The notes under the pieces: model-generated
Told to the model about the DNA's origin: nothing
Databases searched by the model: none
Seen by the model: the letters and a program-made list of their open reading frames with translations, nothing else
NCBI GenBank assembly: GCA_030064755.1
Contig: JASJEH010000099.1
Span: forward strand, 1-32,791
Reading direction: 5' to 3'
DNA length: 32,791 nt
Source: Methyloceanibacter sp.
GTDB lineage: Bacteria > Pseudomonadota > Alphaproteobacteria > Rhizobiales > Methyloligellaceae
Position numbers and translations under genes: made by a program
Shown: positions 1-32,791 of the stretch, piece after piece
How positions within the stretch are numbered: the stretch's first letter is position 1
How the letters are laid out: each line of letters opens with the position of its first letter

Positions 1-44
1 ATCTCCTTTGCCTCTATTCTCAGCGAAAATGCCGGTATCGCCGC
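1..44. repeat. Direct repeat copy A within the autotransporter passenger
   Basis: These 44 bases are identical to 1081-1124. The two copies are exactly 1080 bp (360 codons) apart and in the same reading frame, encoding the peptide GDTGIFAENRGKGD in both. The repeat may extend further left, outside the window. Most other passenger repeats are conserved only at protein level, so exact nucleotide identity suggests recent duplication or gene conversion. Confidence 0.9.
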
Positions 45-1506
45 TGGTTACCATCGAGCCCGCGCCCGTCTCCACGGTGAGATCGGTGGTATTTGCATGG
101 TTCCGCGCATCGATGCCGTCGCCGCTCGCGCCGCCCGCGACCTTGCCATTGGCGGTGATGGTTGTATCGCCTGAGCCTTCGTTCTTTGCATAAATGCCGT
201 TACCGGCGCCCATTACCGTGCCGTTCGCGGTGATGCGCATATTTCCGGTAAAGCTGTTTCCACTCAGGGCCCGAATGCCAGAGCCAGTCGTGCTCAGGCC
301 AATGATTTCGCTGCCCGCGCCTGTGTTGACAACGAGATCGCCTGCTCCGTCCTTCTGATCCGCGATGATGCCAGTCGTCGTCCCTTGGACATAGCCGTTC
401 GCGGTGACGGTGAGCAGGCCGGTGCCAAAATTCGTGGCGCGAATGCCGAGGGCAGAAGCTTTGATCGTGCTGCTCGCGCCTGTGGTCACGGTCAGGCTGG
501 TGCTCGCATTGTTTAAGTTATAGACGTCGATGCCGAACGTGCCCGAGCCGGTGCCGCCATAGACCTTGCCATAGGCTTTGATCTCCGTGGCCCCTGTGCC
601 GTTGTTCCGGGCGTTAATGCCGAGCATACCGCCCTTGACCGTCTTGCCTGCGCCCGTTTCCACGGTGAGATTATTGGCGGTGTTATTGTTGTACGCATAG
701 ATGCCGTTGCCCATTGTTCCCGTGACATCGCCCTTGGTGGTGACGGATGTATCGCCTGAGCCATCGTTCCGGGCGACAATGCCGTTAATGCCACCCATGA
801 CTCCTAGGCTCGTACCCGCGCCCGTCTCCACGGTGAGATCGATGGCAGTTGCTTTATTCGACGCATAGATGCCGTGGGCGTTCGTACCCTCGACATTGCC
901 ATCGGCCTTGATGGACGTATTCCCCTTGCCGTAGTTCCGGCCGTCGATGCCGGTGTTGCCGCCCTTTACTGTCTTGCCCGCGCCCGTCAGCACGGAGAGA
1001 TCGTTTGCCGTTGTTTGATTCACCGCAAAGATGCCGCTGCCTAGCGTGCCCACGACATCGCCGTAGGCGTTAATTGCCGCATCTCCTTTGCCTCTATTCT
1101 CAGCGAAAATGCCGGTATCGCCGCCCGTGAGTTCGCCGCCGGTGTCGACAAACACACTCCCGTCGTTGCCGCCTCCGATGTCGCCAGTCGACGTGATAGA
1201 CAAAGCCGTGTCGCTGTTGCCGGGGGCCGTTAGATCGGACGCATTGTCATCATCGTATGAGATCGCGCCGGCACCGCTGATAACCAGCGCGTCTCCACCA
1301 GCTTTCGTCGTGTCGACAAAGAACGTATTGTCCGTTGTGACCGTGGCGTTAGGCGCACTGACCGTTTGTGTTGTCAGATTAGCGCCCGTGCAAACACCGC
1401 CTGCAGCGGGACATGCGGCGTAAACCCCGCGCGTGTAGCCGGTCAGCGACCCCAGTAGAGCCGCCGTGGACAGTAGCATTTGATGGCGCCGAGCGCGCAT
1501 GTTCAT
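1..1506 (-). CDS. Autotransporter-type repetitive surface protein, N-terminal part (3' end outside window)
   Basis: The frame is open from the ATG at 1506 to the window edge (502 codons), so the C-terminus is missing. It begins with a signal peptide: basic MNMRARRH, a hydrophobic stretch, then a likely cut after GVYA. The rest is low-complexity, rich in Gly, Thr, Asn and Asp, with degenerate repeats of about 55-60 residues built on GIxAxNxGxGDT, GxVxG, GIYA and DLTVETGAG. This pattern is typical of right-handed beta-helix passengers of type V secreted proteins, which are exported to the periplasm and displayed outside. The expected C-terminal beta-barrel would lie left of position 1 and cannot be seen. 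A GAGG Shine-Dalgarno sequence 9 nt before the ATG supports this start; a second in-frame ATG lies at 1500. Passenger identity is inferred from composition and repeats; ligand and function are unknown. Confidence 0.8.
   Translation of the reverse strand, partial: MNMRARRHQMLLSTAALLGSLTGYTRGVYAACPAAGGVCTGANLTTQTVSAPNATVTTDNTFFVDTTKAGGDALVISGAGAISYDDDNASDLTAPGNSDTALSITSTGDIGGGNDGSVFVDTGGELTGGDTGIFAENRGKGDAAINAYGDVVGTLGSGIFAVNQTTANDLSVLTGAGKTVKGGNTGIDGRNYGKGNTSIKADGNVEGTNAHGIYASNKATAIDLTVETGAGTSLGVMGGINGIVARNDGSGDTSVTTKGDVTGTMGNGIYAYNNNTANNLTVETGAGKTVKGGMLGINARNNGTGATEIKAYGKVYGGTGSGTFGIDVYNLNNASTSLTVTTGASSTIKASALGIRATNFGTGLLTVTANGYVQGTTTGIIADQKDGAGDLVVNTGAGSEIIGLSTTGSGIRALSGNSFTGNMRITANGTVMGAGNGIYAKNEGSGDTTITANGKVAGGASGDGIDARNHANTTDLTVETGAGSMVTSGDTGIFAENRGKGD
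1081..1124. repeat. Direct repeat copy B within the autotransporter passenger
   Basis: Identical in all 44 bases to 1-44. On the coding (minus) strand the identity stops abruptly just upstream, where copy B encodes ELTG and copy A encodes MVTS before the shared GDTGIFAEN. Confidence 0.9.
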
Positions 1507-1695
1507 TCGCGACTGCCTCTAGGCGATTACGTTGTACTCAGTCCGGCGCGAGTGCTCTAACTCTTAAGAAGGGACAGAACCATCAGTTCCGTCCATGGAA
1601 CCCTAGGCCGTATGAGTCCCAGGTGCCAGCCTTGCGCGTCCATCATGGAGGGAGAACGGAGCTGTTTTTTTGGGATCGAGCCTAAACTGTGGTGT

Positions 1696-2037
1696 TTACG
1701 GCACAGATTGTCCGTGCGCTCCGTTGAGGTCTCTGGCCCGTGGCAGTTTTGGGTGCCACTTCAGCTTCGCTGTCTCGGAAAAGTTCCCGAGTCCGCCGGT
1801 CGCGGTTTGACGCTTGTTGAACAACCACGTCAAACGGCCCTTGACGGCATTGTCGGACACGGTGTCCGCGTACTGACCTTGGTAGGAGACGCCGACTGAC
1901 AGGCGGTCGCTGACGGCGAGATCGAGCCCGGCGTCGAGCAGCGCTGGGTCTTCCGCGCGCGGGGCGCCGTCGATGGCGAAGCCGATGCCTGTTGCGGCGA
2001 AGGCGGGCTTGCACCCAATGCGCATTGGGGCGTAGCC
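1696..2037 (-). pseudogene. Remnant of an autotransporter beta-barrel C-terminus
   Basis: A frame bounded upstream by a stop at 2038-2040 encodes a stretch matching the end of the autotransporter beta-domain as I remember it: a DGAPRAEDPALLDAGLDL segment, then LSVGVSYQGQ, then NAVKGRLTWLF. In intact proteins that last Phe is normally the final residue and the barrel spans about 250-300 residues. Here only about 65 barrel residues remain, there is no signal sequence or passenger, and the frame continues about 40 unrelated residues past the Phe. It lies on the same strand as, and just upstream of, the autotransporter starting at 1506. It may be the tail of a deleted neighbouring autotransporter. 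The N-terminal boundary is approximate. Confidence 0.65.
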
Positions 2038-2066
2038 CTAGTATCGATGACGCATCCTGGCCAGAG

Positions 2067-3332
2067 CTAGGACGCTGCTTGCTCCGGCACGTTGGTCTGT
2101 GATGGCGCGTCTTCGTCAGCTTCCGCCAGCGCTTTATCGACGGTCGCACGATAGCCGTGGGCATCGATGAATGGGCCCAACCGATCCGCAATCTTCTTGG
2201 TGAGGTCTTTCGGCATCTTGTAGCTTGAGACCTTGTGATCGGATCGGTCCGCCAGGAAGGCGCGCATCGGGCCTTCCGCCTCGTCGAACTTCTCGATACG
2301 GAGCTTCTCATAAAGGTCCCGCATGGAGTCGATCGGGTTCTTCACGAGGTCCTCGTAGCGAATTTCGTAGAGGTTCTCCGCAGGGATCAGATGCTTGTCG
2401 CGCTCATAAACGCTCGTGACGCGCTCCATGAGATCGAGCACATAGTCGTCGAGCCATTCGTCGCAATAAGGGGGGTTGTGCAGACCTTGCGCCGAATAGA
2501 GCGCGCGCCATAGCTTGACCGTGGACGGAAAGACCTTCAACGGGCTGCGGGAGATATGCACCCAGCGCGCATCGGGAAAGAGCTTCGTGAGAAGCTTGAT
2601 ACGGGCGGTGTTGGGAGGAGTCTTCATCACCAGCGTCTTGCCGTGTTTCACCATCAGCCGCCGGTAGAACCACATATATCGGTCGGCCCAGCGCTTGACC
2701 TTCTCCTCCGGCACGCCTTCGAAATCAATATAATCCGTGTCCTGAGGACCGAGGCGCGGCCATGCCATCGTATTCAACGGCGAGCCCTCGCCGAACATGA
2801 TCATGGCGAACTCTTCTTCCTGCGGGCGGTCGAAGCCGACCGGGACGTCGTCCTGCGGACGGCGCTTTGGCAGCAACACCTTGAAGACGCGGTCGAGCGT
2901 ACCCTCGGTCAAAAGAAAATGGTGGGGGAAGAAGCACTCATAGGTCGTTGGGAAGGCGAGGTTCGGGTCCTCCGAGAAAAGATCGTGCATCAGCGTGGTG
3001 CCGCTGCGCCAATGACCCACGACGAAGATCGGCGGCGTATCGAGAGGAAGCTGGTCCGCCTTGCGCTTGTAAAGAAGCTCGGTGATCCAGGCGAGCGGCG
3101 TATTCCATGGGACCCAGAGGAAAAGCGCCAGTGTGTCGGGAATGCAGTTGAGGGTGAACGAGAAGCGGCCCCGCCAGAAGAGCCGCATCAGTGCCATGAA
3201 GCGCATGCCGTACCAGATGTAGACCAGCCGGCCGCCATAGCGCTCAACCGTGAGCCCCATCTTCTTCTTTTTGTGCCGTCTGCGGCGCTTGTCGCCATCG
3301 TCGTCGGACGGCATGACCTCGTAGTCTGGCAC
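2067..3332 (-). CDS. Sulfotransferase family protein
   Basis: A 421-residue protein of the PAPS-dependent sulfotransferase fold, which transfers sulfate from 3'-phosphoadenosine-5'-phosphosulfate to an acceptor. The 5'-phosphosulfate loop is GHWRSGTTLMHDLF (residues 106-119), and SRSPLKVFPS (261-270) fits the 3'-phosphate-binding strand-helix. The N-terminus carries a very basic tract (KRRRRHKKKK, 15-24) followed by a hydrophobic region at about 40-85, so it may sit on the inner face of the membrane. The start is GTG at 3332 with GAGGAG about 9-10 nt upstream. The acceptor (lipid, sugar or protein) cannot be told from sequence. It lies about 100 bp after cckA on the same strand but no functional link is evident. 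Confidence 0.85.
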   Translation of the reverse strand: MPDYEVMPSDDDGDKRRRRHKKKKMGLTVERYGGRLVYIWYGMRFMALMRLFWRGRFSFTLNCIPDTLALFLWVPWNTPLAWITELLYKRKADQLPLDTPPIFVVGHWRSGTTLMHDLFSEDPNLAFPTTYECFFPHHFLLTEGTLDRVFKVLLPKRRPQDDVPVGFDRPQEEEFAMIMFGEGSPLNTMAWPRLGPQDTDYIDFEGVPEEKVKRWADRYMWFYRRLMVKHGKTLVMKTPPNTARIKLLTKLFPDARWVHISRSPLKVFPSTVKLWRALYSAQGLHNPPYCDEWLDDYVLDLMERVTSVYERDKHLIPAENLYEIRYEDLVKNPIDSMRDLYEKLRIEKFDEAEGPMRAFLADRSDHKVSSYKMPKDLTKKIADRLGPFIDAHGYRATVDKALAEADEDAPSQTNVPEQAAS

Positions 3333-3434
3333 GCTTCTCTTCTCCTCGTGGGATGAATAGGGGGCGTCCTAGACGCGATTGGGACGCAAGGGAAGCCCCT
3401 TTGGAGCCGCAGAGGCGTCCGTCGTGGCCGGGTC

Positions 3435-6017
3435 CTAGTCCTCGAGCGCGGATTTCACAGTTGCGGCCAGCGTTTTGAGATCAAAGGGCTTCTGCAAGAA
3501 CCCAAACTCTTCGTTCTCATCGAGATTGCGCTTGAAGGCGTCTTCCGCATAGCCGGACATGAAGATGATCTTGATGCCGGGGTTCCTCTGACGCAGCTCC
3601 TTTAGCAGCGTCGGGCCGTCCATTTCGGGCATCACCACATCGCTGACCACGAGATCAACCTTCCCATCGTGCTCCTCGAACACTTCCAGCGCCTCTGCGC
3701 CGGTCGACGCTTCCAGCACTTCGTAGCCGCGCGTCCCAAGCGCGCGCGCAGCGAAACTGCGCACCGCGTCCTCGTCCTCGACAAGCAATAATGTTCCGCG
3801 TCCCGTGAGATCTTTTGGCTTCTCGGCCTTACGATCCAACTTCGCCGGTTCCTGATCGACTTCGGCGGCACCCTCTACATAGCGGGGCAGGAACACGCGC
3901 ATAGCTGTGCCTTTGCCCAGGTTGCTGTCGACATACACATAGCCGCCAGTCTGCTTAATAATGCCGTAGACTGTCGAGAGCCCGAGGCCCGTGCCGCGAC
4001 CGATCTCTTTTGTCGAGAAAAACGGTTCGAAGATCTTCTGCTTGACCTCTTCGGTCATGCCAGTGCCCGTGTCCTGGACCTCGATCATCACGTACTCGCC
4101 TGGCGGCATGTGGCTGCCGCCGACTTCGCGCGATTTGGTCTCGCCGACGTTCTCCGTACGGATGGCGAGCTTGCCGCCGTCGGGCATGGCGTCTCGGGCG
4201 TTCACTGCGAGATTGATGATGACTTGCTCGAACTGATGCAGATCCGCTTTGACAGTCCACAAGTCTCCCGCTGAATCCAGACTGAGCTCCACGTTCTCAC
4301 CCAAGAGACGATCAAGCAGTATCGAAAGATCAGAGAGCACGTCACCAAGCTGCAATACTTGGGGTCGCAGCGTTTGCTGACGCGAAAAGGCGAGCAGTTG
4401 GCGAACGAGGCCCGCGGCCCTGTTGGCGTTCTGCTTGATATTCATGATGTCCTGGAAAGCCGGGTCTGTGGGACGGTGGTTTAGGAGCAGGAAGTCGGAA
4501 AAGCCGATGATCGCCGTGAGCATGTTGTTGAAGTCATGGGCGATGCCGCCAGCAAGCTGACCCACTGCTTGCATCTTCTGGCTCTGGGCAAACTGTGCTT
4601 CGAGCTCGCGCTGCTCGGTCGTGTCCAACGCGTAGGCGATCACCGCTTCGCTCTTGTCCTCTTTGCCGGCAATCGAGCTCAAATAGAGTCGCCCGCTCCG
4701 CGGCTCGGGGCCCGCAAACGTTACGTCAATCGCATCGATCATGCCCTGCCCGGCAATTGCCGCATCGAGGGCCTTACGCACGGCCTGCCGGCTGCCTTCG
4801 TCGACAAGGTTTTCCAACTGCGTCTTTCCAGGCTCAGCACTTGCATCGGTGGCGAACAACCGCGAGAAAGCCGCGTTGGTCCCGCTGACCGCGCCGCCCC
4901 CGTCCACGGTCGCAATGGCAAAGGGTGAGGACTGGAAGATGCGGGTGAAACGCAACTCTGCTGTCCCGGCTTCCTCTGCCTCTCCAGGCCCTCGGCTCAG
5001 AATGAGCACATGAGCAAGTTGATTGCCACGCGGCAGCCGGTGCAATACGCGGACGGGCATGGTCGTGCCGTCCGTCCTGAGAAGATCGATATCGAAACGC
5101 CGCACGCCGCCTTGCGCTGCGCTTTGAGATGGACTTCGCCCCGCGGCTTGACTATCGCCGCGGCCCGCGCTCGCAAGAAGCGAAGCGCTGTCCTTAGACA
5201 TGATGTCGGAGAGTTGCGGCCGTTTGGCAGCTGTTTCGGTCAGATCGAGCTTGAGCCACTGAGCCAGCGTTGCGTTGAGATACTCGATGCGTCCGCTTGA
5301 GTCGGCCGTGAAGAAGCCAGCAGGCGCATTGTCCAAGTAGTCAATCGCTGCCTGAACCTTCGCGAAACTTGTTTCCTCGCGTATGTGGGCCTGCGTTACC
5401 TCGTCGACCTGCCAAACCGTTAGCTGGCCCTTGCGACTAGACCCTGTGTCCAGCGGCATGGGCTGCACGGATATCCGAAACCAGCGTGGTTCGATATTCG
5501 TTTCGTCCTCCAACTCTCCTGGTGGGGGCAACCGGAATTCTTCCTTCAGCGTGCGCCCCTGCTGGGCCGCACGCGCGAGCCGAAAGATTGGCTCGGCCAA
5601 GTAGGGGTTGCCGCCAAAGGCGCGGTCCGGTGCGGGAACCGGTGCTTCGGCATCAAGGCCGAGAAGCTCGCGATAGGCGCGGTTCGCATAAAACACGCGC
5701 CCCGATGAATCGCCGATCAGGGCGCCGTGAGGCAGGTTGTCGACAAAGGCCTTGGTCAGATCGTTCCGCTCATGGCGCTGGCCGAAATGCAGGATGCCGA
5801 CGGCCCCAGCAAACAAGCAAAACACGCCGACGACGGCGAGGGCTGCAAGAATTGCGAGAACAAAGGGCTCCGCAACTTCGCGGCTAACCACGGCCAGACC
5901 GACTGCGGCGACCGCAAGAGCAAGGGCCAAGAGCACCACAAGGGCGACACTGCCATCGCGGCTGGTTCGGTCTGTTGTGGGTTCAGCGTAGCGCATCGGC
6001 GCATCGATATCCGACAT
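3435..6017 (-). CDS. cckA: Cell-cycle hybrid histidine kinase CckA
   Basis: An 860-residue hybrid kinase. Order: two membrane helices (about 22-44 and 52-76), PAS-like regions (about 88-210, 225-340 and 355-465), the dimerisation box with phospho-His H494 in GGIAHDFNN, a HATPase domain (N-box NLAVNARDA, DTGTGM, GRGTGLGLSTVYGI), and a C-terminal receiver with acidic LVEDED and phospho-acceptor D793 in VVSDVVMPEMDG. This architecture and the H-box match alphaproteobacterial CckA, which passes phosphate through ChpT to CtrA and CpdR and can reverse as a phosphatase. The receiver is complete, with switch Ser/Thr region FMSGYA and conserved Lys in LQKPF. No strong Shine-Dalgarno precedes the ATG. 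It is divergent from the FliO-like gene across about 165 bp. Three PAS-like segments is my reading; the first is weaker. Confidence 0.93.
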   Translation of the reverse strand: MSDIDAPMRYAEPTTDRTSRDGSVALVVLLALALAVAAVGLAVVSREVAEPFVLAILAALAVVGVFCLFAGAVGILHFGQRHERNDLTKAFVDNLPHGALIGDSSGRVFYANRAYRELLGLDAEAPVPAPDRAFGGNPYLAEPIFRLARAAQQGRTLKEEFRLPPPGELEDETNIEPRWFRISVQPMPLDTGSSRKGQLTVWQVDEVTQAHIREETSFAKVQAAIDYLDNAPAGFFTADSSGRIEYLNATLAQWLKLDLTETAAKRPQLSDIMSKDSASLLASAGRGDSQAAGRSPSQSAAQGGVRRFDIDLLRTDGTTMPVRVLHRLPRGNQLAHVLILSRGPGEAEEAGTAELRFTRIFQSSPFAIATVDGGGAVSGTNAAFSRLFATDASAEPGKTQLENLVDEGSRQAVRKALDAAIAGQGMIDAIDVTFAGPEPRSGRLYLSSIAGKEDKSEAVIAYALDTTEQRELEAQFAQSQKMQAVGQLAGGIAHDFNNMLTAIIGFSDFLLLNHRPTDPAFQDIMNIKQNANRAAGLVRQLLAFSRQQTLRPQVLQLGDVLSDLSILLDRLLGENVELSLDSAGDLWTVKADLHQFEQVIINLAVNARDAMPDGGKLAIRTENVGETKSREVGGSHMPPGEYVMIEVQDTGTGMTEEVKQKIFEPFFSTKEIGRGTGLGLSTVYGIIKQTGGYVYVDSNLGKGTAMRVFLPRYVEGAAEVDQEPAKLDRKAEKPKDLTGRGTLLLVEDEDAVRSFAARALGTRGYEVLEASTGAEALEVFEEHDGKVDLVVSDVVMPEMDGPTLLKELRQRNPGIKIIFMSGYAEDAFKRNLDENEEFGFLQKPFDLKTLAATVKSALED

Positions 6018-6182
6018 GGCTTGAGAAACTATCCGATTCGACGTGGCTTAGCCGGAGATTGTCACACTGGCCAAGAGGCAATCGGGCGTCGAAGAATGAA
6101 CTTGGTATCAACATGCGGCAATCCGGCTAAGGTGCGATAAAGTTTGGCCTTCGTAAGGAGCCGAGGGAACGGAGCGCTGGCC

Positions 6183-6542
6183 ATGGATTTCGATCTCAGC
6201 ACTGCGATTCTTGGCGTCGCGGGATTCCTGTTCATTGTCGCCTTGTTGGTGCTCACCGTTTGGGCGTTTAAGGCCCTCTTCGGAGACGGTAATGGAACCA
6301 ACCCCAAAACGGCCCGCGAACGACGCTTGGCTGTAGTGGAGACGGCATCGGTCGACGCGAACCGCAAGCTCTGCCTCGTACGGCGGGACGACGTGGAGCA
6401 TCTGTTGATCATCGGGGGACCGGTCGACTTGGTTGTCGAAACGGGAATCAAGGGCCGTCCCGCGCCGTTGCAGCCACCCCACTCTGACGTGGTCATAGCA
6501 AAAACAGCGCCACGAACGGGCCCGAAACTGGGCCAACCCTAG
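6183..6542 (+). CDS. fliO: FliO/MopB-type flagellar biosynthesis membrane protein
   Basis: A 119-residue protein with one N-terminal membrane helix (about 7-30), then a cytoplasmic domain with RRLAVVETASVDANRKLCLVR and HLLIIGGPVDLVVE. This is the FliO pattern: a small beta domain with a conserved arginine and a GGP turn. FliO assists assembly of the flagellar export gate (FliP ring). I chose ATG 6183 because CGGAG lies about 9 nt upstream; a TTG at 6144 in frame would add 13 residues with no benefit. No other flagellar genes are in the window, so it is an isolated fliO next to cckA. The C-terminal tail is Pro-rich. Confidence 0.75.
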   Translation: MDFDLSTAILGVAGFLFIVALLVLTVWAFKALFGDGNGTNPKTARERRLAVVETASVDANRKLCLVRRDDVEHLLIIGGPVDLVVETGIKGRPAPLQPPHSDVVIAKTAPRTGPKLGQP

Positions 6543-6563
6543 GTCCTGAAAGAACATTTCGTA

Positions 6564-6592
6564 TTGACTGTTGCAAATTTGCAACGTCTAGT
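6564..6592 (+). promoter_or_regulatory. Sigma-70-type promoter with a perfect 16-bp palindrome filling the spacer
   Basis: TTGACT (6564-6569) and TCTAGT (6587-6592) are separated by 17 bp. The spacer contains GTTGCAAATTTGCAAC (6570-6585), a perfect inverted repeat and therefore a likely operator for a dimeric regulator. Predicted transcription start is near 6599, leading into the structured RNA. The -10 box matches consensus at 4 of 6 positions. Confidence 0.55.
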
Positions 6593-6598
6593 TTTCCT

Positions 6599-6807
6599 TG
6601 AGGTCCCACCGAACTTGCGTTAGCGTTAACTCACGGTCTCACGGCGGCCCGATAGGGCAAGTGGATATAGCCACGCCGGTAACTTTATTCACCAACCGTG
6701 AGGACGCCGGCAGTTCCCTGCTAATGGTCCGACACCGACTGGCCATGCCAGTCATGTCAGTCCCCCAAACACTCTCCACTCCCCGCCCCAAGCGGGGAGT
6801 TTTTTTT
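6599..6807 (+). ncRNA. Structured RNA or 5' leader upstream of the D-Ala-D-Ala dipeptidase gene
   Basis: About 210 nt between a predicted promoter and a perfect intrinsic terminator, with no convincing reading frame. Complementary segments form an ordered fold. A long-range stem pairs 6630-6637 with 6695-6702 (8 bp). It encloses CGGC/GCCG (6642-6645 with 6675-6678) and two hairpins: GCCC-GATA-GGGC (6647-6658) and GTGG/CCAC (6661-6674). After it come GGAC/GTCC (6702-6730) enclosing GCAG-TTCC-CTGC, and a 7-bp hairpin GACTGGC/GCCAGTC (6737-6753). The terminator ends 42 nt before the ATG at 6850, so this may be either an independent small RNA or a leader in which termination controls the dipeptidase gene. 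I could not match it to a known riboswitch class. The 5' end is predicted. Confidence 0.5.
6778..6807 (+). terminator. Rho-independent terminator
   Basis: A perfect 9-bp stem, ACTCCCCGC (6778-6786) with GCGGGGAGT (6792-6800), a 5-nt loop and eight T (6800-6807). It lies upstream of, not after, the nearest same-strand gene start, so it ends a separate transcript or acts as an attenuator. Confidence 0.9.
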
Positions 6808-6849
6808 GGGTGTGTTGACGCCGTTAGACGCGGCTGAAATCCTCGTGCC

Positions 6850-7653
6850 ATGACAATTCAAAGCCGCCCGGGCCGGGTTGTCCTGACCGTGGCCGTCATG
6901 ATCATGGGAGCCTCGATGAGCAGCGCTGGCACGCCGAAAAACACCATGCCCGACAGCTTCGTCTATTTGCGCGACGTAGACCCCACGATCCAGCAAGATA
7001 TGCGCTACTTCAGCAGCAACAATTTCACCCGCCAACCGGTGCCCGGATACGACGCGCCTGAGTGCGTATTGGTACGTGAGGCCGCCGAGGCCCTGAAGGC
7101 GGCCCAAGCAGATCTGAAGCCACTAGGGTATGCGCTCAAAGTCTACGATTGTTACCGACCGGCCCAGTCCGTCGCTGCGTTCGTAGAATGGTCGTCGGAG
7201 CCAGACGATCCCGAAGCAAAACGGACGCACTACCCCAATTTGACGAAGGGTGATTTGTTTCCAAAGTACATCGCCACGCGATCGGGACACTCGCGCGGTG
7301 CTACGCTTGACCTTACCATTGTGCCCATCGGCTCCGAGCCCTCACCCGTCGAGGGCATTCCCGAGTACACCGAGCCTTGCACCGAAGGGGACCCCAACGA
7401 TAACGGCCTGGACATGGGCACGGGCTTTGATTGCTTCGACCCAAAGGCCAACACGGTCACTAAGGGCCTTACGCCTGTCGAGCAGCAGAACCGGGATCTC
7501 CTGCTGGATGTCATGAGCCGCCATGGCTTCAAGAACTATCCGAAGGAGATCTGGCACTTCACATTCCAGCCCGAGCCCTTCCCGGATACCTATTTCGACT
7601 TCCCGATCTTGCCGCATCCCGGAAACGGGCCGGACACGCCGGACAAGACGTGA
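6850..7653 (+). CDS. ddpX: D-alanyl-D-alanine dipeptidase, VanX/DdpX family (peptidase M15D)
   Basis: A 267-residue zinc dipeptidase predicted to split D-Ala-D-Ala into D-Ala. Zinc ligands are H147 and D154 in SGHSRGATLD and H236 in EIWHF; E233 in the same motif is the catalytic base; R103 in DCYRP fits the transition-state arginine of VanX. An N-terminal signal peptide (about 1-26, cut near MSSA/GTPK) indicates export to the periplasm, unlike cytosolic VanX, so the role is more likely turnover or scavenging of peptidoglycan dipeptide than glycopeptide resistance; no VanH, VanA or VanRS genes are nearby. It overlaps the following MFS gene by 4 bp (GTGA), implying coupled translation. No clear Shine-Dalgarno precedes the ATG. 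Confidence 0.85.
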   Translation: MTIQSRPGRVVLTVAVMIMGASMSSAGTPKNTMPDSFVYLRDVDPTIQQDMRYFSSNNFTRQPVPGYDAPECVLVREAAEALKAAQADLKPLGYALKVYDCYRPAQSVAAFVEWSSEPDDPEAKRTHYPNLTKGDLFPKYIATRSGHSRGATLDLTIVPIGSEPSPVEGIPEYTEPCTEGDPNDNGLDMGTGFDCFDPKANTVTKGLTPVEQQNRDLLLDVMSRHGFKNYPKEIWHFTFQPEPFPDTYFDFPILPHPGNGPDTPDKT

Positions 7654-9089
7654 CGGTCAACCCCCAGAACGGGATCGTCGAGACGTCCATCCCGGGGCGG
7701 CTCGATCGCCTGCGCTGGGGACGATTTCATACGCTGATTGTGCTCGCCCTTGGCATCACCTGGGTTCTGGACGGCCTGGAGGTAACGGTTGCGGGCGCGG
7801 TTGCGGGTGCGCTTAAGGAAAGCCCCGTCCTGCAACTCAGCAATACCGAGGTCGGCCTCGCCTCCAGCTTCTATCTGGCCGGGGCCGTATTGGGGGCACT
7901 CCTCTTCGGTTGGCTCACCGACCGGTTCGGACGCAAGCGCCTCTTCCTCATTACCCTCGGCGTCTATCTCGTCGCCACGGCGGCCACTGCGTTCTCGTGG
8001 AACTTCGCGAGCTTCGCGTTATTCCGCTTCTTGACGGGAGCCGGCATAGGCGGCGAGTACACCGCCATTGCTTCGGCAATCCAGGAGTTCATCCCGGCGC
8101 GATACCGTGGCCATACGGATCTCGCCATCAATGGCAGTTTCTGGCTCGGCGCAGGCGCAGGCGCGGCCGGGTCAATCGTCCTGCTCGATCCCAACGTTCT
8201 GCCGCCGGACCTCGGATGGCGCGCCGCCTTCTTCATCGGATCGGTCCTGGGGCTAGGTATACTGATCATGCGCCGATGGATCCCGGAGTCGCCGCGCTGG
8301 CTCATGACTCACGGTCGCGCGGATGAAGCCCACGAGATCCTCGACCGGATCGAGGACCATCACCGCGATCACGGCCACCACGTCCCAGACGGAAACGAGC
8401 CAGCCATGCGCATTCGGACGCGAAGCCACACCCCGCTCAGCGAAGTCTGGCACGCGCTATTCGATCTGCATCGGCGCCGTACACTCGTCGGTCTTACGCT
8501 CATGGCGTCGCAAGCGTTCTTCTACAACGCAATCTTCTTTACCTATGCGCTAGTGCTTACCGACTTCTACGGGATCGAGGCCCGCGAGGTCGGTTGGTAC
8601 CTGCTTCCCTTCGCGGCGGGCAATTTCTTGGGACCGCTGTTGCTGGGACGCCTCTTCGACACGGTCGGCCGGCGTCCCATGATCGCCCTCACCTATGCGA
8701 TCTCAGGTGTGCTGCTTGCCCTGACCGGAGCGTTGTTCGCCGCGGGCGTTCTCACTGCGGCGTGGCAGACCTTTGCATGGACGGTGATTTTCTTTTTCGG
8801 CTCCGCGGCAGCAAGTTCGGCTTATCTCACGGTGAGCGAGACGTTCCCGCTTGAGGTACGCGCACTCGCGATCGCATTTTTCTATGCAGTTGGCACAGGC
8901 ATCGGTGGCGTGGGCGCACCTTTCTTGTTTGGCGCCCTGATCGACACCGGCTCTCGCTTCAGCCTCTTTGGCGGCTATTTGTTGGGTGCAGGGTTGATGC
9001 TCGCGGCCGCTGTCATCGTCGCTCGTTATGGCGTGAATGCCGAGCGCAAGTCGCTAGAGACAGTGGCGAAGCCCTTATCGGCGGTGTGA
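7650..9089 (+). CDS. MFS transporter, sugar-porter-like
   Basis: A 479-residue, about 12-helix major facilitator. Family motifs include GWLTDRFGRKRLF in the loop between helices 2 and 3, RFLTGAGIGGEY in helix 4, and PESPRWL after helix 6, which is characteristic of the sugar porter/organic acid group. A histidine-rich stretch (DHHRDHGHHVPDG) lies in the central cytoplasmic loop. The start is GTG 7650, overlapping the dipeptidase stop by 4 bp. Coupling to a periplasmic D-Ala-D-Ala dipeptidase makes D-alanine or a related wall breakdown product a candidate substrate, but that is inference. The 3' end is convergent with dksA, 4 bp apart. Confidence 0.85.
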   Translation: MTVNPQNGIVETSIPGRLDRLRWGRFHTLIVLALGITWVLDGLEVTVAGAVAGALKESPVLQLSNTEVGLASSFYLAGAVLGALLFGWLTDRFGRKRLFLITLGVYLVATAATAFSWNFASFALFRFLTGAGIGGEYTAIASAIQEFIPARYRGHTDLAINGSFWLGAGAGAAGSIVLLDPNVLPPDLGWRAAFFIGSVLGLGILIMRRWIPESPRWLMTHGRADEAHEILDRIEDHHRDHGHHVPDGNEPAMRIRTRSHTPLSEVWHALFDLHRRRTLVGLTLMASQAFFYNAIFFTYALVLTDFYGIEAREVGWYLLPFAAGNFLGPLLLGRLFDTVGRRPMIALTYAISGVLLALTGALFAAGVLTAAWQTFAWTVIFFFGSAAASSAYLTVSETFPLEVRALAIAFFYAVGTGIGGVGAPFLFGALIDTGSRFSLFGGYLLGAGLMLAAAVIVARYGVNAERKSLETVAKPLSAV

Positions 9090-9093
9090 GGTA

Positions 9094-9525
9094 CTACTCG
9101 TCCCGATAAACGCGCTCGCGTCGTTCGTGGCGCTCTTGAGCCTCCACGCTCAATGTCGCGATAGGACGGGCATCCAGGCGCTTGAGGCTGATTGGCTCGC
9201 CGGTTTCCTCGCAGTAGCCATAAGTGCCGTCGTCAATTCGCGCGAGCGCCTCATCGATCTTCGAAATCAACTTGCGCTGACGGTCGCGGGCGCGCAGCTC
9301 AAGGGCGCGCTCCGACTCGGATGTGGCACGGTCCGCAATGTCCGCGTGCTGCTCGGAGTCATTCTGCAAATGCTCAAGCGTCTCCTTGGTGGAACGCAAT
9401 ATTTCGTCGCGCCAATCGAGGAGCTTCCGGCGAAAGTAGGCCCGCTGCTGATCGTTCATGAACGATTCGTCTTCGGACGGGGTGTAGTCTTCGGGGAGAG
9501 GTCTGGTCTTTTTCGCAGTCGCCAT
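9094..9525 (-). CDS. dksA: RNA polymerase-binding transcription factor DksA, zinc-finger cysteines lost
   Basis: A 143-residue DksA/TraR protein that binds the RNA polymerase secondary channel and works with ppGpp. The coiled-coil tip motif DIADRA (D62, D65) matches the two catalytic aspartates of E. coli DksA. The C-terminal finger, normally C-x2-C-x17-C-x2-C, keeps the spacing but reads C105, T108, S126, A129, so only one cysteine remains and zinc binding is not expected. I chose ATG 9525 because GGA lies 9 nt upstream; an in-frame ATG at 9534 is an alternative. A candidate promoter lies near 9619-9646. Confidence 0.9.
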   Translation of the reverse strand: MATAKKTRPLPEDYTPSEDESFMNDQQRAYFRRKLLDWRDEILRSTKETLEHLQNDSEQHADIADRATSESERALELRARDRQRKLISKIDEALARIDDGTYGYCEETGEPISLKRLDARPIATLSVEAQERHERRERVYRDE

Positions 9526-9839
9526 CAGAGACATTCCAAACGTGTTCCGTGCTTGCTTGCTCAGTGCCTGCACCGACGTTCACTCGCCATATCGGCATCC
9601 CCCCGTCGGACAGCCCCGTATTTACGGAACCGCGTTGGCAAGTCAAGACGCACTCACTGTTGACATATGCAGAAATTGATGCCGCATGCGGCAATCTGCG
9701 AGCGGCATTCGGACGCGCCACGATTTACAGCACGCCCGCTCATTTGTTGTGCAGCGCGAGCATGCACTCCAAGATGCGCGACCGGCGTGCAAACCACCCA
9801 CCCAAACACTTAGGCCGTGCCCTGACATGAGCTAGATTC
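9526..9839. other. Intergenic region between divergent dksA and the GNAT gene
   Basis: About 310 bp without a credible gene. It holds the candidate dksA promoter (9619-9646, minus strand). On the plus strand TTGACA occurs at 9660-9665, but nothing like a -10 box follows at the right distance. No terminator was seen. Confidence 0.5.
9619..9646 (-). promoter_or_regulatory. Candidate dksA promoter
   Basis: On the minus strand TTGACT (9646-9641) is followed after 16 bp by TAAATA (9624-9619). The -35 is good, the -10 fair. The start would be about 85 nt upstream of the dksA ATG. Confidence 0.4.
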
Positions 9840-10328
9840 ATGAGCGAGCTTGACATCATCCCATACGCACCAAACTTTCGGGACGAAGTCGTGAAGCTCG
9901 CGATTGCTGCGTGGGGCCCCGTGCTCGCAACAACGCGAAATGAGGTCCCGGGCTTCGTCTACGAGGCCTTTTACCCCAGAGGTTGGGAAGCGCGGCAAGC
10001 TGCCGATGTGGCCTCGTTGCTCGACAGCCAGTCCGACATGGTTTGGCTAGCCTTGCAGGACGGTGTCGTTGCCGGCTTCGTCGGCATCCGACTTTATCCA
10101 AAGGACCAAATGGGCGAAATCCATTTCCTCGCAGTCTCACCGGACAGACAAAGACTAGGCGTTGGTCGCACGCTCCTGACGTTCGCCGAGAACGAAATTC
10201 GCGATTGTGGGATGAAGATGGTTATGGTCGAGACCGTTGGCGACTCGGGGCATGAGCCCGCTCGCCGAATCTACGAGTCGCTCGGCTACCAACAATGGCC
10301 GGTAGCCCGCTACTTCAAGCCTCTATAG
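9840..10328 (+). CDS. GNAT family N-acetyltransferase
   Basis: A 162-residue single-domain GNAT enzyme, acetyl-CoA dependent. The beta-4 strand and pyrophosphate loop are seen at IHFLAVSPDRQRLGVGRTLL (residues 94-113), with QRLGVG as the motif A turn, and ARRIYESLGY near the C-terminus is the usual motif B end. The substrate is unknown. The stop lies 28 bp before ycjX on the same strand, so the two may be co-transcribed. Confidence 0.85.
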   Translation: MSELDIIPYAPNFRDEVVKLAIAAWGPVLATTRNEVPGFVYEAFYPRGWEARQAADVASLLDSQSDMVWLALQDGVVAGFVGIRLYPKDQMGEIHFLAVSPDRQRLGVGRTLLTFAENEIRDCGMKMVMVETVGDSGHEPARRIYESLGYQQWPVARYFKPL

Positions 10329-10356
10329 CTGAGGCGGTAAAGGACAGAAGAGAAAC

Positions 10357-11814
10357 GTGCCGTTCTCGACCTATACTGACGCCGCTGGCGATGCCGTCCG
10401 CAACCTGGGCGACTATGCGTCAGGGCTCGTGACGCCAACCATCCGGCTGGGCGTCACGGGATTGGCGCGGTCCGGCAAAACGGTTTTCATCACGGCGCTC
10501 GTGCACAACCTCATGTCAGGTGGACGCTTGCCGTTCTTCGATGCTGCCGCGGAAGGGCGCTTGCTGCGCGCCTATCTGGAACCGCAGCCAGACGAGATCG
10601 TGCCGCGCTTCGAGTACGAGAAACACCTGGCGGACCTTACCGCGACCCCACCGCAATGGCCGGAGAGCACACGCCGGATCAGCCAGCTTCGGCTTACCCT
10701 GGAGTATGAAACGGCTAGCTTTTGGAAACGTCAGTTTCGGCGAGAGCGCTTGCATGTCGATATCGTCGACTACCCAGGTGAATGGCTGCTGGACCTGCCG
10801 CTGCTCGATCTGTCCTACGAAGATTGGTCTCGGGATGCCGTTTGGCGCTCCCGCGATGCAGATCGCAATCCAGCGGCGAAGGCATGGGAAGAGGCTCTCG
10901 CTCAGGCCGATCCGGCTGAGCCTGCGGACGAAGCGCGCGCCGCGACGTTGTCCGACTTATTCAAAGCCTATCTGCATGGTGCCCGCGCAGATCAATACGC
11001 CCTGTCGACCATGCCGCCAGGCCGTTTCCTCATGCCGGGTGACTTGGAAGGCTCTCCGGCGCTGACCTTCGCACCGCTCGATGTAAAGACCGAGACCGGC
11101 TTCGCACGCGACAGTCTTTGGGCGCTCATGGACCGGCGTTACGAGGCCTATAAGCGTCATGTCATTCGCCCGTTTTTCCGCGATCACTTTGCGCGACTAG
11201 ATCGGCAGATTGTCTTGATCGATGTGCTGTCCGCGCTGAACGGAGGGTCGACGGCCATGACCGATCTGCAACGGGCCATGCGTGATATCCTGGAGTGTTA
11301 TCGGACGGGCTCCAATAGCCTCTGGTCCAACCTGTTCTACCCCCGCATCGACCGCATCGTTTTGGCAGCGACCAAGGCCGATCGCCTACACCATGAGAGT
11401 CACGACCGGCTTGAAGCGATCCTATCACTCCTTGCTGAGGCGGCGATCGAGAAGGCACAGCATCATGGTTCGGACGTGAAAGTCTTGGCGATGGCGGCGA
11501 TCAGGGCGACGCGCGAAGCCGAAGCCAAGAAGAACGGCGAGACGCTGCCTTGTATTGTCGGCTATCCGCTTCCCGGCGAGAAGATTGGCCGCCGAACGTT
11601 TGACGGCAAAGAAGCCTTCGCGATTTTTCCCGGTGACCTTCCCGCCGATCCGCACGAGGCCATGGCGGGCTGGAAGACAGGCGATGCCGATGTGCGCTTT
11701 GTGCGTTTCCGCCCGCCGGACCCGCAACCGCTGCCCTCGGGCGGCTTCGCACCGTTCCCAAACATCCGCCTGGACCGTGCCATGCAGGTGCTGCTTGGAG
11801 ACAGGCTGGCATGA
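10357..11814 (+). CDS. ycjX: YcjX family P-loop protein (DUF463)
   Basis: A 485-residue protein with a Walker A loop GLARSGKT (35-42) close to the N-terminus and a DIVDYPGEWLLDLPLLDLSY region, both characteristic of the YcjX/DUF463 family of putative nucleotide-binding stress proteins. The start is GTG 10357 with purine-rich AAAGGACAGAAGAG upstream. The stop overlaps the ycjF start by 4 bp (ATGA), and the same pair is adjacent in E. coli, where it is linked to the phage shock regulon. No pspF or pspA is in this window, so psp control is not shown. Biochemical function is not established. Confidence 0.88.
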   Translation: MPFSTYTDAAGDAVRNLGDYASGLVTPTIRLGVTGLARSGKTVFITALVHNLMSGGRLPFFDAAAEGRLLRAYLEPQPDEIVPRFEYEKHLADLTATPPQWPESTRRISQLRLTLEYETASFWKRQFRRERLHVDIVDYPGEWLLDLPLLDLSYEDWSRDAVWRSRDADRNPAAKAWEEALAQADPAEPADEARAATLSDLFKAYLHGARADQYALSTMPPGRFLMPGDLEGSPALTFAPLDVKTETGFARDSLWALMDRRYEAYKRHVIRPFFRDHFARLDRQIVLIDVLSALNGGSTAMTDLQRAMRDILECYRTGSNSLWSNLFYPRIDRIVLAATKADRLHHESHDRLEAILSLLAEAAIEKAQHHGSDVKVLAMAAIRATREAEAKKNGETLPCIVGYPLPGEKIGRRTFDGKEAFAIFPGDLPADPHEAMAGWKTGDADVRFVRFRPPDPQPLPSGGFAPFPNIRLDRAMQVLLGDRLA

Positions 11815-12824
11815 CCGAGACAACAACGAAGAAGACGGCATCGCGCGCGTCCGGAACGCCTAGGCGCAAGCCTGCTTCCTTCCGAGTGGAAGACGTCGAA
11901 ATCGTTATGCCGCCCGAGCCGCAAGAACTGTCCGACGATCCCGAGCCGGAGGCCGAAGTTTCCGGCCTGCCAAAGCTGGAACGCGGTTTGCGCTGGGGCA
12001 GCATATTCCTTGGCGCGCTCGGAGGATTGATCGGGCTCCTCGCCTCTTTGTGGCTCTACGACTACGTGCTTGCCCTCATCGCGCGCGACGACTGGATCGG
12101 CTGGGCCGCGATCGGTCTGCTGGCTCTCGTACTGTTCGCGCTGTTGATGATCATCCTGCGCGAAGTCATAGGGCTCATGCGACTGGGACGCCTAGACAGA
12201 ATCAGGCACGAGGCGGACAGCGCCGCGCGTCAGAACGACAAGCCGCTCGCTGTAGATGTGACAAGGCGGCTGAAGCGGTTTTATCGCGGCCGCGATGATC
12301 TGACGTGGGGCATGCAGCGGCTGGCAGAGCATGAGCACGATATCATGGACGCAGAAGAGCTCTTGCGTCTTGGCGAGCGCACGCTCGTCGCGCCGCTCGA
12401 CCCCGTTGCGCGCAGTATCGTCGCCTCGTCCGCGAAACGCGTGTCGGTCGTGACCGCGATCAGCCCCAATGCGCTTGTCGATATGATGTTCGTGGCCGCG
12501 CAGAACATGCGGATGCTGCGTAAGCTCGCAACGCTTTATGGCGCGCGGCCCGGCTTTTTCTCATTGATGAAGCTCGCCCGAATGGTCGTAACCCATATCG
12601 TGCTCACGGGCGGGATCGCCCTTGGCGACGACGTGATCCAACAGCTTGTGGGGCACGGTCTCACGGCGCGGCTATCGCGGAAACTCGGCGAGGGTGTCTT
12701 TAACGGGGCGCTGACCACGCGGATCGGAATCGCCACAATCGATGTGTGCCGTCCCCTGCCCTATTTGGAGCAACAGCGGCCCCGATTCCGAGAGCTGGTC
12801 GCAGAGATCGCCGGGCTAAACTAG
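11811..12824 (+). CDS. ycjF: YcjF family inner membrane protein (UPF0283)
   Basis: A 337-residue protein: a charged, Pro/Glu-rich N-terminal region (1-60), two membrane helices (about 62-85 and 96-118), and a C-terminal domain with SVVTAISPNALVDMMFV, LYGARPGFFSLMKLAR and RIGIATIDVCRPLPY, the conserved blocks of the YcjF/TIGR01620 family. Translationally coupled to ycjX, so the two products probably act together at the inner membrane. The function is not known. Confidence 0.87.
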   Translation: MTETTTKKTASRASGTPRRKPASFRVEDVEIVMPPEPQELSDDPEPEAEVSGLPKLERGLRWGSIFLGALGGLIGLLASLWLYDYVLALIARDDWIGWAAIGLLALVLFALLMIILREVIGLMRLGRLDRIRHEADSAARQNDKPLAVDVTRRLKRFYRGRDDLTWGMQRLAEHEHDIMDAEELLRLGERTLVAPLDPVARSIVASSAKRVSVVTAISPNALVDMMFVAAQNMRMLRKLATLYGARPGFFSLMKLARMVVTHIVLTGGIALGDDVIQQLVGHGLTARLSRKLGEGVFNGALTTRIGIATIDVCRPLPYLEQQRPRFRELVAEIAGLN

Positions 12825-12840
12825 AGCCTGACAGGCTCTA
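12822..12840. terminator. Hairpin between convergent ycjF and the YEATS-like gene
   Basis: TAGAGCCT-GAC-AGGCTCTA is a perfect 8-bp stem that includes the ycjF stop codon. No T-run follows, so it is a weak or non-canonical terminator at best. Confidence 0.35.
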
Positions 12841-12856
12841 GGCACAGGCACGCCTG

Positions 12857-13996
12857 CTATGCCTTGTTAAACAACTCGCAGCCATCGATGCTTGTCTTCT
12901 CGACCCGGCCGTCATCGAAGCGCAACGTCACGAGGATCTCCTCAGCGCAAACGAGGCCTGCCGCATTGATCCTAAAGCCGCTCTCACGATCCATGGAAGC
13001 CTGTGACTGCGGCTGGATGCCCGGCGAACTGAAATCATAGGATACACCCGCCACATGCGATTGCATCGCCTTGGGCGGCTCAACCCAAACCACGAAATGG
13101 TAGAGCGGCTTTGTGCGTTGCGCACCCATGATCTTGGTCGCCTTACCCTTCGTCCATTTGCTGATGTCGGTGCTCGAGACTTTGGGGGCTGGCAAGGCTG
13201 CGACAGTTGCTGGAGCCTCTCCTGACACTTGTTGCTCCCCCGGCCCCATCGGCTTAAACATGACGGGTTCGATGGCTTTCCAAGGCAGGCTATCCTGAGT
13301 CTTCGAGCGGGCCGCAAATGACGGCTTCCGAGCAGCTCGGCCCTTCTTGTCCTTGTTGTCTCTCGGCGCGGTTACGCTCAGCTCCTCAGGGATTTCGGCT
13401 AATCCTGCAAGGTCCAGCTCTTCGGTCGGCGTAACCCCCGTGTTGGTCTCCGCTGCCTGGGGCGCCGGTAGTGTATCTGCTGGAGGATCGGTCTCGGTGT
13501 CTCCGCTGCTCGCGACCGCTGTCCGCGTTGGGAACTCAATCAGGATCTCGACGGCGCCCTCGCCAGCAGCGCCCCCGCCCCTAGCGCCAAGAGCAAGCTC
13601 GACTGAGGCCAGCATCTTGCCATCGTTCCCCGCGGGCAGAGCAAGCGCGATTAGCGCTAGTACCACCGCGGCGCTTGCCGCGGTCAGCTGAAGCGTTGCA
13701 CCAGGCAACCGTCCGAGTTTGGCGCGCGCCCGTCTTGGATGACGGACCAGACTCAATGCACTGAGCGCTAGCTCCATCGCACGAAGCGCAAGCCTCATGG
13801 CTCGAAGCGTTAATATGCTGGTCCGCAAGCTAACTATTCTTGCTTGAACAGAGATGCGTGCGGATATCCCGGCCCATCGGAGCTGTGCCGCACGCCCCGC
13901 CCGCGAGGCCAGTGCGGCCGCAAATGACCGCGCAGCCGAAACCGCTGCGCGCAATGCCGCCACAAACGCCGACGCGTTACCGATCGCTCCCTGCAT
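12857..13996 (-). CDS. Membrane protein with a probable prokaryotic YEATS-like C-terminal domain
   Basis: A 379-residue protein. Residues 1-100 are Ala/Arg-rich and helical, with heptad-like copies LRAMRLA, LRAMELA, LSALSLV at 64-84. One membrane helix follows (about 104-121), then a long Pro/Thr/Ala-rich linker (150-290). The C-terminal 80 residues read YHFVVWVEPP, VAGVSYDFSSPG, DRESGFRINAAG and ILVTLRFDDGR. That order (edge strand, V-x-Y-x-F, D-x-S/G-GF, T-x-RF-DGR) resembles prokaryotic YEATS domains (pYEATS), which are often joined to membrane or signalling modules. The domain call is from pattern memory and needs a profile search. ATG 13996 has GGGGGA about 12 nt upstream; a shorter start at residue 67 or 73 is possible. 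It would place the domain in the periplasm if the N-terminus is cytoplasmic. Confidence 0.6.
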   Translation of the reverse strand: MQGAIGNASAFVAALRAAVSAARSFAAALASRAGRAAQLRWAGISARISVQARIVSLRTSILTLRAMRLALRAMELALSALSLVRHPRRARAKLGRLPGATLQLTAASAAVVLALIALALPAGNDGKMLASVELALGARGGGAAGEGAVEILIEFPTRTAVASSGDTETDPPADTLPAPQAAETNTGVTPTEELDLAGLAEIPEELSVTAPRDNKDKKGRAARKPSFAARSKTQDSLPWKAIEPVMFKPMGPGEQQVSGEAPATVAALPAPKVSSTDISKWTKGKATKIMGAQRTKPLYHFVVWVEPPKAMQSHVAGVSYDFSSPGIQPQSQASMDRESGFRINAAGLVCAEEILVTLRFDDGRVEKTSIDGCELFNKA

Positions 13997-14228
13997 ACGC
14001 TCGAACTTCCCCCTGACAGAAGCTTAGCATAAGGCCGCGACCGGGACAGAAAAACGGCGGCGACGCAAAACGGGTGGGTTTTTCGGCCGATGCAATGATC
14101 CTGCGGCAACCTGTCCAACTGTGCATTACTAATAGACTGATTTTGCTTAGAATAATTGATGTCCGGTGGATTGCGGGGATAAGCCGTTACAGCCTGCTGC
14201 AACATAGAAGCAATCGTATAGTCTTGAA

Positions 14229-14686
14229 CTTGCGAGTTGGCCGACTGTGGAAGGGGCCGACGGAGAAATCCGAAGGCGCCGGGAAACGGCGGTAGGCTCG
14301 TAAGGGCGAGGCAAGCCCGAGGTCATCCAGGCCATGGGTGGCTGAAGGCGGCGGGAAAGGTAGACGCGAAATTCTACGGTCTGGCGGGGTCACCGCAGTA
14401 CCGTGAGGTGAAACCGGCAGGGTGTTTCGCGCCACTGATCCCACCGCTGACTGGCTCAAGCTTGGCCAAAGCGAGAGCCGCGTCGTAGCAACGCGACGAT
14501 AAATAAGGGCCGTGGTCAGGTCGCGGCGCTGGCTCTGGGGAGCCCACTCGTGGGTGACTTTGCAGCCGATACCGTGGCCGAGGGGCCGAAAGGTCCCGCG
14601 GCGCCGACCAGACGTCCCGAACGGGCGGGTGGTTCGACATCGCAACAGGGAGGCGGGGCCGACAAAGCTCCGCCTTTCCTTGTTTC
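14229..14686 (+). ncRNA. Possible large structured noncoding RNA in a 750-bp gene-free stretch
   Basis: 13997-14743 has no convincing protein frame on either strand. From about 14229 it is dense in short hairpins, several with GNRA-type loops: CGGA-GAAA-TCCG (14261-14272), CGCCG/CGGCG (14277-14291), GGGC/GCCC (14304-14318), GTAGA/TCTAC (14360-14377), GCGG/CCGC (14384-14396), GGCTC-TGGG-GAGCC (14531-14544) and GGGGCC-GAAA-GGTCCC (14582-14597). It ends at an intrinsic terminator (14652-14685), and a TATAGT box at 14217-14222 could start it, though with a poor -35. It lacks the universal RNase P core (GAGGAAAGTC, ACAGAA) and any tmRNA tag frame. Identity is unknown, and it may be more than one transcript. 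Confidence 0.35.
14652..14685 (+). terminator. Rho-independent terminator of the structured region
   Basis: GGCGGGGC (14652-14659) pairs with GCTCCGCC (14667-14674), 8 bp including one G-U pair, with a 7-nt loop, followed by TTTCCTTGTTT. It lies 58 bp before the lipoprotein gene, so it ends a transcript coming from the gene-free stretch. Confidence 0.65.
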
Positions 14687-14743
14687 TGGTCCACGCTTTC
14701 TCCTCTTTAGCTGCTGCCGCCGCGCCGATAAGATCGCGCCGTC

Positions 14744-15241
14744 ATGCACCGGAGACTCCAGAGACAATTCCGACCCATCGCCGGGGTAGCCGCGGCCGCG
14801 TTGATCCTTAGTGCGCTTGCTGGCTGCGGCACGACGAGTTCCCTCGGAAGTGGCGGCAGTAATAGTGGCCCTGCAGCAGGTACCGACACGAATGTTGGCG
14901 GGCTTTGGAGCGGCGGAAGCAAACCCAACGGATTTCCAGGCTTCACCAGGAAGGCTGGTCCGAACGACCGCCCCACGCGCGTTGGCTGGCTATCGGCGCG
15001 CGCCTCCCATTGCGGCTTCGTATTCGACCCGGCGCAGCTACGCGCGCAGTACTTTGCCTTCGAGCAGTCCTACGGCGCGGATTCGAAGCGCATGCAGGAA
15101 GTCCAGAAGGCTTACGACTACTCGCTGGAGGCCACCGCAGATCGCGCAAAAGAGAATGCCAATTACTGCACGAAAGAGCGCGTCGACGAGATTCGCCCCG
15201 AGCTGAACCGCTATCTCGCAGGCGACTTTCGGTTGCTATAG
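14744..15241 (+). CDS. Putative lipoprotein of unknown function
   Basis: A 165-residue protein with a basic N-terminus, a hydrophobic segment and the lipobox LAGC (Cys28), so it is predicted to be cleaved by signal peptidase II and lipid-anchored. After a Gly/Ser-rich spacer, a conserved-looking domain begins near residue 80: RVGWLSARASHCGFVFDP, AQYFAFEQSYG, and a helical C-terminus with a second cysteine pair (C90 and C142) that could form a disulfide. I do not recognise the family. It is convergent with the anti-sigma gene, 25 bp apart. Confidence 0.75.
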   Translation: MHRRLQRQFRPIAGVAAAALILSALAGCGTTSSLGSGGSNSGPAAGTDTNVGGLWSGGSKPNGFPGFTRKAGPNDRPTRVGWLSARASHCGFVFDPAQLRAQYFAFEQSYGADSKRMQEVQKAYDYSLEATADRAKENANYCTKERVDEIRPELNRYLAGDFRLL

Positions 15242-15266
15242 ATCGGTGGAGGAACGGTTCAAGCCG

Positions 15267-15698
15267 CTAGGGAGTTGCCGCCGGTTCGCGCGTAACCTGT
15301 AGCTCAACTTGATCGGGTGACGAGCCCACGCCCGACGCCTCCCCGATGCCGGGCGCCATACCCGCGCCTGGGACCGCGAGCGGCCATCCATAGCCAAGCG
15401 CCGCAAGCCCCAAGGCAATCACGATCCCTGTCGAAGCGGCCGCGATCTTGAACGTTCGCCATGGCACCCAGAAACCATCCTCTGGTGGCGGCACCGCGAC
15501 ACTGGAAATCTCAGCCTCCTCGCCTGCGAGTATTGCTTCGAAGGCCGCTTCGAGCCGGGCATGGGCGTGCTTGAGCGCCGTCACACGGGCATCTAGCACA
15601 TCGTCTTGTTCTAGTACTCTGTCGATCGCGCGAGTCTGCTTGCGCGCGAGTTGGCCATCTACATACGCCACCAAGAGTTCGTCGCTGAGTTCGGTCAT
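15267..15698 (-). CDS. Membrane-anchored anti-sigma factor without zinc-binding cysteines
   Basis: A 143-residue protein. The N-terminal ELLVAYVDGQL (7-17) is the usual opening of anti-sigma domains, followed by a helical region to about residue 60, one membrane helix (about 82-103) and a short Pro/Gly-rich periplasmic tail. It has no cysteines, so it is not a classical zinc anti-sigma (H-x3-C-x2-C). Its start overlaps the stop of the sigma gene by 4 bp (ATGA), which supports a sigma/anti-sigma pair. The signal it senses is unknown. Confidence 0.75.
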   Translation of the reverse strand: MTELSDELLVAYVDGQLARKQTRAIDRVLEQDDVLDARVTALKHAHARLEAAFEAILAGEEAEISSVAVPPPEDGFWVPWRTFKIAAASTGIVIALGLAALGYGWPLAVPGAGMAPGIGEASGVGSSPDQVELQVTREPAATP

Positions 15699-16255
15699 GA
15701 TGAAGCTCGCTGTCCCTCGGGATATAGAGTTTCGACAATGGCGGCGGCCTGCGCCGGCGGGCGATCGCTGAGCCGATCCGCCAAGGATGTACTCATACGA
15801 ATGAGACGCGCGGCGACCATCTCGGACGATACATCGAGGATTCGTCCCGCATCCTCATGTTCGAAGCCCTCGCCGTAGACGAGAAGAAGTGTCAGACGTT
15901 GTTGCGGTGGCAGTCCAACCAGAAAACCGATAATCGGCTCATCGCGATAGCCGTCGTCATCGAGGTCGAAAAGCGCTCCGAAAGCCACATCGTCGATTCG
16001 GGCCAGTGTCATCGGATCGTCTTCGCCGCTCAACTCGTGCCGCCACTGGCGATAGACCTCACCGAAGGCCCAGACATCCAGCGAAGTTCCGCGCTGATAG
16101 TGATGCTGCTCGGCCAGCATGTAGTGCAGCGAGCGCTGCAACAGACCCCGGCCTTCGTCGCGCCCGCCCGCGAGCACATCTGCAAATCGTTTGAGCCTCG
16201 GCAGCATGGCGACAAGGCCCGGTCGAACGGAATCGTAGAAATCTTGTGCGTGCAC
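15695..16255 (-). CDS. ECF-type RNA polymerase sigma factor
   Basis: A 186-residue sigma-70-family protein. The region 2-like part spans about 10-80 (RSLHYMLAEQHHYQRG, DVWAFGEVYRQWRHEL) and is unusually divergent. Region 4 is clearer: LPPQQRLTLLLVYGEGFEHEDAGRIL, then a helix-turn-helix VSSEMVAARLIRMSTSL (about 110-165). The start is GTG 16255, with an in-frame stop two codons upstream and GGGGG about 7 nt before it. The pair with the downstream anti-sigma gene implies signal-dependent release. The 175-bp gap to the divergent methyltransferase gene probably holds the promoters for both; I saw no EcfG-type GGAAC-N16/17-CGTT site there. Confidence 0.78.
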   Translation of the reverse strand: MHAQDFYDSVRPGLVAMLPRLKRFADVLAGGRDEGRGLLQRSLHYMLAEQHHYQRGTSLDVWAFGEVYRQWRHELSGEDDPMTLARIDDVAFGALFDLDDDGYRDEPIIGFLVGLPPQQRLTLLLVYGEGFEHEDAGRILDVSSEMVAARLIRMSTSLADRLSDRPPAQAAAIVETLYPEGQRASS

Positions 16256-16429
16256 GCCTCAACCCCCGCCTTCTGGTTCATGCGGCGAAGCGCCGGAGTC
16301 TTCCCAGCGAATCAAGAGGATACCATATTCCTTTGGCAACTTGGACGGGTGCCGTTAACCTTACCCTCGTATGAATGCTTGCGTCGCACACCACCCTGCC
16401 CAATCCTTGCGCAGAAGGGGGATTTGCCG

Positions 16430-17443
16430 ATGACGGCCGTAACCCGCGGCTCACAACCAGCGGAGCGCAAGGCTGCTGCGCCAGCTCAAGAGCAGGGCAC
16501 GGCGGCGAGCGGCGATGCGTTGGCCGTCAGCAGGCGGACGGCTACGGATGCGGCAGCCTCAAGTAGAACTGCAATCCGTGGGCGGCTCGCCGAACGCATG
16601 GCGCAACTCGCAAACAAGGCAGGCGCACCTGCTCAAGCCCCGGCCGCACAGCAAACCGCGGCGCCGACGGCGCAGCAAGCACCGTCCGCGCCAATCCCGC
16701 AGTCGCCAGCCCCCAGTGCTTCGCAGGACAAGTCAAAGAAGCCGGCTTCGTCAGTCAAATCACTGACCGAGAGACTAAGAGCCGAGCATTTGTCGCTGGT
16801 GAACAAGCTCCACGCCCGCGTGTTGGATACATCCCGCGAGCAACTATTCTTCGTGCCAACGAAGGACACCGAAGCGCTATCCACGCTGACGATCAGAAGC
16901 CCGAACCGGGACGCCGGTCACGATTACCGGCCCGTGCCCTGCCAAGTGTTCGACTGGGCCCTCGCTCAGATTCCCGAGGAATTGTCGGGCTTTACTTTCG
17001 TTGACTACGGCGCAGGCAAAGGTCGCGCGATGCTCCTGGCGGCGGAACACCCTTTCGCGGCCGTGGCCGGTGTCGAGTTCGCTGTGGAATTGCACGACAA
17101 TGCCCAGATGAACATTGCTCAGTATCCGCGTTCCAATATGCGTTGCCGTAACGTCGAGTGCGTTCTGGAGGACGCGGTGCAAGTCGGACCGCCGGAAGGC
17201 GCCTCGGTGCACTATTTCTTCAACCCGTTTGCGCGCGAAGTGTTCGCCGAAGTCCTGAACAATATTGTGATGGCCTACCGGATGAAGCCGCGGCGGCTCT
17301 ATCTCATCCTCATCGACCCGGTTGCAACCGATTTGGTCGATGCAAGCGGCGTCTTTGCGCGGGTAGAGCCCTCACAAATTGACGACCTCAAGCTGAGGCT
17401 ACTCAGCCCATATCCGGTCGCCGTGTACCGATCCTTGGCGTAA
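16430..17443 (+). CDS. SAM-dependent methyltransferase-like protein with a long disordered N-terminus
   Basis: A 337-residue protein. Residues 1-130 are Ala/Pro/Gln/Ser-rich and probably disordered. The C-terminal 200 residues form a class I methyltransferase-like domain: motif I FVDYGAGKGRAMLLAAE, AGVEFAVELHDNAQ with the acidic ribose-binding Glu, and YFFNPF at motif IV. ATG 16430 has AAGGGGG about 8 nt upstream. The frame stays open to 15857, but that part runs antisense through the sigma gene and has no good ribosome site, so I excluded it. The substrate is unknown; the family resembles predicted protein or small-molecule methylases. Confidence 0.75.
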   Translation: MTAVTRGSQPAERKAAAPAQEQGTAASGDALAVSRRTATDAAASSRTAIRGRLAERMAQLANKAGAPAQAPAAQQTAAPTAQQAPSAPIPQSPAPSASQDKSKKPASSVKSLTERLRAEHLSLVNKLHARVLDTSREQLFFVPTKDTEALSTLTIRSPNRDAGHDYRPVPCQVFDWALAQIPEELSGFTFVDYGAGKGRAMLLAAEHPFAAVAGVEFAVELHDNAQMNIAQYPRSNMRCRNVECVLEDAVQVGPPEGASVHYFFNPFAREVFAEVLNNIVMAYRMKPRRLYLILIDPVATDLVDASGVFARVEPSQIDDLKLRLLSPYPVAVYRSLA

Positions 17444-17473
17444 TGCACCAGGCAGCCGCTCAGCTGCGCGGCA

Positions 17474-18508
<1,035 letters not shown>

Positions 18509-18829
18509 TCAGAATTGCTTTTCTGGAATCCGAACCGTGAGCCCGTCGAGCTCTTCGGTCAGCTTGATCTGACAAGAAAGACGGCTCGAAGGGCGCACGT
18601 CAAAGGCGAAGTCGAGCATATCCTCCTCCATCGCCTCAGGCTCGCCCGTGGCCTCGCGCCACGCGTCTTCGACATAGACGTGGCAAGTGGCGCAAGAACA
18701 GGCGCCGCCGCATTCGGCCGCAATTCCCCGAACCGAGTTCTTCACGGCGGCTTCCATCAAGGTCATGCCCGGTTCGGCTTCGACCGTGTTTTCGGTGCCA
18801 TCCGGTTGAATGAATGTGACTTTGGTCAT
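18509..18829 (-). CDS. Adrenodoxin-type [2Fe-2S] ferredoxin
   Basis: A 106-residue ferredoxin with the cluster ligands C40-x5-C46-x2-C49 and C86 (in LSCQI), the spacing of vertebrate-type/adrenodoxin ferredoxins rather than plant type. An extra cysteine, C44, lies inside the loop. The acidic helix after the cluster loop ([13 protein letters not shown]) is the usual partner-docking surface. Immediately upstream of the reductase gene, it is probably its electron partner; downstream acceptors (a P450, a monooxygenase, Fe-S assembly) are not in the window. Confidence 0.92.
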
Positions 18830-19004
18830 GGACTGGGGAGAATTGAAAACAAGTATGCATTTCGGACTTCGGGCCTTAGGTGCTGATGGTCACTGTGCCC
18901 GGCAGATCGCACGATCCGGGATGTCCCTCCCGATCTCGGCCCGTGCTCTATAGGGCAATTGAACGTCCGACACCAGTGCCATGCGACAAGAAGGCGTCCG
19001 CCCT

Positions 19005-19400
19005 CTACGCCCTGTCGGGCCCGCCCATTTCGGCAATGAATGTCATGGCTTCCTGGAGCGAGGCTTCGAGCTCAGCAATGTGCGCGGTGCGCTCCTCCGC
19101 CCGTGCATTGTCGGATGAGGCCTCGACGCATTCTGCAGCCCGCGCCATTCGCCAGGCGCCCACAGCGCGCGCTGAGCCATTCAGCGAGTGGGCTGCCTCG
19201 CATAGGGCCGTGCGCGTGGTGGCAGCACGCAGTTGCTCCAGATACGACAACGACTGCGTACAAAACAAATCCAGGACTTCGCGTTCCAGTGCTGCATTGC
19301 CAAGGGTATAGCGCGCCAAGTGGGCCCTATCGATGGGCGCATCGCCTGCCTTGGCACCCGAGCAGCCCGAACCGCTCCCTTGCGCGCGCTCACTTGCCAT
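19005..19400 (-). CDS. Hpt domain phosphotransfer protein
   Basis: A 131-residue protein almost wholly made of one Hpt domain: PIDRAHLARYTLGNAALEREVLDLF, then the phospho-His helix EAAHSLNGSARAVGAWRMAR, then a C-terminal helix pair. The His in AAHSLNGSA is the expected phosphate carrier in a multistep relay. ATG 19400 has GGAG 8 nt upstream. An ATG at 19505 would add 35 residues, but their third-position GC is lower (about half) than in the rest. No partner kinase or receiver is adjacent; CckA is 13 kb away, and the usual CckA partner is ChpT, a different fold, so a link is not shown. Confidence 0.75.
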   Translation of the reverse strand: MASERAQGSGSGCSGAKAGDAPIDRAHLARYTLGNAALEREVLDLFCTQSLSYLEQLRAATTRTALCEAAHSLNGSARAVGAWRMARAAECVEASSDNARAEERTAHIAELEASLQEAMTFIAEMGGPDRA

Positions 19401-19601
19401 CGCGATGCTCCGTTCGAATAGCCGTTCAGGATCCGGAACTTGCCGGAAACCGCAAACTCCCTTCGCCACAGTCAGGCACCCAGCTGTTGCATCGAGGTCA
19501 CTCATGTGCCCTTGGCGCAACTGCTGTTTGACCCGACGCAGGATCGACCGCTGCTGGACTATAGGCGATTCGCAGAACTGGCCTATGGAATTTTCTTTCT
19601 T

Positions 19602-19670
19602 TATAATGGGTTATCGGCCGTTAACCGAAGCAACCGATTCAGCTTTGTTTATTGCTAAGGATTCGTTAAC
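19602..19670 (+). promoter_or_regulatory. Candidate promoter and CtrA-like site upstream of the giant repeat protein
   Basis: TATAAT (19602-19607) is a perfect -10 box, though only weak -35 matches lie upstream. CTAA-N7-TTAAC (19655-19670) differs by one base from the alphaproteobacterial CtrA half-site pair TTAA-N7-TTAAC. It lies between that -10 and the gene start at 19833. The stretch 19401-19832 otherwise holds no gene. Confidence 0.35.
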
Positions 19671-19698
19671 GATGTTGGCATGAGGGGGAAAAAGCGTT

Positions 19699-19741
19699 GG
19701 GGACCTTCCGGTTAGGTTAGACCGGACGAGAGGCGGTCCCC
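19699..19741 (+). other. Long bipartite hairpin in the leader of the giant repeat protein gene
   Basis: GGGGACC (19699-19705) pairs with GGTCCCC (19735-19741), and inside it TCCGGT (19707-19712) pairs with ACCGGA (19721-19726). There is no T-run on the plus strand. It sits about 90 nt before the ATG, so it would form in the 5' untranslated RNA. Confidence 0.5.
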
Positions 19742-19832
19742 CCCGGACGCAATGCGCCGCGCGTGGCGGTGTTTGAAGCGGGCGGCATAGAGTTCTCCTA
19801 CTCTGAGTATCAAGTGGTGCGAGGAACGCGTA

Positions 19833-22800
19833 ATGGCGCAGGAACAAGCGAAGTCGGCTCCGGAAAAGGAAACTTCCGACGAAAAGGAAAAGGGCAAAGG
19901 GCCCCTTGAGGCAATGATGGGGGGTACGTCGCAGGACGACGCGGAGGATACACCCACGCTGCCAAGGCGCTCTTCATTGGCCGACCGGCTAAAGGCCGAG
20001 CAGCGCCGTCGCGATGAACCCCGAGGCGAAGCGGCTTCGAAAGGCGAAGAGGCCAAAGCGGAGACCAAGGAGCAGCCTAAGCCGCAGGCCAAAACGCTAC
20101 CCCTGAAGACTCCACAAGAGGACGCGGGCGCCGGAGACGCATCCGAAGGCGTAAGCGCTGCCCCCTCGCCGAAGCATCTGGCCCGGACGAGGCGTCCCGC
20201 AGGCCCGCCGCCGCAGCGTCGGCTTTCAGCCCCCGCAAATGATGACATCCCATCTATTGGCGGACTGATCTTCGCACTGCAACAGCGTCCGGCACGCACG
20301 CCATTCCTGATCGCGTTGGGGGCGTCCATTGCGTGGTTTATCCTTGGCGGTTTCTTCGCATTTGGCGTCATCTCCGATGCGAGCAGCACGGCCAGTGCGG
20401 TTCTTTCGTCGACAGCCGCCATTCTCGTGCCGATCGTCGTTTTCTGGTTCCTCGCCCTACTGGTGTGGCGCGCTCAAGAACTGCGTCTTATGGCCTCGGC
20501 TATGACGGAAGTGGCCGTAAGGCTGGCCGAACCCGACAAGCTTGCGGAACAGTCCGTCGCCTCCGTAGGTCAGACCATTCGCCGCCAGGTAGCGGCCATG
20601 AATGACGCCATCTCGCGCGCCATTGGCCGGGCCTCGGAGCTTGAAGCCATGGTTCATAACGAGGTTGCCGCCCTGGAGCGGTCCTACGGCGAGAACGAGC
20701 TCAAGGTCCGAAACCTCATCAACGAATTGGCGACGGAGCGCGACGCGCTGACGAACAACAGCCAGCGTGTGAGCGAGGCGCTGAAGGGCGTCGGCGCACA
20801 GATTTCACGCGATATCGCCAATGCCAGTGGCTCGATCGACCAACGGCTATCCGAGCGCGGCACGCAACTGACTGAACTCCTGGTCGCGCGCTCCAACGAA
20901 GCCGCCGAGCAGGTCCATCAGGCGCAGACGAAGATCTCCGAACAGGTCCCTGGCCTCATCGAACGCATGGCGAAGGAACAGGGCCGTCTCACCAAAATCA
21001 TCGACTCGGCCACGAAGAACCTAACGTCGCTCGAAACCACCGTGACGGAAAAGACAACCCTTCTGGACAACACCATGAAGGACCGCACGGAGGCGCTTCA
21101 GACCTCGTTGGCCGAACGCATCAAAGGTCTCGAGTCGACCGTCGCAGAAGGCGCGATCGTCCTCGACAAGACCATGTCCGAACGCACCGATGCGCTGACG
21201 GCTGTCGTTGCACAGAGCGCGGTTACGCTCGACAAAACGATGACAGACCGCACCGAGGCCCTAACGAACGTTGTTGCAGAGAGTGCTGTCACGCTCGACA
21301 AGACGTTGGGCGACCACACCGAGGCGTTCACCAATCTCGCGGCCGAAAGCGCGGTCGCCTTAGGTCAGACCTTTACCGAAAAGACCGACGACCTCACAAA
21401 CCTTATGGCGCAAGGCGCCGTTGCTCTCGAAACGACCCTGACGGAGAAGACTCAAGCCCTCACGAATGTGGCGGCTGAAAGCGCTGTGACGCTCGACAGG
21501 ATGCTTACGGAGCGCACCGACACGCTCAACACAGTCATTGCGGAAAGCGCTGTGACGCTGGATCAGTCGCTGAACCAGCGGACAGCGGCATTCACCAACG
21601 TGGTGGCGGAGAGTGCCGTCACTTTGGAGAAGACGCTCCAGGACAAGACAGATGGCCTGACTAACATGGTCGCCGAGAGCGCCGTCACCTTCGAAAAGAC
21701 CCTGGCGGACCGCACCGAGGCGCTGAATGCAACTGTTGCGGCCGGCACGAAAAAGCTCGGCGAGATGGTTGCGGAGCAGACCAACGCGCTCACGGGCCTC
21801 GTGGCCCAGGGCGCCGTTACGTTCGACCAAACACTGCAGGAGCGCACAGCGGGTCTCGCGGCGGCGGTCGAGGAGCAAACATCGAAGGTCGACAAGACGC
21901 TTGCAGACCGCACGGCGCAGTTCACGTCCGCCGTCAACCAAGGCGCTATCGCGCTCGACAAAACGCTGGCGGAGCGTTCCGACACATTCACCAAGCTGAT
22001 TACCGGCCAAGCGGATACATTCACGCAGACCTTGCTCGACCGGGCGAAGGGTTTGGAGTCGTCGATCACCCAGCAGGCTCAGTCATTCGACAAGGTCATG
22101 AACGAGCGCGCTCAGTACGTGATCAACGCTCTGGCCGAACGGTTGAAGGTCATCGAGACCACATTCGGTCAGAACACGGCCGAAACGGACAAGATGCTCG
22201 GCGAGCATACGCGGATGGTCGGCCAGGTGTTCTCGTCGCAGACCATGCAACTCAACGAGGTCTTGGCGAACAACTCGCAGATGATGCAACAAACGGCCGA
22301 GCAGGTCGGTGCGCAGTCTACCGAGGCTGTCAATATCTTGACGAACCAGACCGGCACGCTGCGTGAGGTCTCACGCGGCCTGCTCGATCAGATCCATGGC
22401 CTGACCCAGCGTTTCGAAAGCCAGGGCCAGGCGATCCTGACGGCCGCCAAGGCGCTCGACTCGTCCAATGCGAAGATCGACTCGATCCTTGAAGGCCGCC
22501 ATCAGGCGATCATCTCTCTGCTGCACACGGTAAACACCAAGGCGCAAGAACTCGACGGCATGATGCGGAATTACTCCGGCCTCATGGAAAGCGCCCTGAC
22601 CCACGCAGAAGAGCGGGCCAAGCAGATCACAACATCGCTCGGCAACGAAACCAGCGGCCAGGTCCAGCAGACTCTCGGCCAGATCGAGAAGCTGCGCGAA
22701 GAGGCGCAGGCCCATACTGCCCGCGCGGTGAATGACCTCAAGGGCAACTTCGAGACTGTTATCACCCAGGTGGGACGTCAGCTCGAACAGATCCGCGGTC

Positions 22801-24029
22801 AGTTCGACAATACATCACGCGGCATGCGGGAACAGGCGCAGAAGACCGCCGTGGATCTCGACTCGCTTCGCCAGAACATGCAGCAGCGTCTGGACACCAT
22901 GCCGGAACAGGCTGCTCAGGCGACGACTGCGATCCGCAAGGCGCTTAACGATCAGCTGCGTGAGATCGAGTCGATGACGCCGAACCTTACACAAGCGGCC
23001 TCGCAAGCCGCGGTCCAGGCCGCAACGCAGGCGGCATCCACGGCGGCAACGCAGGCGGCTAAGGATGCTGCACGGCAGGCTGCTACCGAGGCTGCATCCG
23101 TGGCCGCACTAGAGGCAGCAAACCAGGCCGCGTCTCAGGCAGCGGCACAAGCCGCGACACAGGCGGCCAACGAGGCAGCACAACAGGCAGCGGCACAAGC
23201 CGCAACACAAGCGGCCAACGAGGCAGCGCAACAGGCTGCGGCACAAGCCGCGACACAGGCGGCCACGGAAGCGGCACAACAGGCTGCATCGCAGGCCGTT
23301 TCGCAAGCAGCCACACAGACCGCTCAGCTTGCAGCGGCGTCCTTTGCTCCGGCTGCAGCTCCAGCGCCCGCACCAGCAGCGCCGCCGGCTGTCGACCCGC
23401 TTGGTGCGGTCCCGCTAACGCTCAACCCAGAGCCGCCTCATCAGCAGCCCGCGGCCCCGCAGCCGACGCCATACGCGCCGCCCGCTGAGGAGCCGCGTCC
23501 GGCTTCTGACGACTACGGACTACCGCCTATGCCGCGCTTCGACGCGCATGGGCGCCAGGTTACGGGCGGTCAGGATGCAACGGACCTGGACCAAGCAGCG
23601 GGCGGCTTGCCGCCGCAGCTTACCGGCGGCCAAGGGCAACAGTCCTGGGCTCCGGCGGAGCCTGAGCCTCAACGTGGGGGCTACGCCTCGACGGGTGCTG
23701 GCCAGCTTCGCATCGACGAGCTCGCACGTTCAATCGATGTCAGAACCGCCACAGAGGTTTGGTATCGCATGCGGGCCGGCGAGCGGGGGGTGCTTGGACG
23801 GCACATCTACACGTATGAAGGTCAGGCGACGTTCGATGAGATCTCGAACCGCTATGACCGGGACCCCGACTTCCGCAACACGGTCGATCGATATGTCGCT
23901 GACTTCGAGCGGCTGCTTGCCGAAGCCGAGCAGTCCGACCCAACCGGCAACATGCTGCAGAACTATCTGACATCCGAAACCGGGCGCGTGTACCTACTGC
24001 TCGCCCATGCGAGCGGCCGGCTCCGGTAA
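19833..24029 (+). CDS. Giant membrane-anchored apolipoprotein-like repeat protein, related to growth pole ring (GPR) protein
   Basis: A 1398-residue protein. Layout: a charged disordered N-terminus (1-140), two membrane helices (about 157-180 and 188-212), a very long predicted helical/coiled-coil region (215-1050), an Ala/Gln tract (1053-1168), a Pro-rich linker (1170-1290) and a compact C-terminal domain (1292-1398) with ATEVWYRMRAGERGV, TFDEISNRYDRDPDF and LLAHASGRLR. Within the helical part, 14 consecutive 22-residue repeats (454-761) carry a core like AESAVTLDKTL. 22-residue helical repeats are the hallmark of apolipoprotein A1/A4/E-like domains. The layout and C-terminal block match what I remember of the GPR protein of Agrobacterium and its relatives, which forms a ring at the growing pole; that protein is larger (over 2000 residues). 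Function by homology is therefore likely but unproven here. Confidence 0.75.
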   Translation: MAQEQAKSAPEKETSDEKEKGKGPLEAMMGGTSQDDAEDTPTLPRRSSLADRLKAEQRRRDEPRGEAASKGEEAKAETKEQPKPQAKTLPLKTPQEDAGAGDASEGVSAAPSPKHLARTRRPAGPPPQRRLSAPANDDIPSIGGLIFALQQRPARTPFLIALGASIAWFILGGFFAFGVISDASSTASAVLSSTAAILVPIVVFWFLALLVWRAQELRLMASAMTEVAVRLAEPDKLAEQSVASVGQTIRRQVAAMNDAISRAIGRASELEAMVHNEVAALERSYGENELKVRNLINELATERDALTNNSQRVSEALKGVGAQISRDIANASGSIDQRLSERGTQLTELLVARSNEAAEQVHQAQTKISEQVPGLIERMAKEQGRLTKIIDSATKNLTSLETTVTEKTTLLDNTMKDRTEALQTSLAERIKGLESTVAEGAIVLDKTMSERTDALTAVVAQSAVTLDKTMTDRTEALTNVVAESAVTLDKTLGDHTEAFTNLAAESAVALGQTFTEKTDDLTNLMAQGAVALETTLTEKTQALTNVAAESAVTLDRMLTERTDTLNTVIAESAVTLDQSLNQRTAAFTNVVAESAVTLEKTLQDKTDGLTNMVAESAVTFEKTLADRTEALNATVAAGTKKLGEMVAEQTNALTGLVAQGAVTFDQTLQERTAGLAAAVEEQTSKVDKTLADRTAQFTSAVNQGAIALDKTLAERSDTFTKLITGQADTFTQTLLDRAKGLESSITQQAQSFDKVMNERAQYVINALAERLKVIETTFGQNTAETDKMLGEHTRMVGQVFSSQTMQLNEVLANNSQMMQQTAEQVGAQSTEAVNILTNQTGTLREVSRGLLDQIHGLTQRFESQGQAILTAAKALDSSNAKIDSILEGRHQAIISLLHTVNTKAQELDGMMRNYSGLMESALTHAEERAKQITTSLGNETSGQVQQTLGQIEKLREEAQAHTARAVNDLKGNFETVITQVGRQLEQIRGQFDNTSRGMREQAQKTAVDLDSLRQNMQQRLDTMPEQAAQATTAIRKALNDQLREIESMTPNLTQAASQAAVQAATQAASTAATQAAKDAARQAATEAASVAALEAANQAASQAAAQAATQAANEAAQQAAAQAATQAANEAAQQAAAQAATQAATEAAQQAASQAVSQAATQTAQLAAASFAPAAAPAPAPAAPPAVDPLGAVPLTLNPEPPHQQPAAPQPTPYAPPAEEPRPASDDYGLPPMPRFDAHGRQVTGGQDATDLDQAAGGLPPQLTGGQGQQSWAPAEPEPQRGGYASTGAGQLRIDELARSIDVRTATEVWYRMRAGERGVLGRHIYTYEGQATFDEISNRYDRDPDFRNTVDRYVADFERLLAEAEQSDPTGNMLQNYLTSETGRVYLLLAHASGRLR
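21192..22115 (+). repeat. Fourteen tandem 66-bp (22-residue) repeats
   Basis: The period is exactly 22 codons from residue 454 to 761. Positions ending each unit read (D/E)(R/K/H)(T/S/A) plus one residue, and most units share AESAVTLDKTL or AQGAV variants. Two irregular related units (399-453, one with an 11-residue insertion) precede the block. Confidence 0.9.
23139..23282 (+). repeat. Three tandem 48-bp (16-residue) Ala/Gln repeats
   Basis: Three copies of AAAQAATQAANEAAQQ, the third with T for N (residues 1103-1150), lie inside a larger Ala/Gln tract (1053-1168; 22989-23336). The DNA copies are similar but not identical. Confidence 0.9.
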
Positions 24030-24089
24030 GGATAGCGCAGCACGAGGACAAGTGGAGGCGAACCTAAACCGGTCCGGCTCCCCCAAATG

Positions 24090-24126
24090 AAAACCCCCTC
24101 CTCCCATCCCGGAGCGAGGGGGTTTT
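24090..24126. terminator. Bidirectional intrinsic terminator
   Basis: AAAACCCCCTC (24090-24100) and GAGGGGGTTTT (24116-24126) form a perfect 11-bp stem flanked by A and T runs, so it can end both the plus-strand repeat protein gene and the minus-strand mla operon. Confidence 0.9.
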
Positions 24127-24212
24127 CGTTTGTCCTGGGGCCGGTTTTGCGAACCCAGTGCCGTCGCCATCACCAAGTGAGCGCCGCGCCGGCAGTTGCG
24201 CCTGGCCTAGCG

Positions 24213-25031
24213 CTAACGCCGTTGCGCGGTGCCAGGCCGTGATCCGCCGAAGAGGAAGCTGGCTGGATTGGCTTCGAATTTCCTAAGTACGCGATCCATC
24301 GTCGCCGCGGTCCGCCGCGCCTGCTGCATGGCAGCGCTAAAGTCCTGCATGCCTTTCTTTGCCTCTAAGGACAATTCGTCCAGATTCTTGTCGAGCTTGG
24401 CCGTGATCTGCCTGAAGTCCTCAGCGCCCGAACGAAAGTCGATAATGGCTTGCTCGATCTCGTCGTTCTGGCTCTCCAGCATCGTAGTGACTTCTTCGAC
24501 ATTCTTCATCGTGCTGGTGATCTGCTGCTCATTTGCGGCGATCAGTGCATCCAAGCGCTTGATAAAGGCATTGGCCGTGTTCAGTGCGGCCGGCGCTGCG
24601 TCGAAGATGCCAGCACCGGCCATCGGCGCCGCCTCGATCGTTGGGATTGGGTTATCGTCCGTCGCCACGAGAAGCGGCGAGTCCGGGGACCCCGCTGAGA
24701 TCTCGACGCCACTGCCACCGGCCAGCCCCATGGATTTGATGGTGGCAAGCGAGTCCTCGCGGATTGGCGTGTTATCGCTCACGCTGATCACGACACGGAC
24801 TTTGCGCGCGTCTTGCGGATCGAGTGCAAAGGACTGGACCTCGCCGACTTTGATCCCATTGAAGCCGACACGTGACCCTGTCGTCAGTCCGGCGACAGAG
24901 CTATCGAAGACGATCTCATAGCGATTGCCGCCCCCGGCGATATTCGCGACCCAGAAGACAAACATGAAGATGAGTGCGAGCGCGCCTAGGATGAAGCCGC
25001 CGATCATCAGGTAGTTGGCACGAGTTTCCAT
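24213..25031 (-). CDS. mlaD: MlaD-like MCE domain substrate-binding protein
   Basis: A 272-residue protein: one N-terminal membrane helix (about 7-30), an MCE domain (about 37-120: YEIVFDSSVAGLTTGSRVGFNGIKVGEV) and a long helical C-terminal tail (about 140-260). MCE domains assemble as hexamers that carry lipids between the permease and the outer membrane. It is the last gene of mlaE-mlaF-mlaD. The helical tail is longer than in E. coli MlaD (about 183 residues), closer to the tunnel-forming MCE proteins. No mlaC or mlaA follows. Confidence 0.88.
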   Translation of the reverse strand: METRANYLMIGGFILGALALIFMFVFWVANIAGGGNRYEIVFDSSVAGLTTGSRVGFNGIKVGEVQSFALDPQDARKVRVVISVSDNTPIREDSLATIKSMGLAGGSGVEISAGSPDSPLLVATDDNPIPTIEAAPMAGAGIFDAAPAALNTANAFIKRLDALIAANEQQITSTMKNVEEVTTMLESQNDEIEQAIIDFRSGAEDFRQITAKLDKNLDELSLEAKKGMQDFSAAMQQARRTAATMDRVLRKFEANPASFLFGGSRPGTAQRR

Positions 25032-25061
25032 CGGATCCTCTCAAAAGACGCGTCGCGCCGG

Positions 25062-25862
25062 TCAGCTGACCACCCGCCGCTCCTCAGCGGGGCTCGCGGC
25101 CCGGGCGCGTTCGCCACAAAAGTACTCTTCAATCCACGGATGGTCTGGCTTGCTTTGCAGCTCTGCGGGCGATCCGGTCCGGACGATCTTCTGGTCGGCC
25201 AGAACCGCCACCCTGTCACATACCGTGAAGATCGTATCAAGGTCGTGCGTGACCATATAGACCGTAAGCCCAAGTGTCTGTTGCAGCTTACGAATAAGAT
25301 GATCGAACTCTGAGGCACCAATTGGGTCGAGACCGGCTGTGGGCTCGTCCAGAAATACGATCTCAGGATCGAGCGCAAGGGCTCGTGCGAGGCCTGCGCG
25401 CTTACGCATGCCGCCAGACAGCTCTGATGGATACTTGTGCGCCGCTTCGGGCCGGAGCCCAACCATGGACAGCTTCAAAAACGCAAGATCGTCCATCATC
25501 GACTGCGGCAGGTTCAAATGCTCGCGCATGGGAACTTGGATGTTCTGCAACACCGTTAGCGACGAAAACAACGCGCCGTCCTGGAAGAGGATGCCCCAAC
25601 GTTTCTCGATCTCCAGTCGCGCTTCCGCGCTGAGCGTCTGTTCTTCCTGACCGAAAAGCGTAACCACGCCATTGTCCGGTTCGACAAGGCCGGTGATCAC
25701 GCGCATCAACACGGACTTGCCTTGGCCCGATCCTCCAACAATGGCCAGGATTTCGCCGCGGAACACATCAAGGTCGAGCGACTCCCAAATCTGGTGCGAG
25801 CCGAAACTCTTGGCGAGCCCGCGAACGCGGATCACGATTTCCTGCCCGTCTTCGACGATCAC
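25062..25862 (-). CDS. mlaF: MlaF-like ABC transporter ATPase
   Basis: A 266-residue ATPase with Walker A GGSGQGKS (43-50), Q-loop LFQDGALFSSLTV, signature LSGGMRKR (148-155), Walker B IVFLDEP (168-174) and H-loop VTHD. The QGALFSSLTV-type Q-loop is typical of the Mla/Ttg2A lipid-transport ATPases. The start is GTG 25862, overlapping the mlaE stop by 4 bp. It powers phospholipid exchange across the envelope with MlaE and MlaD. Confidence 0.92.
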   Translation of the reverse strand: MIVEDGQEIVIRVRGLAKSFGSHQIWESLDLDVFRGEILAIVGGSGQGKSVLMRVITGLVEPDNGVVTLFGQEEQTLSAEARLEIEKRWGILFQDGALFSSLTVLQNIQVPMREHLNLPQSMMDDLAFLKLSMVGLRPEAAHKYPSELSGGMRKRAGLARALALDPEIVFLDEPTAGLDPIGASEFDHLIRKLQQTLGLTVYMVTHDLDTIFTVCDRVAVLADQKIVRTGSPAELQSKPDHPWIEEYFCGERARAASPAEERRVVS

Positions 25863-27037
25863 TGGCCGATCCCCGCGAGGAACATGGCAAAGATGCCATC
25901 GATGCAGATAACGAGAAAAATCGCCTTGACGACGGCGGCGGTCACATGCGTACCGAGGGACTCCGCGCTGCCTTGCACGCGCAAGCCCTCAAGGCAGCCT
26001 ACCAGCGCGATGATGATGGCGGCGAAGGGTGCCTTGATCATGCCGACCATGAAATGACGGAAGCTGACGATCTCTTGGAGCTTGTCAATGTAAAGCGGCG
26101 GATCGAGCCCGAGCATGACCCAAGCCATGACGCCGCCGCCGACAAGCGCTGCGATGTCGCCCATGAAGGTCAGCAGCGGCAATGCTACAATGAGCGCCGC
26201 GACCCGGGGCAAGACAAGCGTATCCATAGGGTCGATGCCGAGCGTGCGCATCGCGTCGATTTCTTCGCGCATCTTCATAGAACCGATCTCGGCGGTAAAC
26301 GCCGACCCGGAACGGCCCGCCACCATGATCGATGTGAGTAGGATGCCAACTTCACGCAAGGATAGGATCGCGACCATGTTCACCGCCATGACCTCGGCCC
26401 CGAAGTAGGACAGCTGGACCACGCCTTGTTGCATCACAACCGCGCCGATCAAGAAGCAGATCAGAAAGATGATCGGTAGCGCTCGCAAGCCCGCGTAGTC
26501 GAGGTGATGGATGAACGAGATCGGGCGAAAGCGCCAGGGCTCACGCACGGCGCGGGCGGCCGCGACGGTTACCTCACCCAAAAACGACGTCAGCGCGATC
26601 GTGTCTTGCCAGATGCTCGATGCGCTTTTCTTTGTCGTTTCAACAAACTGCTGAAAGGGAGAGACTTCGTCGATCTCAGGCAGTTCGCCCTGACCGCGAC
26701 GATGAACCTCCTCGATCAGGATACGGAAGCTGTCTGTCGCGCCCGCATAGCGCGTCTTCAGACCACCCCGCTGCCAGGCGCCTGCCGTCCGCTGAAGGAG
26801 CCATGCGCCAGACGTGTCGATTTCGGCAATGCCGGAGATGTCCATCTCACCCGTGAACTCTGACGACGGCGGTATCGGGACCTTCAGGCGCTTCAGTTCC
26901 TCGTCAAGAACAGCAGCCTCGGAGATGGTCCACGCACCGCTCGCAATAAGGCGGAACGTCGTGCCACGCAGCTCGACCCGGAATCCCGGCGCCTCGGTCT
27001 CGGTCTGAAGGACGAATTGATTGTCGCGCTTTAGCAT
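25859..27037 (-). CDS. mlaE: MlaE permease with fused N-terminal STAS (MlaB-like) domain
   Basis: A 392-residue protein. Residues about 18-118 form a STAS-type fold (FRLIASGAWTISEAAVLDEEL, then EMDISGIAEIDTSGAWLL), equivalent to the separate MlaB of E. coli. The rest (about 140-392) is the MlaE permease with RALPIIFLICFLIGAV, the conserved loop GRSGSAFTAEIGSMKMREEIDAMRTLG and the C-terminal GCLEGLRVQGSAESLG block. It is the first gene of the operon. The fusion explains the absence of a free mlaB. The Shine-Dalgarno upstream of the ATG is weak. Confidence 0.92.
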   Translation of the reverse strand: MLKRDNQFVLQTETEAPGFRVELRGTTFRLIASGAWTISEAAVLDEELKRLKVPIPPSSEFTGEMDISGIAEIDTSGAWLLQRTAGAWQRGGLKTRYAGATDSFRILIEEVHRRGQGELPEIDEVSPFQQFVETTKKSASSIWQDTIALTSFLGEVTVAAARAVREPWRFRPISFIHHLDYAGLRALPIIFLICFLIGAVVMQQGVVQLSYFGAEVMAVNMVAILSLREVGILLTSIMVAGRSGSAFTAEIGSMKMREEIDAMRTLGIDPMDTLVLPRVAALIVALPLLTFMGDIAALVGGGVMAWVMLGLDPPLYIDKLQEIVSFRHFMVGMIKAPFAAIIIALVGCLEGLRVQGSAESLGTHVTAAVVKAIFLVICIDGIFAMFLAGIGQ

Positions 27038-27139
27038 GTAAGGGCTTGGCCTGGCTCAGAATCTAAGCTTCTTTGTGGCAGTCGGCGCAAATGGTAGCGG
27101 GACCGTTTTGGCCGAAAACAACGGAGAAATAAAGGAGCG

Positions 27140-28159
27140 ATGGGACGTGAACGCGCCGAGCGTGATGGCGACGGCAAGCCGCTGACCCTCTCGGTTCGCG
27201 TGGAACACTGGCCTATTCGAGGTCAGTTTACCATCGCGCGCGGGTCGAAGAGCGAGGCGGTCGTCGTCCTGGCGGAACTGAGCGACGGTACCGCGACTGG
27301 ACGAGGCGAATGCGTCCCCTACGCGCGCTATGGCGAGAGCGTCGACGGCGCGGTCTCAGCCATCGAAAGACTGCGTCCAGAGCTTGATGGCGGTCTCGAC
27401 CGTGATCGCCTCGAAACGCTCTTGCCAGCCGGTGCCGCGCGCAATGCTGTTGACTGTGCACTATGGGATCTTCAGGCCAAGCGATCGGGCTTGAGCGCCA
27501 CTACGCTCGCGGGCCTAGCGCCGCTTCATGCGGCTCAAACAGCCCTTACGATTTCCTTGGACGAGCCGGGCGTGATGGCGGCAAAGGCGCGAGAGAGCGC
27601 CACGCATCCATTGTTGAAGCTCAAACTGGGTAGAGATGGTGACGCCGACCGAATGCGGGCTGTTCGAGACGCCGTTCCCGGTGCCCGCCTTATCGTCGAT
27701 GCGAACGAAGCTTGGCGCACGGATCTCGTCCAGTCCCTTCTCACCGTGGCGGCCGAAACTGGCATCGAACTCGTCGAGCAGCCTCTGCCCGCCGGCGAGG
27801 ACAGCCTCCTCGCGGAGATCGTCCATAACGTTCCAATTTGCGCGGACGAATCCGCGCATGACAGCACAACCCTTGAGCAGCTCGTGGGACGCTACGACGC
27901 CGTCAATATCAAGCTCGACAAGACGGGCGGCCTTACAGAAGCGCTACGCATGGCGGATCAAGCCCGTGCATTGGACGTCAAAGTCATGGTCGGTTGCATG
28001 GTGGCGACATCACTCGCCATGGCACCGGCCATCCTCGTGGCGCAGACAGCCGACTGGGTCGATCTTGACGGGCCTCTCTTACTGGCCCGCGACAGAGAGC
28101 CAGCGCTTACCTATGCGGGTGGGGAGGTCTACCCGCCCTCGCCCGCGCTTTGGGGCTGA
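27140..28159 (+). CDS. Dipeptide (L-Ala-D/L-Glu) epimerase, enolase superfamily
   Basis: A 339-residue enolase-superfamily enzyme. Catalytic and metal residues are in place: K160-x-K162 (LKLKLG), D187 (VDANE), E213 (VEQPL), D236 (ADES), K258/K261 region (IKLDKTGGL) and the substrate-specificity loop D308-x-D310 (DLDGP), which in the YcjG/YkfB family binds the dipeptide amino group. It is predicted to convert L-Ala-D-Glu from murein turnover into L-Ala-L-Glu. Strong AAAGGAG lies just before the ATG at 27140. The 3' end overlaps the convergent MFS gene by 31 bp. Confidence 0.88.
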   Translation: MGRERAERDGDGKPLTLSVRVEHWPIRGQFTIARGSKSEAVVVLAELSDGTATGRGECVPYARYGESVDGAVSAIERLRPELDGGLDRDRLETLLPAGAARNAVDCALWDLQAKRSGLSATTLAGLAPLHAAQTALTISLDEPGVMAAKARESATHPLLKLKLGRDGDADRMRAVRDAVPGARLIVDANEAWRTDLVQSLLTVAAETGIELVEQPLPAGEDSLLAEIVHNVPICADESAHDSTTLEQLVGRYDAVNIKLDKTGGLTEALRMADQARALDVKVMVGCMVATSLAMAPAILVAQTADWVDLDGPLLLARDREPALTYAGGEVYPPSPALWG

Positions 28160-29403
28160 GGACCTGTTTTTGCGTGGCCGACGACGAGCCCTCCGTGCCA
28201 GCGCCGGCGTAGCACCATGGCCGCAAGCGTCCCGGTCGCGGCGATGCCGGCCATTACCGCATACCCTTCGCCGCCGAGAGTCTCATACAGCGGACCACAG
28301 AGAAGTGTAGCCGTTCCCATCACAAGGCCTGCAACGACGGCTGAGAACAAACCTTGAGCGGTGGCGGAGCGGTCCTCCGGGATCGCGTTTGTCAGAAAGT
28401 GAATGGCGGCCAAATGCGCGGCACCGAAGCTCATGGCGTGGAGCGTCTGGAGGATCGCGGTGGGCCAGAACGGCGGATCGAACGCCATCAGGCTCCATCG
28501 CAGGACCGTCAAGAAGCCCGCCAAGACCAGTAGCCGCGCCGATCCGACGCGGCCGATAACCCGTCCCGACATCGCGAAAAGTAGCACTTCCGCTATAACG
28601 CCAATCGACCACAACGCACCGATCGCGCCGCCGGAGAACCCTTGCGCCTTCCAGTGAAGCGAACCAAACGCATAGAGAAGGGCGTGGCTCCCGTGCACGA
28701 GACTCGTCGCAACAAGAAACAGTAAGAACATCGGTGAGCGGATGAGTGCGACGGCATCGGACAATCGCAACCGCCGCGCCGGGGCCCCCTCGCCTGCTTG
28801 CGTGGAGCGGCCGGCCACGGCCAAGTCCCGGGGAATGAAGTAGGTCCCCACGATCATCAACGCCGTCGCGCCCATGAGTAGCGGCACAACGAGCCCCGCG
28901 CCAGCCTGCTGAATAACCACGCCAACCCCCAGACTAGCCGCGATAAAGCTGAGCGAGCCCCAAAGCCGGACCTTGCCGTAGTCGAGGCGGGCCCGCCGAA
29001 CGCCGGTGATCGCAATCGTCTCTGTGAGAGGCATCAGCGTGGTCGATGCAATGGCGACAAGCACCATCGCAAAGAACATCTGCCAAAACCCGCTTGAGAC
29101 CCAAAGAGCCCCATAGGCGATCAGCGATGCCCAGGCCGAAACGACGAGCACGAAGCGTCTGTCCCCAAAGAGGTCCGCCAGGAAGCTCACTGAGGGCGCA
29201 ATGATGATGCGTCCAAACAACGGGGTCGCAATCAGGATCGCGATCTCATCTGACGTGAAGCCGCGCCACTGCATCCAAACCGGCAGGTAGGGCAAGTAGC
29301 AGCCGATGATCAGGAACAGCACCGTGTAGAGAAAGCTCAAACGCCAGGCGAGCGAGCGGCTCGTCGCCTGCGTAGCTGTCTCAGGTGACGTAAGGCCATT
29401 CAT
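28129..29403 (-). CDS. MFS transporter, HcaT/MFS_1-like
   Basis: About 424 residues with 12 predicted helices. The opening FLIIGCYLPYLPVWMQWRGFTSDEIAIL and the RIIIAPSVSFLADLFGDRR loop are typical of the HcaT/phenylpropionate-type MFS_1-like group. I chose ATG 29403. An in-frame GTG at 29448 would add 15 residues, and the AGAGGGA motif at about 29420 is too far from the ATG and internal to the longer form, so the start is uncertain. The substrate is unknown. The 3' end overlaps the epimerase gene by 31 bp on opposite strands, which does not imply co-function. Confidence 0.8.
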   Translation of the reverse strand: MNGLTSPETATQATSRSLAWRLSFLYTVLFLIIGCYLPYLPVWMQWRGFTSDEIAILIATPLFGRIIIAPSVSFLADLFGDRRFVLVVSAWASLIAYGALWVSSGFWQMFFAMVLVAIASTTLMPLTETIAITGVRRARLDYGKVRLWGSLSFIAASLGVGVVIQQAGAGLVVPLLMGATALMIVGTYFIPRDLAVAGRSTQAGEGAPARRLRLSDAVALIRSPMFLLFLVATSLVHGSHALLYAFGSLHWKAQGFSGGAIGALWSIGVIAEVLLFAMSGRVIGRVGSARLLVLAGFLTVLRWSLMAFDPPFWPTAILQTLHAMSFGAAHLAAIHFLTNAIPEDRSATAQGLFSAVVAGLVMGTATLLCGPLYETLGGEGYAVMAGIAATGTLAAMVLRRRWHGGLVVGHAKTGPQPQSAGEGG

Positions 29404-29475
29404 GATCGTTAACCATTCCCTCTCTACGCTGACGAGCTTCGAGCGCACCGTCGAATCAGCTAGTGTCTTGGCACC

Positions 29476-30480
29476 ATGCTGAACCGCGCAACGAGCGCCT
29501 CTCAGGCTCTGTCTTCAGAAGACAGCACTCCGCAAGTCAGCGAAGCTGAGGACGCGGAATACGCCGCACTTGAGGCGACACTCAGGAGTTCCGAGCTTGG
29601 CCGCCGATTCTTGGCGGACTATGCGCGCCAGCACCCAACTCCGGAAGTTAAATTGCTGCTAGACGCCGTGGCGCGGCTTGAAACAGCATCGCAAGAACCG
29701 GATCGGAGAATTCAAGCTCACGGTCTAGTGTCCGAACTGGTGGCGATGAGTGAAACCATCAGCGAGATGCGCCGAGAGATTTGCGCGCTCAACCTTTCGG
29801 ACATTCCGGAGAACGACCTCATCACTGCGCCGTGTGCCTTCGAACAGATTCTCGAAGCCTCGGCTCAGGCGACCTCCGACATCCTGACGGCACTTGAGGA
29901 GATACAGAACGTCTCCACGGCGCTGCGCGAGAAGGGGATCGCGCTGGAGAGTTGCGACAGGCTGGACGAACGCGCGGTCGATATCTACACAGCGTGCGCC
30001 CGGCGGGAGATCGCGGGACAGAAAACGGCCGATGTCCTGAACCTGCTGCGAGACGTGGAGCGCCGCGTCGATGCGCTGATCGAAGACTGGAGCGACCACG
30101 AGACGCAGAACCTCCTGGATGCCGCCAAGGCATTGGACGTAGGCGAGGCCTTCGAAGCGGTGGCCCCAGGGCCCCGAAACGACAACACGCGCCCAGAACG
30201 GCGTGAATCCTCCCAGGACGAGCACTCCAATAAAGCGGAGAAGACGCCTGAGGACCGGACTGAGCACCAACAGCCCGTGCCGCGCCGCGCCAATCGGCTC
30301 GTACCGCAGGATGACCTCCAGCCAGCGTCCGAAGCGCTGGCCCCCGCCCATGAGGTTGAGCCCGAAGCATTGCCGGCTAACCCTGGCCCCCTATTCGATG
30401 GACCGCGCCCGTTCGCGAGTCCCGAGCCTTTGACGCTTGAAAAGCTGATCGCGGCGCAGCGTACCGCGCTGTTCGGCTAA
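29476..30480 (+). CDS. CheZ-like protein
   Basis: A 334-residue, mainly helical acidic protein. The N-terminal EYAALEATLRSSELGRRFLADYARQH, a following helical hairpin (about 90-160), and DIYTACARREIAGQKTADVLNLLRDVE (about 168-194) resemble alphaproteobacterial CheZ-like proteins, in which that helix carries D-x3-Q catalytic residues for dephosphorylating CheY. Here the matching residues read E-I-A-G-Q: the glutamine is kept but the acidic residue is Glu rather than Asp. The C-terminal 110 residues are Pro/Glu-rich and disordered, ending in LEKLIAAQRTALFG, a short helix that could be a docking peptide. No chemotaxis genes are nearby. Family assignment is moderate. Confidence 0.55.
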   Translation: MLNRATSASQALSSEDSTPQVSEAEDAEYAALEATLRSSELGRRFLADYARQHPTPEVKLLLDAVARLETASQEPDRRIQAHGLVSELVAMSETISEMRREICALNLSDIPENDLITAPCAFEQILEASAQATSDILTALEEIQNVSTALREKGIALESCDRLDERAVDIYTACARREIAGQKTADVLNLLRDVERRVDALIEDWSDHETQNLLDAAKALDVGEAFEAVAPGPRNDNTRPERRESSQDEHSNKAEKTPEDRTEHQQPVPRRANRLVPQDDLQPASEALAPAHEVEPEALPANPGPLFDGPRPFASPEPLTLEKLIAAQRTALFG

Positions 30481-30572
30481 AAATTATGTCAATAATTCTA
30501 GTGCGTTAGATGCGACGGGCTGAAAACCACTCTCGGGCCCTTGAAAGCTCCCTGGCGCTTACCCATCTCTGG

Positions 30573-30660
30573 CGGGACGCAAACTTCCCCAACGCGTCCC
30601 CCAAACTGACGCATGCAAATGCGAACGGCTCGGTTCCCCCCAACCGGGCCGTTTTCTTTT
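30573..30660 (+). ncRNA. Tandem small RNA, copy 1
   Basis: A predicted three-hairpin RNA. Hairpin 1: GGGACGC (30574-30580) with GCGTCCC (30594-30600), a 13-nt loop containing CTTCCCC. Hairpin 2: CGCAT/ATGCG (30610-30623). Hairpin 3 is the terminator. A -35-like TTGAAA (30541-30546) lies 17 bp before CATCTC (30564-30569), giving a start near 30574. The exposed C-rich loops could pair with Shine-Dalgarno sequences. It is homologous to copy 2 168 bp downstream. Confidence 0.6.
30624..30660 (+). terminator. Terminator of small RNA copy 1
   Basis: AACGGCTCGGTT (30624-30635) pairs with AACCGGGCCGTT (30642-30653), 12 bp with one G-U pair and a loop of six C, followed by TTCTTTT. Confidence 0.9.
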
Positions 30661-30740
30661 GCCCGGGCCTAGCGGACGCGGCGCGGGCAAAAAAACAATC
30701 GTTTGCTCTTGAAGACCAAGGGCCCGACTCCCATTTCCAG

Positions 30741-30828
30741 CGAGACGCAAGTTCCCCCAACGCGTCCCCCAAACTGACGCATGACACATGCGAACGGCTC
30801 GGTCCCCCCACCGGGCCGTTTTCTTTTT
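30741..30828 (+). ncRNA. Tandem small RNA, copy 2
   Basis: Same architecture as copy 1. Hairpin 1: GACGC (30744-30748) with GCGTC (30762-30766), a 13-nt loop with TTCCCCC. Hairpin 2: CGCATG/CATGCG (30778-30792), one pair longer than in copy 1, with the sequence changed but pairing kept. Hairpin 3 is the terminator. TTGAAG (30709-30714) lies 17 bp before CATTTC (30732-30737), as in copy 1, while the spacer sequence differs completely, which supports a promoter role. Confidence 0.6.
30793..30828 (+). terminator. Terminator of small RNA copy 2
   Basis: AACGGCTCGGT (30793-30803) pairs with ACCGGGCCGTT (30810-30820), with a loop of six C and TTCTTTTT after it. Confidence 0.9.
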
Positions 30829-30843
30829 GGCGGCGCAGACAGA

Positions 30844-31917
30844 TTAGGCCGCCGTCTTCCTCCTGATCAGTCTCTTGGGATTGAGACGCGTCAAAAGGCG
30901 TCTGCGTTCTGGCAGACCGAGATTGTGGGCCGCCAGCACATTGTCGAGGAACTGCTGTGCGGAATTCTCCCAACTGAAATTCAACGCATGATCGCGGGCA
31001 TCCTCGCGACTGAGCTCAAGCGCTCTGAGGGCTGCGGTTTTGAGGTCGCTATGCAGAACGCCGGCGGCAGGGTCAGTAATCACATCCTTGGGTCCATGGA
31101 CCGGATAGGCCGCAACCGGAACACCACACGCCAGCGCCTCCAGAAGCACGAGGCCAAACGTATCCGTGAGGCTGGGAAACACGAACACATCACCGGACGC
31201 ATAGGCCTGCGCGAGTTCTTCGCCTTCCTTGGGGCCGGTGAAATGGACGTCAGGATAGGCCCGTTCCAGCTCCGCCAACTGCGGGCCACCACCCACCACG
31301 ACCTTGCGGCCGGGCAGATCAAGCTTCAAGAACGCCTCTATGTTCTTTTCGACAGAGACACGCCCGATATACAGGAAGACCTTATCGCCACCGAAGAGTC
31401 GGACATCCCGGGGCCGGAACAGGTCGACGTCAACGCCGCGCGTCCAGCGCATCATGCGCTGGAAGCCTTTAGCCGCCAGGTCCTCTTCCACCGATGGAGC
31501 GGCGACAAACAAGCCCGCGCCCGAATTGTGGAAGCGCCGCTGAAAGGCATAGCCCCAGGACTCCGGGACTGGCAGCCGTGCAGAGACATACTCCGGAAAG
31601 CGCGTGTGGTAGCTCGTTGTGAAGGGGCGCTTGTGCTTGCGGCAATAGCGCCGCGCCAGAAGTCCGAGAGGTCCCTCCGTCGCGATATGCACGAAGTCAG
31701 CGCCAACGCTATCGATATAGCGGTCGACCATGCCAGGTGTCGCCAGCGCCAGCCGAATCTCCGGATAGGTCGGACACGGGAGCGTGCGGTACTGCGATGG
31801 AACGAGGAAACTGAGCTCCGCGCCGAATTTGGGAGTCTCCTGCGCAAGCCGCTCATAGGTGCGCACAACCCCGTTGACCTGGGGATACCAGGCGTCGGTG
31901 ACGACGAGAACGTGCAT
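30844..31917 (-). CDS. agt: GT4-family glycosyltransferase, probable Agt (glycolipid synthesis under phosphate starvation)
   Basis: A 357-residue GT-B glycosyltransferase of family 4. The N-terminal domain starts MHVLVVTDAWYPQVNGVVRT with the acceptor-side glycine loop; the C-terminal domain has FLYIGRVSVEKNIEAFL and the nucleotide-sugar E-x7-E region in DTFGLVLLEALACGVPVAAY. Its ATG shares one base with the stop of plcP (TGATG), so the two are coupled. In other alphaproteobacteria the plcP-agt operon converts phospholipid-derived diacylglycerol into mono-glycosyl-diacylglycerols when phosphate is short. The name rests on this pairing plus family; the sugar added (glucose or glucuronate) is unknown. 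Two sRNA genes lie just past its 3' end on the other strand. Confidence 0.8.
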   Translation of the reverse strand: MHVLVVTDAWYPQVNGVVRTYERLAQETPKFGAELSFLVPSQYRTLPCPTYPEIRLALATPGMVDRYIDSVGADFVHIATEGPLGLLARRYCRKHKRPFTTSYHTRFPEYVSARLPVPESWGYAFQRRFHNSGAGLFVAAPSVEEDLAAKGFQRMMRWTRGVDVDLFRPRDVRLFGGDKVFLYIGRVSVEKNIEAFLKLDLPGRKVVVGGGPQLAELERAYPDVHFTGPKEGEELAQAYASGDVFVFPSLTDTFGLVLLEALACGVPVAAYPVHGPKDVITDPAAGVLHSDLKTAALRALELSREDARDHALNFSWENSAQQFLDNVLAAHNLGLPERRRLLTRLNPKRLIRRKTAA

Positions 31918-32747
31918 CAGGCGACCGCCTCAAGCTCCTTAGAGGAAGTTTCGGGCTGATGGACGCCAGTATGAGGATTCCAACGGATGATCTGGAAGAC
32001 TCCTTCTTCGGTCTCGACCACTGCCGTGCAGCTCTCGACCCAATCGCCCGTGTTTATGTAAACCACGTCTGCGAGCTGACGCATAGCGGCATGATGAATA
32101 TGCCCGCATATCACGCCTTGAGCACCACTTCGGCGCGCCTCTTGCGACAACGCGTGCTCAAACTCGCCAATGAAATTCACCGCTCGCTTTACCTTGTACT
32201 TCAGATAGGCCGACAGCGACCAATATGGCATCCCGAACCAGCGGCGAACCGCATTGAGATGCGTATTGAACCATAAGGCGGTGACATAGCCCCAATCACC
32301 GAGAAAGGCCAGCCATTTGGCATAGCGCACGACAACGTCGAACTCGTCGCCATGCATGACCAAGAATTGGCGTCCATCTGCGGCTGTGTGCATCGTCTGG
32401 CGCTCGATCGCGATTCCGCCGAACTGAGACCCGCAATACTCGCGCATAGCCTCGTCGTGATTGCCGGGGATGTAGATGAGTTCGGTGCCCTTCCGAACCT
32501 CGCGAAGCAACTTCTGTAGAACGTCGTTGTGAGGCTGCGGCCAGTAGACCCCGCGCCGGATGCGCCAGAAGTCTACGATATCGCCGACAAGGTAGATCCG
32601 TGGTGCTTTGTGAGACTTCAGAAAGTCCAAGAAGGCTTCGGCTTGGCAAGCTTTAGTGCCAAGATGAATGTCGGAAATGAAGAGGGCCCGATAACGCTGA
32701 ACCTGAGCGTCAGCCTGCCCCTCATCTTCTCTGCGAGTGTCCAACAT
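31917..32747 (-). CDS. plcP: Metallophosphoesterase, probable phospholipase C PlcP
   Basis: A 276-residue calcineurin-like metallophosphoesterase of the LpxH/COG2908 type. Metal ligands are D26-x-H28 (SDIHLG), D56 (GDIVDFW), N96-H97 (GNHDE), H132 (HGDE) and H216-x-H218 (GHIHH). In Sinorhizobium and marine alphaproteobacteria, PlcP proteins of this family split phosphatidylcholine and phosphatidylethanolamine to diacylglycerol under phosphate starvation. Coupling to the glycosyltransferase gene and a Pho-box-like site upstream favour PlcP over a UDP-diacylglucosamine hydrolase. The ATG at 32747 has no Shine-Dalgarno, so the start may be leaderless or inexact. Confidence 0.82.
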   Translation of the reverse strand: MLDTRREDEGQADAQVQRYRALFISDIHLGTKACQAEAFLDFLKSHKAPRIYLVGDIVDFWRIRRGVYWPQPHNDVLQKLLREVRKGTELIYIPGNHDEAMREYCGSQFGGIAIERQTMHTAADGRQFLVMHGDEFDVVVRYAKWLAFLGDWGYVTALWFNTHLNAVRRWFGMPYWSLSAYLKYKVKRAVNFIGEFEHALSQEARRSGAQGVICGHIHHAAMRQLADVVYINTGDWVESCTAVVETEEGVFQIIRWNPHTGVHQPETSSKELEAVA

Positions 32748-32773
32748 ATTAGGGCGGCGAATAGTCGTAAATT

Positions 32774-32791
32774 GTATCAGCCTTGTGACAC
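32774..32791 (-). promoter_or_regulatory. Pho-box-like PhoB site upstream of plcP-agt
   Basis: On the minus strand GTGTCAC-AAGG-CTGATAC has two 7-bp half-sites 4 bp apart, as in the PhoB consensus CTGTCAT-N4-CTGTCAT (matches 5 of 7 and 4 of 7). TATTCG, a poor -10, follows 10 bp later. It is at the window edge, so flanking half-sites cannot be seen. Confidence 0.45.

Follow-up and report, generated by a model that had tools for sequence, protein, structure and literature searches.

Tandem candidate small RNA genes with C-rich motifs and RpoH-type promoters in Methyloceanibacter

Two tandem units on the plus strand of a 3.0 Mb Methyloceanibacter genome look, judging by their sequence, like real small RNA (sRNA) genes. 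They belong to a family, apparently undescribed so far, that is conserved in Methyloceanibacter and its relatives. The window, the whole stretch of DNA analysed (32,791 nucleotides), is contig C10 of this genome. We consider it probable that the two genes yield trans-acting, RpoH-driven sRNAs of ~88 nt whose redundant UCCCC motifs pair to mRNAs. The gene structure, its conservation, the promoter class by sequence, the covariation of a GCGUC/GACGC helix and of the terminator, and the redundancy of the motifs are direct observations. In the proposed mechanism, each copy would be transcribed in vivo by RpoH-RNA polymerase from its own CTTGAA-N17-CCAT(C/T)T promoter and would end at an intrinsic terminator. 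The RNA would display its UCCCC(C)-A motifs, redundant and two or three in number, in loops or unpaired stretches. Through them it would bind G-rich mRNA segments at or close to the translation start, so that the mRNAs would be translated less or become less stable while RpoH is active; two copies would raise the sRNA dose. The family, found in four families of the order, is a further case of heat-shock control seemingly wired to a C-rich sRNA, and it lends itself to a comparison of targets and copy number across species.

Gene structure and spread of the family

Both units lie between a hypothetical gene and a convergent glycosyltransferase gene (Table 1). An initial annotation of the window had described small RNA genes with C-rich loops, in two copies 168 bp apart, each with a -35/-10-like pair at a fixed 17-bp spacer and a terminator loop of six C. 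These points are borne out: covariance-model hits lie at 30570-30660 and 30738-30827, the pair of boxes is found at both copies, each copy has a terminator with a six-base C loop, and exposed C-rich motifs are well supported by the sequence. The folds are more stable than those of shuffled sequences (z -4.99 for copy 1 and -4.28 for copy 2), with 0/200 shuffles as stable.

Table 1. Positions of the tandem units, their parts and the neighbouring genes in the window
Feature	Position	Strand	Remark
Hypothetical protein gene, upstream neighbour	29476-30480	+	no Pfam match
Copy 1 promoter, -35 CTTGAA (30540-30545), 17-nt spacer, -10 CCATCT (30563-30568)	30540..30568	+	sigma-32/RpoH type by sequence
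Copy 1 putative small RNA	30574..30661	+	start estimated ~6-7 nt after -10 box; model score 103.7 bits
Copy 1 hairpin 1 of the initial annotation (HP1a), upstream GACGC at 30576-30580	30574-30580 paired with 30594-30600	+	
Copy 1 covarying hairpin (HP1b), GCGUC-(CCCCAAACU)-GACGC, downstream GACGC at 30608-30612	30594..30612	+	
Copy 1 hairpin 2 of the initial annotation, CGCAT/ATGCG	30610..30623	+	
Copy 1 intrinsic terminator, six-C loop	30624..30661 (30623-30654 in the terminator scan)	+	terminator scan, fold
Copy 2 promoter, CTTGAA-N17-CCATTT	30708..30736	+	sigma-32/RpoH type by sequence
Copy 2 putative small RNA	30742..30828	+	start estimated; model score 96.8 bits
Copy 2 covarying hairpin, GCGUC-(CCCCAAACU)-GACGC	30762..30780	+	competes with 30744-30748 paired to 30762-30766
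Copy 2 hairpin 2 of the initial annotation, CGCATG/CATGCG	30778..30792	+	
Copy 2 intrinsic terminator, six-C loop	30793..30828 (30792-30821 in the terminator scan)	+	terminator scan, fold
Seed candidate UCCCCCAAAC	30597..30606 (copy 1); identical at 30765-30774 (copy 2)	+	
Further C tracts	30585-30590, 30634-30641 (copy 1); 30752-30758, 30803-30809 (copy 2)	+	
Glycosyltransferase gene, convergent	30844-31917	-	protein family match
Metallophosphatase gene, after glycosyltransferase	31917-32747	-	protein family match

The core sequence is present in records of Methyloceanibacter superfactus, M. marginalis and M. methanicus and in seven MAGs. A search of the open-access literature, with most subscription papers outside its reach, returned no paper with both Methyloceanibacter and small RNA. 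By DNA search the sRNA is found in 17 of 61 genomes, and in 15/17 within the genus. A first covariance model was built from 24 copies and a second from 34, after removal of an antisense row (L006 1459-1543). With these models the sRNA is found in 28/30 genomes of the taxonomic family, including all 17 well-complete ones and all six genera; the two genomes without a match are fragmented MAGs. The remaining matches of the first model within the genus are different C-rich RNAs or terminators.

Order-wide, 55 of 397 genomes match at E <= 3e-4. Membership was accepted only for loci that were read and showed the promoter and the hairpins, which gives five genomes of family f12, one of f10 and one of f17 outside the own family; the members in these three families are more divergent. 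Three further loci (L130, L131, L133) were read and rejected. Class-wide, 18 of 385 genomes match at E <= 1e-4, one being the source genome itself. Reading of 18 loci in the other 17 genomes gave none with the whole feature set; two (L134, L135) carry CCAAGCGUCCCCCC without the downstream arm, and the matches outside the order look like chance terminators.

Two copies occur in G000, G003 and G013, three in G005 and G014, and one in the other 23 genomes; beyond this count, G020, of another genus, has a second copy. A tree was made of 18 units from the genus: the downstream copies from four genomes form one group (87/96, an open fork), but G000 copy 2 is placed among the upstream copies, and most forks are unresolved.

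Promoter class

The search models excluded the promoter stretch. In 41 of 42 members CTTGA(A/C) stands at an almost constant position, followed by 16 or 17 nt and a CCATCT-like box. Their -10 boxes are CCATCT (22), CCAAAT (7), CCATTT (6), CCAGAT (2), CCAAGT (2), CTACAT (1) and CCAATT (1). The 42nd member (G023) has CTTGAT and CCATTT, and the second G020 copy, outside this count, reads CTTGAC-N17-CCATAT by eye. In random 74-nt windows of the collected loci the pattern is found in ~0.5%, true promoters included. The E. coli sigma-32 boxes are CTTGAA and CCCCATTT, as given in the available part of PMC10216364. A -35 CTTGAA and a CCATNT-like -10 box stand at sigma-32 spacing, and the assignment of the promoters to the heat-shock sigma-32 (RpoH) type is well supported at the level of sequence.

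The source genome holds the exact pattern CTTGAAN{17,19}CCATNT five times and the reversed-pattern control once. The sites are those of both sRNA copies, one before an IbpA-like gene, one before a SufA/IscA-like gene and one antisense in an open frame. The IbpA-like gene product exceeds the Pfam HSP20 cut-off, and NCBIfam IbpA is its best match yet below the cut-off of that model; likewise the SufA/IscA-like product exceeds the cut-off of Pfam Fe-S_biosyn, with the SufA model as best match below its cut-off. Chance alone would give an estimated ~4 sites at even base composition, so the argument for RpoH rests on which genes the sites precede and not on how many sites there are. An RpoH gene over the family cut-off is present in 16/17 genus genomes, one in each, and the 17th has a partial match. 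As a yardstick, clpB was read at 11 genus loci, and no CTTGAA/CCATNT pair was found at this spacing. By eye, 10 of 25 groES loci have CTTGAAA beside a CIRCE-like repeat with a CTAMAT-like -10 box; the one groES locus examined in the source genome is not among the ten. Therefore, not every classical heat gene carries these boxes. The clpB promoters of the genus (L152-L161, L169) have CCTCTTTT-like and CGCTATATG-like stretches in common instead of CTTGAA boxes at sigma-32 spacing.

It is improbable that the promoters are ordinary sigma-70 promoters with a weak -10 box and that the RNAs are housekeeping or growth-phase sRNAs. A -35 of CTTGAC, also used by alphaproteobacterial sigma-70, is found in nine of the 41 members, and RpoH and sigma-70 motifs overlap in Sinorhizobium according to the accessible text of PMC3616915. 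However, the -10 box starts with CC in 40/41 members and thus is without the second-place A that sigma-70 needs, a sigma-70 scan of 30400-30900 gives 0 sites, and the boxes match those before the ibpA-like gene. Control of sRNAs by RpoH has been described in Rhodobacter (PMC8307010, PMC10253847) and proposed for two Sinorhizobium sRNAs (PMC3616915), as far as the available portions of these papers go.

Conserved helix, C-rich motifs and candidate targets

The initial annotation saw selection on structure in its hairpin 2, where pairing would be kept while the sequence changes between the copies. There is selection on structure, but it is best shown for another helix, GCGUC/GACGC. In copy 1 (CGCATGCAAATGCG) and copy 2 (CGCATGACACATGCG) the arms of hairpin 2 are the same CGCAT/ATGCG, and copy 2 only gains one extra pair, so that the claim as worded is not borne out. 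Hairpin 2 appears in the minimum-energy fold of 13/24 copies, the two of the window included, all from six close genomes; nine have the register of the initial annotation and four are shifted by one base (GCATG with CATGC or TATGC). It is missing from this fold in the other 11. By alignment column, a count that misaligns the rows with shifted register, 43% of cells pair and no pair is changed on both sides. The shifted hairpins give mild support to the initial annotation inside the close group; as an argument for structural selection hairpin 2 is weak. Hairpin 1 of the initial annotation has five core pairs that are invariant in the genus and so uninformative on covariation; of its two outer pairs, one is disrupted in 12 and the other in 13 of the 23 distinct rows.

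From the genus alignment RNAalifold chose, in place of hairpin 1, the pairing of GCGUC with a downstream GACGC. GCGUC is the 3' arm of hairpin 1, and it can pair downstream around a C-rich loop; the two hairpins are mutually exclusive because both use this segment. In distant members the downstream helix occurs as GCGCU/AGCGC, GCGCC/GGCGC, GUGCC/GGUGC and GCGUU/AACGC besides GCGUC/GACGC. Among 43 rows (41 distinct; the second G020 copy is counted here) 99.5% of its cells pair, two of the five pairs are changed on both sides, and three vary on one side. Helix and terminator together reach a covariation score of 0.356; shuffles give 0.158 and slid controls no more than 0.101, and in the slid controls 23-46% of the cells of the whole structure are paired. 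The number of pair types in helix and terminator shows no clear excess (24 vs 21.4; 54/500 shuffles as high). The alignment of 43 rows was fitted to the tested structure, which favours it; the arms themselves can be read directly in the sequences.

In partition-function calculations the window copies pair GCGUC upstream (1.00 and 0.99), and ten distant rows pair it downstream (at least 0.97). Several genus members have mixed values, for example upstream/downstream 0.40/0.59 in G010, 0.53/0.47 in G016 and 0.00/0.99 in G009, so that the predicted fold differs between close relatives. The family offers a clear-cut case in which the predicted partner of a single conserved segment lies upstream in some relatives, downstream in others.

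Of the 22 genus copies, 21 have three UCCCC motifs each, and copies outside the genus mostly have two; in either fold the motifs lie in loops or unpaired stretches. One G013 copy has lost the seed. A similar build is known from LhrC of Listeria, an unrelated bacterium, in which, by the available text of PMC4132741, three redundant UCCC sites bind to G-rich sequence ahead of a start codon as a stem is opened. LhrC1-5 are likewise multicopy, with UCCC sites in a loop, a single strand and the terminator loop, and stem A opens, but they are controlled by LisRK. The tandem RNAs resemble them in having several redundant UCCC sites, some of them looped, a likeness of mechanism and not of kinship. An unlikely reading is that the RNAs act on a protein instead of on mRNAs, with their exposed C tracts as decoy for a protein that binds C, for instance Rho or some small RNA-binding protein. 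The tracts are kept across families while the sequence next to them differs: AAACU follows in the genus, and ACGCU or ACACA outside it. Such a pattern is as compatible with a protein that binds C runs as with a seed for base pairing. Against a decoy, the genus shows almost no variation in the bases that follow the tract (AAACUGACGCAU) either, one tract lies within a defined hairpin throughout the family, and LhrC, a known RNA of similar build, pairs with mRNA.

For the preferred reading, of sRNAs pairing to mRNAs, candidate targets were searched in 17 genomes with one 10-mer, GTTTGGGGGA, the complement of the genus-wide seed UCCCCCAAAC. It has 103 matches, 20 of them the sRNA genes themselves, and the reversed control has 20; since uniform chance would give ~90 matches, the excess over the reversed control does not count as evidence on its own. 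The 83 remaining sites comprise 17 porin starts, 14 sites in a second sRNA, 12 in a 3' UTR and 40 others. The porin starts come from 12 genomes (PF13609 was tested on one, and the others are alike by eye), and in 11 of the 15 sRNA-bearing genus genomes the tandem RNA has 11-nt complementarity to a porin start. These sites were picked by the 10-mer of the sRNA itself, so porins that do not match it are invisible to the search. Four sRNA-bearing genomes (G006, G008, G010, G011) show no porin-start match in this 10-mer search. Across the sites the codons TTT GGG GGA are fixed; in 14 porin genes GGA makes up 9/541 and GGG 73/541 of the Gly codons, and TTT 58/194 of the Phe codons. That these codons are fixed all the same suggests selection on the RNA. 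The duplex energy of tandem RNA and porin start is no better than with shuffled targets, 47 and 57 of 200 shuffles being as good. By their complementarity the porin mRNAs are candidate targets, and masking of Shine-Dalgarno sequences by the tandem RNAs is plausible by analogy and from the complementarity to mRNA starts.

The second sRNA gene (window 6564-6807, plus strand; L195 and 13 relatives) occurs in 14/17 genus genomes. It has a fold z of -3.98, a TTGACTG box with the palindrome TTGCAAATTTGCAA and a strong terminator, and no Rfam match over the cut-off. In eight of the nine genomes with both genes and an uncut site, 16-20 nt of it are perfectly complementary to porin starts; the match is 13 nt in the ninth (G007) and 12 in G003, where the site is cut by the contig end. 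For the tandem RNAs the porin match therefore counts as a lead; for the second sRNA, which fits the site better, it is a strong one. The 3' UTR among the sites is a conserved G-rich stretch, GUUUGGGGGAGCCUGG..., that lies by eye between a small membrane protein gene and glnA (L181, L188, L198, L208, L215, L221 and others). In 11 of 12 genomes it is complementary to the tandem sRNA over 11-13 nt, and it could be a sponge.

A more elaborate reading joins these elements in a fold-switching heat-shock sRNA. The ancestral partner of GCGUC would be the downstream GACGC, which all four families have; the upstream GACGC would be a later gain of Methyloceanibacter and a single sister genus. On heating, or when a target binds, GCGUC would flip from one to the other, so that a different C tract comes to lie in a loop. 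The seed GUCCCCCAAAC would be common to the tandem RNA and the second sRNA (window about 6594-6807), which is of sigma-70 type, so that two stress inputs would meet on porin synthesis, with the 3' UTR beside glnA as sponge. Taken as a whole, we hold this to be quite unlikely.

Genomic neighbours, known systems and other C-rich RNAs

The glycosyltransferase and the metallophosphatase form a pair which we take to resemble a phosphate-starvation lipid-remodelling operon. Both adjoin the sRNA in all 15 sRNA-bearing genus genomes and in two of the sister genus, and the hypothetical gene does so in 14 of the 15 and in both sister-genus genomes. Protein identity is 27-66% for the hypothetical protein and 55-91% for the glycosyltransferase. 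No match to the neighbour proteins is found within ~1.5 kb of the eight distant sRNA homologues compared. The initial annotation, which placed the sRNAs directly behind a phosphate-starvation lipid operon, had read the genes correctly, but the operon is convergent and has no counterpart near these eight homologues. As read from its boxes, the promoter type points to heat-shock-type stress rather than phosphate. That the elements are processed 3' ends of the upstream hypothetical gene is very improbable: they start ~60 bp past its stop codon (30480) on the same strand, but each copy comes with a conserved promoter and terminator of its own, and the eight distant relatives are without any of these neighbours.

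At Rfam thresholds nothing matches in the window, nor does any family member among 13 loci tried; the single match in these loci is BjrC1505, elsewhere in L109. Matches below threshold cover the terminator or other hairpins: 6C RNA (RF01066) reaches 17.5 bits vs a cut-off of 47, and ctRNA_p42d (RF00489) 25.4 and 15.2 bits vs 50, with the terminator alone. Their likeness is a C-rich hairpin loop or a terminator-like hairpin. AbcR/alpha-r15 gives no match at gathering or at E <= 10, in a library for which the presence of that model is not established. The cuckoo RNAs of Rhodobacter and Rhizobiales (CcsR1-4, alpha-r14 and NfeR1 among them) are also alphaproteobacterial and have several homologous copies and C-rich loops. 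The cuckoo/alpha-r14 family is marked by CCUCCUCCC loops, in the available parts of PMC10746234 and PMC3927594, whereas the tandem RNAs carry UCCCCCAA. No CCUCCUCCC motif lies in 30541-30828, the sole match in the window being at 24097, and neither flanking protein, the only proteins searched, matches DUF1127. A kinship with the cuckoo RNAs, raised by the initial annotation, is therefore not upheld. CcsR shares the RpoH-type promoter; as far as the accessible text of PMC10253847 describes it, a DUF1127 gene (CIN1 locus) is co-transcribed with the R. sphaeroides RNAs, which are processed from one RpoHI/RpoHII precursor with one promoter, while the tandem copies each have their own promoter and terminator. 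StsR of R. sphaeroides is, by the available portion of PMC8307010, a short sRNA under RpoHI/RpoHII of 72 nt, and it is set beside the tandem RNAs by description and not by sequence. The best reading is that the tandem RNAs work like LhrC or cuckoo RNAs in kind, without membership by these tests.

Other C-rich RNAs were met alongside. One more C-rich sRNA family, conserved in the genus (L108, L110-L113, L104, L094, L115; C81:2606-2692 in the source genome) is built of GACGGAG-UUUCCCUC-CUCCGUC, GGUUCC-CCCCCAAACA-GGAACC and a CCCCCC terminator loop, with two related copies ~1 kb apart in G010 (L115). A third type (L109, L116) has GGUGG-UUUCCCUC-CCACC and a C-rich terminator loop, and in G005 it lies ~0.9 kb from a BjrC1505 (RF02356) match (L109 1928-2001). 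Two loci (L102 and L103, from G015 and G010) show CTTGAA-N16/17-CCATAT followed by a hairpin CCGUC-CCCCAAA-GACGG and a terminator, possibly a further RpoH-type sRNA. In another order of the class, L136 (G697) has an RpoH-like promoter CTTGAAAG...CTACAT, then a hairpin whose loop is CCCCCCUCCCCC, and CCCCCC in the terminator loop; the arrangement resembles that of the tandem family, and its C-rich hairpin is of different sequence. Within the window, at 24080-24135 behind a 1398-aa ORF, a terminator-like hairpin has the cuckoo motif CCUCCUCCC in its loop and CUCCCCCAAAU ahead of it, with 0.36 such 9-mers expected by chance in the window.
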